Shown here piece after piece: positions 1-64,000 of a stretch of DNA of 64,000 nucleotides. The position numbers and the translations under genes were made by a program. This DNA comes from Streptomyces sp. R41 (GTDB taxonomy: Bacteria > Actinomycetota > Actinomycetes > Streptomycetales > Streptomycetaceae). The stretch spans positions 5,377,001-5,441,000 of the forward strand of contig NZ_CP163443.1 of NCBI RefSeq assembly GCF_041053055.1. The letters are read 5' to 3'. The notes below the pieces were generated by a model. That model ran no database searches. It saw only the letters and a list, made by a program, of their open reading frames with translations, and had not been told where the DNA came from. Each line of letters begins with the position of its first letter. Within the stretch, counting starts at the first letter, position 1.

Positions 1-1
1 C

Positions 2-295
2 GGGAAACGCTGGACGGGCCTGGTTGTGGCCGTTCTGCTGCCACGCCCTGTCCACTTCGCCGAGCTGCGCAGGGCGATCCCCGGCATCAGCGAACGGATG
101 CTCTCGGACCGGCTCACCGAACTCGGCGCGGCCGGACTGGTCGTGCGCGAGGTCGACGAAGGGCCTCCGCTGCGGGTCTCGTACCGGCTGACGGAGGCGG
201 GGGCGGCGCTGGAGCCCGCGCTCAAGGAGCTCGGGTCCTGGGCGGAGAGGTATCTGCCGGAGAGCGGGCCGTGCCCGGGGGAGCTCCGGAAGTAG
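2..295 (+). CDS. HxlR-family transcriptional regulator, 5' end missing
   Basis: The frame is already open at base 2, so only the last 97 codons are present. They hold most of an HxlR winged helix: the recognition region reads ISERMLSDRLTELGAAGL and is followed by the wing segment RVSYRLTEAGAAL. HxlR proteins are small DNA-binding regulators (about 110-130 residues) that often control neighbouring oxidoreductases or drug and aldehyde responses. The target here lies outside the window or is unknown. The next gene, on the same strand, is 154 bases away and probably has its own promoter. Confidence 0.85.
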   Translation, partial: GKRWTGLVVAVLLPRPVHFAELRRAIPGISERMLSDRLTELGAAGLVVREVDEGPPLRVSYRLTEAGAALEPALKELGSWAERYLPESGPCPGELRK

Positions 296-366
296 TCCGG
301 TGCTTCTGTGGCCGAGCAGTCGGGTACTTCTCCCGCCGAGTAGTCCGGACTTCTGTGGCTGTGGAG

Positions 367-375
367 TTGTCCACA
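367..375 (+). other. DnaA-box-like 9-mer TTGTCCACA
   Basis: Exact match to the Streptomyces-preferred DnaA box TTGTCCACA, in the gap between the HxlR gene and the DUF2252 gene. It is one of four CTGTGGANAA-type sequences found in intergenic regions of the left 17 kb. Binding by DnaA is not shown; a 9-mer can occur by chance. Confidence 0.4.
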
Positions 376-449
376 GGGTCTGACGCGTTTCGACGACCGG
401 CTGTACGGTCAGCACGAGTTGATGTTCGTGCACGGGGGAGGCGGTCGGA

Positions 450-1886
450 ATGACCGAGCTCGGGACAGCGGTTCCGGCGCAGCGGGCGCCCAGGGCTTTC
501 GGACTACGGGAATTCGCGGTGCGCGGATTTGCCGCACGGCCCGTGCAGGGCTCGCCCAAAGAAGAGGGGAAGGCCCTGCGTGGGCAGGTGCCGCGCGGGG
601 CGCACGCCGAGCTGACGGTGGACGCCGGCCGGCCGGACGCCGTGACCGCGGTCGAGGAGTCCAACCGCGGCCGGATTCCCGGGCTCACGCCGATACGGGT
701 CGGCAGGATGGCGGCCACCCCTTTCGCCTTCCTGCGCGGTTCGGCGGGCCTCATGGCGTACGACCTCGCGCGCACCCCCGCGACCGGCATCGGCGCCCAG
801 ATATGCGGTGACGCGCACGCGGCGAACTTCGGTCTGTACGGAGACGCGCGCGGCGGCCTCGTCATCGACCTGAACGACTTCGACGAGACGGTGCACGGCC
901 CCTGGGAGTGGGACCTCAAGCGGCTCGCCACCTCGCTCGTCCTCGCGGGCCGGGAGGCAGGGGCGGACGAGGACACCTGCCGGGCCGCCGCGCACGACAC
1001 CGTGGGCGCGTACCGCCGCACCATGCGCCTGCTGGCCAAGCTGCCGGTGCTGGACGCGTGGAACGCGATCGCCGACGAGGAACTCGTCTCGCACACCGAC
1101 GCCCACGATCTGCTCGGCACGCTGGAGCGGGTCTCGGAGAAGGCGCGGGCCAACACCAGCGGCCGGTTCGCCGCGAAGTCGACGGAGCCGGTGGAGGGCG
1201 GCGGCCGACGCTTCGTGGACGCGCCGCCCGTGCTGCGCCGGATACCCGAAGCGGAGGCGGCCGCGGTCGCCGTGTCTCTGGAGCACTATCTGACGACGCT
1301 CTCGGAGGACCGCCTCCCGCTCCTCGCGCGGTACGCCGTGCAGGACGTCGCCTTCCGCGTCGTCGGCACCGGCAGCGTGGGCACCCGCTCGTACGTCGTA
1401 CTGCTCCTGGACCACCGCGGCGAAGCCCTCGTGCTCCAGGTGAAAGAGGCCCGTGCCTCGGCGCTGCTCCCGCACCTGGCGACCGCCGGGCACGCGATAC
1501 CCGACGTGTCGCACGAGGGCCGCCGCGTGGTCCTCGGCCAGAAGCGCATGCAGGTCGTCAGCGACATCCTGCTCGGCTGGACCACGGTCGACGGGCGCCC
1601 CTTCCAGGTACGCCAGTTCCGCAACCGCAAGGGCAGCGTCGACCCCGCCGCCCTCGCCGCCGACCAGGTGGACGACTACGCCCGCATGACCGGCGCCCTC
1701 CTCGCCCGCGCCCACGCCCACAGCGCCGACCCACGCCTCATCGCCGGCTACTGCGGCAAGAACGAGGAGCTCGACGAGGCCGTCGCATCGTTCGCCTTGG
1801 CGTACGCGGACCGGACCGAGGCGGACCATGCGGAGTTGGTGGAGGCGGTGCGGGAGGGGCGGATCGCGGCGGAACTGGGGGTTTGA
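450..1886 (+). CDS. DUF2252 domain protein
   Basis: A 478-residue protein matching the actinobacterial DUF2252 family in length and in its signature block: GDAHAANFG near residue 117, then FDLND-type acidic residues (LNDFDE) and WEWDLKRLATS. The pattern resembles the catalytic and metal-binding loops of aminoglycoside-phosphotransferase-like kinases, so a kinase-like fold is plausible, but no substrate is known for the family. The start at 450 follows a GGGGGAGG sequence at good spacing. It has no signal peptide or membrane segment and is probably cytoplasmic. It appears to be a single-gene unit. Confidence 0.85.
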   Translation: MTELGTAVPAQRAPRAFGLREFAVRGFAARPVQGSPKEEGKALRGQVPRGAHAELTVDAGRPDAVTAVEESNRGRIPGLTPIRVGRMAATPFAFLRGSAGLMAYDLARTPATGIGAQICGDAHAANFGLYGDARGGLVIDLNDFDETVHGPWEWDLKRLATSLVLAGREAGADEDTCRAAAHDTVGAYRRTMRLLAKLPVLDAWNAIADEELVSHTDAHDLLGTLERVSEKARANTSGRFAAKSTEPVEGGGRRFVDAPPVLRRIPEAEAAAVAVSLEHYLTTLSEDRLPLLARYAVQDVAFRVVGTGSVGTRSYVVLLLDHRGEALVLQVKEARASALLPHLATAGHAIPDVSHEGRRVVLGQKRMQVVSDILLGWTTVDGRPFQVRQFRNRKGSVDPAALAADQVDDYARMTGALLARAHAHSADPRLIAGYCGKNEELDEAVASFALAYADRTEADHAELVEAVREGRIAAELGV

Positions 1887-1978
1887 GGTCCGGCGCCCGA
1901 TGCAGGCCACGGGGCTTGGCGCCGCTGAGGCACGAGGGCTGGCCAAGGAGTCCGCGGCCGCCGCTCCTGCCCGTGGCC

Positions 1979-1984
1979 TACGCT
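1979..1984 (+). promoter_or_regulatory. -10 element TACGCT of a leaderless promoter
   Basis: TACGCT is followed by 6 bases and then the GTG start of the J-domain protein. There is no Shine-Dalgarno sequence, which fits a transcript beginning at the start codon. Confidence 0.5.
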
Positions 1985-1990
1985 GGGCGG

Positions 1991-3016
1991 GTGACGACGC
2001 CGGAAGCCGAGCAGAGCCAGTCCGAGCCCACCGATGAGGGGGCACGGGAGCAGTCCGGTGCCCTGGAGGGCGGAGCGGACGCGTCCGCCGAGTCCGCGCA
2101 GTCCGACGTGACGGGGTCGTCGCAGGCGGTGCCCGAGGGCGGGACTTCCTCGGAGGCGGCGCCTGCGGGTGAGGCGTCCTCGGCGGCTGCTCCCGGGGGC
2201 GAGGCGCCCCAGCCCGCGGACACCGAAGGCACGGCGCGGCCCGAGGAGCGGTTGGAGCGGGCCGTGCGAGCGGCCGAGCAGGCGTTGATCGAGTTCGAGA
2301 TCGCCGTGGAGACCTTCCGGGTCGAGGTCGAGAACTTCTCGCGGCTGCACCACCAAAGGCTCGGACCGATGTACTCCCGGCTCGACGAGCTGGACGCCCA
2401 GATCGCCGAGGCGCGGGCCGCGCGCACCGGCGACCCGGAGGACGTGCGCAAGGCGCACGAGGCGCGGGCCCGGGTCATGCCCATGCCCGGCGTCGAGGAG
2501 CTGCTCCACGGCTGGATGGACTCGGAGGGCCTGTTCCCGGAGGCCGTGGCGATGCTCACCGACCAGCCCGTACGGCCCCCGCAGCGAGTGCGCCCGAGCG
2601 ACGAGGCCCGCAAGCTCTTCCGCGAACTGGTCCGCAAGGCCCACCCCGACCTGGCGCAGGACGAGGACGAGCGCAAGCGGCGCGACGAGTTCATCGCCCG
2701 GGTGAACGCCGCGTACGCCCGGGGCGACGAGGCGGTGCTGCGGGAGCTCTCCGAGGAGTGGGCCGCGGGTCCCGCGCCCGAGGAGTGGAAGCCGAGCCGC
2801 AGCGAGGAGCTCTACGCCCGCCTCGAATGGCTCGCCCAGCGCAAGGAAATGCTCACCTTCGTCGCCCACGAACTGGAGGAGAGCGCCATCGGCGCGATGC
2901 TCAAGCTGGCCCCGGACGACCCGGACCGCCTCCTGGAGGAGATCGCCGAGCAGCTGCTGACCCAGGTCGACGAGCGCGAGGCGGAGCTGGCCCAGCTGAT
3001 CGCCCAGGCTCCCTGA
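1991..3016 (+). CDS. J-domain (DnaJ-like) protein with acidic N-terminus
   Basis: 341 residues. The first 90 or so are acidic and low complexity (many Glu, Ala, Ser). A helical segment follows that is likely to form coiled coil (LERAVRAAEQALIEFEIAVE). Near residue 215 is a J-domain core with the HPD signature (FRELVRKAHPDLAQ), so it could stimulate an Hsp70 partner. A second helical region closes the protein. The frame stays open far upstream, but a GTG at 1991 with a TACGCT -10 six bases earlier, in a region of changed base use, is the best start. Such proteins are common single genes in Streptomyces; the role is unknown. Confidence 0.7.
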   Translation: MTTPEAEQSQSEPTDEGAREQSGALEGGADASAESAQSDVTGSSQAVPEGGTSSEAAPAGEASSAAAPGGEAPQPADTEGTARPEERLERAVRAAEQALIEFEIAVETFRVEVENFSRLHHQRLGPMYSRLDELDAQIAEARAARTGDPEDVRKAHEARARVMPMPGVEELLHGWMDSEGLFPEAVAMLTDQPVRPPQRVRPSDEARKLFRELVRKAHPDLAQDEDERKRRDEFIARVNAAYARGDEAVLRELSEEWAAGPAPEEWKPSRSEELYARLEWLAQRKEMLTFVAHELEESAIGAMLKLAPDDPDRLLEEIAEQLLTQVDEREAELAQLIAQAP

Positions 3017-3080
3017 GATCTCCGAGTTCCTGAAGGGGACCGTGCTCTCGACAGGGGATCGGGCTGTCGGTGCGGTCAGG

Positions 3081-3086
3081 TAGCGT
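3081..3086 (+). promoter_or_regulatory. -10 element TAGCGT of a leaderless promoter
   Basis: TAGCGT-N7-ATG before the rhodanese gene. The GGAGG inside the 7-base spacer is too close to the ATG to act as a ribosome binding site. Confidence 0.55.
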
Positions 3087-3093
3087 CGGAGGC

Positions 3094-3441
3094 ATGAGTT
3101 TCGGAGCTGGTGTGCCCACGGTCGAGGTCGGGAATCTCGCGGACGGCGACTTCCTGCTGGACGTCCGGGAGGACGACGAGTGGGAGGCAGGTCATGCCGA
3201 GGGGGCGCTGCACATCCCCATCAGTGAGTTCGTCGCCCGCTACGGCGAGTTGACCGAGGCGGCCCCGCAGGACGGCCGGGTCCATGTGATCTGCCGCTCC
3301 GGTGGCCGTTCGGCCCAGGTCACGCAGTACCTGGTTCAGCAGGGCATCGACGCCGTGAATGTCGACGGCGGCATGCAGGTCTGGGCAGCCGTCGGCCGCC
3401 CGGTCGTGGACGACAAGGGCCAGCCGGGCTTCGTGCTGTAG
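3094..3441 (+). CDS. Rhodanese-like domain protein
   Basis: 115 residues, the size of a single rhodanese domain. The active-site loop is CRSGGRS with the catalytic cysteine at about residue 67, preceded by the usual LLDVRE strand near residue 21 and followed by GGMQVWAAVGRP. Single-domain rhodaneses bind a persulfide on the loop cysteine and take part in sulfur transfer or thiol redox control; the partner is unknown here. ATG 3094 is chosen because TAGCGT lies exactly 7 bases before it; an in-frame GTG at 3070 would put the promoter inside the gene. Confidence 0.9.
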   Translation: MSFGAGVPTVEVGNLADGDFLLDVREDDEWEAGHAEGALHIPISEFVARYGELTEAAPQDGRVHVICRSGGRSAQVTQYLVQQGIDAVNVDGGMQVWAAVGRPVVDDKGQPGFVL

Positions 3442-4037
3442 TCCTCGGTGACCGGGGGCGCCGGCCACCGGTTGCGGCGAGCGTGAGCCGGCGCGGTGGC
3501 GTGAGCCCGCCCGGTGGCGTGGGCTCGGCGCTGCCGGGGCTCGTGTTCAGCGCGGCTACCCTGCGCTGTCCGGCGGGTGCGCTGGGCGTGGCGCTCCAAC
3601 CGGCAACTGCGCCGTCCGGCGGGCGCTGTGGCGTGGCGCTTGGCCTGGTGAGCGGCGGGTGCGCTGTGGCGTGGCGCTCGGCCCGGCCACTGCGTCAGCC
3701 GGCGGGTGCCCTGTGACGGGCGCTCGGTGCGGCGGATCTGCCACCGCCGGGTGATCACAGCAGCGGATGCACCGCCCCGACGATCACCCAGCGGGTGCAC
3801 CGTGGCCCCGGTGTCCAGCCCACCGGATGCCCCTCGACCCTGATGATCAGCCCTGGGATGCCCCGTGAACCTGGTGCTCAGCCCAGCGGATGTGCCGCAA
3901 CCCTGGTGCTCGTCCCAGCGGATGTGCCGCAGCCCTGGTGCTCGTCCCAGCGGACGCACCGCAGCCCTGATGCTCGTCCCAGCGGACGCACCGCAGCCCT
4001 GGTGCTCGACCCAGCGGATGCACCGTGGCCCCGACGA
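3442..4037. other. Gene-free stretch made of two degenerate repeat families
   Basis: No convincing gene. Bases about 3560-3715 hold four loose copies of a CGGCGGGTGCGCTG-containing unit spaced 36-47 bp. Bases about 3760-4070 hold a clearer 32-bp tandem repeat (listed separately). Open frames across it encode only low-complexity peptides produced by the repeats. It lies between the rhodanese gene and the 3' end of a convergent acyl-CoA dehydrogenase gene. Confidence 0.7.
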
Positions 4038-4070
4038 TCACCCCAGCGGATGCGCCGCCAGCAGATCCCC
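3760..4070. repeat. 32-bp tandem repeat, about 9-10 units, entering a gene's 3' end
   Basis: Units begin CCAGCGGATG at 3883, 3915, 3947, 3979, 4011 and 4043, exactly 32 bp apart; more diverged units begin near 3760, 3788, 3820 and 3851. Each has the form CCAGCGGAYGYRCCGCAGCC followed by CTGGTGCTCGTC. Because 32 is not a multiple of 3, every unit shifts the frame. The unit at 4043 contains the last codons of the acyl-CoA dehydrogenase gene (its AAHPLG end), so the array seems to have grown from that 3' end. There are no distinct spacers, so it is not CRISPR. Confidence 0.85.
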
Positions 4071-5180
4071 CAGCGTCTCCTCGTGCGCCGCCGCCGGTCC
4101 GAGCGAGAGCTCCAGCTGCTTGGCCCAGGCGTGGTACCGGTGCAGTGGATAGTCGGTGTCGGCGCCGAACCCCCCGTGCAGGTGCTGCGCGGTCTGTACG
4201 ACCCGCCGTACCCCTTCCGACGCCCAGATCTTGGCGACGGCCACGTCCCCGGAGGCCGGCAGCGCACCCCCCGCCCCCGTACTGATCCGCCAGGCGGCCT
4301 GCCACAGCGTCGCCTCCATGGCGCGCAGGTCGATATAGCGGTCGGCGGCCTGCACGGCGACCGCCTGGAACGTGGCGACCGGGAACCCGAACTGCTCCCG
4401 CTTGCTGGTGTACTCACTCGTCATCCCGAGCACGCCCTCCCCGAGCCCGAGCGCCAGCGCACACGTCCCGGTGGCGAGCAGCTCGCGCAGCCACTCCCAC
4501 GCCCCCTCCGCGTCGATGACGTCCCGGGCGGAGATCCGCGCCGACTCCAGGCGCACTTCACCGAGCCGCTCACCGGTGGTGGAGATCTGCTCGGCGAGTA
4601 CGACCCCCTCGTGGACGCGGGGGACGAGGGCGAGGACCGCCCGGTCGGCGTCCGTGTGCGCGGGTACGACGATGTAGTCGGCGTTGTGCGCCCAGGGAAC
4701 AGCCGTCTGCACCCCGTCCAGCACCCACACGTCACCGTCCCGGCCGTCCTGCCGTGCGGTCACGGCGAGTTCGGCCGGGTCGTGGCCGGTGCGGCCGTTG
4801 GCTGCGACGGTCAGCACGAGCTCGCCCCGGCCCGCCCGGGCCAGCAGCTCCGCCTTCAACTCCGCGCCGCCGTATGTCTGCACGGCCACCGCCGCCGCAC
4901 TGCTCTCCAGCAATGGCACCCGCGCCAGCACCTTCGCCGCCTCGCGCAGCACCAGACACAGCGCGACCGCGTCAAGGCCCGCCCCGCCGTACTCCGTGTC
5001 GAGCAGCAGGCTCAGCAGGTCCGCGTCGGCGAGCCTCGCCCACAACGCCCGGTCGAACTCCTCGGCGACGGCGCCCGCGGTGAGCGCGGGGCTGGGCACC
5101 CCGTCCGGCGCGACCCCGCCGAACACCGCCTTCGCCGCCTCGACCGCCGCCTGTTGCTCCTCGGTGAAGGTGAAGTCCAC
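4038..5180 (-). CDS. Acyl-CoA dehydrogenase family protein
   Basis: 380 residues, normal for a flavin-dependent acyl-CoA dehydrogenase, which introduces a 2,3-double bond into an acyl-CoA thioester. It starts FTFTEEQQ and ends with HGGFGADTDYPLHRYHAW, a C-terminal form common in actinobacterial steroid-type (ChsE-like) dehydrogenases; these usually work as pairs, yet only one gene is present. GTG 5180 follows a GGAGGACAGG ribosome site. A KstR-type palindrome lies 78 bases upstream. The stop codon lies inside a 32-bp repeat. It is on the paa strand but separated from paaE by 150 bases. Substrate unknown; side-chain or fatty-acid oxidation is inferred. Confidence 0.88.
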   Translation of the reverse strand: MDFTFTEEQQAAVEAAKAVFGGVAPDGVPSPALTAGAVAEEFDRALWARLADADLLSLLLDTEYGGAGLDAVALCLVLREAAKVLARVPLLESSAAAVAVQTYGGAELKAELLARAGRGELVLTVAANGRTGHDPAELAVTARQDGRDGDVWVLDGVQTAVPWAHNADYIVVPAHTDADRAVLALVPRVHEGVVLAEQISTTGERLGEVRLESARISARDVIDAEGAWEWLRELLATGTCALALGLGEGVLGMTSEYTSKREQFGFPVATFQAVAVQAADRYIDLRAMEATLWQAAWRISTGAGGALPASGDVAVAKIWASEGVRRVVQTAQHLHGGFGADTDYPLHRYHAWAKQLELSLGPAAAHEETLGDLLAAHPLG

Positions 5181-5257
5181 GGTCCTGTCCTCCCACGCGC
5201 CGGCCAACCGACCGGAGTTCCGGATCTCCGGACTCCTGATCTGACGGAGCGTCAAGA

Positions 5258-5271
5258 TAGAACAGGTTCTA
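5258..5271. promoter_or_regulatory. KstR-type operator TAGAACAGGTTCTA
   Basis: A perfect 6-bp inverted repeat with a 2-base centre that fits TNNAACNNGTTNNA, the site described for the mycobacterial TetR-family cholesterol regulator KstR. It lies upstream of the acyl-CoA dehydrogenase starting at 5180. The match is seen directly; the identity of the binding protein is inference. Confidence 0.6.
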
Positions 5272-5330
5272 CGAGAAGGGAACGGTCGGCCTCGGCCAAC
5301 CGCCGGCCACACCTAGCCGCCGGACCCGTC

Positions 5331-6395
5331 CTAGCGGTCGAAGTCCAACTCCACCGTCTCCGTGGCCGGATGCGACTGACAGGCCAGTACGTACCCCGCC
5401 TCCGTCTCTTCCGGCTCCAGCGCGAAGTTGCGGTCCATCCGCACCTCGCCCGAGACCAGGAAGGCGCGGCAGGTCCCGCACACCCCTCCCTTGCAGGCGT
5501 AGGGCGCGTCCGGCCGGTTGCGCAGCACCGCCTCCAGGAGCGACTCGCCGTCCTGGACGGGCCAGGTCCCGCCGCGGCCGTCGAGCCGGGCGGTCACCGT
5601 GCTGTGCGCGGGGGCCGACACACGGGGAGCCGTCGCAGCCCCCTCGTCCACATGGAATATCTCCTCGTGGACACGCGTCCGGGCCACGCCGAGCCCGCGC
5701 AGCGCACGCTCCGCCCCCTGCACCAGACCGAACGGCCCGCACAGGAACCACCCCGCCACCCGGTCCACGGGCAGCAGCGCCGGAAGCAGCCCGGTGAGCC
5801 GCTCCTGGTCGAGCCGCCCGGTCGGCAGCCCCGCCTGCTGCTCCTCCCGGGAGAGCACCGTCACCAGCTGGAACCGCTCGGGAAAACGGTCCTTGAGGTC
5901 GGCGACCTCCTCCAGGAACATCGTCGAGGCCGCTGTCCGGTCGCTGCGTATCAGGCAGAACCTCGCCTCCGGCTCCCGCGTCAGCAGCGTCGCGGCGATC
6001 GACAGCACCGGGGTGATCCCGCTGCCGCCCACCACGGCGGCGTACAGCCCGGCCGCGGGTTCGAGCGTGAAGCGTCCCGCGGGCGTCATCACCTCCACCT
6101 CGTCGCCGACCGCGATCTCCTTGAGCGCGTACGTCGAGAACGCGCCGCCGTCGACCAGGCGTACCCCGACCCGCAGCGTTCGCGGACCCTCGTCGCCGGG
6201 GGCGGGCGCCGGTGAGCAGATCGAGTACGTACGGCGGATCTCTGTGCCGTCGACCGTGCGGCGCAGCGCGAGATGCTGGCCGGGCGCGTGCCGGTAGTCC
6301 TCGCGCAGGGCGGGCGGCACCGCGAAGGTCAGGGCCACCGAGTCGTCGGTGAGCCGCTCGACCGCGGCCACCGGGAGCGGGTGGAACCGGGCCAT
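5331..6395 (-). CDS. paaE: Phenylacetyl-CoA epoxidase reductase subunit PaaE
   Basis: 354 residues. The N-terminal half is a ferredoxin-NADP reductase-type flavin and NAD(P)H module (RRTYSICS for FAD; GGSGITPVLSIAATLL for nucleotide). The C-terminus is a plant-type 2Fe-2S domain with CKGGVCGTC and a fourth cysteine in LACQSHP. It passes electrons from NADPH to the PaaA di-iron centre that epoxidises phenylacetyl-CoA. It is the last gene of paaABCDE; the ATG overlaps the paaD stop in TGATG. A GTG one codon earlier (6398) is possible but closer to the AAGGAG site. Confidence 0.95.
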   Translation of the reverse strand: MARFHPLPVAAVERLTDDSVALTFAVPPALREDYRHAPGQHLALRRTVDGTEIRRTYSICSPAPAPGDEGPRTLRVGVRLVDGGAFSTYALKEIAVGDEVEVMTPAGRFTLEPAAGLYAAVVGGSGITPVLSIAATLLTREPEARFCLIRSDRTAASTMFLEEVADLKDRFPERFQLVTVLSREEQQAGLPTGRLDQERLTGLLPALLPVDRVAGWFLCGPFGLVQGAERALRGLGVARTRVHEEIFHVDEGAATAPRVSAPAHSTVTARLDGRGGTWPVQDGESLLEAVLRNRPDAPYACKGGVCGTCRAFLVSGEVRMDRNFALEPEETEAGYVLACQSHPATETVELDFDR

Positions 6396-6928
6396 CACAA
6401 CTCCTTGAAGTGGTCGAACGGTTCACGGCAGGACAGACAGCGGCGCAGCGCCTTGCACGCGGTGGACGAGAAACGGCTGAGCAGCTCGGTGTCGGCGGAT
6501 CCGCAGTGCGGACAACGCACGGGTTCCAGCTCCGGCTCGCCGGTGACCGTCCGGGTGGGTCCCAGCGCGATCGTCACCGGACCCGTCGAACGCCCGCCGC
6601 GCGGCGGCGCTATCCCGAACTCCAGCAGCTTGCGGCGGCCTTCGTCCGAGATGTCGTCCGTCGACCAGGCCGGGCTGAGCACCGTACGGACCGACACCTC
6701 CCGTACGCCGTGCTCGTGCAGCACCCGCTCGATGTCCACGGACATCGCCTCGATGGCCGGGCAGCCGGTGTACGTCGGGGTCAGCTCGACTTCGACCGAG
6801 TCCGCGCCCCGGACATGTACGGCGCGCAGTACGCCGAGCTCCTCCAGGGTGAGCACGGGCAGCTCGGGGTCGGGAACCGACCCGGCCAGCCTGCGCAGTT
6901 CCTCCTCGAGAGCGGTGGTCGTCACCAT
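6395..6928 (-). CDS. paaD: PaaD, DUF59/MIP18-family protein for the phenylacetyl-CoA epoxidase
   Basis: 177 residues. The N-terminal DUF59 (MIP18) domain has PDPELPVLTLEELG and the conserved cysteine of YTGCPAIE. The C-terminal zinc-ribbon-like part has two CxxC pairs (CPHCGS and CLSCRE). In phenylacetate degradation PaaD is thought to help assemble or insert iron or iron-sulfur into the epoxidase. The start is inside the end of paaC (7-base overlap) and the stop overlaps paaE, so translation is coupled. Confidence 0.93.
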   Translation of the reverse strand: MVTTTALEEELRRLAGSVPDPELPVLTLEELGVLRAVHVRGADSVEVELTPTYTGCPAIEAMSVDIERVLHEHGVREVSVRTVLSPAWSTDDISDEGRRKLLEFGIAPPRGGRSTGPVTIALGPTRTVTGEPELEPVRCPHCGSADTELLSRFSSTACKALRRCLSCREPFDHFKEL

Positions 6929-7641
6929 GACGCCCCCGGATGACTGCGGTGCAGATGCTGCATCTCGGCGAGCATCCGCCCGAAGGGTTCGGTGTGCAGA
7001 CCCTGGCGACCCGCGCCGGCCGTCCACGCCCCGGACTGCGGTCCCTCGGGGATGGGCAGGGTGGCGTGGCGCAGGATGGTCCCCACGGATTCGAGCCAGG
7101 CGGTCCGCATGCCGTCCCAGTCGACGTCCACGCCCTCGACCGGCTGGAACATCTCGCCCGTGAACCGCCACAGCGCCTCGCAGCCGCGTCGCATCCGCTC
7201 ATGGCTGACGTCGGTGCCGTCGCCGAGCCGCAGCGTCCACTGCTCGGCGTGGTCCTGGTGGTAGGCGACTTCCTTGACGGCCTTCGCGGCGAGTGGCGCG
7301 AAGTCGCCCTCCCCGGCTGCCAGTTGCGCGTACAGGAGCCGCTGATAGGTGGAGAAGTACAGCTGGCGGGCGATGGTGTGGGCGAAGTCGCCGTTCGGCT
7401 GCTCGACGAGCTGGAGGTTGCGGAAGGCGCGCTCCTCGCGCAGATACGCCAGCTCGTCCTCGTCACCAGCCATGGACAGCAGGACTCGGGCCTGGCCCAG
7501 CAGGTCCAGGGCGATGTTGGCCAGGGCGACTTCCTCTTCGAGGACGGGCGCGTGGCCCGCCCACTCCCCCAGGCGGTGCGAGAGCACCAGGGCGTCGTCG
7601 CCGAGGGCCAGAGCGGCCGCGGTGTTCACGGTGGTCGTCAC
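6922..7641 (-). CDS. paaC: Phenylacetyl-CoA epoxidase structural subunit PaaC
   Basis: 239 residues, a ferritin-like helical protein that forms the structural partner of PaaA in the 1,2-phenylacetyl-CoA epoxidase. Recognisable segments are LSHRLGEWAGHAPVLEEEVA near the N-terminus and EVAYHQDHAEQWTLRLGDG in the middle. The GTG start shares GTGA with the paaB stop. The order A-B-C-D-E and the overlaps show one operon. Confidence 0.95.
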   Translation of the reverse strand: MTTTVNTAAALALGDDALVLSHRLGEWAGHAPVLEEEVALANIALDLLGQARVLLSMAGDEDELAYLREERAFRNLQLVEQPNGDFAHTIARQLYFSTYQRLLYAQLAAGEGDFAPLAAKAVKEVAYHQDHAEQWTLRLGDGTDVSHERMRRGCEALWRFTGEMFQPVEGVDVDWDGMRTAWLESVGTILRHATLPIPEGPQSGAWTAGAGRQGLHTEPFGRMLAEMQHLHRSHPGASW

Positions 7642-7921
7642 AGGTGCTTCACCCCTTCCGGGATCTCGTAGAACGTCGGGTGCCGGTAGGGCTTGTCCGC
7701 GGCCGGTTCGAAGAACGGGTCCTTCTCGTCGGGGGAGGAGGCGGTGATGGCGGCGGACGGGACGACCCAGATCGAGACGCCCTCGCCGCGGCGCGTGTAC
7801 AGATCGCGTGCGTTGCGCAGGGCCAGCTCGGCGTCCGGCGCGTGCAGGCTGCCGGCGTGGGTGTGCGAGAGGCCGCGGCGCGAGCGCACGAAGACCTCCC
7901 ACAGGGGCCAGTCGTTGGTCG

Positions 7922-7925
<4 letters not shown>
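7638..7925 (-). CDS. paaB: Phenylacetyl-CoA epoxidase subunit PaaB
   Basis: 95 residues, the usual length. It starts [16 protein letters not shown] and contains [19 protein letters not shown], both family hallmarks. PaaB is a small subunit that bridges PaaAC units. The ATG overlaps the paaA stop in ATGA and its own stop overlaps paaC in GTGA. Confidence 0.96.
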
Positions 7926-8986
<1,061 letters not shown>

Positions 8987-9017
8987 GCGGTCCCCCTCGA
9001 CCTCTCACTCCCGACCG

Positions 9018-9031
9018 ACCGATCGTTCGGT
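9018..9031. promoter_or_regulatory. PaaR-like operator ACCGATCGTTCGGT before paaA
   Basis: Fits ACCGNNCGNNCGGT, the core of the TetR-family PaaR site described in Corynebacterium. It lies 32 bases upstream of the paaA start, where a repressor would block the paaABCDE promoter. Two related sites occur at 14115 and 16892. Confidence 0.65.
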
Positions 9032-9076
9032 CCGCTCGAATCAATGGTCGGTCGAGCGCCGTAAGGTGTCAACCGC

Positions 9077-9085
9077 TGTGGATAA
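9077..9085 (-). other. DnaA-box-like 9-mer TTATCCACA (minus strand)
   Basis: Plus strand reads TGTGGATAA, the exact complement of TTATCCACA. It sits in the paaA/DUF5819 divergent region, 46 bases from the PaaR-like palindrome. Functional binding is unproven. Confidence 0.4.
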
Positions 9086-9247
9086 CCTCATGGGCACTGG
9101 TGTGGCCGCTGTGTCCCATGGGGCTGTGCCGCGTGGCCCGGTCTGAGTACGGTGCCCGTGCGAACGTCGCGGTGCGGTGCGGCGTGGCGGTACGGTGCCC
9201 GCGGCCCGGCGGCCGGCATCGGATTCGGGATCGTGAATCGGGGCGGA

Positions 9248-10195
9248 ATGGACGCGTACGACGAGAGCGCGAGGACCGGGCCATGGCCGGACGGTTCCAC
9301 GCCGGACGCTTCCATGCCTGACGGTTCTATGCGTGGTGGGTCCGCGACTGACGGGGCCTCGCGTGACAGTTCGGTGCCTGACAGCGCCGTGACCGAGCCC
9401 CTCGCATCCGCTGCCGCGACATCCGAGCCCCTCACATCCGAGCCCCTCACATCCGAGCCCCTCACATCCGAGGCGCCCACATCCGAGGCGCCCGCCCGCC
9501 CCCAGACGGAGTCCGTCGTCGAACCCCCCGCCCCTACCGGTATAGCTGCCCTCCCCCTCCGCTCCCAGATCGCCGCCGCCCTCGCCGTCGCGGTCGTCGC
9601 GGTCGTCGCCTGTGTGCACCTCGGCATGGTGTTCCTGCACGTCGCGCCCTCGAACACGGTGACCAAGCAGCACGGCCGGGCGATCGACGAATGGATCTAT
9701 CCCGAGTTCGAGCAGAACTGGAAGCTCTTCGCCCCCAACCCGCTGCAGCAGAACATTGGGATCCAGGTCCGCGCCCTGGTCCGCACCTCGGACGGCACCA
9801 GCCGCGAGACCGGCTGGTACGACCTGTCCGCACTCGACGGCCAGGCCATCGACGGCAACCTGCTGCCGAGCCACACCCAGCAGAACGAACTGCGCCGTGC
9901 CTGGGACTTCTATGTCAGTACCCACGACGGCCAGAACCGCCCCGCGGGCCTGCGCGGCGACCTCTCCGAACGCTATCTGCGCCGGATCGCCGTACTGCGC
10001 CTCGACCGTGAGCACGCGGGGGGCGCGGGCGCCGTCGTCGAACGCGTCCAGGTCCGCTCCCGCACCACCAACGTGCCGCCCCCCAAGTGGAGCGAGGAGA
10101 AGGTGTCCGACAAGCCCATCGTCCGCGAGCTGCCCTGGTGGTCCGTCCCCGACAGCGATCGCAAGGACGGGCTGACGGAGGCGAGCGCCCGATGA
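9248..10195 (+). CDS. DUF5819 family protein, membrane-anchored
   Basis: About 315 residues. The first 95 or so are low-complexity Ser/Thr/Pro/Glu with five copies of a 5-residue repeat (SEPLT to SEAPT). One membrane helix follows (AAALAVAVVAVVACVHLGMVFL) and then an extracytoplasmic domain containing FEQNWKLFAPNP and WYDLSALDG, which mark DUF5819. The next gene is an HTTM membrane protein overlapping by ATGA, a pairing that recurs in actinobacteria and suggests a complex. The N-terminus is uncertain: ATG 9248 is used; GTG 9152 and GTG 9233 are alternatives. Confidence 0.75.
   Translation: MDAYDESARTGPWPDGSTPDASMPDGSMRGGSATDGASRDSSVPDSAVTEPLASAAATSEPLTSEPLTSEPLTSEAPTSEAPARPQTESVVEPPAPTGIAALPLRSQIAAALAVAVVAVVACVHLGMVFLHVAPSNTVTKQHGRAIDEWIYPEFEQNWKLFAPNPLQQNIGIQVRALVRTSDGTSRETGWYDLSALDGQAIDGNLLPSHTQQNELRRAWDFYVSTHDGQNRPAGLRGDLSERYLRRIAVLRLDREHAGGAGAVVERVQVRSRTTNVPPPKWSEEKVSDKPIVRELPWWSVPDSDRKDGLTEASAR
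9419..9493 (+). repeat. 15-bp coding tandem repeat, five copies
   Basis: ACATCCGAGCCCCTC repeated at 9419, 9434 and 9449, then ACATCCGAGGCGCCC at 9464 and 9479. It encodes SEPLT and SEAPT units in the linker of the DUF5819 protein. Copy number is likely to vary between strains. Confidence 0.85.
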
Positions 10196-11412
10196 GCCGA
10201 TTCGCCCTGTCGGTCTCGCGCGGCATCACCCGAGTCACCGAGAGCGCCCTCGGCCCGTACCAGAGCGCCGTGATCCGCATCGGCTTCGCCGCCACCTGGC
10301 TGCTGTTCCTGCTGCGCGAGTACCCGCACCGCCAGGAGATGTACGGGCCCGACGGGCCGTGGAGCTGGGACCTCGCCCAGCAGCTCATCGCGACCAATCA
10401 CTCGTTCACGGCCCTGATGTGGTCCGACAGCCAGGTGTGGTTCGAGATCGTCTATGCCCTCGCCGTCCTCTCCAGTGCCCTGCTGCTGGTGGGCTGGCGG
10501 ACCCGCACGATGTCCGTGCTCTTCATGGTGGGCGTGCTGTCCCTGCAGAACCGCAGCATCTTCATGGGGGACGGCGGCGACAACGTCATCCATCTGATGG
10601 CGATATACCTGGTGTTCACGCGCTGCGGGCAGGTGTGGTCGCTGGACGCGCGGCGGGCGCGGGCCGCGCGGGAGGCACGCGCGCGTGGCGAGCGGACGGG
10701 GCCCGACCGGGTCGGACCGGCCCTGTGGGGTGTGCTCGGCCTGGCGCTGGTCGGGGTGACGCTCACCGGGTGGGTCGGCCCCGGGTGGCTGCTGTTCTTC
10801 TGGGGACTGTGGGCGCTGCAGGCCCTGTGGTGGGTCGTCGGCCGCCGTGCGCGCACCGCGGAGCCACGGGTCCTGCTGGACGTCTTCGCCAACCTCGTGC
10901 ACAACGGTGCGCTGCTCGTGATCATGGCGGAGGCGTGTCTGATCTACGCGACCGCCGGCTGGTACAAGATCCAGGGCTCGCGCTGGCAGGACGGCACCGC
11001 CGTCTACTACCCGCTCCACCTGGACTACTTCTCGCCCTGGCCCGCGCTGTCCGACCTGATGTCCGCGCACGGCACGATCGTGATGCTGGTGACGTACGGG
11101 ACGGTCGCCGCGCAGGTTGCCTTCCCCTTCACTCTGTTCAACCGACGGGTCAAGAACGTCCTGCTGGCGGCCATGATGACCGAGCACGCCGTGATCGCCG
11201 TGGTCCTCGGGCTGCCGTTCTTCTCGCTCGCGATGATCGCCGCCGACGCGGTGTTCCTGCCGACGTCCTTCCTGCGGATCCTCGGCGGATGGGCGGCACG
11301 CGCGCGTGGAGGGCTCTTTCCGGTCCGCGGCCGTACGGTGCCGGGGCCGCGCGAGCGGCAGGCGCGCATCCCGGAGCAGGCCGAGGACACCCACGTAGGC
11401 TTCACGGCATGA
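10192..11412 (+). CDS. HTTM domain integral membrane protein
   Basis: 406 residues with several membrane helices (for example AVIRIGFAATWLLFLL, IVYALAVLSSALLLVGW, LLFFWGLWALQALWWVV and VIAVVLGLPFFSLAMIAADAVFL). The segment ATAGWYKIQGSRWQDGTAVYYPL matches the HTTM domain, related to the transmembrane part of vitamin-K-dependent gamma-glutamyl carboxylase. The lysine in the YKIQG loop corresponds to a conserved position. The substrate is unknown. It overlaps the DUF5819 gene (ATGA) and the following methyltransferase gene (ATGA), so the three are co-transcribed. Confidence 0.85.
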   Translation: MSRFALSVSRGITRVTESALGPYQSAVIRIGFAATWLLFLLREYPHRQEMYGPDGPWSWDLAQQLIATNHSFTALMWSDSQVWFEIVYALAVLSSALLLVGWRTRTMSVLFMVGVLSLQNRSIFMGDGGDNVIHLMAIYLVFTRCGQVWSLDARRARAAREARARGERTGPDRVGPALWGVLGLALVGVTLTGWVGPGWLLFFWGLWALQALWWVVGRRARTAEPRVLLDVFANLVHNGALLVIMAEACLIYATAGWYKIQGSRWQDGTAVYYPLHLDYFSPWPALSDLMSAHGTIVMLVTYGTVAAQVAFPFTLFNRRVKNVLLAAMMTEHAVIAVVLGLPFFSLAMIAADAVFLPTSFLRILGGWAARARGGLFPVRGRTVPGPRERQARIPEQAEDTHVGFTA

Positions 11413-12302
11413 ACGAGACGGACGCCCGTACGCCGGACGAGGAGATCGGCGCCGGTGCGCCGGACGAGATCGGCGCCCGTACGCCGGACGGCAAGAGCGA
11501 CGCCGGTACCCCGGACGGCGGGCGCGCTGCCGGTACTCCGGACGTCTCGGACGGCGCTCATGCCGTACGTGCCTGGCGGCGGCTCGCCGACGGCTCCGTC
11601 CTGCTCGACGGTTTCCACGCGCTCAAGCACGCGGTGCGCTTCCAGGCGCGTATCCCGGTGGCCGTCACGACCGACCGGCGGGCGGCGCTCGCGCTGGCCG
11701 CCGAGCTGGCCCCGGACGTACGCGAGGCCGTCGACGCGCTGCTGGTGGAGGTCCCGGCGGCGACGTTCACCTCGCTCGTGGCGCGCCCGCACCCCACCGC
11801 GATGGCGGCTCTCGCCGTACGTCCGTCCAGGGCGGCCAATCTGGAGACGCTGGCCCGCACGCCCCGCACCACGCCCGTCGTCGTCCTCGACAACCCCCGC
11901 AACCTGGGCAACGCCGGCGCCGTGATCCGGCTCGCGGCGGGGTTCGGTGCGACCGGTGTGGTCACCACGGGCACGCTCGACCCCTGGCACCCCACGGTCG
12001 TGCGCGGTGGGGCGGGCCTGCACTTCGCGACCGCCGTGGAGCGGCTGACGGTGGACGAGCTGCCGCCGGGCCCGGTGTTCGCCCTCGATCCGGAGGGCGA
12101 GGACATCCGCGGGCTGAAGCTTCCCGACGACGCCGTGCTCGCCTTCGGCTCCGAGCGCAGCGGTCTGTCCCCCGAACTCCGCGCCCGCGCCGACCACTTG
12201 GTGTCGCTGCCGATGCGCCCCCAGGTCTCCAGCTACAACCTCGCGACCAGTGTGGCCATGACGCTGTTCCACTGGAGTGCGACCGGGAGCGCATCGGCGT
12301 AG
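11409..12302 (+). CDS. TrmH/SpoU family RNA 2'-O-methyltransferase
   Basis: 297 residues. The SPOUT methyltransferase motifs are clear: motif 1 NPRNLGNAGAVIRLA, motif 2 AFGSERSGLSPEL and the knot motif 3 LPMRPQVSSYNLATSVAMTL. Enzymes of this family transfer a methyl group from S-adenosylmethionine to a ribose 2'-hydroxyl of rRNA or tRNA. The first 45 residues are a repetitive tail of (A/R)GxPDxxxG units not needed for the fold. The ATG overlaps the HTTM stop (ATGA). Which nucleotide is modified cannot be told from sequence. Confidence 0.9.
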   Translation: MNETDARTPDEEIGAGAPDEIGARTPDGKSDAGTPDGGRAAGTPDVSDGAHAVRAWRRLADGSVLLDGFHALKHAVRFQARIPVAVTTDRRAALALAAELAPDVREAVDALLVEVPAATFTSLVARPHPTAMAALAVRPSRAANLETLARTPRTTPVVVLDNPRNLGNAGAVIRLAAGFGATGVVTTGTLDPWHPTVVRGGAGLHFATAVERLTVDELPPGPVFALDPEGEDIRGLKLPDDAVLAFGSERSGLSPELRARADHLVSLPMRPQVSSYNLATSVAMTLFHWSATGSASA

Positions 12303-12344
12303 CCGCGGCACGGCACCGGCGTCGGGCCGTGGCGGCGCACACGC

Positions 12345-14036
12345 TTACGCCTCTCGGCGCACCTCGACCACCCGGAAGCGGCTGGCGACGAACGCGCCGT
12401 CGCACAGCGCGGCGTTGGCGGCCGCGTTGCCGCCCGAGCCGTGGAAGTCCGAGAACGCCGCCGTCTGGTTGACGTACACCCCGCCCGTGAGGTTCAGGGA
12501 GAGTTGGGCGCACTCCTCCAGGCAGGCCTCCTGCACGGCCTGCTCGACCTCCTCGTCGGTGGTGTACGCGCCGACTGTCATCGCGCCCTTGTCCCTGATG
12601 GTGCGGCGCAGCAGCTCGACGGCGTCCGCGGCCGAGTCGACCGCGACGGCGAAGGAGACGGGCCCGAAGCACTCGCTCATGTAGGCCGCTTCGTCGTCAG
12701 GCTTGGCGCCGTCGAGTTTCACGATCACCGGCGTACGGACGACCGCGTTCGGGAACTCCGGGTTGCTGATCTCCCGTGAGGGTAGGGCGACTTCGCCGAG
12801 ACCGGTGGCGGCCTCCAGGCGGGCCTTCACGTCCGGGTTCACGATGGCGCCGAGCAGCGCGTTGGCCCGGGCGTCGTCGCCGAGGAGTCCGCCGACCGAC
12901 TTCGCGAGGTCGGCGACCACCTCGTCGTACGACTTGGGGCCCTCCTCCGTGCGGATGCCGTCGCGGGGGATCAGCAGGTTCTGCGGGGTCGTGCACATCT
13001 GGCCGCTGTACAGGGACAGGGAGAAGGCCAGGTTGGACAGCATCCCCTTGTAGTCGTCGGTCGACTCCACGATCACCGTGTTGACGCCGGCCTTCTCCGT
13101 GTAGACCTGCGCCTGGCGGGCGTTGGTCTCCAGCCAGTCGCCGAACGCCGTCGAGCCCGTGTAGTCGATGACCCGGATCTCGGGTCGTACCGCCAGGGTC
13201 TTGGCGATGCCCTCTCCGGGGCGCTCGGCGGCCAGCGCCACCAGGTTCGGGTCGAAGCCCGCCTCGGCGAGCACCTCGCGCGCGACCTGGACGGTGAGCG
13301 CGAGCGGCAGCACCGCGCGCGGGTGGGGCTTCACCAGCACCGCGTTGCCCGTGGCGAGGGAGGCGAACAGGCCCGGGTAGCCGTTCCACGTCGGGAAGGT
13401 GTTGCAGCCGATCACCAGCGCGATGCCGCGCGGGACCGGCGTGAACTGCTTGGTCAGCGCGAGCGGGTCGCGCTTGCCCTGGGGCTTGGTCCACTCGGCG
13501 TTGTCCGGGGTGCGGACCTGCTCCACGTACGCGTACGCCACCGCTTCCAGGCCGCGGTCCTGCGCGTGCGGGCCGCCCGCCTGGAACGCCATCATGAAGG
13601 CCTGGCCGCTGGTGTGCATGACCGCGTGCGCGAACTCGTGCGTGCGGTCGCTGATGCGCTTGAGGATCTCCAGACAGACCACGGCGCGGATCTCCGCGCC
13701 CGCGTCGCGCCAGGCGCGCTGTCCGGCGCGCATGGCAGGCAGCAGTACGTCGATGTCCGCGTGCGGGTACGTGACGCCCAGATCGATCCCGTACGGCGAC
13801 TTCTCACCGTCCACCCAGTCGTCGGTGCCGGGCTGGCCGAGGTCGAGGCGGGTGCCCAGGAGGGCGTCGAAGGCGGCCTTGCCTTCCGCCATGCCCAGGC
13901 TGCCGCTCTCGCCGTACGCCTTGGGGTGCTCGGGGTGCGGGGACCAGTACGCGCGCGTGCGGATCGCTTCCAGCGCCTGGTCGAGAGTGGGCCGGTGCTG
14001 GGCGATCAGCTGGTGCGCGGACAGTTCGGCGGCCAT
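12345..14036 (-). CDS. paaN: Phenylacetate degradation aldehyde dehydrogenase PaaN
   Basis: 563 residues, matching the PaaN aldehyde dehydrogenase family. The NAD-binding part has NTFPTWNGYPGLFASLATGN, the glycine motif is DYTGSTAFGDWLE, and the catalytic cysteine lies in SGQMCTTPQN. It probably oxidises the semialdehyde made when the oxepin-CoA ring is opened; the hydratase half found in PaaZ fusions is absent, so another protein must open the ring. It is transcribed divergently from paaH with a PaaR-like site between them. Confidence 0.9.
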   Translation of the reverse strand: MAAELSAHQLIAQHRPTLDQALEAIRTRAYWSPHPEHPKAYGESGSLGMAEGKAAFDALLGTRLDLGQPGTDDWVDGEKSPYGIDLGVTYPHADIDVLLPAMRAGQRAWRDAGAEIRAVVCLEILKRISDRTHEFAHAVMHTSGQAFMMAFQAGGPHAQDRGLEAVAYAYVEQVRTPDNAEWTKPQGKRDPLALTKQFTPVPRGIALVIGCNTFPTWNGYPGLFASLATGNAVLVKPHPRAVLPLALTVQVAREVLAEAGFDPNLVALAAERPGEGIAKTLAVRPEIRVIDYTGSTAFGDWLETNARQAQVYTEKAGVNTVIVESTDDYKGMLSNLAFSLSLYSGQMCTTPQNLLIPRDGIRTEEGPKSYDEVVADLAKSVGGLLGDDARANALLGAIVNPDVKARLEAATGLGEVALPSREISNPEFPNAVVRTPVIVKLDGAKPDDEAAYMSECFGPVSFAVAVDSAADAVELLRRTIRDKGAMTVGAYTTDEEVEQAVQEACLEECAQLSLNLTGGVYVNQTAAFSDFHGSGGNAAANAALCDGAFVASRFRVVEVRREA

Positions 14037-14114
14037 CAGGGACCAACTCCTCGTCTCAAGAGCTCTTCGTTGAACTCATGACCTGGGCAGAAACAGCCGG
14101 ACAGAGTTAGAGTA

Positions 14115-14128
14115 ACCGAACGATCGGT
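14115..14128. promoter_or_regulatory. PaaR-like operator ACCGAACGATCGGT between paaN and paaH
   Basis: Exact fit to ACCGNNCGNNCGGT, placed 79 bases before paaN and 57 bases before paaH, so one bound dimer could control both divergent promoters. Confidence 0.65.
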
Positions 14129-14152
14129 CGGGACAAGGGGGTCCGCCGCATC

Positions 14153-14161
14153 TGTGGAAAA
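14153..14161 (-). other. DnaA-box-like 9-mer TTTTCCACA (one mismatch)
   Basis: Plus strand TGTGGAAAA, complementary to TTTTCCACA, one base off TTGTCCACA. It lies 25 bases from the PaaR-like site, inside the paaN/paaH divergent region. Confidence 0.3.
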
Positions 14162-14184
14162 CCCCGTGCGGGAGGATCGCGCAC

Positions 14185-15699
14185 ATGACAGCACTCGACC
14201 TCAGCAGCCCCGTGGCCGTCGTCGGCACCGGCACCATGGGCCAGGGCATCGCCCAGGTCGCGCTGGTAGCGGGCCACCCCGTGCGGCTCTACGACGCCGT
14301 TCCCGGGCGTGCCGACGCGGCGGCCGAAGCGATCGGCGCCCGCCTCGACCGGCTCGTCGAGAAGGACCGGCTCACCGGCGCCGACCGGGACGCCGCCCGT
14401 GCGCGGCTCCAGCCGGCCGGGAGCCTCACCGACCTCGCGGACTGCGTCCTCGTCGTCGAGGCGGTGCTCGAACAACTCGACGTGAAGCAACAGCTGTTCC
14501 GCGATCTCGAGGACATCGTCGGAGACGACTGTCTGCTCGCCACCAACACCTCTTCCCTGTCCGTCACGGCCATCGGCGGCGCCCTGCGCAGCCCCGGCCG
14601 CCTGGTCGGACTGCACTTCTTCAACCCCGCGCCCCTGCTGCCCCTGGTGGAGGTCGTCTCCGGGTACGCGAGCGATTTTTCGTCGGCCACGCGCGCGTAC
14701 GAGATGGCCCGCGCCTGGGGGAAGACCCCGGTCGCCTGTGCCGACACCCCCGGCTTCATCGTCAACCGCATCGCGCGGCCCTTCTACGCCGAGGCCTTCG
14801 CGGTGTACGAGGCCCAGGCCGCCGACCCGGCCACCATCGACGCGATCCTGCGGGAGTCCGGCGGCTTCAGGATGGGAGCCTTCGAGCTGACCGACCTGAT
14901 CGGCCAGGACGTCAACGAGTCCGTCACGCACTCCGTGTGGCAGTCCTTCTTCCAGGACGTGCGGTTCACGCCCTCGCTCGCCCAGCGGCGGCTCGTCGAG
15001 TCCGGCCGGCTCGGCCGCAAGACGGGACACGGCTGGTACGACTACGCGGACGACGCCGAGCGCTCCGAGCCGCACACCGCGGAGAAGGCACAGGCGCCCG
15101 CGTACGTCGTCGCCGAGGGCGATCTGGGCCCGGCCTCCGAGCTGCTCCCCCTGATCCGCGAGGCGGGCATCCAGGTCCGTGCGGACGAGGAGGACCACGG
15201 CACGCGCTTCGTGCTGCCCAGCGGCGGCCAGCTGGTCCTCGCCGACGGCCAGACCTCGGTGGAGTTCCGCGACGTCGTCTACTTCGACCTGGCGCTGGAC
15301 TACCGCAAGGCGACCCGGATCGCCGTGTCGGCCTCTCAGGACACCGCTCCCCAGACGCTCTCCGAGGCCGTCGGACTCTTCCAGGCCCTCGGCAAGGACG
15401 TCAGCGTCATCGGGGACGTCCCCGGCATGATCGTCGCCCGGACCGTGGCCCGGATCGTCGACCTGGCGCACGACGCCGTCGCCAAGGGAGTGGCCACCGA
15501 GGAGGACATCGACACCGCGATGCGGCTCGGCGTCAACTACCCCCTGGGGCCCTTCGAATGGAGCCGCAGGCTCGGCAGGAGCTGGGCGTGCTCCGTGCTG
15601 GACGATCTGCACCAGCGCGACCCCTCCGGGCGCTACGCGCCGTCCCTCGCGCTCTACCGCCACGCGTACGCCTCCGAGAAGCGGGAGGGCACCTCATGA
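14185..15699 (+). CDS. paaH: 3-hydroxyacyl-CoA dehydrogenase, PaaH type
   Basis: 504 residues, the length of the long PaaH class with one Rossmann domain and two C-terminal 3HCDH domains. The NAD motif is VVGTGTMGQGIAQVA at about residue 12; the 3HCDH signature DTPGFIVNRIARPFY follows, then a second helical domain with VPGMIVARTVARIVD and LGVNYPLGPFEW. PaaH oxidises 3-hydroxyadipyl-CoA to 3-oxoadipyl-CoA with NAD. GGAGG precedes the ATG. Its last codon overlaps the TetR gene (ATGA), which ties the regulator to this pathway. Confidence 0.9.
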   Translation: MTALDLSSPVAVVGTGTMGQGIAQVALVAGHPVRLYDAVPGRADAAAEAIGARLDRLVEKDRLTGADRDAARARLQPAGSLTDLADCVLVVEAVLEQLDVKQQLFRDLEDIVGDDCLLATNTSSLSVTAIGGALRSPGRLVGLHFFNPAPLLPLVEVVSGYASDFSSATRAYEMARAWGKTPVACADTPGFIVNRIARPFYAEAFAVYEAQAADPATIDAILRESGGFRMGAFELTDLIGQDVNESVTHSVWQSFFQDVRFTPSLAQRRLVESGRLGRKTGHGWYDYADDAERSEPHTAEKAQAPAYVVAEGDLGPASELLPLIREAGIQVRADEEDHGTRFVLPSGGQLVLADGQTSVEFRDVVYFDLALDYRKATRIAVSASQDTAPQTLSEAVGLFQALGKDVSVIGDVPGMIVARTVARIVDLAHDAVAKGVATEEDIDTAMRLGVNYPLGPFEWSRRLGRSWACSVLDDLHQRDPSGRYAPSLALYRHAYASEKREGTS

Positions 15700-16286
15700 C
15701 CACCGCCAAGCGCGACACCTACACCCCGGAGACCCTGCTCTCCGTCGCCGTCCAGGTCTTCAACGAGCGCGGCTACGACGGCACCTCCATGGAGCACCTC
15801 TCCAAGGCGGCCGGCATCTCCAAGTCGTCCATATACCACCACGTCGCGGGCAAGGAGGAGCTGCTGCGTCGGGCGGTCAGCCGCGCCCTCGACGGCCTCT
15901 TCGGGATCCTCGACGAGGAGCACGCGCGCGTGGGGCGTGCCGTGGAGCGCCTGGAGTACGTCGTACGGCGCATGGTCGAGGTGCTCACCGCCGAACTTCC
16001 GTATGTGACGCTGCTGCTGCGGGTGCGCGGCAACACGGACGCCGAGCGCTGGGCCCTGGAGCGGCGCCGTGACTTCGACCACCAGGTGGCCGAGCTCCTG
16101 AAGGCCGCGGCCGCCGACGGGGACGTACGCGGCGATGTGGAGGTCCGGCTCGCGACCCGGCTTGTCTTCGGGATGATCAACTCGATCGTGGAGTGGTACC
16201 GGCCGGACGGGCGGGGCATGGGCGAGCGGGAAGTGGCCGACGCGGTGGTGCAGTTGGTCTTCGCGGGACTGCGCAGCGAGCGCTGA
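15696..16286 (+). CDS. TetR-family regulator, probable repressor of the paa genes
   Basis: 196 residues. The N-terminal helix-turn-helix has TSMEHLSKAAGISKSSIYHH, typical of TetR, followed by an all-helical ligand-binding domain. It is translationally coupled to paaH, and three ACCGNNCGNNCGGT-like palindromes lie upstream of paaA, between paaN and paaH, and before the bkd operon. A PaaR-type role, released by phenylacetyl-CoA, is the simplest reading. This is inference from context; the ligand could be another acyl-CoA. Confidence 0.85.
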   Translation: MTTAKRDTYTPETLLSVAVQVFNERGYDGTSMEHLSKAAGISKSSIYHHVAGKEELLRRAVSRALDGLFGILDEEHARVGRAVERLEYVVRRMVEVLTAELPYVTLLLRVRGNTDAERWALERRRDFDHQVAELLKAAAADGDVRGDVEVRLATRLVFGMINSIVEWYRPDGRGMGEREVADAVVQLVFAGLRSER

Positions 16287-16289
16287 GAC

Positions 16290-16790
16290 TCAGCCCTCCG
16301 GCTCCAGGTCCTCCTCCTCGAAGACCAGCAGGGTGCGCGTACTGAGAACCTCCGGGATGGCCTGCAGACGCGTGAGCACCAGCTCGCGCAGCGCCTTGTT
16401 GTCCGGCGTGTGCACGAGGAGCAGTACGTCGAAGTCGCCGCCCACCAGGGCGATGTGGTCGGCCCCTGGGAGCACCCTCAGCTGCTCGCGCACCGTGCGC
16501 CAGGAGTTCTGCACGATCTTGAGGGTGATGTACGCGGAGGTGCCCTGCCCGGCGCGCTCGTGGTTGACGCGTGCCCCGAAGCCGCGGATCACGCCGTCCT
16601 CGATGAGACGGTTGATCCGCGCGTAGGCGTTGGCACGCGACACATGGACGCGTTCGGCCACGGAGCGTATCGAGGCGCGGCCGTCCGCCTGGAGCATCTG
16701 CAGGATGTCTTGATCGATGGCGTCGAGCGGGCGGGCGGGCGCAAGGGCGGGGCCGGCCTCCGGTGGCTCGGCCATTTGTTCAGGTGCCAT
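16290..16790 (-). CDS. Lrp/AsnC-family transcriptional regulator
   Basis: 166 residues. The DNA-binding part reads LDAIDQDILQMLQADGRASI then SVAERVHVSRANAYARINRL; the C-terminal RAM domain is present (ITLKIVQNSW ... IALVGGDFDVLLLV). Lrp-type proteins sense amino acids. This one is divergent from a branched-chain keto-acid dehydrogenase operon, so control by leucine, isoleucine or valine is likely (compare BkdR). ATG 16790 has a GGGAGGCGGGG ribosome site; an earlier in-frame ATG at 16811 lacks one. Confidence 0.9.
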   Translation of the reverse strand: MAPEQMAEPPEAGPALAPARPLDAIDQDILQMLQADGRASIRSVAERVHVSRANAYARINRLIEDGVIRGFGARVNHERAGQGTSAYITLKIVQNSWRTVREQLRVLPGADHIALVGGDFDVLLLVHTPDNKALRELVLTRLQAIPEVLSTRTLLVFEEEDLEPEG

Positions 16791-16848
16791 GTCCCCCCGC
16801 CTCCCTACCATGGACGTACTGCGTCCATCTCAGGCTGTGCAGAACCGT

Positions 16849-16857
16849 TTGTCCACA
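16849..16857 (+). other. DnaA-box-like 9-mer TTGTCCACA
   Basis: Exact Streptomyces-type DnaA box in the Lrp/bkd divergent region, 34 bases from a PaaR-like site. Confidence 0.4.
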
Positions 16858-16891
16858 GCCTGGCGGTGCCTGTAGCCAAAATGTGCCGACG

Positions 16892-16905
16892 ACCGAACAA
16901 TCGGT
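16892..16905. promoter_or_regulatory. PaaR-like operator ACCGAACAATCGGT before bkd operon 1
   Basis: Matches ACCGNNCGNNCGGT except A for G in the central CG. It is a near-perfect inverted repeat 59 bases before the E1alpha start and about 100 bases before the Lrp gene. It suggests that the paaH-linked TetR protein also controls branched-chain keto-acid oxidation. Confidence 0.5.
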
Positions 16906-16964
16906 AGGTGAGGCGCCTCACACCCGTGCAGCGCCTGAAGCCGCTCCCACGAGGAGGTGCCGTC

Positions 16965-18125
16965 ATGACGGTCATGGAGCAGCGAGGCGCGTACCGGCCC
17001 ACGCCGCCGCCCGCCTGGCAGCCCCGCACCGACCCCGCGCCGCTGCTGCCCGACGCGCTGCCGTACCGCGTCCTTGGCACCGAGGCAGCCGCGCAGGTCG
17101 ACCCGGGCCTGCTGCGCCGTCTGTACGCGGAACTGGTGCGTGGCCGCCGCTACAACACGCAGGCCACGGCCCTCACCAAGCAGGGCCGCCTCGCCGTCTA
17201 CCCCTCCAGCACCGGTCAGGAGGCCTGCGAGGTCGCCGCCGCGCTGGTCCTCGAGGACCGTGACTGGCTCTTCCCCAGCTACCGCGACACCCTCGCGGCC
17301 GTCGCCCGCGGCCTCGACCCCGTCCAGGCGCTCACCCTCCTGCGCGGGGACTGGCACACCGGGTACGACCCCCGCGAGCACCGCATCGCGCCGCTGTGCA
17401 CCCCCCTCGCGACCCAGCTCCCGCACGCCGTGGGCCTCGCGCACGCCGCCCGCCTCAAGGGCGACGACGTGGTCGCGCTCGCCCTGGTCGGCGACGGCGG
17501 CACCAGTGAGGGCGACTTCCACGAGGCACTGAACTTCGCCGCCGTCTGGCAGGCCCCGGTCGTCTTCCTCGTCCAGAACAACGGCTTCGCCATCTCCGTC
17601 CCGCTCGCCAAGCAGACCGCCGCCCCGTCGCTGGCCCACAAGGCCGTCGGCTACGGGATGCCGGGCCGCCTGGTCGACGGCAACGACGCGGCGGCGGTGC
17701 ACCAGGTGCTCGGCGAGGCCATCGCCCAAGCGCGCGCGGGAGGCGGTCCGACGCTCGTCGAGGCCGTCACGTACCGCATCGACGCCCACACCAACGCCGA
17801 CGACGCGACCCGCTACCGCGGCGACGCCGAGGTCGAGACCTGGCGCGCGCACGACCCGATCGCGCTCCTGGAGCACGAGTTGACCGAGCGCGGGCTGCTC
17901 GACGACGAAGGCATCCGGGCCGCGCGCGAGGACGCCGAGACGATGGCCGCGGATCTGCGTGAGCGCATGAACCAGGACCCGGTGCTGGACCCCATGGATC
18001 TGTTCGCCCATGTGTATGCCCAGCCCACCACTCAACTGCTGGAGCAGGAGACCCAGTTGAGGGCCGAGCTCGATGCAGAGGCGGACGGTCCGCATCACCA
18101 CGGGCCGGAAGGAGCCGGGCGATGA
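16965..18125 (+). CDS. bkdA: Branched-chain 2-oxoacid dehydrogenase E1 alpha (cluster 1)
   Basis: 386 residues. The thiamine pyrophosphate motif runs from VGDGGTSEGDFHEALNF to FLVQNNGFAIS, and the active-site loop is YRIDAHTNADD. E1 decarboxylates 2-oxoacids and passes the acyl group to the lipoyl arm of E2. ATG 16965 follows GAGGAGG at 8 bases. The genes E1alpha, E1beta and E2 overlap and form one operon; E3 is elsewhere. S. coelicolor and S. avermitilis also carry two bkd clusters that supply branched starter units for fatty acids and polyketides. Pyruvate as substrate cannot be excluded by sequence alone. Confidence 0.88.
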   Translation: MTVMEQRGAYRPTPPPAWQPRTDPAPLLPDALPYRVLGTEAAAQVDPGLLRRLYAELVRGRRYNTQATALTKQGRLAVYPSSTGQEACEVAAALVLEDRDWLFPSYRDTLAAVARGLDPVQALTLLRGDWHTGYDPREHRIAPLCTPLATQLPHAVGLAHAARLKGDDVVALALVGDGGTSEGDFHEALNFAAVWQAPVVFLVQNNGFAISVPLAKQTAAPSLAHKAVGYGMPGRLVDGNDAAAVHQVLGEAIAQARAGGGPTLVEAVTYRIDAHTNADDATRYRGDAEVETWRAHDPIALLEHELTERGLLDDEGIRAAREDAETMAADLRERMNQDPVLDPMDLFAHVYAQPTTQLLEQETQLRAELDAEADGPHHHGPEGAGR

Positions 18126-19126
18126 CCACCGTTGCCCTCAAACCGGCGACCATGGCGCAGGCCCTCGGGCGGGCCCTGCGCGATGCCATGGCCGCCGACC
18201 CGACGGTCCACGTCATGGGCGAGGACGTCGGCACCCTGGGCGGTGTCTTCCGGGTCACCGACGGGCTCGCCAAGGAGTTCGGCGAGGACCGCTGCACGGA
18301 CACACCGCTGGCCGAGGCGGGCATCCTCGGGACGGCCGTCGGCATGGCCATGTACGGCCTGAGGCCGGTCGTGGAGATGCAGTTCGACGCCTTCGCCTAC
18401 CCCGCGTTCGAGCAGCTGATCAGCCATGTCGCGCGGATGCGCAACCGCACGCGGGGCGCCATGCCGCTCCCCATCACGATCCGTGTTCCGTACGGCGGCG
18501 GCATCGGGGGCGTCGAGCACCACAGCGACTCGTCCGAGGCGTACTACATGGCGACTCCGGGGCTCCATGTCGTCACGCCCGCGACGGTCGCCGACGCCTA
18601 CGGACTGCTGCGTTCCGCCATCGCCTCCGACGACCCGGTCGTCTTCCTCGAGCCCAAGCGGCTGTACTGGTCGAAGGATTCCTGGAACCCGGACGAGCCG
18701 CCGGCCGTTGAACCGATAGGCCGCGCGGTGGTGCGGCGCTCGGGCCGGAGCGCCACGCTCATCACGTACGGGCCGTCCGTGCCCGTCTGCCTCGAAGCCG
18801 CCGAGGCGGCGCGGGCCGAGGGCTGGGACCTCGAAGTCGTCGATCTGCGCTCGCTGGTGCCGTTCGACGACGAGACGGTGTCGGCCTCCGTGCGGCGGAC
18901 CGGGCGCGCGGTCGTCGTGCACGAGTCGGGCGGGTTCGGCGGCCCGGGCGGGGAGATCGCGGCCCGCGTGACCGAGCGCTGCTTCCACTACCTGGAGGCG
19001 CCGGTGCTGCGCGTGGCCGGGTTCGACATCCCGTATCCGCCGCCGATGCTGGAGCGGCACCATCTGCCCGGCGTCGACCGGATCCTGGACGCCGTGGGGC
19101 GTCTGCAATGGGAGGCGGACAGCTGA
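18122..19126 (+). CDS. bkdB: Branched-chain 2-oxoacid dehydrogenase E1 beta (cluster 1)
   Basis: 334 residues. Family landmarks are VMGEDVGTLGGVFRVTDGL, EMQFDAFAYPAFEQL and RVPYGGGIGGVEHHSDSSE. The beta subunit completes the heterotetrameric E1 that binds thiamine pyrophosphate at the alpha-beta interface. The ATG shares ATGA with the E1alpha stop and the stop overlaps the E2 start in TGATG. Confidence 0.93.
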   Translation: MTTVALKPATMAQALGRALRDAMAADPTVHVMGEDVGTLGGVFRVTDGLAKEFGEDRCTDTPLAEAGILGTAVGMAMYGLRPVVEMQFDAFAYPAFEQLISHVARMRNRTRGAMPLPITIRVPYGGGIGGVEHHSDSSEAYYMATPGLHVVTPATVADAYGLLRSAIASDDPVVFLEPKRLYWSKDSWNPDEPPAVEPIGRAVVRRSGRSATLITYGPSVPVCLEAAEAARAEGWDLEVVDLRSLVPFDDETVSASVRRTGRAVVVHESGGFGGPGGEIAARVTERCFHYLEAPVLRVAGFDIPYPPPMLERHHLPGVDRILDAVGRLQWEADS

Positions 19127-20601
19127 TGGCGCAGGTGTTGGAGTTCAAGCTCCCCGACCTCGGGGAGGGGCTCACCGAGGCGGAGATCGTCCGCTGGCTG
19201 GTGGAGGTCGGTGACGTCGTCGCCGTCGACCAGCCCGTCGTCGAGGTCGAGACCGCCAAGGCGATGGTCGAGGTCCCCTGCCCCTACGGCGGTGTGGTCA
19301 CCGCCCGCTTCGGCGAGGAGGGCACGGAACTGCCGGTGGGGGCGCCGCTGTTGACCGTCGCCGTGGGCGCGCCGGCATCCTCCGTCGACGGCGACGCGGG
19401 CGACGAGGGGTCCGGCAATGTGCTGGTGGGGTACGGCACGGGAGCGCCTCCGGCGCGGCGCAGGAGGGTGCGGCCGTCCGCCGGCGCGGTTCCGGTACGG
19501 CCGGCGGCGGGTCCGCCCGGCGGCGAGGAGCGCCGTACGGCCACCGCTCCCGTGGGGCCTGAGCCGGGGCAGGCAGGGCAGCGCGGCGGCGGTCACAGCG
19601 ACTCCGCGCTGCTGCACGCCGACGGTCCCGTACCCGTCATCTCCCCGCTCGTGCGCAGGCTCGCCCGGGAAAACGGGGTGGATCTGCGGGAGCTGGAGGG
19701 ATCGGGGCCCGACGGTCTGATCCTGCGGGCGGACGTCGAGTACGCGTTGCGTGCGGCGGCCGGGCAGATCCGGACGCCCGCGCCCGCGCATGCCCCCAGG
19801 TCGGCGCCGGCTGCTGCTTCCGCTTCCGGCGGGCTTCTGCAGGCCCCGCCTGCCGCCCGCGGCGTGGGAGCACCCGCCGCACCCGGGCTCACCGGGGCGC
19901 CGTCTCCCGCACACGGCATCCGCGTCCCCCTCCGGGGCGTCCGGGGCGCCGTCGCGGACAAGCTCTCCCGCAGCCGTCGCGAGATACCCGACGCAACCTG
20001 CTGGGTGGACGCCGACGCGACGGAGCTGATGCACGCGCGCGTGGCGATGAATTCCGCGGGCGGCCCGAAGATCTCCCTGCTCGCGCTGCTGGCCCGGATC
20101 TGCACCGCCGCGCTCGCGCGCTTCCCCGAGCTCAACTCGACCGTCGACATGGAGGCCCGCGAGGTTGTCCAGCTCGACCAGGTGCACCTCGGCTTCGCGG
20201 CACAGACCGAGCGGGGGCTCGTCGTACCCGTCGTAAGGGACGCGCACGCGCGCGACGCGGAGGGGCTGAGCGCGGAGTTCGCCCGGCTGACCGAGGCGGC
20301 GCGGACCGGGACGCTGACGCCCGCGGAACTGACGGGCGGCACCTTCACGTTGAACAACTACGGGGTGTTCGGCGTCGACGGCTCCACGCCGATCATCAAC
20401 CATCCCGAGGCGGCCATGCTCGGCGTCGGCCGCATCGTCCCCAAGCCCTGGGTGTACGAAGGCGAGCTGGCGGTGCGACAGGTCGTCCAGCTCTCGCTCG
20501 CCTTCGACCACCGAGTGTGCGACGGCGGCACGGCGGGCGGCTTCCTGCGGTATGTGGCGGACTGTGTGGAACATCCGGCGGTGCTGTTGCGGACGCTGTA
20601 G
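19126..20601 (+). CDS. bkdC: Branched-chain 2-oxoacid dehydrogenase E2 acyltransferase (cluster 1)
   Basis: 491 residues with three domains: one lipoyl domain with the acceptor lysine at about residue 45 (VETAKAMVE), an E3-binding domain (SPLVRRLARENGVDLRELEG), and a C-terminal acyltransferase ending in FDHRVCDGG, the HxxxDG catalytic motif. Proline- and alanine-rich linkers of about 80 and 60 residues join them. The start at 19126 has GGGAGGCGG before it and overlaps the E1beta stop. Confidence 0.92.
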   Translation: MAQVLEFKLPDLGEGLTEAEIVRWLVEVGDVVAVDQPVVEVETAKAMVEVPCPYGGVVTARFGEEGTELPVGAPLLTVAVGAPASSVDGDAGDEGSGNVLVGYGTGAPPARRRRVRPSAGAVPVRPAAGPPGGEERRTATAPVGPEPGQAGQRGGGHSDSALLHADGPVPVISPLVRRLARENGVDLRELEGSGPDGLILRADVEYALRAAAGQIRTPAPAHAPRSAPAAASASGGLLQAPPAARGVGAPAAPGLTGAPSPAHGIRVPLRGVRGAVADKLSRSRREIPDATCWVDADATELMHARVAMNSAGGPKISLLALLARICTAALARFPELNSTVDMEAREVVQLDQVHLGFAAQTERGLVVPVVRDAHARDAEGLSAEFARLTEAARTGTLTPAELTGGTFTLNNYGVFGVDGSTPIINHPEAAMLGVGRIVPKPWVYEGELAVRQVVQLSLAFDHRVCDGGTAGGFLRYVADCVEHPAVLLRTL

Positions 20602-20664
20602 CCGCGCCGCGGCCATCCCCGTCCACATGCTGTGCACGGGGGTGGCAATGATCCTTCGGACGCC

Positions 20665-20670
20665 CATACT
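20665..20670 (+). promoter_or_regulatory. -10 element CATACT of a leaderless promoter
   Basis: CATACT-N6-ATG before the MobA-DUF6457 gene. Confidence 0.45.
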
Positions 20671-20676
20671 CGGGGG

Positions 20677-21663
20677 ATGACCGCGTACGAGTCACCGGGA
20701 CCGCCCGAGTCGCCGGGTACGCCCGAGCCATCGGGCAGCCCCGAGCCACCAGGCACCCCCGGGGCCGATGTCCCGTACGACGCCGTCGTGCTCGCAGGCG
20801 GCGCCGCGCGGCGGCTGGGCGGCGCGGACAAGCCCGGCGTGCGCGTCGGCGGCCGGGCGCTGCTCGACCGGGTGCTGGCCGCCTGCGCCGACGCCGTCAC
20901 CACGGTGGTCGTGGCCGGGCCAAGGGCGACCGCACGCCCCGTGGAGTGGGCCCGCGAGGACCCGCCCGGCGGAGGACCGCTGGCCGCGCTCGACGCCGGG
21001 CTTCGGCACACCGGCGCGGAGTACGTCGTCGTCCTCTCGGCCGATCTGCCGTTCCTGGACGAGGGGACGGTACGACGCCTGCTGGGCGCTCTGCAGACCA
21101 GCGACGCCCCGGCGAAACCCGAGGGCGTTGTGCTCACCGACCGCGACGGTCGCGATCAACCCCTCGTCGCCGCGTACCGCGTGGAGGCCCTGCGCCGTGA
21201 GCTGGCCGTTCTCGCCGCCGCCCACGGCGGACTCACCGGGCTGCCGCTGCGGCGGCTCATCGCCGCGCTCGACCTCACCCGCATCTCCGACCCCGTCGCG
21301 TCCTTCGACTGCGACACCTGGGACGACATCGCCGCCGCCCGGGCACGTATCAGGGAGCATGGGCACGTGTTGGATGAATGGATTTCCGCAGTCAAGGACG
21401 AGCTGGGCCTCGACCTGGACGTCGACACCGGCGTCCTGCTCGACCTGGCCCGCGACGCCGCTCACGGGGTGGCGCGGCCTGCCGCGCCGCTGACCACGTT
21501 CCTCGTGGGGTACGCGGCCGCGCGCGCCGGCGGGGGCCCGGAAGCCGTGGCCGAGGCCGCCCGCAAGGCCGCGGCGCTTGCGCTCCGCTGGGCCGACGAG
21601 GACGCCCCCGACGCCAAGCCGGACGCCGGAAGTGCCCCCCAAGCCGAGCCGGACGCAGGATGA
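20677..21663 (+). CDS. MobA-like nucleotidyltransferase fused to DUF6457
   Basis: 328 residues. After a Pro-rich N-terminal tail with short repeats (PPESPGTPEPSG), residues about 30-215 are a MobA-like NTP-transferase domain: the loop is VVLAGGAARRLGGADKPGV and the metal site lies in LSADLPFLDEG. MobA-type enzymes attach GMP to molybdopterin. The last 90 residues (LDEWISAVKDELGLDLDVDT onward) match DUF6457, which often accompanies molybdenum genes. The stop overlaps moeA by ATGA, which supports a cofactor role. The exact nucleotide transferred is inferred. Confidence 0.85.
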   Translation: MTAYESPGPPESPGTPEPSGSPEPPGTPGADVPYDAVVLAGGAARRLGGADKPGVRVGGRALLDRVLAACADAVTTVVVAGPRATARPVEWAREDPPGGGPLAALDAGLRHTGAEYVVVLSADLPFLDEGTVRRLLGALQTSDAPAKPEGVVLTDRDGRDQPLVAAYRVEALRRELAVLAAAHGGLTGLPLRRLIAALDLTRISDPVASFDCDTWDDIAAARARIREHGHVLDEWISAVKDELGLDLDVDTGVLLDLARDAAHGVARPAAPLTTFLVGYAAARAGGGPEAVAEAARKAAALALRWADEDAPDAKPDAGSAPQAEPDAG

Positions 21664-23030
21664 CGCCCGCCCACTCCACCCGGGACAGTCAGGACGCCGA
21701 CGATCTCGACGTCGAGGAGGCGCTCGCCCTGGTCAAGGAAGACGGCGCGCCCGCCCCCGAGGGCCGTTCGGTGCCCGCGCCCGCCCCCGGCGCCGAGCGG
21801 CCCGGACGAGGGGCCGCGCACGCCCATCACCAGGCCACCCCCTGGCCCGAGGCCCGCGCCGTCGCCGAGCGAGCCGCCCGGTCCGTGCCGCGTCGGGCCC
21901 CCGTTTCCGTACCCCTCGACGCCTCCCTCGGCCTTGTCCTCGCCGCCCCCCTCACCGCGCTCACGGACCTGCCCTCCTTCGACACCTCCGCGATGGACGG
22001 CTGGGCGGTCGCGGGACCCGGGCCCTGGGAGGTACGGGAGGAAGGCGTGCTCGCCGGGCACGCGGAGCCGGAGGCGCTCACCGACGGCGAGGCCGCGCGT
22101 ATCGCCACCGGGGCGAGAATCCCGCAGGACGTCACCGCCGTACTGCGCAGTGAGCACGGGCGGATCGACGACAAGGGGCGGCTGCACGCGACCCGGGACG
22201 TCGTGCACGGGCAGGACATCCGCCCGCGCGCCCAGGAGTGCCGCAGCGGTGATCAGCTGCTGCCGGTCGGCGTGCTGGTCACGCCCGCCGTGCTGGGCCT
22301 CGCCGCGGCCGCCGGGTACGACACGCTCGCCACCGTCCCCCGTCCGCGCGTCGAAGTCCTCGTGCTCGGCGACGAGTTGCTCACCGAGGGACTGCCCCAG
22401 GAGGGGCTCATCCGGGACGCGCTCGGCCCGATGCTGCCGCCGTGGCTGCGCGCGCTCGGCGCCGAGGTCGTCGCGGTGCGCAGGCTCGGCGACGACGCCA
22501 AGGTGCTGCACAAGGCGATCACCGGCTCGGACGCCGACCTGATCGTCACCACCGGCGGTACCGCGGCGGGTCCCGTCGACCACGTCCACCCCACCCTGAA
22601 CCGTATCGGCGCCGAACTTCTCGTGGACGGCGTGAAGGTGCGCCCCGGGCACCCGATGCTCCTGGCCCGCACCAAGGAGAACCAGCACCTCGTCGGTCTG
22701 CCCGGCAACCCGCTGGCCGCCGTCTCCGGCCTGCTCACGCTCGCCGAGCCCCTGCTGCGCACCCTCGCCGCACGCACGGCCCCGGAGCCGTACACGCTGC
22801 CCCTCCAGGACGCGGTGCACGGGCACCCGCACGACACCCGGCTCGTTCCCGTGGTGCTGCGCGCCGACCGGGCCGTGCCGCTGCACTACAACGGTCCGGC
22901 GATGCTGCGTGGCATCGCGGCGTCCGACGCCCTCGTGGTCGTACCGCCGGGGGGCGCACGGGCCGGTCAGGAGCTGGAACTCCTCGACCTCCCGTGGGCC
23001 ACCGCCGGGATCGACGTGTGCTTCACATGA
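21660..23030 (+). CDS. moeA: Molybdopterin molybdotransferase MoeA
   Basis: 456 residues. MoeA ligates molybdate to adenylated molybdopterin. The signature SFDTSAMDGWAV lies near residue 108, and the catalytic domain has VTTGGTAAGPVDHVHPTL and VRPGHPMLLA. The first 65 residues are an acidic, low-complexity extension not found in shorter MoeA proteins. It is coupled to the upstream MobA-like gene by ATGA. Confidence 0.93.
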   Translation: MTPAHSTRDSQDADDLDVEEALALVKEDGAPAPEGRSVPAPAPGAERPGRGAAHAHHQATPWPEARAVAERAARSVPRRAPVSVPLDASLGLVLAAPLTALTDLPSFDTSAMDGWAVAGPGPWEVREEGVLAGHAEPEALTDGEAARIATGARIPQDVTAVLRSEHGRIDDKGRLHATRDVVHGQDIRPRAQECRSGDQLLPVGVLVTPAVLGLAAAAGYDTLATVPRPRVEVLVLGDELLTEGLPQEGLIRDALGPMLPPWLRALGAEVVAVRRLGDDAKVLHKAITGSDADLIVTTGGTAAGPVDHVHPTLNRIGAELLVDGVKVRPGHPMLLARTKENQHLVGLPGNPLAAVSGLLTLAEPLLRTLAARTAPEPYTLPLQDAVHGHPHDTRLVPVVLRADRAVPLHYNGPAMLRGIAASDALVVVPPGGARAGQELELLDLPWATAGIDVCFT

Positions 23031-23051
23031 GCGCGGACAGGCCGCGACTTG

Positions 23052-23138
23052 CATGAATCCAAGCGGGGGCGCGGTTCACATGGATCCAATCGGGGTGCGG
23101 TTCACATGAATCGGAACGGGGTGTGTTTCACGTGAAAC
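23052..23138. repeat. 26-bp direct repeat array ending in parS
   Basis: Units beginning CATG at 23052, 23079 and 23105, and CGTG at 23131, spaced 27, 26 and 26 bases. The shared form is CATGAATCNAANCGGGG followed by TGCGGTTCA. The junctions read GGTTCACATGGATC, GGTTCACATGAATC and finally GTTTCACGTGAAAC, the perfect parS. The array starts 22 bases after moeA and covers the start of the potassium channel gene. Confidence 0.8.
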
Positions 23139-24229
23139 TTCCGGGCCATGACGCGATCGCCCGCCAAGCGGACGAGCATCTCGTGACCCATCGGGTGAAA
23201 CTCCCGAGGAAGGTCGTGGAACGCCCGATCCGTCAGGTCCTCAAACGGGTGGCGATGGCACTGCTGGTGCTCGTCGCCACCGCGCTCATCGTCTGGGCCG
23301 ACAGCGATGGCTACAACGACAACTCGGACGGCACGGTCGACCCGCTCGACGCCTTCTACTACGCGACCGTCACCCTCTCCACCACCGGATACGGCGACAT
23401 CACCCCGGTCAGCGATGCCGCCCGGCTCACCAACATCTTCGTCATCACGCCGCTGCGCGTGCTGTTCCTGATCATCCTGGTCGGCACCACGCTCGAGGTC
23501 CTCACGGAACGCACCCGGGAGGAGTGGCGGCTGAACCGCTGGAGGGCGGCCTTGAGGGATCACACCGTCGTTGTCGGCTTCGGGACCAAGGGCCGGTCGG
23601 CCATCGAGACCGTCTGCGCGACCGGGCTGAAGAAGGAGCAGGTCGTGGTCGTCGATCCCAGCTCCAAGGTCGTCGACGCGGCAACGGCCGAAGGGTATGC
23701 GGGGGTCGTCGGGGACGCGACGCGCAGCGATGTGCTGGTAAGGGCGGAGGTCCGCAGGGCCCGGCAGATCATCATCGCCACGCAGCGGGACGACACCGCC
23801 GTACTGGTCACACTCACCGCCCGCCAGCTCAACCGTGCGGCGAAGATCGTCGCCGCCGTACGGGAGGAGGAGAACGCGCCGCTGCTCAAGCAGTCCGGCG
23901 CCGACGCCGTCATCACCAGCGCCAGCGCCGCCGGCCGACTGCTCGGGCTCTCCGTGCTCAGCCCCGCCGCGGGCATGGTCATGGAGGACCTCATCCAGCA
24001 GGGCAGCGGGCTCGACATCGTCGAACGGCCGGTCATAAAGGCCGAGGTCGGCAAGGGCGTACGCGAGACGGACGACCTGGTGGTGAGTGTCGTACGAGGA
24101 CACCGGGTCCTCGGCTACGACGATCCGGCCGTCGGGACGATCCAGCTGACGGACCGCCTCATCACGATCGTGCGGGCGACACCGGGCACGCAGGTGGCGC
24201 CCCACATGCGACCGCTTCCTCAGGACTAA
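23123..24229 (+). CDS. Two-TM potassium channel with RCK (TrkA-N) domain
   Basis: 368 residues. Two membrane helices (about residues 43-59 and 105-123) flank a pore loop with the selectivity filter TTGYGD at about 87-92. A cytoplasmic RCK domain follows, with the nucleotide fold VVVGFGTKGRSAIE. Such channels conduct potassium out of or into the cell and open on ligand binding to RCK. The frame from GTG 23123 encodes FHVK through a parS palindrome; there is no clear ribosome site, so starts at GTG 23132, 23183 or 23195 are possible. Confidence 0.85.
   Translation: MFHVKLPGHDAIARQADEHLVTHRVKLPRKVVERPIRQVLKRVAMALLVLVATALIVWADSDGYNDNSDGTVDPLDAFYYATVTLSTTGYGDITPVSDAARLTNIFVITPLRVLFLIILVGTTLEVLTERTREEWRLNRWRAALRDHTVVVGFGTKGRSAIETVCATGLKKEQVVVVDPSSKVVDAATAEGYAGVVGDATRSDVLVRAEVRRARQIIIATQRDDTAVLVTLTARQLNRAAKIVAAVREEENAPLLKQSGADAVITSASAAGRLLGLSVLSPAAGMVMEDLIQQGSGLDIVERPVIKAEVGKGVRETDDLVVSVVRGHRVLGYDDPAVGTIQLTDRLITIVRATPGTQVAPHMRPLPQD
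23125..23138. other. parS site, chromosome segregation
   Basis: GTTTCACGTGAAAC, identical to the Streptomyces parS consensus bound by ParB. These sites cluster around oriC. This copy overlaps the start of the channel gene. Confidence 0.9.
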
Positions 24230-24282
24230 CTAAGGCCTGTCCGGCGGATCATGCCGGAGACACCCCGGCCGGGGCCGAGGAG

Positions 24283-24288
24283 TAGCGT
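24283..24288 (+). promoter_or_regulatory. -10 element TAGCGT of a leaderless promoter
   Basis: TAGCGT-N7-ATG before the quinone oxidoreductase gene, with the same element and spacing as before the rhodanese gene. Confidence 0.55.
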
Positions 24289-24295
24289 CCCCCTC

Positions 24296-25276
24296 ATGTA
24301 CGCGATCACGATTCCAGAACCTGGTGGGCCCGAGGCGCTGGTGTGGGACGAGGTCCCGGATCCGGTGCCCGCCGAGGGCGAAGTGCTGGTCGAGGTGGTG
24401 GCCAGCGCCGTCAACCGCGCCGACCTGCTGCAGCGGCAGGGCCTCTACAACCCGCCGCCCGGCGCGTCCCCGTACCCCGGGCTCGAATGCTCGGGGCGCA
24501 TCGTCGAGATCGGTCCCGGTGTGTCCGGGTGGGCGGTCGGTGACGAGGTGTGTGCGCTGCTCGCGGGCGGTGGATACGCCGAGAAGGTCGCCGTTCCGGC
24601 CGGGCAGCTGCTGCCCGTGCCGACGGGCCTGGACGCCAGGCAGGCGGCCGCGCTGCCCGAGGTGACCTGCACCGTCTGGTCCAACGTGTTCATGGTGTCC
24701 CACCTGCGCCCGGGCGAGACCCTGCTCGTGCACGGTGGCTCCAGCGGCATCGGCACCATGGCGATCCAGCTGGCCAAGGCCGTCGGCGCGAAGGTCGCGG
24801 TCACGGCTGGCAGCAAGGAGAAGCTCGACTTCTGCGCCGAGCTGGGCGCGGACATCCTGATCAACTACCGCGAGCAGGACTTCGTCGAGGAGATCAAGCA
24901 GGCCACGGACGGCGCCGGCGCCGATGTCATCCTCGACAACATGGGCGCCAAGTACCTGGACCGGAACGTGCGCGCCCTCGCCGTCAACGGGCGGCTCGCG
25001 ATCATCGGCATGCAGGGCGGAATCAAGGCCGAGCTGAACATCGCCACTCTCCTCAACAAGCGTGCCGCCATCAGTGCGACCTCCCTGCGCGCCCGCCCGC
25101 TCGGCGAGAAGGCGGCGATCGTCGCTGCCGTACGCGAGCACGTGTGGCCGCTGATCGACTCCGGCCACGTACGCCCGATCATCGACCGCGAGCTCCCGAT
25201 GAGCGACGCTGCGGCGGCGCACCGGGTCCTGGAGGAGAGCGGCCACATCGGCAAGGTGCTGCTCGTCGCTCCCTGA
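24296..25276 (+). CDS. NAD(P)H-quinone oxidoreductase (zeta-crystallin type)
   Basis: 326 residues of the zinc-free medium-chain dehydrogenase/reductase superfamily. NRADLLQRQGLYNPPPG and GLECSGRIVEIGPGV form the N-terminal domain; the nucleotide-binding motif is VHGGSSGIGTMAIQLAKAVG. No structural-zinc cysteine cluster is present, as expected for the quinone oxidoreductase (PIG3-like) group, which reduces quinones with NADPH. ATG 24296 is chosen from the TAGCGT-N7 promoter; an in-frame ATG at 24251 lies upstream of it. Confidence 0.88.
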   Translation: MYAITIPEPGGPEALVWDEVPDPVPAEGEVLVEVVASAVNRADLLQRQGLYNPPPGASPYPGLECSGRIVEIGPGVSGWAVGDEVCALLAGGGYAEKVAVPAGQLLPVPTGLDARQAAALPEVTCTVWSNVFMVSHLRPGETLLVHGGSSGIGTMAIQLAKAVGAKVAVTAGSKEKLDFCAELGADILINYREQDFVEEIKQATDGAGADVILDNMGAKYLDRNVRALAVNGRLAIIGMQGGIKAELNIATLLNKRAAISATSLRARPLGEKAAIVAAVREHVWPLIDSGHVRPIIDRELPMSDAAAAHRVLEESGHIGKVLLVAP

Positions 25277-25308
25277 CGAGCGCGCTGCCCGCGCGGCGCC
25301 GTACGCCT

Positions 25309-25722
25309 TCAGCGGCGCCGCACACGCAGGGCGAGGAAGGCCAGCCCGAGGCCCAGTCCCATCAGGATCAGTCCACTTCCGAGGGGCAGGATCTGGAGAA
25401 CCGGTTCAGGGGTGTGCGCCGGGCCGACCACGTTCTGCTGGACGGGGATGACCGCGCCCCTGGACGGCTCGGGGGCGGCGCTGGCCTCCGGGCGGTCCGG
25501 GTCGGCGGCGGCGTCCGTCGGCTCCGCGTCCTCGGTGTCGGGGTCGTCCGGCGTCGTGGGCACCGCGCGCCCCGGCCGGACGCGTCCCTCACCCGCGACG
25601 CTCCCCGCGCGGGAGGCGTCGGCGGACGGGGCGGGCTCGGCGGCGTACGACAGTGGTACGGCGCCGGTCATGAGGACGAGCAGCAGTCCCGTCACGTGCA
25701 GCGTGCGAAGCCATGGAGTCAC
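25309..25722 (-). CDS. Small exported protein with C-terminal membrane anchor
   Basis: 137 residues, no known domain. A signal peptide (LHVTGLLLVLMTGAVPLSYA, cut before AEPAP) leads into a 65-residue linker rich in Asp, Pro, Ala and Glu. A single C-terminal helix (GLILMGLGLGLAFLALRV) ends in RRR, so the linker should face outside. The sequence before the helix is LPLGSG, not a true LPxTG sorting motif. The GTG start has a GGAGG site. It is convergent with the quinone oxidoreductase. Confidence 0.7.
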   Translation of the reverse strand: MTPWLRTLHVTGLLLVLMTGAVPLSYAAEPAPSADASRAGSVAGEGRVRPGRAVPTTPDDPDTEDAEPTDAAADPDRPEASAAPEPSRGAVIPVQQNVVGPAHTPEPVLQILPLGSGLILMGLGLGLAFLALRVRRR

Positions 25723-25890
25723 GCCGGTGACCCCCTCCTGGTGAGGAGTCCCGAGATCAACGGGACAAGCCTCACACGCTCCTTTTGACCCGGCATCCCG
25801 GCGGACGCCCAGAGAGGGACATACATGGTGGATCACCCCGCACAGGGGGCACCACCGAGGTGTGGTGTGGCGGTGCGAGAGAATGGCGGC

Positions 25891-26433
25891 ATGGAGATGC
25901 CGAGGAACGAAAGGTCGCCGGAGAACCCTCAGATCCTGGTCGTAGGCCAGGACGGAATGGCTCTCGGTGGCACCGGAGACGAGGACTCCCGCGAGGTCCC
26001 GGTGACTGAGATGGTGGAACAGCCGGCCAAGGTGATGCGCATCGGCAGCATGATCAAGCAGCTGCTCGAGGAAGTGCGAGCCGCACCTCTCGACGAGGCG
26101 AGCCGCGTCCGGCTCAAGGAGATCCACGCGAGCTCGGTGAAGGAGCTGGAGGACGGCCTGGCCCCCGAGCTCGTCGAGGAACTGGAGCGGCTCTCCCTGC
26201 CCTTCACCGACGACGTGACGCCCAGCGACTCCGAACTGCGGATCGCGCAGGCCCAGTTGGTGGGCTGGCTCGAGGGACTCTTCCACGGGATCCAGACGAC
26301 CCTGTTCGCCCAGCAGATGGCGGCCAGGGCCCAGCTGGAGTCGATGCGCCGCGCCCTCCCTCCGGGCGTCGGCGGCGCCGACGGCGACGAGGACCCCCGC
26401 GCGGGTGGCCGCTCGGGCGGGCCGTACCTGTAG
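25891..26433 (+). CDS. bpa: Bacterial proteasome activator Bpa
   Basis: 180 residues, close to mycobacterial Bpa (Rv3780). Bpa forms a dodecameric ring that opens the 20S proteasome gate without ATP. Family features are VMRIGSMIKQLLEEVRAAPLD, LSLPFTDDVTPSDSELRIAQ and the tail ending in GGPYL: this C-terminal hydrophobic-Tyr-Leu-type end docks into the proteasome. ATG 25891 gives the usual length; an in-frame ATG at 25825 would add 22 residues. A strong terminator follows. Confidence 0.92.
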   Translation: MEMPRNERSPENPQILVVGQDGMALGGTGDEDSREVPVTEMVEQPAKVMRIGSMIKQLLEEVRAAPLDEASRVRLKEIHASSVKELEDGLAPELVEELERLSLPFTDDVTPSDSELRIAQAQLVGWLEGLFHGIQTTLFAQQMAARAQLESMRRALPPGVGGADGDEDPRAGGRSGGPYL

Positions 26434-26460
26434 CCACCGGAGCGAGACCCCCTACGAAAA

Positions 26461-26490
26461 GGGCCCGGCACGAAAGTGCCGGGCCCTTCG
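26461..26490 (+). terminator. Hairpin terminator after bpa
   Basis: GGGCCCGGCAC-GAAA-GTGCCGGGCCC, an 11-bp perfect stem with a GAAA tetraloop, 27 bases after the bpa stop. Confidence 0.85.
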
Positions 26491-26493
26491 CTT

Positions 26494-26547
26494 GTCAGAG
26501 GCGTCAGAGGCGTCAGAGGCGTCAGAGGCGTCAGAGGCGTCAGAGGC
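26494..26547. repeat. 9-bp tandem repeat, six copies
   Basis: GTCAGAGGC repeated six times without interruption, starting at 26494 and ending at 26547, between the bpa terminator and the 3' end of the convergent kinase gene. Perfect short repeats like this change copy number by slippage. Confidence 0.9.
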
Positions 26548-26571
26548 GGGTCGGCCCGCGCCGAACGCGGA

Positions 26572-28206
26572 TCAGGACGGATCGCCCGTCGAGACCTTGA
26601 GCTCGATCTCGGGCATGTCCTTGGGGTCGACGTCCGTTCCGGCGGTGGGGAACTGATCCATGATCGTGCCCTCGCCGTACGTGTTCTCGTCGACCTTGGT
26701 CTCCTTCATCTGCCAGCCCGCGGCCTGGAAGCAGGACTTGACCGACTTGATGTACTTGTAGGTGAAGTCGGGGACCTGGATCTTGTCCGGGTCGTCGTAC
26801 GACTCCTGCGGCTCCGTGCACTTGGTCGTCTCGATCGTCTTCGTCGTGTCCGGACCCTTGTGCCCCGCCACCACGGTGGGCGACTTGCTGGCGTCGCTGC
26901 CGCCCTTGTCGTCGTCGCTGCCGCCGTTCAGCGTGAGCGCCGTGATCAGGCCGCCGATCGCGACGAGCGCGACCACGATCGACCCGACGACGACCCCCTT
27001 GTTGCTCTTCCGGCCGCCCGAACCGCTTGAGACAGGGGTCGTGGGCTGGGGCGTGAGGTTGTACGGCGGCGGAGTGGACGGCGCCTGCTGCGGGGAGTAC
27101 GCCGCGGTCTGCGGCGGAGTCTGGTAGCCGCCCTGCTGCGGATAGCCGTACGCCGGGGCCTGGGGCGTGGGCGCCGGGGTCGGCGTGCCGTACGGGCCCG
27201 GCTGGTACGGCGTCTGTACGAGGCCCGGCGCCGGAGTGCCCTGCTCGACGGGCGGGAAGACGGCGGAACCGACGCCCGCGCCGCTCGACGTCTGGGCGCC
27301 CGGCACGATGCTCGGCGCGGCGGCCTGGAACGACTGGGCCACGCGCAGGCACTCGTCGCGCATGGTCTCGGCGCTCGGGAAACGCTCGTTCGGGTTCTTC
27401 TTCAGCGCGCGGGCGACCAGTGCGTCCACGGCCGGGGGGAGCGAGCGGTTGATCGAGGAGGGCGCGACCGGCTCCTCCTGGACATGCGCGTAGGCGATGG
27501 CCAGCGGCGAGTCCGCCTCGAACGGCAGCCGCCCGGTGACCAGTTGGAAGAGCATGATGCCGACCGAGTACAGGTCGGATCTCGCGTCCACGCCTCTGCC
27601 GAGGGCCTGCTCCGGGGAGAGGTACTGCGGAGTGCCGACGACCATGCCGGTCTGCGTCATCGAGGTGACACCGGACTGCATGGCACGGGCGATGCCGAAG
27701 TCCATCACCTTGACGACGCCGCGCTTGGTCATCATCACGTTGCCCGGCTTGATGTCCCGGTGGACCAGGCCCATCTCGTGGCTGATCTCCAAGGCCGCCA
27801 GCACGTCCGCGGTGATCTTCAGGGCCTTGTCGGCGGGCATGGCGCCGTACTGCGCTATGTCCTGGTCGAGCACGGAGCCGAGCGGGCGGCCCTCGACGTA
27901 CTCCATGACGATGTACGGAGTCGTCATGCCGTCGAGGTCGTCCTCGCCGGTGTCGAAGACCGAGACGATGTTCGTGTGGGTGAGCTTCGCCACCGACTGG
28001 GCCTCGCGGCGGAAGCGCTCGCGGAAGGCCTGCTCGCGGCCGAGCTCGGTGTGCAGGGTCTTGATCGCCACCTGGCGGTCGAGCACCGAGTCGTACGCGA
28101 GATGCACCGAGGCCATGCCGCCCTCGCCGAGCAGATCGCGCAGCTGGTAGCGGCCGCCGGCGACCGCACGCCCCGCGTACCGGCCCTGTGCGCCGTCCTG
28201 GCTCAT
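26572..28206 (-). CDS. Membrane Ser/Thr protein kinase with one PASTA domain
   Basis: 544 residues. The kinase domain (about 18-285) has the P-loop LLGEGGMASVH, the catalytic lysine at 49, HRDIKPGNVM and the DFG loop MDFGIAR. A Pro/Gln/Gly/Tyr-rich juxtamembrane region of about 100 residues follows, then one helix (about 403-425) and an outer C-terminal domain with VPDFTYKYIKSVKSCFQAAGW, a PASTA-like repeat. Such Pkn kinases sense cell-wall fragments. It is divergent from another kinase gene. Confidence 0.92.
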   Translation of the reverse strand: MSQDGAQGRYAGRAVAGGRYQLRDLLGEGGMASVHLAYDSVLDRQVAIKTLHTELGREQAFRERFRREAQSVAKLTHTNIVSVFDTGEDDLDGMTTPYIVMEYVEGRPLGSVLDQDIAQYGAMPADKALKITADVLAALEISHEMGLVHRDIKPGNVMMTKRGVVKVMDFGIARAMQSGVTSMTQTGMVVGTPQYLSPEQALGRGVDARSDLYSVGIMLFQLVTGRLPFEADSPLAIAYAHVQEEPVAPSSINRSLPPAVDALVARALKKNPNERFPSAETMRDECLRVAQSFQAAAPSIVPGAQTSSGAGVGSAVFPPVEQGTPAPGLVQTPYQPGPYGTPTPAPTPQAPAYGYPQQGGYQTPPQTAAYSPQQAPSTPPPYNLTPQPTTPVSSGSGGRKSNKGVVVGSIVVALVAIGGLITALTLNGGSDDDKGGSDASKSPTVVAGHKGPDTTKTIETTKCTEPQESYDDPDKIQVPDFTYKYIKSVKSCFQAAGWQMKETKVDENTYGEGTIMDQFPTAGTDVDPKDMPEIELKVSTGDPS

Positions 28207-28495
28207 GTTCTGCGTCCCCCATCGGCGCGGCGGCAGCGGCTGGTGGCTCCCGCGGTCCGTGATCTATTGTGCGGCGCGCAACTGTCCGGTGCGCGGCCGG
28301 TCTTCGGTGATCGATTGGCTTATTCCCGGCCAAGTCTGCCCGAGGGCACTGACACGTCAAGCTCGGTGCCCGTTCCGTGACCGTCTGCGAAAGAAGCGTC
28401 GCGGAAGCGTTACAGGTGCCGTACGGCCGGTACACAGAATTTGCACGCGGGCCCCTGTGGCGGGTTTGATGGCCGGTCCATCTCACTTCCATCTC

Positions 28496-28518
28496 GGCTC
28501 GGCGCCTTGCGCCGAGCC
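28496..28518. promoter_or_regulatory. Perfect 10-bp inverted repeat beside a kinase promoter
   Basis: GGCTCGGCGC-CTT-GCGCCGAGCC ends two bases before TAGCGT, where the -35 region would be. It may be an operator; it is not placed to be a terminator for any gene. Confidence 0.4.
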
Positions 28519-28520
28519 TG

Positions 28521-28526
28521 TAGCGT
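28521..28526 (+). promoter_or_regulatory. -10 element TAGCGT for the plus-strand kinase
   Basis: Same hexamer as before three other genes here, but 62 bases before the start codon, so this transcript would have a leader of about 55 bases with a GAGG ribosome site. Confidence 0.4.
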
Positions 28527-28588
28527 GGCCCGACGGAGACCGTAACAACCACCGCGCAGACCGCGGGCAGAAACGACGGCGAGGACTG

Positions 28589-30154
<1,566 letters not shown>

Positions 30155-30178
30155 CCGCCGCCGGTCGAAAACACACGC

Positions 30179-30219
30179 CACGCGCGCGTGGAGCCCGAAA
30201 GGGGCTCCACGCGCGCGTG
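30179..30219 (+). terminator. Long hairpin terminator after the kinase gene
   Basis: CACGCGCGCGTGGAGCCC, then GAAA, then the complementary arm, an 18-bp stem starting 25 bases after the stop. The arms are themselves partly self-complementary (CACGCGCGCGTG). Confidence 0.85.
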
Positions 30220-30309
30220 CCGTTTGTGACGGCCGCCGAGCCGACGATCAGGTCGCTGTGACGGCGACCGGGGCGGCGGTCACCCCGCGGACTGTCACCA
30301 GGGCGGCGG

Positions 30310-31461
30310 TCACCCGGCGAACGCCTCGCACACCGACTCGTACTCCCGGGTCCACCACACCGCCAGCGCCGAGGCCGCCGGGAACTGCGGATCGGCGCGG
30401 GTGTCTCCGCGCTCGTAGTGCCAGCGCAGTATCCAGAAGTCGTTGAGGCGCTCCCACCACACGCGGTGCACGGCGGCCGTGAGTTCGGGCGGTGTGGCGC
30501 CCGCGGCGCGCCGGTACGCGCGCGTGTAGGCCCGTACCTTCGTGAGGTCGAGGGTGCCGACGGGGCGTACGAAGAAGATCACCGCGGCGCGGACCGCCTC
30601 CTCGGCGCGAGGGTGGATACCCAGCCGGTCCCAGTCGACGATCGCGGCCGGTTCGCCGTCGCGGTACAGCAGGTTGAACGGGTGGAAGTCGCCGTGCACC
30701 CAGCCCACCGAGCCTCCCCGCGGGGGCTGTCGGTCGGCGTGCCGCTCCAGGAGGGCACGCCGTTCCAGGAGCCGGTGCCGGGCCAGCTCGTCGAAGGCGT
30801 CGGAGGGACGGTGCCGGCGCACCTGGGCGAGCAGGCGGTCGATGAGCGCGAAGGTGTCGGCGGGGTCGGCGCCCCGGGCGGGATCGACGCCTTCCGCGGT
30901 GCCGGCGGTGGTCGGCTCGGCGCCTTCCACGGACTCGGCGGCGGCCGGATCGTCGCCCTCCGTGGACTCGGAGCCGTCGGCCGGCTCGGAGCCGTCGGCC
31001 GGTTTCGCCGCCGCGTGCCCCTCCGTCGGCATCACCCGTTCCAGACTCGCGTGTACGACGCCCAGGAGCGCCCCCAGGCGCGCGCACTGCTCCGTGGTGA
31101 GCTGGCCGCCGTGCCGGTGACGTCCGTCGATCCACGGGTGCAGCGCGTAGGCGTGCCCCCCGACGACGGCGACCGTGCGCCCGTCGGTGCCGGTCAGCGG
31201 TGGGGCGACCGGGACGCCGAGGTCCGCGAGGCGCTGGGTCGCCCGGTGCTGGCGGGCGATGGCGACGGGATCGGCGGTCTCGGGGTCGAAGTGGTGCTTG
31301 AGGAAGTACCGGCCACGGGTGGTGCACAGCCGGTAGCCGCGGTTGAGCAGCCCCTCGTCGACGGGTTCGCAGGTGAGCGCGGACCCGGCGGCGTACTGGC
31401 GGAGGAGGGCGCCCAGAGGGGGCGCGTGAGACACAGGGGGTGGTACAGATGAGCGCGGCAC
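30310..31461 (-). CDS. Aminoglycoside-phosphotransferase-fold kinase
   Basis: 383 residues. It has the catalytic loop VHGDFHPFNLLY and the metal loop IVDWDRLG of the APH/choline-kinase superfamily, and the N-lobe lysine in RYFLKHH. Between the lobes sits an extra 75-residue acidic stretch with imperfect repeats (ADGSEPADGSES). The substrate is unknown; homoserine-kinase-like or small-alcohol phosphorylation is typical, and antibiotic resistance should not be assumed. GTG 31461 is 7 bases from a TAGCAT element. Confidence 0.8.
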   Translation of the reverse strand: MPRSSVPPPVSHAPPLGALLRQYAAGSALTCEPVDEGLLNRGYRLCTTRGRYFLKHHFDPETADPVAIARQHRATQRLADLGVPVAPPLTGTDGRTVAVVGGHAYALHPWIDGRHRHGGQLTTEQCARLGALLGVVHASLERVMPTEGHAAAKPADGSEPADGSESTEGDDPAAAESVEGAEPTTAGTAEGVDPARGADPADTFALIDRLLAQVRRHRPSDAFDELARHRLLERRALLERHADRQPPRGGSVGWVHGDFHPFNLLYRDGEPAAIVDWDRLGIHPRAEEAVRAAVIFFVRPVGTLDLTKVRAYTRAYRRAAGATPPELTAAVHRVWWERLNDFWILRWHYERGDTRADPQFPAASALAVWWTREYESVCEAFAG

Positions 31462-31468
31462 GCGCCAG

Positions 31469-31474
31469 ATGCTA
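31469..31474 (-). promoter_or_regulatory. -10 element TAGCAT of a leaderless promoter
   Basis: Minus-strand TAGCAT-N7-GTG before the phosphotransferase gene. Confidence 0.5.
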
Positions 31475-31537
31475 GGGCACGAGCCCGGGCCCTGACCTCT
31501 TGGTTGTCACAGACAGTCGTCTTCGATCACGGGAGAG

Positions 31538-31990
31538 TCACAGAACGTGCTGGAACTGCCGTTCCAGGCCACCGTCCGTGGAGTGCACGGTGGAGAACTG
31601 CGGCTCGATGGCCAGATAGACCGGCTCGAAGGGCTCGCCGTCGACGAAACGCGGCGCGGGGCCGAAGAGCTCACGTTCGGAGGCTGTCGGTTCCACGGAC
31701 TCGCACTGACCCACGATCTGCACGGACCACAGGCTCTCGCCCGGCCGCGCGGTGCTCAGGTTGTCGGTGCCGTACGCGACGACGCTGCCGGCGCAGGCGT
31801 GGTGGTATCCGCAGTTCCGGGGCATCCGCAGCAGCACGCGGCCGTCGACCACGATGTGTCGGGCGAACGCCAGGAAGGGCAGTGCCCGCATGCTGGTGGC
31901 CACCCGGCCGTAATCGGCGCGGCCGATCAGTTCCACGGCGAGCTGTTCGTCGGCGGAGCACTCGGCGGCGGGCCGTTCGTCGGTGGGCAT
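31538..31990 (-). CDS. Pyridoxamine 5'-phosphate oxidase-like family protein
   Basis: 150 residues, one split-barrel flavin-binding domain. Helpful segments are LIGRADYGRVATSMRALPFL, then FARHIVVDGRVLLRM and HHACAGSVVAYGTDNLS, typical of the small actinobacterial PPOX-like proteins that bind FMN or F420. The reaction is unknown. ATG 31990 is preferred over a TTG three codons earlier. Confidence 0.8.
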   Translation of the reverse strand: MPTDERPAAECSADEQLAVELIGRADYGRVATSMRALPFLAFARHIVVDGRVLLRMPRNCGYHHACAGSVVAYGTDNLSTARPGESLWSVQIVGQCESVEPTASERELFGPAPRFVDGEPFEPVYLAIEPQFSTVHSTDGGLERQFQHVL

Positions 31991-32094
31991 GCCACCCAAT
32001 CTCCGGCATGCCGGAGCGCTGGAAAAGGGGCACCCGCCCCCCTGTGGGGGGCCGAAAGTCCCGAATCAATGGACGGCGTGCGCGAAAGGCCCGC

Positions 32095-32784
32095 TCAGCG
32101 GTGCTGCCTCTCCGCCTGTACCCGCGCCACAAACGCCGCCGCCTGGGAGCGCCGTTCCATTCCCAGTTTGGACAGCAGACTCGACACGTAATTCTTGATC
32201 GTTTTCTCGGCGAGGTGCAGCCGTTCCCCGATCGCGCGATTGGTGAGGCCCTCGCCGATCAGGTCGAGGATCTTGCGCTCCTGTTCGGTGAGGTGCGCGA
32301 GTTTGTCGTCGCTCTTGGCGCGGCCGCCGTCGCGCAGCCGTTCCAGGACGCGGGCGGTGGCCACCGGGTCGAGCAGGGACTTTCCGGCGGCGACGTCGCG
32401 TACGGCCGAGAGCAGTTCATTGCCGCGGATGGCCTTGAGGACATAGCCCGAGGCGCCCGCCATGATGGCGTCGAAGAGGGCCTCGTCGTCGGCGAACGAG
32501 GTCAGCATCAGGCACTTGATGTCCTCGTTCTGGGACCGGATCTCGCGGCAGACCTCCACGCCGCTGCCGTCCGGGAGCCGTACGTCCAGGACGGCCACGT
32601 CCGGTCGGGTGGCGGGAATCCGCACCAGCGCGTCGGCCGCCGTGCCGGCCTCGCCGACCACCTCGATGTCGTCCTCCACCGAGAGCAGCTCGTGAACGCC
32701 TCGGCGCACCACCTCATGATCGTCGAGGAGAAATACGGTGATTTTTCCTTCTTCGCGCACAAAGTCAGTGTCACACACCGCCAT
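32095..32784 (-). CDS. NarL/LuxR-type response regulator (DevR-like)
   Basis: About 229 residues. The receiver domain has the acidic pair in FLLDDHE, the phosphorylation aspartate in [12 protein letters not shown] and the conserved threonine and lysine in LMLTSF and YVLKAI. The output domain is a LuxR helix-turn-helix ([20 protein letters not shown] then [20 protein letters not shown]). No histidine kinase is adjacent, so it is an orphan in this window; a similar orphan (SCO3818, from memory) lies next to bkd in S. coelicolor. The start is uncertain: ATG 32784 is used, GTG 32760 is the alternative. Confidence 0.88.
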
Positions 32785-33139
32785 CGGCCGTGCCCGAAGT
32801 GAACTCTTCCCGAGCCCGGGGTGGCCGGGATAACGTGCCGGTGTTCCGGCCCCCTGCAAGGCTGCGACCAGTGCTGTGACCAGCGACTGTTCCCGACAAC
32901 TGCGAATTACTTGGAAATCCGACTAAAAAGTACTTGGAAATCCAAGCAAAAACGCAGGTCAGGAGGGGTTTCACAGAATTGTGAAGCACTGGGTAACGTG
33001 ACTGTTGCAGGGCGCTCGCCGGGGCACCTGTCACGCCTGTTCCCGGCCGAGTGCACCCACCCCGTGCACGGGTACTGGAACAGGCGAGCCGCACTGGCCA
33101 CCCGGCAACCCCGGGGGCCGGACCGACGGAGGAGCACAC
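32785..33139. other. Control region before bkd operon 2
   Basis: 355 bases without a gene. Its middle (32905-32980) is unusually AT-rich for this genome and holds two copies of TACTTGGAAATCC (listed separately). The rest shows nothing distinctive. Confidence 0.6.
32908..32946. promoter_or_regulatory. Paired TACTTGGAAATCC sites, one a full palindrome
   Basis: Copies at 32908-32920 and 32931-32943, 23 bases apart. The second extends to the perfect inverted repeat CTTGGA-AA-TCCAAG (32933-32946). The region is AT-rich and about 190 bases before the E1alpha start. It looks like an operator array; the protein is unknown. Confidence 0.55.
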
Positions 33140-34345
33140 GTGACCGTGGAGAGCACTGCCGCGCGCAAGCCGCGACGCAGCGCCGGTACGAAGAGCGCCG
33201 CGAGCGCTGGTGCCAAGCGCACCGGCCCGGCCGCCAAGAAGTCGCCGGGTACGACGGGCGCCGAGCCCGAGCTCGTTCAGCTGCTGACCCCGGAAGGCAA
33301 GCGGGTCAAGGACGCCACGTACGACCCGTACGTCGCCGACATCACCCCCGAAGAGCTGCGCGGCCTGTACCGGGACATGGTGCTGACCCGTCGCTTCGAC
33401 GCCGAGGCCACCTCCCTGCAGCGCCAGGGCGAGCTGGGCCTGTGGGCCTCGCTGCTCGGCCAGGAGGCCGCCCAGATCGGTTCCGGGCGGGCCACCCGTG
33501 AGGACGACTACGTCTTCCCGACCTACCGCGAGCACGGCGTCGCCTGGTGCCGCGGGGTCGACCCGACCAACCTGCTCGGCATGTTCCGCGGCGTGAACAA
33601 CGGCGGCTGGGACCCGAACAGCAACAACTTCCACCTGTACACGATCGTCATCGGTTCGCAGACGCTGCACGCCACCGGCTACGCCATGGGCGTCGCCAAG
33701 GACGGCGCCGACTCGGCCGTGATCGCGTACTTCGGAGACGGCGCCTCCAGCCAGGGCGACGTCGCCGAATCGTTCACCTTCTCCGCGGTCTACAACGCCC
33801 CCGTCGTGTTCTTCTGCCAGAACAACCAGTGGGCCATCTCCGAGCCGACCGAGAAGCAGACCCGCGTCCCGCTCTACCAGCGCGCGCAGGGCTACGGCTT
33901 CCCGGGCGTCCGCGTCGACGGCAATGACGTCCTCGCCTGCCTGGCCGTCACCAAGTGGGCTCTTGAGCGGGCCCGTCACGGCGAGGGACCCACGCTCATC
34001 GAGGCATTCACGTACCGCATGGGCGCGCACACCACCTCCGACGACCCGACGAAGTACCGGGCCGACGAGGAGCGCGAGTCCTGGGAGGCGAAGGACCCGA
34101 TCCTGCGCCTGCGCACCTACCTCGAAGCCTCACACCACGCGGACGAGGGATTCTTCGCGGAACTCGAGGCCGAGAGCGAAGCGTTGGGCAAACGAGTACG
34201 CGAAGTCGTCCGTGCCATGCCGGACCCGGACCACTTCGCCATCTTCGAGAACGTGTACGCGGACGGGCACGCGCTCGTCGACGAGGAGCGGGCCCAGTTC
34301 GCCGCCTACCAGGCGTCGTTCGCGGATGAAGGGGAGGGCAAGTAG
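33140..34345 (+). CDS. bkdA: Branched-chain 2-oxoacid dehydrogenase E1 alpha (cluster 2)
   Basis: 401 residues. The thiamine pyrophosphate motif spans YFGDGASSQGDVAESFTF to CQNNQWAISEP, and the E1 loop is YRMGAHTTSDDPTKYR. The first 40 residues form an unusual basic Ala/Lys/Arg/Ser tail (KPRRSAGTKSAASAGAKR) like the end of histone H1 or HupS-type proteins. The start is GTG 33140 with a GGAGGAG site. It differs clearly from the cluster 1 E1alpha, so the two operons are not a recent duplication. Confidence 0.9.
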   Translation: MTVESTAARKPRRSAGTKSAASAGAKRTGPAAKKSPGTTGAEPELVQLLTPEGKRVKDATYDPYVADITPEELRGLYRDMVLTRRFDAEATSLQRQGELGLWASLLGQEAAQIGSGRATREDDYVFPTYREHGVAWCRGVDPTNLLGMFRGVNNGGWDPNSNNFHLYTIVIGSQTLHATGYAMGVAKDGADSAVIAYFGDGASSQGDVAESFTFSAVYNAPVVFFCQNNQWAISEPTEKQTRVPLYQRAQGYGFPGVRVDGNDVLACLAVTKWALERARHGEGPTLIEAFTYRMGAHTTSDDPTKYRADEERESWEAKDPILRLRTYLEASHHADEGFFAELEAESEALGKRVREVVRAMPDPDHFAIFENVYADGHALVDEERAQFAAYQASFADEGEGK

Positions 34346-34347
34346 CG

Positions 34348-35328
34348 ATGGCTGCGGAAAAGATGGCGCTGGCCAAGGCGATCAACGAGTCGCTGCGCAC
34401 GGCCCTCGACGCCGACCCCAAGGTCCTCATCATGGGCGAGGACGTCGGCAAGCTCGGCGGTGTCTTCCGGGTCACCGACGGCCTCCAGAAGGACTTCGGC
34501 GAGGACCGGGTCATCGACACCCCGCTCGCAGAGTCGGGCATCGTCGGCACCGCGATCGGCCTCGCCCTGCGCGGCTACCGCCCGGTGGTGGAGATCCAGT
34601 TCGACGGTTTCGTCTTCCCGGCGTACGACCAGATCGTCACGCAGCTCGCGAAGATGCACGCGCGAGCGCTCGGCAAGATCAAGCTCCCCGTCGTGATCCG
34701 CATTCCGTACGGCGGCGGTATCGGCGCCGTCGAGCACCACTCCGAGTCCCCCGAGGCGCTGTTCGCCCACGTGGCGGGCCTCAAGGTGGTCTCCCCGTCG
34801 AACGCGTCGGACGCCTACTGGATGATGCAGCAGGCCATCCAGAGCGACGACCCGGTGATCTTCTTCGAGCCCAAGCGGCGCTACTGGGACAAGTCCGAGG
34901 TCAACAAGGACGCGATCCCCGGACCGCTGCACAAGGCGCGCGTGGTGCGCGAGGGGGCCGACCTGACGCTCGCCGCGTACGGCCCGATGGTGAAGGTCTG
35001 TGTGGAGGCCGCCGCGGCCGCCCAGGAGGAGGGCAAGTCGATCGAGGTCCTGGACCTGCGCTCGATGTCCCCCATCGACTTCGACTCCGTCCAGGCATCG
35101 GTGGAGAAGACCCGCCGCCTGGTCGTGGTGCACGAGGCCCCGGTGTTCCTCGGTACGGGCGCGGAGATCGCCGCCCGCATCACGGAGCGGTGCTTCTACC
35201 ACTTGGAGGCACCCGTCCTGCGGGTCGGCGGCTATCACGCCCCCTACCCGCCGGCGCGCCTGGAGGAGGAGTACCTTCCGGGCCTGGACCGGGTGCTCGA
35301 CGCCGTCGACCGCTCGCTTGCGTACTGA
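34348..35328 (+). CDS. bkdB: Branched-chain 2-oxoacid dehydrogenase E1 beta (cluster 2)
   Basis: 326 residues with IMGEDVGKLGGVFRVTDGL, EIQFDGFVFPAYDQI and RIPYGGGIGAVEHHSESPE. It pairs with the preceding alpha subunit; the ATG is 2 bases after the alpha stop with GGGGAGGG as ribosome site. E2 follows 10 bases after its stop. Confidence 0.93.
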   Translation: MAAEKMALAKAINESLRTALDADPKVLIMGEDVGKLGGVFRVTDGLQKDFGEDRVIDTPLAESGIVGTAIGLALRGYRPVVEIQFDGFVFPAYDQIVTQLAKMHARALGKIKLPVVIRIPYGGGIGAVEHHSESPEALFAHVAGLKVVSPSNASDAYWMMQQAIQSDDPVIFFEPKRRYWDKSEVNKDAIPGPLHKARVVREGADLTLAAYGPMVKVCVEAAAAAQEEGKSIEVLDLRSMSPIDFDSVQASVEKTRRLVVVHEAPVFLGTGAEIAARITERCFYHLEAPVLRVGGYHAPYPPARLEEEYLPGLDRVLDAVDRSLAY

Positions 35329-35338
35329 GGAGAGGGTC

Positions 35339-36757
35339 GTGACGACGATGACTGAGAACGCGTCGGGGCTCCGCGAGTTCAAGATGCCCGACGTGGGCGA
35401 GGGACTCACCGAGGCGGAGATCCTCAAGTGGTACGTCCAGCCCGGTGACACCGTCACCGACGGCCAGGTCGTCTGCGAGGTCGAGACGGCCAAGGCCGCC
35501 GTGGAACTGCCCATCCCGTACGACGGTGTGGTGCGCGAACTCCGCTTCCCCGAGGGGACGACGGTGGACGTGGGCCAGGTGATCATCGCGGTGGACGTGG
35601 CCGGTGGGGCACCCGCCGAGGAGGTCCCGGTCCAGGAGACCGTCACCGAGGAGCCGGCCCCCGCCGAGGAACCCAAGCCCGAGGGCCGCAAGCCGGTCCT
35701 CGTCGGGTACGGCGTCGCCGAGTCCTCCACCAAGCGCCGCCCCCGCAAGGGCGTCGAGGTCCCGGCCCAGCAGCCCGAGCCGTTCCTGGCGGCCACAGCG
35801 GTCCAGGGCGAGCTCAACGGCCACGGACACACCGGGCAGCGCCCGCTCGCCAAGCCCCCGGTCCGCAAGCTCGCCAAGGACCTCGGCGTCGATCTGGCGA
35901 CGGTCACACCGTCGGGCCCGGACGGCATCATCACGCGCGAGGACGTGCACGCGGCGGTGGCCCCGGCACCCGCCCCGGCCCAGGCCCCGGTCGTGGAGGA
36001 GGCCCCGGCTCCCGTTCGGGTCCAGGCTCCCGCCCCTGCCGTCACGTACGACACGGCGCGTGAGACCCGTATCCCGGTCAAGGGCGTCCGCAAGGCGACG
36101 GCTCAGGCCATGATCGGCTCGGCGTTCACCGCGCCGCATGTCACCGAGTTCGTGACGGTCGACGTGACGCGCACGATGAGGCTCGTCGAGGAGCTGAAGC
36201 AGGACAAGGAGATGCAGGGTCTGCGGGTGAACCCGCTGCTGCTCATCGCCAAGGCCCTGCTGGTCGCGATCAAGCGCCACCCCGAGGTCAACGCGTCCTG
36301 GGACGAGGCCAACCAGGAGATCGTCCAGAAGCACTATGTGAACCTGGGCATCGCCGCGGCCACGCCCCGTGGCCTGATCGTGCCGAACATCAAGGACGCC
36401 CACGCCAAGGCCCTGCCCCAACTGGCCGAGTCTCTCGGCGAGTTGGTGGCCACGGCCCGTGAGGGCAAGACCTCACCCGCCGCGATGCAGGGCGGCACGG
36501 TCACCATCACGAACGTCGGCGTCTTCGGCGTCGACACGGGTACGCCGATCCTCAACCCCGGCGAGTCCGCGATCCTCGCGGTCGGCGCGATCAAGCTCCA
36601 GCCCTGGGTCCACAAGGGCAAGGTCAAGCCCCGGCAGGTCACCACGCTGGCGCTGTCCTTCGACCACCGCCTGGTCGACGGCGAGTTGGGCTCCAAGGTC
36701 CTCGCCGACGTGGCGGCGATCCTGGAGCAGCCGAAGCGGTTGATCACCTGGGCATAA
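35339..36757 (+). CDS. bkdC: Branched-chain 2-oxoacid dehydrogenase E2 acyltransferase (cluster 2)
   Basis: 472 residues: a lipoyl domain with the lysine at about 52 (VETAKAAVE), an E3-binding domain (PPVRKLAKDLGVDLATV), Pro/Ala linkers and a catalytic domain ending in SFDHRLVDGEL (HxxxDG). GTG 35339 lies 6 bases after AGGAG; an ATG three codons later is less well spaced. No E3 gene is present in either bkd cluster, so both must share an E3 coded elsewhere. Confidence 0.92.
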   Translation: MTTMTENASGLREFKMPDVGEGLTEAEILKWYVQPGDTVTDGQVVCEVETAKAAVELPIPYDGVVRELRFPEGTTVDVGQVIIAVDVAGGAPAEEVPVQETVTEEPAPAEEPKPEGRKPVLVGYGVAESSTKRRPRKGVEVPAQQPEPFLAATAVQGELNGHGHTGQRPLAKPPVRKLAKDLGVDLATVTPSGPDGIITREDVHAAVAPAPAPAQAPVVEEAPAPVRVQAPAPAVTYDTARETRIPVKGVRKATAQAMIGSAFTAPHVTEFVTVDVTRTMRLVEELKQDKEMQGLRVNPLLLIAKALLVAIKRHPEVNASWDEANQEIVQKHYVNLGIAAATPRGLIVPNIKDAHAKALPQLAESLGELVATAREGKTSPAAMQGGTVTITNVGVFGVDTGTPILNPGESAILAVGAIKLQPWVHKGKVKPRQVTTLALSFDHRLVDGELGSKVLADVAAILEQPKRLITWA

Positions 36758-36773
36758 GCCCGCACTCCGTCAC

Positions 36774-36809
36774 GGGGCGCCTCTTCTCGCTCGAGAGGGG
36801 GCGCCCTTT
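36774..36809 (+). terminator. Hairpin terminator after bkd operon 2
   Basis: GGGCGCCTCT paired with AGAGGGGGCGCCC around a TCTCGCTCG loop, followed by TTT, starting 17 bases after the E2 stop. Confidence 0.75.
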
Positions 36810-36849
36810 GCCTGGGATCCCGAGTGTTCCGAGCGAATGGAACAAGCCA

Positions 36850-37005
36850 AGTTTCGGATCACCCGCTTTCCTTGATCTTTGCCTGCCTAAGATCACCACC
36901 GACGGGTGGTTCGACCAGCCATCCGGCAGCAGGCGGGGGAAAAGCGCACGAGCCCGCCGACTCGAAATGGTTCGGCGGGCCCACCTTTTCGGACGTGGGC
37001 CCTTC
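36850..37005 (+). promoter_or_regulatory. Structured leader with two mutually exclusive hairpins
   Basis: Stem 1 is GATCTT/AAGATC (36874-36894). Stem 2 is GCCCGCCGA (36952-36960) with TCGGCGGGC (36972-36980). Stem 3 is GGGCCCAC (36977-36984) with GTGGGCCC (36995-37002). Stems 2 and 3 both need bases 36977-36980, so only one can form at a time. Stem 3 ends 18 bases before the TTG start and just before the AAAGGAAA ribosome site. No known riboswitch class was recognised. Confidence 0.45.
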
Positions 37006-37020
37006 TCGAAAGGAAATCCC

Positions 37021-37584
37021 TTGACGGTTGGAAAGTCCTTGACGGTGGGCAAGTCTCTCGCCACGTTCGCCCTCGTGGGCGGCGCGCTCGCCGGCGGTGT
37101 CGCGTTCGCCTCTCCGGCGGCCGCGGTCAGCTCGTGCTCGGACTCGTTCGCGCACCAGTTCAACATCATTTTCCCGGGCCAGAAGCCCGAGACGACGTAC
37201 TACATAGAGAATTGTGCCGACGTGACCTCGGGGAAAGTGGCCGCGTCGAGCAACGTGAGCTGGAATATCGTCGACGACCAGGTGATCGACAACAGCAAGA
37301 GATTCACCTCGTTCAAGATCACGACGCGGATCGAGTCGCGTGCGGACTCGGGCGGCAGCGACACGATCGTGGCCTCGAAGACGTGCGACTGGACGGCCCT
37401 GTTCAACAACAACTACTCGGGCCCCGGTGAGCCCGGTCCCGCGAGCACCTGCACCGTGCCGTCGGTGACGTACAACAAGGACCTGTACTGGTCCTCGGAC
37501 TCGACGGTCGTGTACGACATCGAGGGCGACGGCAAGGGCGCGATCACCAAGGAGCTGTACGGCTCGCCGCTCATGCACGGCTGA
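37021..37584 (+). CDS. Secreted protein of unknown function
   Basis: 187 residues. A signal peptide (SLATFALVGGALAGGVAF, cut after SPAAA) is followed by a mature protein of about 150 residues with four cysteines (SSCSD, ENCAD, KTCDW, STCTV) that could form two disulfides. No known domain was recognised. The start is TTG 37021, chosen because AAAGGAAA lies 4-5 bases before it; the first 12 residues are a repeated TVGKSL. The unusual leader RNA upstream suggests post-transcriptional control. Confidence 0.65.
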   Translation: MTVGKSLTVGKSLATFALVGGALAGGVAFASPAAAVSSCSDSFAHQFNIIFPGQKPETTYYIENCADVTSGKVAASSNVSWNIVDDQVIDNSKRFTSFKITTRIESRADSGGSDTIVASKTCDWTALFNNNYSGPGEPGPASTCTVPSVTYNKDLYWSSDSTVVYDIEGDGKGAITKELYGSPLMHG

Positions 37585-37597
37585 TCCCCGCAGAGAC

Positions 37598-37638
37598 CGA
37601 AGAGGGCCTGCCGCGAACCGCGCGGCAGGCCCTCTTCG
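37598..37638. terminator. Bidirectional hairpin terminator
   Basis: An 18-bp perfect stem (CGAAGAGGGCCTGCCGCG and its complement) with loop AACCG, between the secreted-protein gene and the convergent carboxypeptidase gene. Confidence 0.9.
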
Positions 37639-37680
37639 TCGTGTGCGCGGGCCTCCTCGGCGAAGGCCCGTGTGCCTCGC

Positions 37681-38577
37681 CTACTTGGCGAAGCCGTAGT
37701 TCAGCAGCTTCTTCGCGTCCGCCGTGCGGGCGTCGATCGACGTGGAGGCGAGAACCGTGCCGATGACCGTCTTGCCGTCGCGGGTGGCGGCGAAGACGAG
37801 GCAGTACTTGGCCTCGGGACCGGAGCCGGTCTTGACGCCGATCGTGCCGGTGTAGCCGGTCAGCAGCGGCTTGTTGGTGTTCTCCCAGGTGTAGTAGCGG
37901 TAGCCGCCGCTCGCGGTGGTGACCTTCTGCTTCGTGGTCACCGTCTTCACGATCGACTTGAAGGTCGAGTTCTTCATCGCGCTGCTGGCGATCTTCGTCA
38001 GGTCGCGCGGCGTCGAGTAGTTCGAACCGTGGCCGATGCCGTCGAACGAGTCGAAGTGCGTGTTCGTCAGGTGGAGGCTCGTCGCGGCGGCGTTCATCTT
38101 GCCGATGAACGACTTCACGCGCGCGGCGCGGGTCGTGCCGCTGCCGAACTTGTCGGCGAGCGCGTAGGCGGCGTCACAGCCGGACGGCAGCATCAGCCCG
38201 TACAGGAGCTGACGGACCGTGACCTTGTCGCCGACGATCAGGTGCGCCTGAGAGGCGTTGTTGGCGACCACGTAGTCGCTGTACGCCTTCTGGATCGTGA
38301 CCTTCGCGTCCAGGTTGAGGTTCGACTGCGCGAGCACGACCTTGGCGGTCATGATCTTGGTGGTGGAGCCGGTGGAGCGGCGGGTGTCCGCGGCCTTGGT
38401 GTAGAGGGTCGTGCCGGTGCCGTTGTTCATCACGTAGCCGCCCGCGGCGGCGATCGTGGGCGTGGTCACGGCACCCGCGGGTGCCGCGCCGAAGGCGCCG
38501 GCGGCCAGCACGGCGCCGGTCGTGAGAGTCACAGCGGCGGCCCTGCGGAAACGCGTGCCCTTAATGCCGGTAATCAA
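37681..38577 (-). CDS. D-alanyl-D-alanine carboxypeptidase-like exported serine hydrolase
   Basis: 298 residues. A signal peptide (FRRAAAVTLTTGAVLAAGAF, cut near PAGA-VTT) precedes a PBP5-type (peptidase S11) domain with the active serine in GSTTKIMTA (SxxK) and KTGSG near the C-terminus. The second motif is SGC instead of the usual SxN. It should trim the last D-alanine of peptidoglycan peptides outside the cell. Start TTG 38577 has GGAG 8 bases before it; upstream in-frame sequence is low quality and would spoil the signal peptide. Confidence 0.85.
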   Translation of the reverse strand: MITGIKGTRFRRAAAVTLTTGAVLAAGAFGAAPAGAVTTPTIAAAGGYVMNNGTGTTLYTKAADTRRSTGSTTKIMTAKVVLAQSNLNLDAKVTIQKAYSDYVVANNASQAHLIVGDKVTVRQLLYGLMLPSGCDAAYALADKFGSGTTRAARVKSFIGKMNAAATSLHLTNTHFDSFDGIGHGSNYSTPRDLTKIASSAMKNSTFKSIVKTVTTKQKVTTASGGYRYYTWENTNKPLLTGYTGTIGVKTGSGPEAKYCLVFAATRDGKTVIGTVLASTSIDARTADAKKLLNYGFAK

Positions 38578-38725
38578 AATGAACGCTCCGAATGCGCGAA
38601 ATGCCCCTGGGAGAGCGGCACATGGCAGTGCCGTCTCACGTACGGACTCGTGAAGAACGGAAAGGGATGTACGGCGAAGGGGTGAGAGTTGTGTGACGTG
38701 GGTTACACCGGTGGCCTCGCGTGAT

Positions 38726-38788
38726 CCATGCAGGCCTCCCGGCGTCCATGGAAGTCTCCCGGCGGCCCATGAAGGCCTCCCGGCGGTC
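38726..38788. repeat. 20-21-bp degenerate repeat, three copies
   Basis: CCATGCAGGCCTCCCGGCGT, CCATGGAAGTCTCCCGGCGGC and CCATGAAGGCCTCCCGGCGGT start at 38726, 38746 and 38767 between the carboxypeptidase and GntR genes. The spacing is two DNA turns. It could be slippage or an operator array. Confidence 0.7.
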
Positions 38789-38829
38789 CGCATGCTGAAA
38801 TACCCGCGACCATGCGTACGTGTTGTATC

Positions 38830-38835
38830 TATGAT
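38830..38835 (+). promoter_or_regulatory. -10 element TATGAT of a leaderless promoter
   Basis: TATGAT-N6-ATG before the GntR gene; the closest -10 to consensus in the window. Confidence 0.5.
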
Positions 38836-38841
38836 GTGCGC

Positions 38842-39528
38842 ATGCCCTCAGCCCCACCCGTGTCCGCGAACCAGTCACTGAAGCAGCCCATGAAGCAACC
38901 CCCCGCCGCCGACCGTGTCTACGCGCACGTCAAGCAGGGTGTCCTGGAACGCCGTTACGAGGGCGGGACGCTGCTCACCGAGGGTGAGCTCGCCGACGCC
39001 GTGGGGGTCTCCCGCACTCCGGTGCGCGAGGCGCTGCTCCGGCTCGAGGTCGAGGGGCTGATCAAGCTCTACCCGAAGAAGGGCGCGCTCGTCCTGCCCG
39101 TCTCCGCACAGGAGATCGCGGACGTGGTCGAGACCCGGCAGCTCGTCGAGGAACACGCCGCGCGCAAGGCCGTACCGGCTTCGCCGCAGCTCATCGCACG
39201 GCTCGAGGAGTTGCTGGCGCAGCAGAGGGAGCAGGCCGCCGCCGGGGATCTGGCGGGAGCCGCGGTCACCGACCGCTGCTTCCACGCCGAGATCGTCCGC
39301 AGCGGCGGCAACGAGATCCTCTCCCGGCTCTACGACCAGCTCCGCGACCGGCAGTTGAGGATGGGAGTCGCCGTGATGCATGCCCACCCCGACCGGATCA
39401 CCAAGACGCTCACCGAGCACCAGCAGATCCTCGAAGCGCTGCGCTCCGGCGACGCTGAGGCGGTCGTCGGAATCATCCACCGGCACGTCAGCTGGTTCTC
39501 CAACCTGGCGCGGGGCGAGCTCCGATGA
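38842..39528 (+). CDS. GntR-family (FCD) transcriptional regulator
   Basis: 228 residues. The winged helix has LLTEGELADAVGVSRTPVRE followed by ALLRLEVEGLIKLYPKKGAL; the C-terminal FCD domain has ETRQLVEEHAARKA and histidines suited to metal binding (FHAEIVRSGGN, TEHQQIL, HRHVSWF). It overlaps the next gene, an MFS transporter, by ATGA, so it probably controls that transporter in response to a carboxylic acid. ATG 38842 is chosen from the TATGAT promoter. Confidence 0.9.
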   Translation: MPSAPPVSANQSLKQPMKQPPAADRVYAHVKQGVLERRYEGGTLLTEGELADAVGVSRTPVREALLRLEVEGLIKLYPKKGALVLPVSAQEIADVVETRQLVEEHAARKAVPASPQLIARLEELLAQQREQAAAGDLAGAAVTDRCFHAEIVRSGGNEILSRLYDQLRDRQLRMGVAVMHAHPDRITKTLTEHQQILEALRSGDAEAVVGIIHRHVSWFSNLARGELR

Positions 39529-40829
39529 GCTCCAGCTCCGCTGTGACGCTGCCCGGTGACCCGCCCGGCGGCCGGCGCGCGATCGCCGTCTGGGGCATCG
39601 GTGTCTCCGTCTACTTCGTCGCCGTCATCTTCCGTACGTCGCTGGGAGTGGCCGGGCTCGACGCCGCCGACCGCTTCCACGTGGGCGCCTCCGCCCTGTC
39701 CACCTTCTCGATCCTGCAACTCCTCGTCTACGCGGGCATGCAGATACCCGTCGGCCTGCTGGTCGACCGGCTCGGCACCAAGAAGGTGCTGACCATCGGC
39801 GTCCTGCTCTTCACGGCGGGGCAGTTGGGCTTCGCGTTCTCCTCCTCGTACGGCATGGCGCTCGCCTCGCGCGCGCTGCTGGGCTGCGGCGACGCGATGA
39901 CGTTCATCAGCGTGCTGCGGCTCGGCACCCGGTGGTTCCCGGCCCGGCGCGGTCCGCTGGTCGCGCAGCTCGCCGGTCTGGTCGGCATGGCGGGCAACCT
40001 GGTCTCGACCCTCGTCATCGCGCGGCTGTTGCACGGGGTCGGCTGGACGGCGGCGTTCGCGGGCAGTGCGCTCGCCGGTGTCGTGGTCCTCGTACTCCTG
40101 CTGCTGTTCCTGAAGGACCACCCCGACGGACACGAGCCGGAGCCGTTCCCGCACCAGGGGGCCGCGTACGTCCGTCGCCAGATCGCCGCGTCCTGGCGGG
40201 AGCCCGGTACTCGGCTCGGCCTGTGGGTGCACTTCACGACGCAGTTCCCGGCGATGGTGTTCCTGCTGCTGTGGGGCCTGCCGTTCCTGGTCGAGGCGCA
40301 GGGGCTCAGCCGGGCGACCGCCGGTGAGCTGCTGACGCTCGTCGTCCTCTCCAACATGGTCGTCGGCCTGATCTACGGGCAGATCGTCGCCCGGCATCAC
40401 ACGGCGCGGCTTCCGCTGGCGCTCGGCACGGTGGCGGCAACGGCGGTCGTCTGGGCGGCGGCGTTGGCGTACCCCGCCGAGCACGACCCCATGTGGCTGT
40501 TGATCGTGCTCTGCGTGGTGCTGGGGGCCTGCGGCCCCGCCTCGATGATCGGCTTCGACTTCGCCCGGCCCGCCAACCCGCCCGAGCGTCAGGGCACCGC
40601 CTCCGGCATCACCAACATGGGCGGTTTCGTCGCCTCCATGACGACACTGCTGGCCATCGGGGTGCTCCTCGACGCGACCGGCGACAACTACCGAGTCGCT
40701 TTCGCCGCCGTGTTCGTCCTTCAGGCGATCGGCCTGAGCCAGATCTTCCGGTTGCGGAAGCAGGCGGCCAGGAGGGAGCGGGAGCGGTTGGTGGCGAGTC
40801 GGGTGGAGACGGTGCACGTGCCTGCGTAG
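39525..40829 (+). CDS. MFS transporter
   Basis: 434 residues, with about 12 membrane helices. The motif between helices 2 and 3 is GLLVDRLGTKKV, the MFS signature, and LASRALLGCGDAMTFISVLR follows. C-terminal residues GASGIT-type (GTASGITNMGGFVASM) are typical of anion or sugar-acid carriers. The substrate is unknown; coupling to a GntR/FCD regulator points to an organic acid. Confidence 0.88.
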   Translation: MSSSSAVTLPGDPPGGRRAIAVWGIGVSVYFVAVIFRTSLGVAGLDAADRFHVGASALSTFSILQLLVYAGMQIPVGLLVDRLGTKKVLTIGVLLFTAGQLGFAFSSSYGMALASRALLGCGDAMTFISVLRLGTRWFPARRGPLVAQLAGLVGMAGNLVSTLVIARLLHGVGWTAAFAGSALAGVVVLVLLLLFLKDHPDGHEPEPFPHQGAAYVRRQIAASWREPGTRLGLWVHFTTQFPAMVFLLLWGLPFLVEAQGLSRATAGELLTLVVLSNMVVGLIYGQIVARHHTARLPLALGTVAATAVVWAAALAYPAEHDPMWLLIVLCVVLGACGPASMIGFDFARPANPPERQGTASGITNMGGFVASMTTLLAIGVLLDATGDNYRVAFAAVFVLQAIGLSQIFRLRKQAARRERERLVASRVETVHVPA

Positions 40830-40880
40830 CGGTACGTCGGTACGCAGCGGCACGTCGGTGCGTCGGTGCCCAGCGGTACG

Positions 40881-41642
40881 TCAGGTCGTGGGAACCAGCG
40901 TGAGGTAGGCCAGGCCCAGGATGCCGCGGTAGCTCATCCAGGCGCGGCGGTGGCGGTCGAGTCGTTCCCTGGTCTCGGCCGCGAGGGGGTGGTCGGTGTG
41001 GCCGGCGAGCCACACCTCCGTGTCCGCCTGGTAGCCCGACTCGAACTCCTCCCACTCGTCCATGGATGCCGTCTCGATCCACTCGGGCCGGAAACCGGCG
41101 GCGACCGCGAGATCGACGAGTGCCGGGAGTTCGTAGTGCTCGTCGGCCGAGGCGCCCGGCCACATGCCGGACAGTTCGGCGGGCGTGGGCGTGCGCTGCC
41201 AGAAACCCTCGCCGAGCAGCACGCGGCCGCCGTCGGCGACGAGTCGGCGCAGCTCGCGGAGGGCCTCGACGGTGTGCCCGGGAGCCTCGGCCTCGCTGAG
41301 GGCGTGGTCGGCGCCGAGACACAGGACGAGGTCGGCGGGGCCGTGAGCCGTGCCGAGCGCGGACTCCTCGACGAAGTCGACCCTGTTCGCCAGCCCTCGC
41401 TGCGCCGCGCTCCGTCGGCCGCGGTCCAGGTCATCGGCGTTCAGGTCGATGCCGATGCCCTTGGCGCCGGGGGTGGCGGCCAGGAGACGGAGCATCAACT
41501 CGGCCCAGCCGCAGCCGATGTCGAGCACGGTGGTGGGATTCGTCCGGGTCAGGCGCTCCACCAGGCGTGTTGCTCGTGCCTCGGAGAGGGGGCCGTGGAA
41601 GGTGAGGCGGGTGAGGCGGGGTGGGGCCGCGGGGTCGGTCAT
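40881..41642 (-). CDS. Class I SAM-dependent methyltransferase
   Basis: 253 residues. The S-adenosylmethionine motif I is VLDIGCGWAELMLRLLAATP, with the acidic end of strand 2 in GIDLNADDL and motif IV in DLVLCLGADHAL. The substrate is unknown. The ATG is 7 bases from a TACCCT element. A repeat hairpin lies upstream. Confidence 0.85.
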   Translation of the reverse strand: MTDPAAPPRLTRLTFHGPLSEARATRLVERLTRTNPTTVLDIGCGWAELMLRLLAATPGAKGIGIDLNADDLDRGRRSAAQRGLANRVDFVEESALGTAHGPADLVLCLGADHALSEAEAPGHTVEALRELRRLVADGGRVLLGEGFWQRTPTPAELSGMWPGASADEHYELPALVDLAVAAGFRPEWIETASMDEWEEFESGYQADTEVWLAGHTDHPLAAETRERLDRHRRAWMSYRGILGLAYLTLVPTT

Positions 41643-41649
41643 GGGGGGA

Positions 41650-41655
41650 AGGGTA
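41650..41655 (-). promoter_or_regulatory. -10 element TACCCT of a leaderless promoter
   Basis: Minus-strand TACCCT-N7-ATG before the methyltransferase gene. Confidence 0.45.
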
Positions 41656-41715
41656 GGTCCGTGGGGGTGGCGGTAGTAGTTTTTTTCGCCCCCTCCGCCC
41701 CTACCCGCCCCGTAC

Positions 41716-41735
41716 CTGGGGGCTGCCGCCCCCAG
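41716..41735. repeat. Common Streptomyces intergenic hairpin
   Basis: CTGGGGGC-TGCC-GCCCCCAG, an 8-bp palindromic element of a type seen many times in Streptomyces intergenic DNA; it may act as a terminator for the gene at 41821-42645. Confidence 0.65.
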
Positions 41736-41820
41736 AGCCCCGCTTCGGCCTTGACGGCCTCGTCCTCGAACGCGGACGGGCCAAAGACTGCCGGCCGGGG
41801 CGAAGAGACCGGCGAAGCAC

Positions 41821-42645
41821 TCACGGTGTGACTTTGAGAGACCTGAGGATCGCGGTCGTCAGGTCCGGGTCGCCCTCTGCCTTGATGCGGTCCATGACGG
41901 TGTCGGCGTGGACGCGGCCGCAGGCCAGGCGGACGAAGGTTTCCCAGTCGAGGGCGAGGGTGGCGGCCGGGCCGAGGGAGGGGGCGCCGTCTATGGAGCC
42001 GCGCCCGTCGGCGTCGACGCGGACCGTGCGCAGGAACTCGACGGGGCCGTGGACGTCGAAGACGACCGCCGAGTTCGCCGGGGCGCCCGCGTCCTTGGCG
42101 ACCACCTTCGGAAGGGCGGCGAGGAGTTCGTCGCGGACGATGAGCGCGCCCGGGGAGTCGAGGTTGCCCGGCCGGCCGAGGGCGGCGCGGAGATCCTGCT
42201 CGTGCACCCAGACGTCGAACGCGCGGTTCCGCATGGCCTGTTCGAGGGTGATCTCGGTGCCGAGGGGGCCGCGCACCTTGGTGTCGGGCTGCCGGGACTC
42301 GTTCCGCAGCTGGCGGTTGCGGCGGATGATCGTGTACTCCAGCTCGGAGGTCATCTCCGGAGCGGTGTGGTGGCGGCGTACGTCGACCTGCATCTCCATG
42401 TACCGCTGGTACTCGTTCGTCACGTGGTACAGGTCGCGGGGGAGCGTGTGGATCGGCCGCGGGTCGCCGAGCATCTCGCAGTCCATGCCGATGACGTGCG
42501 AGACGAGGTCGCGCACGGACCAGCCGGGGCACGGGGTGCGCCGGTTCCACTCGCCTTCCACAAGGGGCTGCACCAGCTCTGATATCGCGTCGATCGAATG
42601 GGTCCAGGCGTCGGCGTAGGACTGAAGGCTGGGATGCAGACTCAC
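41821..42645 (-). CDS. Maleylpyruvate isomerase family (DinB-fold) protein
   Basis: 274 residues. The N-terminal half is a mycothiol-dependent maleylpyruvate isomerase-type four-helix bundle with TPCPGWSVRDLVSHVIGMD, holding one of the metal histidines, and WVHEQDLRAALGR, another. The C-terminal half resembles a sterol-carrier-like domain. Family members use mycothiol as cofactor, but most are of unknown reaction. Confidence 0.8.
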   Translation of the reverse strand: MSLHPSLQSYADAWTHSIDAISELVQPLVEGEWNRRTPCPGWSVRDLVSHVIGMDCEMLGDPRPIHTLPRDLYHVTNEYQRYMEMQVDVRRHHTAPEMTSELEYTIIRRNRQLRNESRQPDTKVRGPLGTEITLEQAMRNRAFDVWVHEQDLRAALGRPGNLDSPGALIVRDELLAALPKVVAKDAGAPANSAVVFDVHGPVEFLRTVRVDADGRGSIDGAPSLGPAATLALDWETFVRLACGRVHADTVMDRIKAEGDPDLTTAILRSLKVTP

Positions 42646-42799
42646 GGAACGGGACCCCTCGGGCGGTTGGACGCGGGCAGTGCACAGGCAGCGGGTGTCT
42701 TGGGACGCTAAGTTACGCTGCTGTGAGGCACCCCGGCAGTGCTTTCGTGTGACGATCGTAGGCCCGTATGGACGGCTCGAATGCCAGGACGGTGGTAGT

Positions 42800-43618
42800 G
42801 TGCGCGCCTCTCTCCTCCAGATCGACGTAAACGGGGCCGAATCGGTCGATGCGCGTCGGCGGCGTGTGGCCGCTCTCGTACGAGAACAAGCCGGTGTCGA
42901 TCTCGTGGTGCTGCCCGAGCTGTGGACGACCGGCGCGTTCGCCTACGAGGCGTTCGCGGCGGAGGCCGAGCCGCTGGAGGGGCCCACGTACGAGGTGATG
43001 GCCAAGGCGGCGAGCGACGCGGGGGTGTGGCTGCACGCCGGCTCGATTCCCGAGCGGACCGCGTCCGACAGCGGCTTCGCCGCCGGTGAGGGCACCCTGT
43101 ACAACACCTCTCTCGTCTTCTCGCCCTCCGGTGAACTTGCCGCCGCCTACCGGAAGATCCACCGGTTCGGCTTCGACAAGGGGGAGGCCGTGCTGATGGG
43201 GGCGGGGGCGGAGCTGGTGACGGTGCGGCTGCCGGAGACGGTGGTCGGGGTCGCCACGTGTTACGACCTGCGGTTCCCGGAGCTCTTCCGTGGGCTCGTC
43301 GACGCGGGCGCCGAGACATTTGTCATCCCTGCCGGGTGGCCCGAGCGGAGGCGCTCGCACTGGACGCTGCTCGCGCAGGCGCGGGCTGTCGAGAACCAGG
43401 CGTTCGTGCTGGCCTGCGGGACTGCGGGTACGCATGCGGGAGTTCCCCAGGCGGGGCACTCGATCGTGGTGGACCCGTGGGGGGAGGTTCTCGCCGAGGC
43501 GGGGGCCGGCGAGGAGGTCCTCACCGTGGACTTCGACCCCGCGAAGGTCGCGACCACGCGGGAGCAGTTCCCCGCGCTCAAGGATCGGTTGCTGGGGCTT
43601 GCTGCTCCTCGGCGCTGA
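42800..43618 (+). CDS. Carbon-nitrogen hydrolase (nitrilase superfamily)
   Basis: 272 residues with the full Glu-Lys-Cys set: Glu at about 40 in VLPELW, Lys in YRKIHRFGF and Cys in ATCYDLRFPEL. Members hydrolyse amides or nitriles; this length and motif set fit omega-amidase-like or carbamoylputrescine-type amidases. Start GTG 42800 gives MRASLLQID, the normal first beta strand, and has AGGACGG before it. Confidence 0.88.
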   Translation: MRASLLQIDVNGAESVDARRRRVAALVREQAGVDLVVLPELWTTGAFAYEAFAAEAEPLEGPTYEVMAKAASDAGVWLHAGSIPERTASDSGFAAGEGTLYNTSLVFSPSGELAAAYRKIHRFGFDKGEAVLMGAGAELVTVRLPETVVGVATCYDLRFPELFRGLVDAGAETFVIPAGWPERRRSHWTLLAQARAVENQAFVLACGTAGTHAGVPQAGHSIVVDPWGEVLAEAGAGEEVLTVDFDPAKVATTREQFPALKDRLLGLAAPRR

Positions 43619-43810
43619 TTGGTTCGGCACCCGGGGTCGGGGCTGAGCTCGGGGCTGAGCTCGGGGGTGGTGCGCTTGCCGTTGCTGACAGCGTGCCGCT
43701 CTCTCTGGGACGGGTGCCGCCCCCAGCGGCGCGCATGCCCGCAGCCATGACGGATGGATGGCGTCCCTGGGTGGGCCGCCGCCCTCGCGGTACGCATGCC
43801 TGTGGCTACG

Positions 43811-44308
43811 TCAGTCCTCCTCGCCCCGTTCCTTCTCCGCCAAGTGGATGACGCATACCGCCACCGCGATCAGCAGGGCGGGATCCGTGTCCTCGCGCAC
43901 GACATCGACGCCGTACGTCTCGCGGACGTGGAGCCAGCGGCGGGAGATCTGGGCGAGGAGTTCGTTGTCGTAGTCGATGGCGAACTCGCGGTCGAGGATT
44001 TTGCCGCTGACGTCGAGTTCGGTGCCGTCGACGAGGGACACGCGGTAGTGGTTGCGGAGCAGGGACAGGCGTTTGCGCTTGATGGTCGCCAGGGGATCGC
44101 CGTCCCGCTCGATGATCATCGTGTCGCGCAGGGCGAACATCTTCTGGTGGATGTCGATCAGGACCCGCCCGTGGGTGTCCTTCAGCTCGAAGGTGTCCCG
44201 CAGCCGCATGGCCTTGCCGTCGACGAGGAAGACCTTGTTGCCGTGGTCGTCCTCGATCCAGTAGTCCTCACCGAAGCCGAGGAGCCGGTCGCGTACGAGG
44301 TATCTCAT
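43811..44308 (-). CDS. LURP-one-related (DUF567) protein
   Basis: 165 residues, a Tubby-like LURP-one fold: MRYLVRDRLLGFGEDYWIED then DTFELKDTHGRVLIDIHQK and IDYDNELLAQISRRW. These proteins in bacteria have no established reaction; a lipid- or membrane-related role is speculated. The ATG overlaps the stop of the upstream GlxA-type regulator (ATGA), so the two are one operon. Confidence 0.85.
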   Translation of the reverse strand: MRYLVRDRLLGFGEDYWIEDDHGNKVFLVDGKAMRLRDTFELKDTHGRVLIDIHQKMFALRDTMIIERDGDPLATIKRKRLSLLRNHYRVSLVDGTELDVSGKILDREFAIDYDNELLAQISRRWLHVRETYGVDVVREDTDPALLIAVAVCVIHLAEKERGEED

Positions 44309-45327
44309 GCCATCACCGGTTCCCCGGTGGGCGGTCCGAAACGCCGTCGGTAGGCCGACGGGCTGAGTCCGGTCGCGTGGCGCAGCCGCGCCCGCAGGTT
44401 CGCGGCGGTCCCCAGACCGCTGCGTTCCGCCACCACGTCCAGCCGTTCCTCCCCGCGCTCGATGAGCCGGCAGGCGAGCGCGACCCGCTCCCCGGTCAGC
44501 CACGCGAGTGGGGTCGTGCCCAGCTGGGCGCGGAAGCGGCGGTGCAGCGTCGCCGGGCTGACCGCCGCGCGCGTTGCCAGGTCCGCGACCGTCAGTGGTT
44601 CGCCGAGCCGCTCCTGCGCCCAGGCCAGCAGGGGTGCGAGGGACTCGTCCGGTACGTCGGGCACGGGCCGCTCGACGAACTGGCGCTGACCGCCGTCGCG
44701 ATGCGCGGCGAAGACCAGTCGGCGGGACACCGCGTTGGCGATCTCCGCGCCGTGGTCGCGCCGCACGACGTGCAGCCCGAGGTCGAGCGCGGACGCGCTG
44801 CCGGACGCGGTGAGGATGTCGCCGTCGTCGACGAAGAGGACGTCCGGCTCCAGGCGCACCCGCGGAAACCGCGTCCGGAAGGACTCCGCCCACATCCAGT
44901 GGCAGGCCGCCCGCCGCCCGTCCAGCAGTCCGGCCTCCGCGATCGTGAACGCGCCGGAGCAGAAGCCGATGAGCCGGGCGCCCCGCTCGTGCGCCCGGCG
45001 TACGGCGTCCAGCACCTCAGGGGAGCGCGGGGCGTCGGTGTCGGGCCGGTTCGGCACGATCAGCGTGTCCGCGCTCTCGGCCGCGTCGAGCCCGGAGACA
45101 TCGGTGAGCGTGAAGAACCCGTCCCGCATCCGGGTCCGTGGCTCGGCGGCGCACAGCCGGAAGTCGTACAGCTCCCGCCCGAGTTCGGGTCTGCGCAGCC
45201 CGAAGATCTCAATGGCGCAGCTCATCTCGAAGGGGTTGGAGTTCTCGTCGACGACCAGGACGACGCGGTGGGTGGCCCCGCGGAGGGGCACCCCACGGGG
45301 CGGCGGCTGAGAGGATCCTTGCGGCAT
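44305..45327 (-). CDS. GlxA-family regulator (DJ-1/PfpI + AraC)
   Basis: 340 residues. The N-terminal DJ-1/PfpI-like domain contains the nucleophile-elbow cysteine in IGFCSGAFTIAEAG; the C-terminal AraC domain has LATRAAVSPATLHRRFRA and LSPSAYRRRFG. It should activate or repress neighbouring genes after binding a small ligand. It is divergent from a cupin gene 52 bases away, a likely target. Confidence 0.9.
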   Translation of the reverse strand: MPQGSSQPPPRGVPLRGATHRVVLVVDENSNPFEMSCAIEIFGLRRPELGRELYDFRLCAAEPRTRMRDGFFTLTDVSGLDAAESADTLIVPNRPDTDAPRSPEVLDAVRRAHERGARLIGFCSGAFTIAEAGLLDGRRAACHWMWAESFRTRFPRVRLEPDVLFVDDGDILTASGSASALDLGLHVVRRDHGAEIANAVSRRLVFAAHRDGGQRQFVERPVPDVPDESLAPLLAWAQERLGEPLTVADLATRAAVSPATLHRRFRAQLGTTPLAWLTGERVALACRLIERGEERLDVVAERSGLGTAANLRARLRHATGLSPSAYRRRFGPPTGEPVMA

Positions 45328-45379
45328 ATGCGATTTCTAGCACTCGCGGCGCCGCCCGGCCACCGCCGAGGATCGCCGT

Positions 45380-45808
45380 ATGAGCAGCGAACCCGAGCCG
45401 ATCAGCGAAGCCGCCCCGCGCAGCGAACCCGTATCCCTCCCCACCGCCCTGGCCTCCTTCACCGACCTGTGGAGCCCCCGCATCGTCACCGCCGTCAACG
45501 ACTACGACGTACGCATCGCCAAGGTCGAAGGCGAACACGTCTGGCACGTCCACGACCACACGGACGAGTTCTTCCTGGTCCTGGAGGGCGAGCTGACCAT
45601 CGCGCTGCGGGAACCGGACGGCGAGCGCACCGTCGTGCTCCCCAAGGGCTCGGTCTTCACCGTCCCGCGCGGCACCGAGCACAAGCCGTACGCCCCGGCC
45701 GGCGCCGCGATCCTGATGTTCGAGCCCACGGGCACCCTCACGGTCGGCGACCGCCACGACGAGGTGCCGGACCACGTGGACGCGACGACGGGGCACGCGC
45801 TGGCCTGA
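45380..45808 (+). CDS. Cupin domain protein
   Basis: 142 residues with both cupin motifs: HVHDHTDEFFLVLEGEL (metal His, His, Glu) and FTVPRGTEHKPYAP (third His). A single-domain cupin may be an enzyme or a binding protein; the substrate is unknown. It is divergent from the GlxA regulator, which probably controls it. Confidence 0.88.
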   Translation: MSSEPEPISEAAPRSEPVSLPTALASFTDLWSPRIVTAVNDYDVRIAKVEGEHVWHVHDHTDEFFLVLEGELTIALREPDGERTVVLPKGSVFTVPRGTEHKPYAPAGAAILMFEPTGTLTVGDRHDEVPDHVDATTGHALA

Positions 45809-45820
45809 GAGCCGACGTGG

Positions 45821-45856
45821 TCGAGTCCCCCGCTGCCCTGGCGGCGGGGGACTCGA
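45821..45856. terminator. Bidirectional hairpin terminator
   Basis: TCGAGTCCCCCGC pairs with GCGGGGGACTCGA, a 13-bp perfect stem, between the cupin gene and the convergent repeat-protein gene. Confidence 0.85.
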
Positions 45857-45877
45857 CGCGATCCGCGGCGCGGGCTG

Positions 45878-46150
45878 CTAGAAGCGGTCCCGCCGCAGGT
45901 CGTCCTCGTCCTCGGCGGCGTGGTCGTCGCTGATGGCGCGGTCGCGCAGGTCGGAGTCACGCATGTCCGAGTGGCGCATGTCGTCGTCCCGCATGCCGGA
46001 GCCCGGCCCGCGGCGCTCCGTCCGGTCGTCGTCCCTCATCCGCTTTCCGCCGCGGTCCCGCACGGCGGCGTCGCTCGTGCCGGAGTCGCGCATCGCGGAG
46101 TCGGGTATGCCGGAGTCACGCATTCCGGGGTTCTTGGGCTTGCGTCCCAT
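45878..46150 (-). CDS. Small repeat protein rich in MRDSD units
   Basis: 90 residues. It is made largely of five-residue units such as MRDSG, MRDSD, MRDDD and LRDRA, very rich in Asp and Arg, with no hydrophobic core, so it is probably disordered. No family was recognised. A strong AAGGAG ribosome site 7 bases before the ATG and a real terminator downstream support translation. Alternating charges resemble small stress or nucleic-acid-associated proteins, but that is only a guess. Confidence 0.65.
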   Translation of the reverse strand: MGRKPKNPGMRDSGIPDSAMRDSGTSDAAVRDRGGKRMRDDDRTERRGPGSGMRDDDMRHSDMRDSDLRDRAISDDHAAEDEDDLRRDRF

Positions 46151-46304
46151 GGAAACTGCTCCTTCGCAGTGGCCCCCCTGTGTGCGTAGAGCATCTCTCC
46201 GTCACGGCCCGTGCGCATCCGGTGAGCTCACGATCACGCGCAGTGACCACATCGCGGTGCCGCCCCGTGACGGGCGACGCGGCCCGCGGTGGCACCCTTG
46301 TCCC

Positions 46305-48134
46305 ATGAACGACTCCGCCCCGGCCCCCACACCCCGCCGCGCCCGTGTCCGCGCCCCCGAGCTGATCGGCAAGGGCGGCTGGCTGAACACGGGGGACGAG
46401 CAGTACACCCTCGCCGACCTGCGAGGACGCATCGTCATCCTCGATTTCTGGACGTTTTGCTGCATCAACTGTCTGCACGTCCTGGACGAGCTGCGGGAGC
46501 TGGAGGAGAAGCACCGGGACACGGTGGTGATCATCGGGGTCCACTCGCCGAAGTTCGTGCACGAGGCCGAGCACCAGGCGGTCGTCGACGCCGTCGAGCG
46601 GTACGGGGTGGAGCACCCGGTCCTCGACGATCCCGAGCTCGCGACCTGGAAGCAGTACGCCGTACGCGCCTGGCCGACGCTCGTCGTGATCGACCCCGAG
46701 GGGTACGTCGTGGCGCAGCACGCCGGTGAGGGGCATGCGCACGCGATCGCCCGGCTGGTGGAGGAGCTGGAGGCCGAGCACGCGGCGAAGGGCACCCTGC
46801 GACGCGGCGACGGGCCGTACGTGGCGCCGGAGCCCGAGCCCACGGCGCTCCGCTTCCCCGGCAAGGCGCTCGCCCTGCCGAGCGGGAACCTGCTGGTCAG
46901 CGACACGACCCGGCATCAGCTGGTGGAGCTGGAGGCCGACGGCGAGACCGTCGTACGGCGTATCGGATCCGGCGTACGGGGCTTTGCGGACGGCGCGGCC
47001 GAGGCGGCCGGGTTCAGCGAGCCGCAGGGGCTGGCGCTGCTGGACGACGGGTCCGTGGTCGTCGCCGACACCGTGAACCACGCCCTGCGCCGCCTCGATC
47101 CCGCGACCGGCGAGGTCACGACGCTGGCGGGGACCGGCCGCCAGTGGTGGCAGGGCTCGCCGACGTCCGGGCCCGCGCGCGAGGTCGACCTGTCCTCGCC
47201 GTGGGACGTGGCCGTGTTCGGCGGGCGCGTGTGGATCGCCATGGCCGGTGTGCACCAGCTGTGGGCGTACGACCCGGCCGACGGGAGCGTCGGGGTCGCC
47301 GCCGGTACGACCAACGAGGGGCTCGTCGACGGGCCGGGGGCCGAGGCCTGGTTCGCGCAGCCGTCGGGGCTCGCCGCCACCGCCGACCGGCTCTGGCTGG
47401 CCGACTCCGAGACGTCCGCGCTGCGCTGGGTGGACCTCGACGGCGCCGTGCACACCGCCGTCGGCACCGGGCTCTTCGACTTCGGACACCGCGACGGGGC
47501 GGCCGAACAGGCGCTGTTCCAGCACCCGTTGGGCGTCACCGCGCTCCCCGACGGCTCCGTGGCGGTGAGCGACACGTACAACCACGCGCTGCGCCGCTAC
47601 GACCCGGCGACCGGCGAAGTGACCACGCTGGCCACGGACTTGCGGGAGCCGAGCGACGCGGTGCTCGTCGGCGACGACATCGTGGTCGTCGAGTCCGCCC
47701 GCCACCGGCTGACCCGGCTGCGGCTCCCCGAGGAGGCCGTACGCGTCGAGTCGGTCGCCCACCGCACGCAGCGCGCGGCCACCGAAGTCGCCCCGGGCGG
47801 GCTGCAGTTGGACGTCATCTTCCAGGCTCCGCCGGGCCAGAAGCTGGACACCCGCTACGGCCCCTCCACCCGGCTCCTCGTCTCCTCGACCCCGCCCGAG
47901 CTACTGCTCAAGGGCGAGGGCGCGGGAACCGATCTCTCCCGCGTCCTGGAGCTGAACCCGGCCGTCACCGAAGGGGTTCTGCACGTCTCCGCGATGGCCG
48001 CGTCCTGCGACGACGACCCTGCCGACGAGTACCCGGCCTGCCACGTCCACCAGCAGGACTGGGGCGTACCGGTCCGCCTCACCGAGGGCGGCGCGGACCG
48101 GCTGCCCCTCGTCCTCGCGGGCATGGCCGACTGA
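46305..48134 (+). CDS. Thioredoxin-like protein fused to NHL beta-propeller (NHLRC2-like)
   Basis: 609 residues. Residues about 20-165 are a thioredoxin fold with CINC at 53-56 (WTFCCINCLH) and cis-proline in WPTLVV. The rest is a six-bladed NHL propeller with blades such as GFSEPQGLALLDDGSVVVAD and LFQHPLGVTALPDGSVAVSD. The C-terminal 120 residues form a separate domain with a Cys-Asp-Asp-Asp and a second Cys (SCDDD, PACHVHQQ). No signal peptide is seen, so it is probably cytoplasmic. A redox role is expected; the partner is unknown. Confidence 0.88.
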   Translation: MNDSAPAPTPRRARVRAPELIGKGGWLNTGDEQYTLADLRGRIVILDFWTFCCINCLHVLDELRELEEKHRDTVVIIGVHSPKFVHEAEHQAVVDAVERYGVEHPVLDDPELATWKQYAVRAWPTLVVIDPEGYVVAQHAGEGHAHAIARLVEELEAEHAAKGTLRRGDGPYVAPEPEPTALRFPGKALALPSGNLLVSDTTRHQLVELEADGETVVRRIGSGVRGFADGAAEAAGFSEPQGLALLDDGSVVVADTVNHALRRLDPATGEVTTLAGTGRQWWQGSPTSGPAREVDLSSPWDVAVFGGRVWIAMAGVHQLWAYDPADGSVGVAAGTTNEGLVDGPGAEAWFAQPSGLAATADRLWLADSETSALRWVDLDGAVHTAVGTGLFDFGHRDGAAEQALFQHPLGVTALPDGSVAVSDTYNHALRRYDPATGEVTTLATDLREPSDAVLVGDDIVVVESARHRLTRLRLPEEAVRVESVAHRTQRAATEVAPGGLQLDVIFQAPPGQKLDTRYGPSTRLLVSSTPPELLLKGEGAGTDLSRVLELNPAVTEGVLHVSAMAASCDDDPADEYPACHVHQQDWGVPVRLTEGGADRLPLVLAGMAD

Positions 48135-48156
48135 CGTACGGCCGGGCTTTCAGGAC

Positions 48157-48402
48157 CTACATGCCGTACCCGTCGCCGTAGCCGCCCCGGTGGTGTCGTT
48201 CCTCCTCGACCACCGGCGTGGTCGGCGGCACGACCACCCGCCTGCGCCGGGCGATGCTGCTGAACGTCGTCACGCCGATCAGCCCGACGATCATGAAGAT
48301 GACCCCGACCAGGTCGAGGTTGACTCCCTGCATGTTCCAGTCGGTCGCGAACGTGAGGATCGCTCCCGCGGCGATCAGGATGATGCATCCGCCCAGGCCC
48401 AT
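48157..48402 (-). CDS. DUF6458 small membrane protein
   Basis: 81 residues: two membrane helices (LGGCIILIAAGAILTFAT and VGVIFMIVGLIGVTTF) and a cytoplasmic tail with RRRR and Gly/Tyr-rich end. ATG 48402 has GGGAGG 8 bases before it. Function unknown. Confidence 0.8.
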   Translation of the reverse strand: MGLGGCIILIAAGAILTFATDWNMQGVNLDLVGVIFMIVGLIGVTTFSSIARRRRVVVPPTTPVVEEERHHRGGYGDGYGM

Positions 48403-48513
48403 GAGTCTCGCCTCCCTGCCCGGCTCAGGTGTTCCGGGCGGGAGCCGAGTACCCGCGACCTCGCGGGCCATGCGGAGGCCCGGCCGTGGGGCGGCGACCC
48501 GACGGGTGGAGGG

Positions 48514-49809
48514 CTATCCCTCCAAGAACGCCACCAGCGCGTTGGTCAGCAGGAACGGGTCGTCCGCGCCGCAGAGTTCGCGGGCGCTGTGCATGGAGAG
48601 GATGGCCACGCCGATGTCGACGGTCTTGATGCCGTGCCGGGCCGCGGTGATGGGGCCGATGGTGGTGCCGCAGGGCATCGAGTTGTTGGAGACGAAGGAC
48701 TGGAAGGGCACGCCGGCCTTCTCGCAGGCGGCGGCGAAGACGGCGCGGCCCGAACCGTCCGTGGCGTAGCGGTTGTTGACGTTCACCTTGAGGATGGGGC
48801 CGCCGTTGGCGCGCGGGTGGTGCGTCGGGTCGTGCCGCTCGGCGTAGTTGGGGTGGACGGCGTGGCCGGTGTCGGAGGACAGACAGACCGTGCCGGCGAA
48901 GGCGCGCGCCCGGTCCTCGTACGAGCCGCCGCGCGCGAACACCGAACGCTCCAGCACGCTGCCGAGCAGCGGCCCGTCGGCACCGGTGTCGCTCTGCGAG
49001 CCGTTCTCCTCGTGGTCGAAGCCCGCGAGCACGGGGATGTAAGGGAGCCCGGAGTCGCCGGCCGCCACCGCGACCAGCGCCGCCGTACCCGCGTGCAGGG
49101 AGAGCAGGTTGTCCATGCGCGGGCCCGCCACCAGCTCCTCGTCGCGGCCCAGGTACGAGGGCCGCTCGATGGAGTGGGTCATCAGGTCCCAGCCGGTGAC
49201 CTCGCCCGTGGCCAGCCCCAGCTCCTCCTCCAGGAAGGCGATCAGATCGCCCTCGTGGGGTTCGCCGAGCCCCCAGATGGGCTGCAGATGGCGCTGCTTG
49301 TCGAGCTTGAGCCCGTCGGTGCTGACGGAACGGTCCAGGTGGACGGCGAGTTGGGGCACGCGCAGCAGGGCGCGGTCGATGTTCACCAGGCGGGTCGAGC
49401 CGTCCCGCAGCGACAGGCGTCCCGCGAGGCCCAGGTCGCGGTCCAGCCAGGAGTTCAGCAGCGGTCCGCCGTAGATCTCCACGGCCACCTGCCGCCAGCC
49501 GTGCGCGCCGCTGTCCGGCAGGGGCTTGACCCGCAGGTTCGGGGAGTCGGTGTGCGCGCCCACGATCCGGAACGGGGTGTGCGGCTCGGTGCCCTCCGGC
49601 ACGTACCAGGCGACGATGGCGCCCCCGCGCAGCACGTACTTCCCGCCGCTCGTGCCCTCCCACGCGTCGGTCTCGGCGACCTGACGGAATCCGGCCTTCT
49701 CCAGCCGCTCGGCGGCATTCGCCACCGCGTGGTACGGCGTCGGGCTCGCCGCCAGGAAGGACATGAGGTCGTCGGTATGGCCGCGATCGAAGCGGGAGGG
49801 TGTGCTCAT
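48514..49809 (-). CDS. M18 family aminopeptidase (aspartyl aminopeptidase type)
   Basis: 431 residues. The metal and catalytic motifs are VGAHTDSPNLRVKP, then FDHEENGSQS and SMHSARELCG, as in M18 zinc aminopeptidases that remove N-terminal acidic residues in the cytoplasm as large dodecamers. The start ATG 49809 is clear. It is not in an operon with its neighbours; a convergent or same-strand terminator lies upstream at 49882. Confidence 0.92.
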   Translation of the reverse strand: MSTPSRFDRGHTDDLMSFLAASPTPYHAVANAAERLEKAGFRQVAETDAWEGTSGGKYVLRGGAIVAWYVPEGTEPHTPFRIVGAHTDSPNLRVKPLPDSGAHGWRQVAVEIYGGPLLNSWLDRDLGLAGRLSLRDGSTRLVNIDRALLRVPQLAVHLDRSVSTDGLKLDKQRHLQPIWGLGEPHEGDLIAFLEEELGLATGEVTGWDLMTHSIERPSYLGRDEELVAGPRMDNLLSLHAGTAALVAVAAGDSGLPYIPVLAGFDHEENGSQSDTGADGPLLGSVLERSVFARGGSYEDRARAFAGTVCLSSDTGHAVHPNYAERHDPTHHPRANGGPILKVNVNNRYATDGSGRAVFAAACEKAGVPFQSFVSNNSMPCGTTIGPITAARHGIKTVDIGVAILSMHSARELCGADDPFLLTNALVAFLEG

Positions 49810-49881
49810 GGGTTCACCTTAACGACGCCTGAGGGCCCGCTCCCGGGGATGGGGAACGGGCCTTCGTAAGGGGGATGTGAA

Positions 49882-49928
49882 GGGCGGACACCTGACCGGA
49901 AGGACAGGTTCCGATCAGGTGTCCGCCC
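49882..49928. terminator. Hairpin terminator between fadE and the aminopeptidase gene
   Basis: GGGCGGACACCTGA pairs with TCAGGTGTCCGCCC, a 14-bp stem with a 19-base loop, about 59 bases after the fadE stop (minus strand). Confidence 0.75.
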
Positions 49929-49941
49929 AGCCCTCGAGCGT

Positions 49942-49965
49942 GCTCCGAAGAGACTTCGGAGCCTT
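49942..49965. terminator. Second, shorter hairpin after fadE
   Basis: GCTCCGAAG-AGA-CTTCGGAGC followed by CTTT on the plus strand. Together with the hairpin at 49882 it forms a double terminator region. Confidence 0.55.
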
Positions 49966-49986
49966 TGGGCAAGCCTGCGAGGACCT

Positions 49987-51813
49987 TTAGAACGCCGCCT
50001 CGTCCAGCTCCATCAGGTCCAGCTCCACGCCCTCGGCGAGCTTGCGCGCACCGGTGACGCCCGGCAGCACGTTCGCGGCGAAGAACTTCGCGGCCGCGAT
50101 CTTGCCGGTGTAGAAGGGCTTGTCCTTGGCGGAGGCGGTCGCCAGCTTCTCGGCGGCCACGGCGGCACCGCGCAGCAGCAGGTAACCGACGACCACGTCG
50201 CCGGAGGCCATCAGCAGGCGAGTGGTGTTCAGGCCCACCTTGTAGATGTTCTTGACGTCCTGCTCGGTGGCCGCGAGGTCGGTGAGCATCAGCCCGACGA
50301 TGGCCTCCAGCTCGACGGCCGCCTTGGCGAGCTGCTCGCGGGCGGTGGACAGCTCCTCGCCGCCGGTGCCGAGCGCCAGGAACTTCTTGATGTCCTCGGC
50401 GAGGGAGTTCAGCGCCGCGCCCTGGTTGCGGACGATCTTCCGGAAGAAGAAGTCCTGGCCCTGGATCGCCGTCGTGCCCTCGTACAGGGTGTCGATCTTG
50501 GCGTCGCGGATGTACTGCTCGATCGGGTACTCCTGCAGGAAGCCGGAGCCGCCGAAGGTCTGCAGCGACTGGGCGAGCTGCTCGTAGCCCTTCTCGGAGC
50601 CGTAGCCCTTGACGATCGGCAGGAGCAGGTCGTTCAGCGCGTGCAGGGCGCTGACGTCCTCGCCGGCGGCCGTCTTGACGGCGATCTCGTCCTGGACGGC
50701 CGCGGTGTGCAGCACCAGGGCGCGCATGCCCTCCGCGTACGCCTTCTGCGTCATCAGCGAGCGGCGCACGTCCGGGTGGTGCGTGATGGTGACCTTGGGC
50801 GCGGTCTTGTCCATGAAGTTCGCCAGGTCGGGACCCTGGACGCGCTCCTTGGCGTACTCCAGGGCGTTCAGGTAACCCGTCGACAGCGTCGAGATCGCCT
50901 TCGTGCCGACCATCATGCGGGCGAACTCGATGATGCGGAACATCTGGCGGATGCCGTCGTGCTTGTCGCCGATCAGCCAGCCCTTGGCAGGGTGACGGTC
51001 GCCGAAGGTCATCTCGCACGTGTTGGAGGCCTTCAGGCCCATCTTGTGCTCGACGTTCGTCGCGTACACGCCGTTGCGCTCGCCCAGCTCGCCGGTCTCG
51101 AAGTCGAAGAGGTACTTCGGGACGAGGAAGAGGGACAGGCCCTTGGTGCCGGGGCCGTGGCCCTCCGGCCGCGCGAGGACGTAGTGGAGGATGTTCTCCT
51201 CCATGTCGTGCTCACCGGAGGTGATGAAGCGCTTGACGCCCTCGATGTGCCAGGAGCCGTCCTCCTGCTGGATCGCCTTGGTGCGACCGGCGCCGACGTC
51301 CGAACCCGCGTCGGGCTCGGTGAGCACCATGGTGGAGCCCCAGGTCTTCTCGACCGCGATCTGGGCGATCTTCTTCTGGACCTCGTTGCCCTCGTCGAAG
51401 AGGATGCCGGCGAACGCCGGGCCGGACGAGTACATCCAGACCGCCGGGTTCGCACCGAGGATCAGCTCCGCGTACGACCAGATCAGGGACGGCGGGGCGG
51501 TGGTGCCGCCGATCTCCTCGGGCAGGCCGAGGCGCCAGTACTCGGAGTCCATGAAGGCCTTGTAGGACTTCTTGAAGGACTCGGGCACGGGCGCGGTGTT
51601 GGTCTCCGGGTCGAAGACCGGCGGGTTGCGGTCGGCGTCCGCGAAGGACTCGGCCAGCTCGTTCTCCGAGAGGCGCGTCAGCTCCTCGAGGATGCTCTTG
51701 GCGGTGTCCGTGTCCATCTCCGCGAACGGGCCGGTGCCGTACAGCTTGTCGCGCCCGAGCACCTCGAAGAGGTTGAACTCGATGTCGCGGAGATTCGACT
51801 TGTAGTGCCCCAT
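49987..51813 (-). CDS. Acyl-CoA dehydrogenase, long (about 610-residue) FadE class
   Basis: 608 residues, the long actinobacterial/bacterial fatty-acid dehydrogenase class with an extra C-terminal helical domain. The flavin and substrate region has [18 protein letters not shown], and [20 protein letters not shown] with [20 protein letters not shown] follows. It catalyses the first step of beta-oxidation. ATG 51813 has GGAG 8 bases before it. Two TACCNNNNAGTA sites lie upstream as possible operators. Confidence 0.92.
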
Positions 51814-51869
51814 GGCGACGGCTCCGTTAAAGGATCGGCGAGGCACTGACTCCTCGCATCTAGTTCACG

Positions 51870-51906
51870 TACCAACAAGTAGCTACGATGATGCTACCCG
51901 TCAGTA
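51870..51906. promoter_or_regulatory. Two TACCNNNNAGTA sites upstream of fadE
   Basis: TACCAACAAGTA at 51870-51881 and TACCCGTCAGTA at 51895-51906, 25 bases apart. Both are partial inverted repeats (TAC and GTA ends) in the gap between fadE and the SseB gene. They may bind a TetR-type acyl-CoA sensor. Confidence 0.4.
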
Positions 51907-51943
51907 ATAAGAAGCAACCCCTGTTGGCCCATATGTGGCCCAC

Positions 51944-51949
51944 TACTCT
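51944..51949 (+). promoter_or_regulatory. -10 element TACTCT of a leaderless promoter
   Basis: TACTCT-N7-ATG before the SseB gene. Confidence 0.5.
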
Positions 51950-51956
51950 TTGGGGC

Positions 51957-52445
51957 ATGTACGGCTACGACCAGAACGCGGGCGCCCAGGGCTATGTCCC
52001 GCCGCAGCAGCAGATGCCCGGGCAGATGCCGGGTGCGCAGATGCCCGGCGGGTACGGCCAGCAGCCCCCGCTCTACCCGGAACCGTCTCCACCGTCCCTC
52101 GCGGACGCGGTCCGCGCCTTCACCACGGGGTCGATGTCCGCGGAGGACTTTCAGCAGGTCTTCGCGACCTCGAAGGTGTACTGCCCGCGCGGCGACAACC
52201 CCGGATTCCTGGCGCTGCACAACACCCAGCAGCCGGTGATCCCCATGTTCACCTCGCTCAAGGAGCTGCGCCGGTACGCCGGCAAGGAGTCCAAGTACTT
52301 CGTGATCACCGGCGCCGAGGTGATCGACCTGCTGCCGACCGGCTACGGCTTCGTGCTCGACATGGAGGGCGAGCACCGGATGGTCTTCGACGCCAAGGCC
52401 GTGGAGCAGATGGTGGACTTCGCGATGCGCCGTATGTACGGATAG
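51957..52445 (+). CDS. SseB family protein
   Basis: 162 residues. The N-terminal 40 residues are Pro/Gln/Gly/Met-rich (PPQQQMPGQMPGAQMPGG), likely disordered; the SseB domain follows, with IPMFTSLKELRRYAGKES and LPTGYGFVLDMEGEH. Function in actinobacteria is not established. ATG 51957 is 7 bases from TACTCT; an in-frame ATG at 51888 falls upstream of the promoter. Confidence 0.82.
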   Translation: MYGYDQNAGAQGYVPPQQQMPGQMPGAQMPGGYGQQPPLYPEPSPPSLADAVRAFTTGSMSAEDFQQVFATSKVYCPRGDNPGFLALHNTQQPVIPMFTSLKELRRYAGKESKYFVITGAEVIDLLPTGYGFVLDMEGEHRMVFDAKAVEQMVDFAMRRMYG

Positions 52446-52488
52446 GCGCTGTATGCGCGGCTAGGGCCGCTCTTGTACGACATCCCGG

Positions 52489-52520
52489 ACGCCCGGAGGG
52501 AATGCCCTCCGGGCGTTCGT
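52489..52520 (+). terminator. Hairpin terminator after the SseB gene
   Basis: ACGCCCGGAGGG pairs with CCCTCCGGGCGT, a 12-bp stem with loop AATG, followed by TCGT. Confidence 0.8.
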
Positions 52521-52580
52521 CGTTACGGGTGGCAGAAAGTTCAATGCTCAACTAAACTCCGAGCACAAGGAGGTACCGAC

Positions 52581-53552
52581 ATGCCTGCAGTGACCGTCGA
52601 GAACCCGCTGACCCTGCCCCGTGTGGTCGCGTCGGCCGACGCCGTGGCCCGTCCCGTGCTCGCCGTGACGACCGCGCCCAGCGGTTTCGAGGGAGAGGGA
52701 TTCCCGGTCCGCCGCGCGTTCGCCGGGATCAATTACCAGCACCTCGACCCGTTCATCATGATGGACCAGATGGGCGAGGTGGAGTACGCGCCCGGAGAGC
52801 CGAAGGGCACCCCCTGGCACCCCCACCGCGGCTTCGAGACCGTGACCTACATCATCGACGGCATCTTCGACCACCAGGACTCCAACGGTGGTGGCGGCAC
52901 CATCACCAACGGTGACACCCAGTGGATGACCGCGGGCTCGGGCCTCCTGCACATCGAGGCCCCGCCGGAGTCGCTCGTCATGTCCGGCGGCCTCTTCCAC
53001 GGCCTCCAGCTGTGGGTGAACCTCCCGGCCAAGGACAAGATGATGGCCCCGAGGTACCAGGACATCCGCGGTGGCACGGTCCAGCTGCTGAGCACCCCGG
53101 ACGGCGGCGCGCTGCTGCGTGTCATCGCCGGTGAGCTCGACGGTCACCAGGGCCCCGGCATCACGCACACGCCGATCACCATGGTCCACGCGACCCTGGC
53201 GCCCGGCGCCGAGATCACACTCCCCTGGCGCGAGGACTTCAATGGTCTGGCGTACGTCCTCGCCGGTCGCGGCAGCGTCGGTACGGACCGCCGTCCGGTC
53301 CACACCGGCCAGACCGCCGTGTTCGGCAAGGGCGGCTCGCTGACCGTCCGCGCGGACGAGAAGCAGGACTCCAACAGCCCGGACCTGGAGGTCGTCCTTC
53401 TCGGTGGGCAGCCCATACGTGAGCCCATGGCCCACTACGGCCCCTTCGTGATGAACACCCGCGAGGAGCTCCAGCAGGCCTTCGAGGACTTCCAGAAGGG
53501 CCGGCTCGGGACGATCCCGGCGGTGCACGGGATGTCCGAGGGCGCGCTGTAA
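52581..53552 (+). CDS. Pirin family protein
   Basis: 323 residues, a bicupin. The N-terminal cupin has HPHRGFETVTYIIDG with metal histidines, and GSGLLHIEAPPE follows. Pirins bind iron; some oxidise flavonols (quercetin), others act as redox co-regulators. AAGGAGG before the ATG is a strong ribosome site. The promoter region holds AGTTCAATGCTCAACT, an imperfect inverted repeat that could be an operator. A very strong terminator follows. Confidence 0.9.
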   Translation: MPAVTVENPLTLPRVVASADAVARPVLAVTTAPSGFEGEGFPVRRAFAGINYQHLDPFIMMDQMGEVEYAPGEPKGTPWHPHRGFETVTYIIDGIFDHQDSNGGGGTITNGDTQWMTAGSGLLHIEAPPESLVMSGGLFHGLQLWVNLPAKDKMMAPRYQDIRGGTVQLLSTPDGGALLRVIAGELDGHQGPGITHTPITMVHATLAPGAEITLPWREDFNGLAYVLAGRGSVGTDRRPVHTGQTAVFGKGGSLTVRADEKQDSNSPDLEVVLLGGQPIREPMAHYGPFVMNTREELQQAFEDFQKGRLGTIPAVHGMSEGAL

Positions 53553-53569
53553 GCCTCCGTCAGGTGAGT

Positions 53570-53613
53570 CACGGGAAAGCCCCGTCCGGTGGAACGGACG
53601 GGGCTTTCCCGTG
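53570..53613 (+). terminator. Very long hairpin terminator after pirin
   Basis: CACGGGAAAGCCCCGTCCG with its complement, a 19-bp perfect stem with a 6-base loop, 17 bases after the stop. A partial second copy of the right arm lies at about 53620-53642, so the terminator region is partly duplicated. Confidence 0.9.
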
Positions 53614-53771
53614 CGCGCGTGGAACGGACGGGGCCTTCCCCGGCGCGCTTGCGCTTCGGCATGCCCGCGCGGGGCTCGGCGGGTAGCTTGTCGGACAGAC
53701 GTGTCGGCAGGGTCATCGCATCCCGGCTCCTCCCTTCCGGGCCACCCCAACTCACCTGCTAGGAGCGCTCC

Positions 53772-54560
53772 ATGCTCACCTCGACGAACGTTCCGGGCGG
53801 GCCGAACTGGCTCGACCTGGGGACACCGGACATCGACGCGGCCGTCGCTTTCTACGAGGGCACGTTCGGCTGGCAGTTCCAGTCCGCGGGACCGGAGGCC
53901 GGCGGCTACGGCTTCCTGCAGAAGGACGGCAAGACCCTGGCCGCCGTCGGCCCGCTGACCGAGGAGGGGGCGTCGTCCGCCTGGACGGTCTACTTCCGCA
54001 CCCTGGACGCCGACGCCACCGCGAAGGCCGTGGAACAGGCCGGCGGCTCGGTCCGCTTCCCGCCCACGGACGTCTTCACCGAGGGGCGGATGGCCGGCTT
54101 CACGGACCCTACGGGCGCCGAGTTCGCCGTGTGGGAAGCCCGGGACATGGACGGCCTGGAGGTCGTCAACGAGCCGCGCACCCTCAGCTGGATCGAGCTC
54201 TACACCACGGACGCCGCGGCGGCGAAGGACTTCTACCGCACGGTCCTGTCGTGGGACGCGCGGGACATGCCCATGGGCCCGGACATCGTCTACACCATCG
54301 TCGGCCCCGAGGGCGGCGGCGAGGCGACCATGCACGGCGGCATCATGCAGCTCCCGGCGGAGCACATGCAGCGCGGCTCGTCCTCCGAGTGGCACCCGTA
54401 CTTCGAGGTCGAGGACTGTGACACCGTCGTGGCCAGGGCCCAGGAGCTGGGCGCGACGGTCATCATCCCCGCGGTCGACGCCGAGGGTGTCGGACGCCTC
54501 GCCATGCTGCTCGACCCGTTCGGGGCGCCCTTCGCCGTGATCACGAGCGCCACGCCCTGA
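53772..54560 (+). CDS. VOC family (glyoxalase/dioxygenase fold) protein
   Basis: 262 residues with two vicinal-oxygen-chelate modules. The first starts NWLDLGTPDIDAAVAFYEGT, the second SWIELYTTDAAAAKDFYRTV. Both have the beta-alpha-beta pattern but the metal ligands are only partly kept, as in the actinobacterial VOC proteins often called CFP32-like. Function unknown. AGGAGCG precedes the ATG. Confidence 0.85.
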   Translation: MLTSTNVPGGPNWLDLGTPDIDAAVAFYEGTFGWQFQSAGPEAGGYGFLQKDGKTLAAVGPLTEEGASSAWTVYFRTLDADATAKAVEQAGGSVRFPPTDVFTEGRMAGFTDPTGAEFAVWEARDMDGLEVVNEPRTLSWIELYTTDAAAAKDFYRTVLSWDARDMPMGPDIVYTIVGPEGGGEATMHGGIMQLPAEHMQRGSSSEWHPYFEVEDCDTVVARAQELGATVIIPAVDAEGVGRLAMLLDPFGAPFAVITSATP

Positions 54561-54652
54561 ACCGAAGCGCGCAGCACCAGTCGCTGACGCTGTGTCACCC
54601 GGGCGGGCCCTCCCCACAGGACGGCCCGCCCCGCGCGTGCTCGGGTGGAAGC

Positions 54653-55702
54653 GTGCAGCTACTCCCCGAAGGCGCCCGGCGGCTGGCCGCGTGGTGTGTC
54701 GTGCTCCTGCTCGTCGCCGGTGTGGCGTGGGTCGGGATCCGGCTGTGCGGGCAGCTTCGTACGGCGGTGGTGCCGGTGCTGCTCGCCCTGCTCGGGACCG
54801 CGCTGCTCAGGCCGCTGTTCCGGCAGCTGGTGAAGGTGCGGGTCAACCGGTCGCTCGCCGCCGGGCTCACCTGTGTCGCCGTGGTCGTGGTCGTCGGCGG
54901 CGCCGTCTACATCGTCGTCGCCGCGCTCATCGACACGGGCGACCAGATCGTCGCCTCGCTCAAGCAGGCGGCGAAGTCCGTCGCGGAGCACTTCGGGGCG
55001 GCGGGCACCTCCCTCGACGATCTCGCCTCCAACTCCAAGGACCTGCTGACCAAGTTCGGCGGCACGGCCGTGTCCAATGTCATCAGCGGCGTGAGCGTGG
55101 TGGGCGAGTCCATCGCCATCGCCGTACTCGCCCTGCTGCTCGTCTTCTTCTTCCTGCGGGACTCGCACCGCGCGGGCGACACACTCCGGTCGCTCGCGCC
55201 GCGCGGCACCGCCGACACGGTCGAAGCCATGGCCCGGCGCGCCTTCCGGGCCGTCGAGGGGTTCATGCGCGGGACGACGCTCATCGCGCTCATCGACGCG
55301 CTCTGCATCACCATCGGGCTGCTGATCCTGCGCGTCCCGGGCGCCGCGGGGCTGGGTGCGCTCGTCTTCGTGACCGCCTACATCCCGTATCTCGGCGCGT
55401 TCCTCTCCGGCTCGGTGGCCGTGCTGGTCGCGCTCGCGGACCGGGGGTTCGTCATCGCGCTGTGGGCGCTCGGGGTCGTCCTCGCCGTGCAGGTCCTGGA
55501 GGGGCATGTGCTGCAGCCGATGATCCAGAGCCGGACGGTGCAGATGCATCCGGCGGTGGTGATGCTCGCGATCACGGGGGGCGCGTCCGTCGCCGGAATC
55601 CTGGGCATGCTGCTCGCCGTCCCGCTGACGGCTGCCGCGTTCGGGGTCCTCTCCGAGCTGCGTACGCGTTACGCCCCGCCGGACGGTTCGGCGGGCTCGT
55701 AG
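54653..55702 (+). CDS. AI-2E family permease
   Basis: 349 residues with about 7-8 membrane helices (for example WCVVLLLVAGVAWVGIRL and AIAVLALLLVFFFLRD). The segment VTAYIPYLGAFLSGSVAVLV is the AI-2E signature near the C-terminus. Members export small molecules or act as Na+/H+-type antiporters; the autoinducer-2 label comes from one E. coli protein and need not apply. Start GTG 54653. Its last 34 bases overlap the convergent phosphatase gene. Confidence 0.85.
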   Translation: MQLLPEGARRLAAWCVVLLLVAGVAWVGIRLCGQLRTAVVPVLLALLGTALLRPLFRQLVKVRVNRSLAAGLTCVAVVVVVGGAVYIVVAALIDTGDQIVASLKQAAKSVAEHFGAAGTSLDDLASNSKDLLTKFGGTAVSNVISGVSVVGESIAIAVLALLLVFFFLRDSHRAGDTLRSLAPRGTADTVEAMARRAFRAVEGFMRGTTLIALIDALCITIGLLILRVPGAAGLGALVFVTAYIPYLGAFLSGSVAVLVALADRGFVIALWALGVVLAVQVLEGHVLQPMIQSRTVQMHPAVVMLAITGGASVAGILGMLLAVPLTAAAFGVLSELRTRYAPPDGSAGS

Positions 55703-57849
55703 AACTCGAACCAGATGCTCTTCCCCTCGCCCCGGGGATCCACGCCCCACGACTCCGCGAGGAGCTCCACGAGAACCAATCCCCGCCCGGAGGACGCGAG
55801 TTCGCCGGGATGGCGCCGGTGCGGCAGGTCGTCGCTGGCGTCGGTGACCTCGACCCGCATCCGCCGCTTGCCCGGATCGCCGGTCACCTCGGCGACGAGC
55901 AGCGCGTCGGCGTCGGTGTGCACGAGGACGTTGGTGACGATCTCCGAGACGAGCAGGACCGCGGAGTCGAGCTGGTCCTCGGAGGCCCAGTCGTGGAGGA
56001 GTTCCCGCAGCTGCTGGCGGGCCCCGGCGACCCGCTCGGGCTCCGCCTGCGCCACGGTCAGCATCGTGCGCCGCATCGGCGGCCGCACGGCCGTGACCGT
56101 GTCGCCGCAGCCGCAGCCCGGCGCCACCCGGCACAGCAGCAGTACGGCGATGTCGTCCTCGCGCCGGTCGGCCAGCGGTCCGGTGGTGTGGTGCGAGGAG
56201 GGCCCGTGCACGGCCTGGACCAGGGCGTCGGCGAGGGACTCCATGTCGCCGTCGTGGGACTCGAGGGTCCGGCGGATGCGCCGCCAGCCGGTTTCGAGGT
56301 CGTGGCCTCCGGTCTCGATGAGCCCGTCGGTGCAGATCAGCATGGTTTCGCCGGGCTCCAGGACGAGCCGGGTCGTCGGGTAGTCGGCGTCCGGGTCGAT
56401 GCCGAGCGGCAGCCCGCCCGCGGTCGGCCGCATCAGCACGGTCCCGTCGGCCATGCGTATCGCGGGGTCCGGGTGCCCGGCGCGGGCGATGTCGAGCGTC
56501 CCGGTCGCCGGGTCGACCTCGACGTACAGGCAGGTCGCGAAGCGCAGGTCGGCGCCGTCGCCCTCCTCGCTGCCCGCGCCGCCGTTCGTACCGCCGCCGC
56601 TCGAGCCGTACGTCACCGAGTCCGTGACCCCGTACAGGAAGCGCGAGGCCCGGGAGAGCACCGCGTCCGGGCGGTGGCCCTCGGCAGCGTACGCGCGCAG
56701 GGCTATGCGGAGCTGGCCCATCAGGCCGGCCGCGCGGACGTCGTGGCCCTGGACATCGCCGATGACGAGGGCGAAGCGGCCGGTCGGGAGCGGGATCATG
56801 TCGTACCAGTCGCCGCCGACCTGGAGGCCGCCACCGGTGGGCACGTAGCGGGCGGCGACGGTCATGCCCGGGATCTCGGGGCCCAGTGTGGGCAGCATCG
56901 AGCGCTGGAGGCCGTCGGTCAGCTCCCGCTCGGTCTCGGCGGCTCCGGCCCGCGAGAGGGCCTGCGCGAGCATGCGGGCGACGGTCGTCAGAACCGAGCG
57001 CTCGTCGGGCGTGAAGGTGACGGGGTACGTGAAGGCCGCCATCCACGCGCCCATGGTGCGCCCCGCGACGGTGAGCGGCAGGAACGCCCAGGACTGGCGG
57101 CCGAAGTGCTGGGCGAGCGGCCAGGAGACCGGGTAGCGCTCCTTGTACTCCTCGGGGGAGGAGAGGTACACGGCACGGCCCGTGCGGACGACTTCCGCGG
57201 CCGGGTAGTCCGTGGCCAGGGACATGTGGGTGAAGGGCCCCTCGTCCCCGGGCTGCTGTCCGTGGTGCCCGATGACGGTCAGCCGCTCGCCCTCCGCGCC
57301 GAAGACGGCGAGCCCGTCCGGCGAGAACCCCGGCATCGACAGGCCGGCCGCGACCCGCAGTACCTCCGTCGTGGACCGCGCCTCGGCGAGCGCCCGCCCC
57401 GCGTCCAGCAGGAACGCCTCCCGCGAGCGGCGCCAGTCGCCGGTGACGGGGGTGCGCGCGGCGGCGCCCGGCGGCTGCTCGGTGACCTCCTGGAGGGTGC
57501 CGATCAGCTCGTACTCCCCGGTCTTCGGGTCGATGATCGGCTTGGAGCGGCTGCGGACGGTGCGGATCACCCGGCCGTGCTCGTCCATGATCCGCATCCG
57601 GGCCTCGGCGAGGGTGCCCTCGGCGACGGCGAGCTGCACGACCCCGTCGATCTCGTTCCAGTCGACGGGATGGAAACGGGCGCGTGCGCCCGCCTCGGTG
57701 AGCGTGGTGTGCTCCGCGGGCAGCCCGATGAGCCGGGCGGCCTCGGCGTCGAAGGTGACCAGCCCCGCGGCGTTGTCCCAGCGCCACAGGCCGGTCGCGA
57801 GGGCGGCCAGGACGTCCCCCACGGCGGGCAGGGGCTCACCAGTGCGCAT
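55669..57849 (-). CDS. PAS-GAF-SpoIIE phosphatase fused to HATPase anti-sigma-type domain
   Basis: 726 residues. Domains in order: PAS-like (about 10-130), GAF (about 145-300), SpoIIE/PP2C phosphatase (about 320-545, with VGGDWYDMIPLPTGRFALVI and MLICTDGLIETGG), and an RsbW-like ATPase (about 595-720, with VSEIVTNVLVHTDAD). Such proteins dephosphorylate anti-sigma antagonists and may also phosphorylate them, so one protein could be both switch and reset. No signal peptide or membrane helix. Overlaps the AI-2E gene tail to tail. Confidence 0.92.
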   Translation of the reverse strand: MRTGEPLPAVGDVLAALATGLWRWDNAAGLVTFDAEAARLIGLPAEHTTLTEAGARARFHPVDWNEIDGVVQLAVAEGTLAEARMRIMDEHGRVIRTVRSRSKPIIDPKTGEYELIGTLQEVTEQPPGAAARTPVTGDWRRSREAFLLDAGRALAEARSTTEVLRVAAGLSMPGFSPDGLAVFGAEGERLTVIGHHGQQPGDEGPFTHMSLATDYPAAEVVRTGRAVYLSSPEEYKERYPVSWPLAQHFGRQSWAFLPLTVAGRTMGAWMAAFTYPVTFTPDERSVLTTVARMLAQALSRAGAAETERELTDGLQRSMLPTLGPEIPGMTVAARYVPTGGGLQVGGDWYDMIPLPTGRFALVIGDVQGHDVRAAGLMGQLRIALRAYAAEGHRPDAVLSRASRFLYGVTDSVTYGSSGGGTNGGAGSEEGDGADLRFATCLYVEVDPATGTLDIARAGHPDPAIRMADGTVLMRPTAGGLPLGIDPDADYPTTRLVLEPGETMLICTDGLIETGGHDLETGWRRIRRTLESHDGDMESLADALVQAVHGPSSHHTTGPLADRREDDIAVLLLCRVAPGCGCGDTVTAVRPPMRRTMLTVAQAEPERVAGARQQLRELLHDWASEDQLDSAVLLVSEIVTNVLVHTDADALLVAEVTGDPGKRRMRVEVTDASDDLPHRRHPGELASSGRGLVLVELLAESWGVDPRGEGKSIWFEFYEPAEPSGGA

Positions 57850-57954
57850 TGCCCCACTGTATGAAGAGGTGATCGATACCTGCCACCGAGAGTATGGGGA
57901 GTGGCGATCTTGGGGTGCCCGGTACCCTTGGGAGGTCCGGGCCTCGGCCCCGAC

Positions 57955-57968
57955 GTTTCACGTGAAAC
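57955..57968. other. parS site, chromosome segregation
   Basis: GTTTCACGTGAAAC, a second perfect parS, between the phosphatase gene and aspS, 62 bases before the aspS start. Confidence 0.9.
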
Positions 57969-58029
57969 AGACCCGGATGAGCAGATCCGGATCATCAGCC
58001 CCCAATCCGCGAAGACTGGATGAACGACG

Positions 58030-59790
58030 ATGCATCGGTACAGGTCCCACACCTGCGGCGAGCTCCGCGCCTCTGACGTCGAAAGCGACGTCCGGCTGAG
58101 CGGCTGGCTGCACAATCGCCGAGACCTGGGTGGCATCCTCTTCATCGATCTGCGCGACCACTACGGCATCACGCAGCTGGTCGCCCGCCCCGGCACGCCC
58201 GCCTACGAGGCCCTCGACAAGCTCTCCAAGGAGTCGACGGTCCGCGTCGACGGCAAGGTCGTCTCGCGCGGCGCGGAGAACGTGAACACGGACCTGCCCA
58301 CCGGCGAGATCGAGGTCGAGGTGAGCGAGGTCGAGCTGCTCGGCGCGGCCGCCCCGCTCCCGTTCACGATCAACGCCGAGGACGGGGTCAACGAGGAGCG
58401 GCGCCTGGAGTACCGCTTCCTGGACCTGCGCCGTGAGCGCATGCACCGCAACATCATGCTGCGTACGGCCGTGATCTCGGCGATCCGTCACAAGATGACG
58501 GCGCTGGGCTTCAACGAGATGGCGACGCCGATCCTGTCCGCCACCTCCCCCGAGGGCGCCCGCGACTTCGTCGTGCCCTCCCGCCTGAACCCGGGCAAGT
58601 TCTACGCCCTCCCCCAGGCCCCGCAGCAGTTCAAGCAGCTGCTGATGATCTCCGGCTTCGACCGCTACTTCCAGATCGCGCCCTGCTTCCGCGACGAGGA
58701 CGCGCGCGCGGACCGCTCGCCGGGCGAGTTCTACCAGCTCGACGTGGAGATGAGCTTCGTCGAGCAGGAGGACGTCTTCCAGCCGATCGAGAAGCTCATG
58801 ACGGAGCTCTTCGAGGAGTTCGGGAACGGCCGTCATGTGACGTCCCCCTTCCCGCGCATCGCGTTCCGCGAGGCGATGCTGAAGTACGGCTCCGACAAGC
58901 CGGACCTGCGGGCCCAGCTGGAGCTCGTCGACATCACCGACATCTTCGAGGGCTCGGAGTTCAAGGCCTTCGCGGGCAAGCACGTCCGCGCGCTGCCGGT
59001 GCCGGACGTGGCGTCGCAGCCCCGGAAGTTCTTCGACCAGCTCGGCGACTTCGCGGTCTCGCTGGGCGCGAAGGGCCTGGCCTGGGTCCGTGTCGCCGAG
59101 GACGGCTCCCTGACGGGCCCGATCGCGAAGTTCCTGACGGAGGAGAACGTCGCGGAGCTGACGAAGCGCCTGTCGCTGTCGGCCGGCCATGCGGTCTTCT
59201 TCGGCGCGGGCGAGTTCGACGAGGTCTCGAAGATCATGGGCGCGGTGCGGGTGGAAGCCGCCAAGCGCGCCGGTCACTTCGAGGAGAACGTCTTCCGCTT
59301 CTGCTGGATCGTCGACTTCCCGATGTACGAGAAGGACGAGGACGGGAAGATCGACTTCTCGCACAACCCCTTCTCGATGCCGCAGGGCGGCCTGGAGTCC
59401 CTGGAGACCCAGGACCCGCTGGACATCCTCGGCTGGCAGTACGACATCGTCTGCAACGGCGTCGAGCTGTCCTCCGGCGCGATCCGGAACCACGAGCCCG
59501 AGATCATGCTCAAGGCCTTCGAGATCGCGGGCTACGAACGTGAGACCGTCGAGGAGCAGTTCGCCGGCATGCTCCGCGCCTTCCGCTTCGGCGCCCCGCC
59601 GCACGGCGGCATCGCCCCGGGCGTCGACCGCATCGTCATGCTGCTCGCGGACGAGCCGAACATCCGCGAGACGATCGCGTTCCCGCTCAACGGCAACGCG
59701 CAGGACCTGATGATGGGCGCGCCGACGGAGCTGGACGAGACCCGTCTGCGGGAGCTGCACCTCTCCGTGCGCAAGCCGCAGCCGAAGTAG
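58030..59790 (+). CDS. aspS: Aspartyl-tRNA synthetase
   Basis: 586 residues, the bacterial class with a GAD insertion domain. Class II motifs: motif 2 [20 protein letters not shown] and motif 3 [14 protein letters not shown]. The N-terminal anticodon-binding OB fold starts [10 protein letters not shown] and has [20 protein letters not shown]. It charges tRNA-Asp; in actinobacteria with GatCAB it may also charge tRNA-Asn, which sequence reading cannot settle. A parS lies in the promoter region. A terminator follows. Confidence 0.97.
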
Positions 59791-59806
59791 TTCTTCGTGT
59801 GAGGGC

Positions 59807-59840
59807 GGCCCGGAACCGGTGTCGGTTCCGGGCCACTTTC
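59807..59840 (+). terminator. Hairpin terminator after aspS
   Basis: GGCCCGGAACC pairs with GGTTCCGGGCC around GGTGTC. Nearly the same stem is used after the next gene at 60881. Confidence 0.85.
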
Positions 59841-59893
59841 GCGTGAGCACGCAAATCACAGTCCTCACCCACGTCATTGACAGGTACCGTCCC

Positions 59894-59899
59894 TAGCGT
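59894..59899 (+). promoter_or_regulatory. -10 element TAGCGT of a leaderless promoter
   Basis: TAGCGT-N7-ATG before the dioxygenase gene. Confidence 0.55.
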
Positions 59900-59906
59900 C
59901 CGGCCC

Positions 59907-60857
59907 ATGACTGAGACCCAAGGACCGGCGCACAAACGGAACATGACGCGACGCAAGGTCGTCGTCGCAGGTGGAGCGGCCGTCGCGGCCGTGGGCGTGG
60001 GCGGCGGCATCGCCGTGAACGCGTTCGCGGGCGAGACGAGCACCGACACCTCGTCATCGTCGTCGAGCGCCGAGACGTGTTACAAGCTCACCACGGAGAC
60101 CACCGAGGGCCCGTACTACATCGACGCGGACAAGATCCGCCAGGACATCACCGAGGACCAAGAGGGCATCCCCATGACCCTCGAGCTCAAGGTGATCGAC
60201 GCGGAGACCTGCAAGCCCCTCAAGAACGCGGCCGTCGACATCTGGCACTGCACGGCACTCGGCGTGTACTCCGGCTACGAGTCGATGGGCAGCGGCGGCG
60301 CGGGTGGCGGTGGCACGCCGCCGTCCGGTGCTCCCTCCGACGCCCCCTCGGGCACGCCCACGGGCGAGCCCCCGTCCGGCGCGCCCTCGGGCGGCACCGG
60401 CGGCGGCCACTCCGAGCCCACCGACGACGAGCGCTACCTGCGCGGCACCTGGAAGACCGACAAGCACGGTTACGTCACCTTCAGGACGATCTTCCCGGGC
60501 TGGTACCAGGGCCGCTGCGTGCACATCCACGTGAAGGTCCACGTGGACGGCGAGTGGACCTCCGCCGGCTACGAGGGCGGCCACACCTGCCACACCGGCC
60601 AGCTCTTCTTCGCCGAGAAGGCGGTCCTGGCCTCGGCGGAGGTGCCCCCGTACTCCACGAACACCACCACCCGCACGACCCTCACCGAGGACACGATCTA
60701 CCCCCAGAACGGCCACGAGGGCGGCCTCCTCTACCTCAAGTACAACAAGAACAACATCGCCAAGGGCGTCCACGCCCACCTGACGATGGGCGTCGCCCCG
60801 GACGAGACCCACGACAGCACGGACACCCAGCCGAGCACGTCGGCGTCGGCGAGCTGA
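59907..60857 (+). CDS. Exported intradiol ring-cleavage dioxygenase
   Basis: 316 residues. A twin-arginine-type signal (TRRKVVVAGGAAVAAVGVGG) starts the protein. The catalytic domain has the non-heme iron tyrosines and histidines in ALGVYSGY and FPGWYQGRCVHIHVKVH, as in catechol 1,2-dioxygenase-like enzymes. A Gly/Pro/Ser-rich insert of about 40 residues interrupts the fold near residue 135. Tat export of a pre-folded iron enzyme is usual for this extracellular class, found in soil actinobacteria that attack lignin-derived aromatics. Confidence 0.9.
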   Translation: MTETQGPAHKRNMTRRKVVVAGGAAVAAVGVGGGIAVNAFAGETSTDTSSSSSSAETCYKLTTETTEGPYYIDADKIRQDITEDQEGIPMTLELKVIDAETCKPLKNAAVDIWHCTALGVYSGYESMGSGGAGGGGTPPSGAPSDAPSGTPTGEPPSGAPSGGTGGGHSEPTDDERYLRGTWKTDKHGYVTFRTIFPGWYQGRCVHIHVKVHVDGEWTSAGYEGGHTCHTGQLFFAEKAVLASAEVPPYSTNTTTRTTLTEDTIYPQNGHEGGLLYLKYNKNNIAKGVHAHLTMGVAPDETHDSTDTQPSTSASAS

Positions 60858-60880
60858 TCCTCGTACGGACTTGACACGAG

Positions 60881-60915
60881 GGGCCCGGAACCAGCCCGGT
60901 TCCGGGCCCTTCCCC
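60881..60915 (+). terminator. Hairpin terminator after the dioxygenase gene
   Basis: GGGCCCGGAACC pairs with GGTTCCGGGCCC around AGCCC, followed by TTCC. Confidence 0.85.
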
Positions 60916-60939
60916 ATGCCCTCTTGGTTGTCCTGCCGC

Positions 60940-61479
60940 TCAGATCACCTTGAGCAGGCCGTTGCCGCCCAGCAGGACCAGGGTGCTCTGGGTGAGGCCG
61001 ACCGAGGAGGGCAGGATCATCCTGCTGCCCGTGGTCGTGGGGCGTGTGGAGGCGCCGGGCAGGACCCAGACCGCGCCGAGCGAGAGGTTCTCCCCGGATG
61101 CGCTGATGAAGAGCTCCGGCTTGCCGTCGCGGTTGATGTCGGCGGCCGAAACCGTGGTCCCGAAGAAGTCGTCGGTCTCCGAGCTGCCCGGCATGCCGGA
61201 GGTGTTCTGCGTGATGGTCTTCCGCCGGGTCGTCGTGAGTCCGGACGCGGATCCGTACAGCACGACGACCGCACCGGCGCTTTCCTTGCCGGACACGTTC
61301 GCGCCGGGAGCGGGCAGAACGGCGTCGCGATACCCGTCACCGTTGAAGTCGCGGGGAACCGGCCCGTGCACGGCGGCGGCGGGAGCGGCGGGCAGCAGCG
61401 CGCCCCCGACCACCCCGGCCAGCACGATCGCCGCGGCTCTCCACCAGCCTCTGGTTCTGGTCATGCGAGCATGTGTCAT
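60940..61479 (-). CDS. Short exported FG-GAP repeat protein
   Basis: 179 residues. A signal peptide (WWRAAAIVLAGVVGGALL, cut after APAAA) precedes only about two FG-GAP/integrin-like repeats: DFNGDGYRDAVLPAPG and DINRDGKPELFISASG, each with a calcium-type DxNxDG loop. Related Streptomyces proteins are usually 400-500 residues with about seven repeats to close a propeller, so this is either a truncated relict or a small part of a larger assembly. ATG 61479 has GGAGGGG before it. Confidence 0.75.
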   Translation of the reverse strand: MTHARMTRTRGWWRAAAIVLAGVVGGALLPAAPAAAVHGPVPRDFNGDGYRDAVLPAPGANVSGKESAGAVVVLYGSASGLTTTRRKTITQNTSGMPGSSETDDFFGTTVSAADINRDGKPELFISASGENLSLGAVWVLPGASTRPTTTGSRMILPSSVGLTQSTLVLLGGNGLLKVI

Positions 61480-61623
61480 GTGAGCCCCTCCGCCCCAGGC
61501 GCAGCACCTGTACGCCGACATCACGCGGGGATTGTAAAGCGCCCGGGGCCGTGTGCTCCGGGCGCTCCGCTCATTGCTCAACCTGGGGGTCAGAACAGGG
61601 ACTTGTCCCCGGAGCCCTGACAG

Positions 61624-62526
61624 TCAAGGCGAGGGTTCCTGTACGTGTCCGGGCTCCGCCGCGAACAGGTCCTCCGCGCGAGCGACTGTTCCGGCCCGGT
61701 CGAGCCAGTCGTTCAGACGGTCGAGGTCGGTGCATGTGGTGATGCGTTCGCGGACGACGTCGGAGATGGGGAGGCCGCGCACCTCCAGGACACGCAGGAT
61801 GCCCTTGGCCTCTCCCCTCGCCTCACCTTCGAGGAAGGTCTTCTCAAGCAGTGTGCCCCGGCCGGGGAAGTAGTTGACGAACGTCACGATGTTCCTCCAT
61901 TTGTCTCCGGCGGGGGATGCCCCCAGGGCGCTGTCCAGGAACTGGTAGAAGTAGCTGGCGGCGTCCGGGTCCATACCCGCAAGGGCACGGCCCAGTGAGT
62001 CCAGTATGCCGTCGACGTCGGGGCTGTTGGCGTGTGCCAGGGCGGAGAACGCGGCCATCGCGGGCTTCTCGGCCGCGGTTCTCTCGTCGGCGATCACCGG
62101 GAGGTTGTCCGGCCCGACGACGAGGGGGTACGTCCGCTGCGCGGTCCAACCGCGGGCTCCGCAGTCGAATGGACCGGCTGCCCATTTGGTGGTGGCCCGG
62201 TCCCGGCAGACGACGAGAAGCAGTACGGGCAGGCCGTATTTCGCTTGGAGATAGGCGACGTAATAGGGCCAGCTCGACTCCTTCTTGCGGTCTCGTCGTT
62301 TCTGCGCCTCGACGGCGAGCAGGAAGTCGTCCCCGTCGGAGGGCCCGACACGCAGCACGGTGTCGATGTGCCGGGCCATGGGCTTGGCCTCCGTGGCGTC
62401 GGTGGCTACCGCGTAGACGGCCGCCTTCTCGGGTAACTCGATGCCCAGCAACCCGAACACGGGAGTCAGGATCTCGGGCCGCTCCTGGAAGATCCGGTGC
62501 ATGCCCTCGTGAGCTGATGTGACCAT
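61624..62526 (-). CDS. Rpn/YhgA-like PD-(D/E)xK nuclease family protein
   Basis: 300 residues. The N-terminal part contains DTVLRVGPSDGDDFLLAVEA followed by QKRRDRKKESSWPYYVAYLQ, a D...ExQ arrangement like PD-(D/E)xK nucleases of the Rpn recombination-promoting group. The C-terminal part has the GEARGEAKGILRVLEVRG and TDLDRLNDWLDRAG pattern common to these proteins. Annotators often call them transposases, but no transposase domain or inverted repeats are seen. A TAGGTT lies 6 bases before the ATG. Confidence 0.75.
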   Translation of the reverse strand: MVTSAHEGMHRIFQERPEILTPVFGLLGIELPEKAAVYAVATDATEAKPMARHIDTVLRVGPSDGDDFLLAVEAQKRRDRKKESSWPYYVAYLQAKYGLPVLLLVVCRDRATTKWAAGPFDCGARGWTAQRTYPLVVGPDNLPVIADERTAAEKPAMAAFSALAHANSPDVDGILDSLGRALAGMDPDAASYFYQFLDSALGASPAGDKWRNIVTFVNYFPGRGTLLEKTFLEGEARGEAKGILRVLEVRGLPISDVVRERITTCTDLDRLNDWLDRAGTVARAEDLFAAEPGHVQEPSP

Positions 62527-62605
62527 GTGCGCAACCTAGGTGGATCAAGGGCCAGGGCGGCCGGCCGATGTGGGGCGTTCACTCTTTCGAGATGGGAAGG
62601 AACGT

Positions 62606-63037
62606 TCACGCCGTCGCGGCCAGTTCGCACCAGATGTACTTGCCGGTGCCGACGATGTTCTTGGTGTCCCGTTGGGGGACCCAGCCCCAGGTGTCGGCGC
62701 AGGTGCGGACCAGGGTCAGGCCGCGGCCTGTTTCGGCGTCCGGGGTGGTGGGACGGGTCGGGTGCGGTGGTGTGGGGTCCGCGTCCCAGACGCCGATGCG
62801 GAGGGCGCCGTTTTCCGCGCGGAGTCTTATCGCGGCGGGGCCCTTTGTGTGTTGTACGGCGTTGGTGACCAGCTCGGTCGCCAGCAGTTCGGCGGCTTCC
62901 GTGAAGTGGGGGAGGCCGTGGGCGGCGAGGATCAGGCGGAGCGTGCGGCGGCAGATCGTGACGGCGCGGGGGTCGTTGGGGATGTAGAGGGTGTACTCCC
63001 AGGGTTCGTGGTCGGTGGGTTCTCCGTTTTTGGGCAT
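62606..63037 (-). CDS. Anti-sigma-factor-type ATP-binding protein (HATPase_c_2)
   Basis: 143 residues. An RsbW/SpoIIAB-like GHKL ATPase domain with the N-box LLATELVTNAVQHT and GRGLTLVRTCADTWG. The family binds ATP and controls a sigma factor or a BldG-type antagonist. ATG 63037 has AGGAG 6 bases before it; the earlier in-frame ATG at 63097 would add a Pro-rich tail. It is divergent from a WhiJ-like regulator gene. Confidence 0.85.
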   Translation of the reverse strand: MPKNGEPTDHEPWEYTLYIPNDPRAVTICRRTLRLILAAHGLPHFTEAAELLATELVTNAVQHTKGPAAIRLRAENGALRIGVWDADPTPPHPTRPTTPDAETGRGLTLVRTCADTWGWVPQRDTKNIVGTGKYIWCELAATA

Positions 63038-63283
63038 GCGGGACTCCTGGTCAGGGAGGGGGAGTTGGGGGCAGCTGTGGGTTTCGGGCGGTGGCATGCC
63101 GCGCCCGTCATGGCGTGACGGGGCGGTGCGCTTCCGGTGGCCCCGGGGTTCCGCAGCGTGTGCGTCGCGTCACTGACGGTAGGGCATTAATTTCTGCCAT
63201 CGCAAGCCGCTCGCGTAATCTGACCCCGGACGAGGGAGACCAACCTGTCCTCGTGGAGGGCCTGTTGAGAGGAAGAGGCGCGC

Positions 63284-64000
63284 ATGCCACCGAGGAATCA
63301 GCCGACCGCTCGCCAGGTCCGTCTCGGCACTGAGCTGCGACGGCTGCGGGATTCCGCCGGGATGACCGCCCGGGAGGTGGCCGTGTTCCTGGGGTCGACC
63401 TCGGCGCAGATGAGCCAGATGGAAGCCGGGATCGCAGGGGTCAGCGAGGAGCGTCTACGCAGGCTTGCGGCTCACTACGCATGTGCGGACCTGGCGTTGG
63501 TCGACGCGCTGGTCGCGATGGCGACGGATCGTACGCGCGGGTGGTGGGAGGAGTACGCGGACGTGCTGCCGCCCGTTTTCCGAGACCTGGCGGAGTTGGA
63601 GCATCACGCCCGCTTCATGCAGGTGATCGCCACCGCGCACGTGCCTGGTCTGCTTCAGACGGAGGAGTACGCCCGAGCTGTCCTCGCGTACCGGGTTCCC
63701 GAGCTCCCGGATGGCGAGATGGAAGCCAGGCTGACGCACCGTATGCGCCGCAAGGTGGTCCTCTCCCAGGAGGGAGCCGTGCCGTACGAGGCGGTGGTGC
63801 ACGAGTCGGTACTGCGCACCCGTGTTGCGGATCGGCGAGTGGCCCGCGCTCAACTTGAAGAGCTGCTCCGGGAGTCGGAGCGTCCGAACGTCACGGTGCG
63901 CGTGATTCCGTTCGACGTCGACGGATTCGCCGGAGCCAGCTCGATGATGTTGTACGTGGGCGGTCTGGTGACGGCGTTGGACACCGTCCAACGGGACGCT
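63284..64000 (+). CDS. WhiJ-like XRE regulator with DUF5753, 3' end missing
   Basis: 239 codons to the window edge. The N-terminal Xre-type helix-turn-helix reads LGTELRRLRDSAGMTARE and MSQMEAGIAGVSEERLRRLA; DUF5753 follows (FMQVIATAHVPGLLQTEEYA). This is the WhiJ/AbaA family, of which Streptomyces has dozens of loci, each usually with a small DUF397 gene and an ATPase. The ATPase is here, divergent; the DUF397 gene would lie just past base 64000. Roles are in development and antibiotic timing. Confidence 0.88.
   Translation, partial: MPPRNQPTARQVRLGTELRRLRDSAGMTAREVAVFLGSTSAQMSQMEAGIAGVSEERLRRLAAHYACADLALVDALVAMATDRTRGWWEEYADVLPPVFRDLAELEHHARFMQVIATAHVPGLLQTEEYARAVLAYRVPELPDGEMEARLTHRMRRKVVLSQEGAVPYEAVVHESVLRTRVADRRVARAQLEELLRESERPNVTVRVIPFDVDGFAGASSMMLYVGGLVTALDTVQRDA

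Follow-up and report, generated by a model that had tools for sequence, protein, structure and literature searches.

Among the closest described systems is the MIRU (mycobacterial interspersed repetitive unit), a repeat that, according to a review on translational coupling, carries a small ORF coupled to the next gene through a −4 nt overlap (PMC12548453). The unit is put at 40-100 bp in another account (PMC2734929); M. tuberculosis H37Rv has MIRUs at 41 scattered places, and the repeats are regarded as mobile (PMC12548453, PMC2734929). Coupling of this kind depends on distance. For example, PMC10666635 reports three E. coli gene pairs in which a stop-to-start distance of 38 nt lowers reinitiation by 80-100%. 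The other system of interest is the chromosomal parS cluster of Streptomyces; in S. venezuelae, 17 parS have been seen bound by ParB (PMC12511625).

Here we describe a locus at which these systems appear to meet. It lies in a stretch of 64,000 nt from Streptomyces sp. R41, referred to below as the window, where a parS at the start of a potassium channel gene is preceded by worn copies of itself. We consider it quite probable that the worn units are kept as a MIRU-like translational relay descended from a duplicated parS/coupling junction, and not as a set of weak ParB sites. Open-licence papers, searched by title and the start of the abstract, yielded none on parS coinciding with a stop/start overlap, or on a parS-derived relay.

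The moeA/channel operon and its common junction

The features that define the junction in the window are as follows.

21660..23030, plus strand: moeA, molybdopterin molybdenumtransferase (Pfam MoeA_N, MoCF_biosynth, MoeA_C), with the C-terminus ..GIDVCFT before the stop
23125..23138, plus strand: parS (unit 5 of the array), a perfect GTTTCACGTGAAAC; its GTGA at 23132-23135 is the stop/start overlap of the channel gene
23132..24229, plus strand: two-TM K+ channel with a TrkA-N domain (Pfam Ion_trans_2, TrkA_N)

The start of moeA is itself an ATGA overlap (21660-21663) with an upstream mobA-like/DUF6457 gene, and the same overlap was found at 69/69 loci where the start could be located by a short motif rule, 81 having been tried. 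Because of this ATGA and the GTGA at the channel start, the mobA-like gene, moeA and the channel gene form a tightly overlapped operon, with parS on its second joint.

How general is this arrangement? Relatives were drawn from the best 80 of 522 matches from named genomes, plus further loci. Junctions were counted over 357 loci (the window, L016-L185, and L216-L403 minus L316 and L317), of which 278 were distinct and locatable, 59 were duplicates over 450 bp (by subtraction) and 20 had no locatable junction. The last group comprises L156, L163, L169, L171 and L183, which lie at other parS places; L175, which repeats the genome of L110; L110, L111, L116, L173, L180 and L383, which lack an intact channel after moeA (parS is perfect in five of these and has one mismatch in L116); L355, with a frameshifted channel; L115, L401 and L402; and L122, L390, L399 and L403. 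The sample leans to relatives of the window, since it was built from listed matches, and some 70 of the genus genomes sampled fall outside it.

The common state, seen at 233/278 distinct Streptomyces junctions, is that moeA ends within a single parS, reading TGT TTC ACG TGA. The channel frame at such a junction reads GTG TTT CAC GTG AAA C, and the GTG within parS forms a GTGA with the moeA stop. Of the 278 junctions, 276 have a perfect parS where the channel starts. The two others, L053 and L374, have one-mismatch sites there, GTTTCACGTGAGAC and GTTCCACGTGAAAC. At two loci, L043 and L136, the channel has its parS, with no moeA recognised directly upstream.

There are two candidate starts for the channel in the window. 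The true start is most likely GTG 23132, inside parS, rather than GTG 23123, judging from the variation among junctions. For the codon two bases ahead of parS, 248 of the 278 junctions have GTG, 20 ATG, 5 GCG, 3 ACG and 2 CTG; a start at this position would thus be dispensable, because GCG or ACG stands there in 8/278. A start at GTG 23123 is disfavoured for the same reason, and a GGGG lies 10 nt before GTG 23132. The GTG 23132 start is also favoured by L401 and L402, where the channel begins GTG AAG CTC CC in the absence of parS. No hidden in-frame extensions of the channel were found among the first 203 distinct junctions, where the start and TxGYGD are 85-88 residues apart with a single exception (95).

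A five-unit array in front of the channel gene

The sequence-only reading had described four units with spacings of 27/26/26 bp from just past moeA into the channel gene, the last of them a perfect parS. The spacings (cores at 23053, 23080, 23106 and 23132) and the parS at 23125-23138, with 0 mismatches, hold as described. The four units exist, and a fifth had been missed; it lies at the end of moeA, 26 bp before the next, with its core ATG at 23027. The array therefore consists of five units spanning 23018-23138, with NTG cores at 23027, 23053, 23080, 23106 and 23132 and steps of 26/27/26/26 bp. From unit 1 to unit 5, the mismatches to parS number 5, 6, 4, 3 and 0.

The 26-bp periodicity is not due to chance. 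At lag 26, the array matches itself at 54/100 positions (z 5.8), a score far above those of 1000 dinucleotide shuffles, in which the best lag never exceeded z 3.6. Tandem Repeats Finder reports period 26, 3.2 copies and 81% matches on the array, and a separate repeat search of the window returned three copies with spacing 27/26.

The elements upstream of the final parS, as read or translated in silico from the DNA, are these.

23018..23033, plus strand: unit 1, a parS/overlap relic inside moeA, GTGTGCTTCACATGA, with core ATG 23027 and ATGA at 23027-23030
23027..23056, plus strand: minicistron 1, MSADRPRLA and stop, 9 codons, starting at the ATGA of moeA
23053..23109, plus strand: minicistron 2, MNPSGGAVHMDPIGVRFT and stop, 18 codons; the 27-bp step holds the frame through unit 3
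23106..23135, plus strand: minicistron 3, MNRNGVCFT and stop, 9 codons, its TGA stop lying within parS

Unit 1 reads GTG TGC TTC ACA TGA where the common junction reads GTG TGT TTC ACG TGA, and both changes (TGT to TGC and ACG to ACA) are synonymous. In unit 3 (23073-23086), ATGG stands in place of ATGA and provides no stop. An in-phase ATGA stop/start is thus retained by three of the four upstream units, none of which is still a parS. The hand-over from moeA, read from the sequence, runs through ATGA 23027, ATGA 23053 and ATGA 23106 to GTGA 23132. Since 26 is 2 mod 3, a start in one unit shares its reading frame with the stop in the unit that follows.

The distance from the moeA stop to the channel GTG at 23132 is 101 nt. 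A bare gap of this length should uncouple moeA and the channel, because reinitiation drops steeply with distance in the gene pairs of PMC10666635. With the relay, a stop and a start would overlap at every step, and the moeA/channel pair in the window does show the stop/start overlap of a coupled pair, in relayed form. A point against the relay is that Shine-Dalgarno pairing at the first two relay starts, −3.1 and −3.9 kcal/mol, does not exceed background (shuffled mean −3.9), unlike that at 23106 and 23132, which reaches −8.6 and −10.5 kcal/mol. Structured RNA was also considered as an identity for the units, and was rejected when no Rfam match at gathering scores was found in 22800-23400.

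Could the units instead serve ParB, as weak or auxiliary sites through which its loading at parS is enlarged or tuned? The near-miss junctions had been proposed as weak ParB or regulator sites, and we consider such a role quite unlikely. It draws some weight from the fact that the units are relics of parS, one of which, unit 4 of the S. albiflavescens array described below, is still GTTTCACATGAAAC, a single mismatch away; from the abundance of close parS pairs (4-34 bp spacer), at least one of which occurs in 342/392 genus genomes; and from the finding that the ParBs of several species bind the half-sites GTTTCAC/GTTCCAC (PMC7022226). The window's upstream units have 5, 6, 4 and 3 mismatches, however, and none of GTTTCAC, GTTCCAC, GTGAAAC and GTGGAAC occurs in 23011-23121. 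Moreover, the parS-like letters vary between the window, S. albiflavescens and Streptomyces sp. Tue6028, whereas the NTGA quadruplet and its phase are kept. The near-miss units are also unremarkable as parS-like sites alone, because the whole 64-kb window holds 3 sites with ≤3 mismatches (two of them perfect) against 0.9 expected, and 7/100 shuffles reach 3. Tandem parS as such is ordinary in the genus; what is new is the phase rule and the decayed form that keeps the phase.

Reading phase at expanded junctions

There are 44 distinct expanded junctions in the sample, in which moeA stops 13 to 133 nt short of the codon that precedes the channel parS. In a chain test, each NTGA was read as a stop plus a restart, and we asked whether a ribosome would get from moeA to the GTGA of parS. 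An unbroken NTGA chain ends exactly at this GTGA in 43/44 expanded junctions. Counted by clade-length state, the chain is present in 28/29 against 7.0 expected when the insert is shuffled and given a random phase. A plain fixed-length shuffle (8.8/24 expected, 23 seen) was set aside in favour of this null as too kind to short inserts. Every one of the 17 expanded clades includes a success, and in 16 the chain is intact throughout. A FastTree gene tree requires a minimum of nine changes in the overlap/expanded state. Multiplied together, the nine largest of the null values put the chance for nine events at about 2e-5, with the proviso that some events may be losses and not gains. The tree is a quick FastTree of two genes, midpoint-rooted, from which L043 was left out, and the clades and states are not fully independent.

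Another outcome, in-frame extension, was seen in 0/44 expanded junctions, as opposed to 13-35% of simulated ones. The phase also outlasts changes in length: the window's clade, with −92, −94, −113, −45, −40 and −39, keeps it. In the sole exception, L229 (G393), the chain is broken by a 1-nt deletion relative to its neighbour L018. Some links look poor: CTGA, a weak start, serves at 11/66 non-final hops, and three hops use relay ORFs of only 2 codons.

Many expanded junctions still contain more than one intact site. Two to four perfect parS are present in 24/44, with an intact chain in 24/24, and the distance from the first to the last parS is 2 mod 3 in 23/24 (29 to 146 bp). In the remaining one, L365, both steps, 62 and 53, obey this rule. 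Intermediate parS copies are sometimes in frame, with steps of 21, 30, 48 and 54. Decayed arrays alone are weaker evidence than these cases of parS followed by parS, because several TGAs make a chain robust to single indels; random deletions of 0/1/2 nt leave the chain of the window's array in place in 70%.

This robustness bears on a neutral explanation, in which the units are slippage copies and the chain is a by-product of duplicating a segment that contains a stop and a start. Not only does the window's array tolerate indels, but any duplication with a length of 2 mod 3 yields a chain automatically. Such an origin predicts equal phases, however, whereas the coupling phase is found in 43/44 junctions and outlasts the length changes within clades; furthermore, L173 and L383, which are without an intact channel, lack the phase. 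We therefore regard a purely neutral relic as unlikely.

L173 (G257) and L383 (G192) belong to a small set of genomes in which the two roles of the junction come apart. Both have a perfect parS after moeA, but the chain from moeA misses the parS GTGA, and the channel is absent or truncated to about 35 codons. In L110, L111, L116 and L180, moeA likewise ends in parS (with one mismatch in L116) and no intact channel follows. Conversely, L401 and L402, from less similar genomes, show the GTGA overlap in this position but no parS (5-6 mismatches), the start reading GTG AAG CTC CC; the upstream ORF of L402 was called moeA from a short motif only. L115, which is outside the 44, has an unbroken chain, the last unit of which is 2 mismatches from parS. 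In these few genomes, then, parS occurs whether or not the channel is there, and the phase appears to follow the channel whether or not parS is there.

Might the minicistrons matter for their products, say a leader peptide with a regulatory effect on the channel? In 15/44 expanded junctions an in-frame ATGA or GTGA precedes the parS GTGA by 26 bp, and a start there often gives M-[NKRS]-x-[NIS]-G-[VEG]-C-F-T (15 junctions, 13 with ATG). The C-F-T end is forced by parS, though, the rest is variable, and the relay ORFs at the same place in other clades are unlike these and 10 to 49 codons long. An acting peptide is very unlikely on this showing. Returning to the relay, we infer that it would be translated and that coupling would be what selection keeps.

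Origin of the array and comparison with known systems

S. albiflavescens (L016) has a homologous five-unit array, with mismatches to parS of 5, 5, 3, 1 and 0, whose counterpart in Streptomyces sp. Tue6028 (L017) is more eroded. The window's array shares its origin with that of S. albiflavescens, and clades besides the window's have expansions of their own. The suspicion that the array was noise in one strain is thereby dispelled. The alignment proposed earlier, which asked whether units and parS are kept together, gives a divided answer: most genomes have parS without units, an outcome that had been named beforehand as refuting, and S. albiflavescens keeps both. It had also been left open whether parS arose from the array or seeded it. 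A single origin for the two is upheld, and because a single parS is the common state elsewhere (233/278), the evidence supports seeding and not the reverse direction. The array almost certainly originated by duplication of a parS-bearing stop/start overlap. Hence parS most likely came first, and the array is a lineage-specific tandem duplication common to the window and S. albiflavescens.

How might such an array have formed? The ancestor would have had one parS on the moeA/channel junction, with three uses for the same 14 bp: first, as a ParB site; second, as the closing codons of moeA with its stop; and third, as the channel start, where the 4-nt GTGA overlap would allow termination-reinitiation. 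Tandem copying of about 26 bp from this junction would then have followed in the lineage of the window. If the last copy alone was still needed as parS, the earlier copies could decay as parS and be kept as in-phase stop/start couplers, because with them the channel stays coupled to moeA. The present array would be three tiny cistrons that take over ribosomes as they terminate on moeA and pass them along the 101 nt to the start of the channel gene.

The locus is part of a larger parS cluster. The 10.46-Mb genome (one contig) has 17 perfect parS, all within 5,269,652-5,434,968 (166 kb), surrounding parB (5,331,221) and dnaA (5,338,460). A further eight sites differ from parS at one position; of these, the site at 9.87 Mb (9870738-9870751) is 4.4 Mb off the cluster and 0.6 Mb from the chromosome end. 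The second perfect parS in the window is at 57955-57968; 644 open codons on the minus strand end at its TGA, with a GC3 of 0.66, and it is probably not a real gene end on that strand. A different parS, at L163, L169, L171 and L183 and, judging by flanking bases, at L001 of the source genome, lies at the beginning of a gene and codes for the N-terminus (M/V)FHVKPIDPRLLRYARATxLF.., which looks like that of a membrane protein. The start of a coding sequence may be a habitual place for parS in Streptomyces. Separately, G288, G198, G217 and G334 have 18-26 closely spaced parS pairs, against 0-5, judged by eye, in most genomes, indicating strong local amplification.

We lean, with some reserve, towards a broader reading: that a centromere site doubles as a translational coupler, that its repeated local multiplication gives rise to minicistron relays, that copies survive only with phase-keeping spacing, whether as parS (the 24/44) or decayed, and that a MIRU-like element has thus arisen de novo many times. 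Why would this matter? First, chromosome segregation and translational coupling are unrelated functions that would share the same 14 bp across much of the genus, with natural variants that separate them. Second, the junctions offer a test, from sequence and with many replicates, of selection for termination-reinitiation between two genes. Third, they suggest how MIRU-like relay arrays can begin. Fourth, if true, the rule that each hand-over requires an overall phase of 2 mod 3 constrains the growth of a parS cluster inside an operon.

How does the array compare with the systems described at the outset? It is like the ATGA/GTGA pairs of termination-reinitiation in its stop/start quadruplet and its expected dependence on short distance (PMC10666635). 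Ordinary pairs have one overlap, whereas the window's array has four in a chain, the last within a centromere site. With the Streptomyces chromosomal parS clusters it shares the 14-bp site, the position near oriC and the presence of several close copies. It differs in that all but one of the window's copies are no longer parS, and in that expansion appears to have been filtered by reading phase. Set beside MIRUs, it has the same combination of a repeat beside a gene, a small ORF and a −4 nt overlap, an arrangement that would leave expression of the neighbour undisturbed; for the window's array the likeness is one of sequence. The MIRU, in contrast, is longer and scattered, whereas the unit in the window is 26 bp, local, born of parS and arranged so that the array ends in a consensus centromere site. 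Indeed, a 25-bp piece of the last unit that includes parS has one match at ≤2 mismatches in the whole genome. By analogy, then, the array would work like a MIRU, yet it is not a MIRU.
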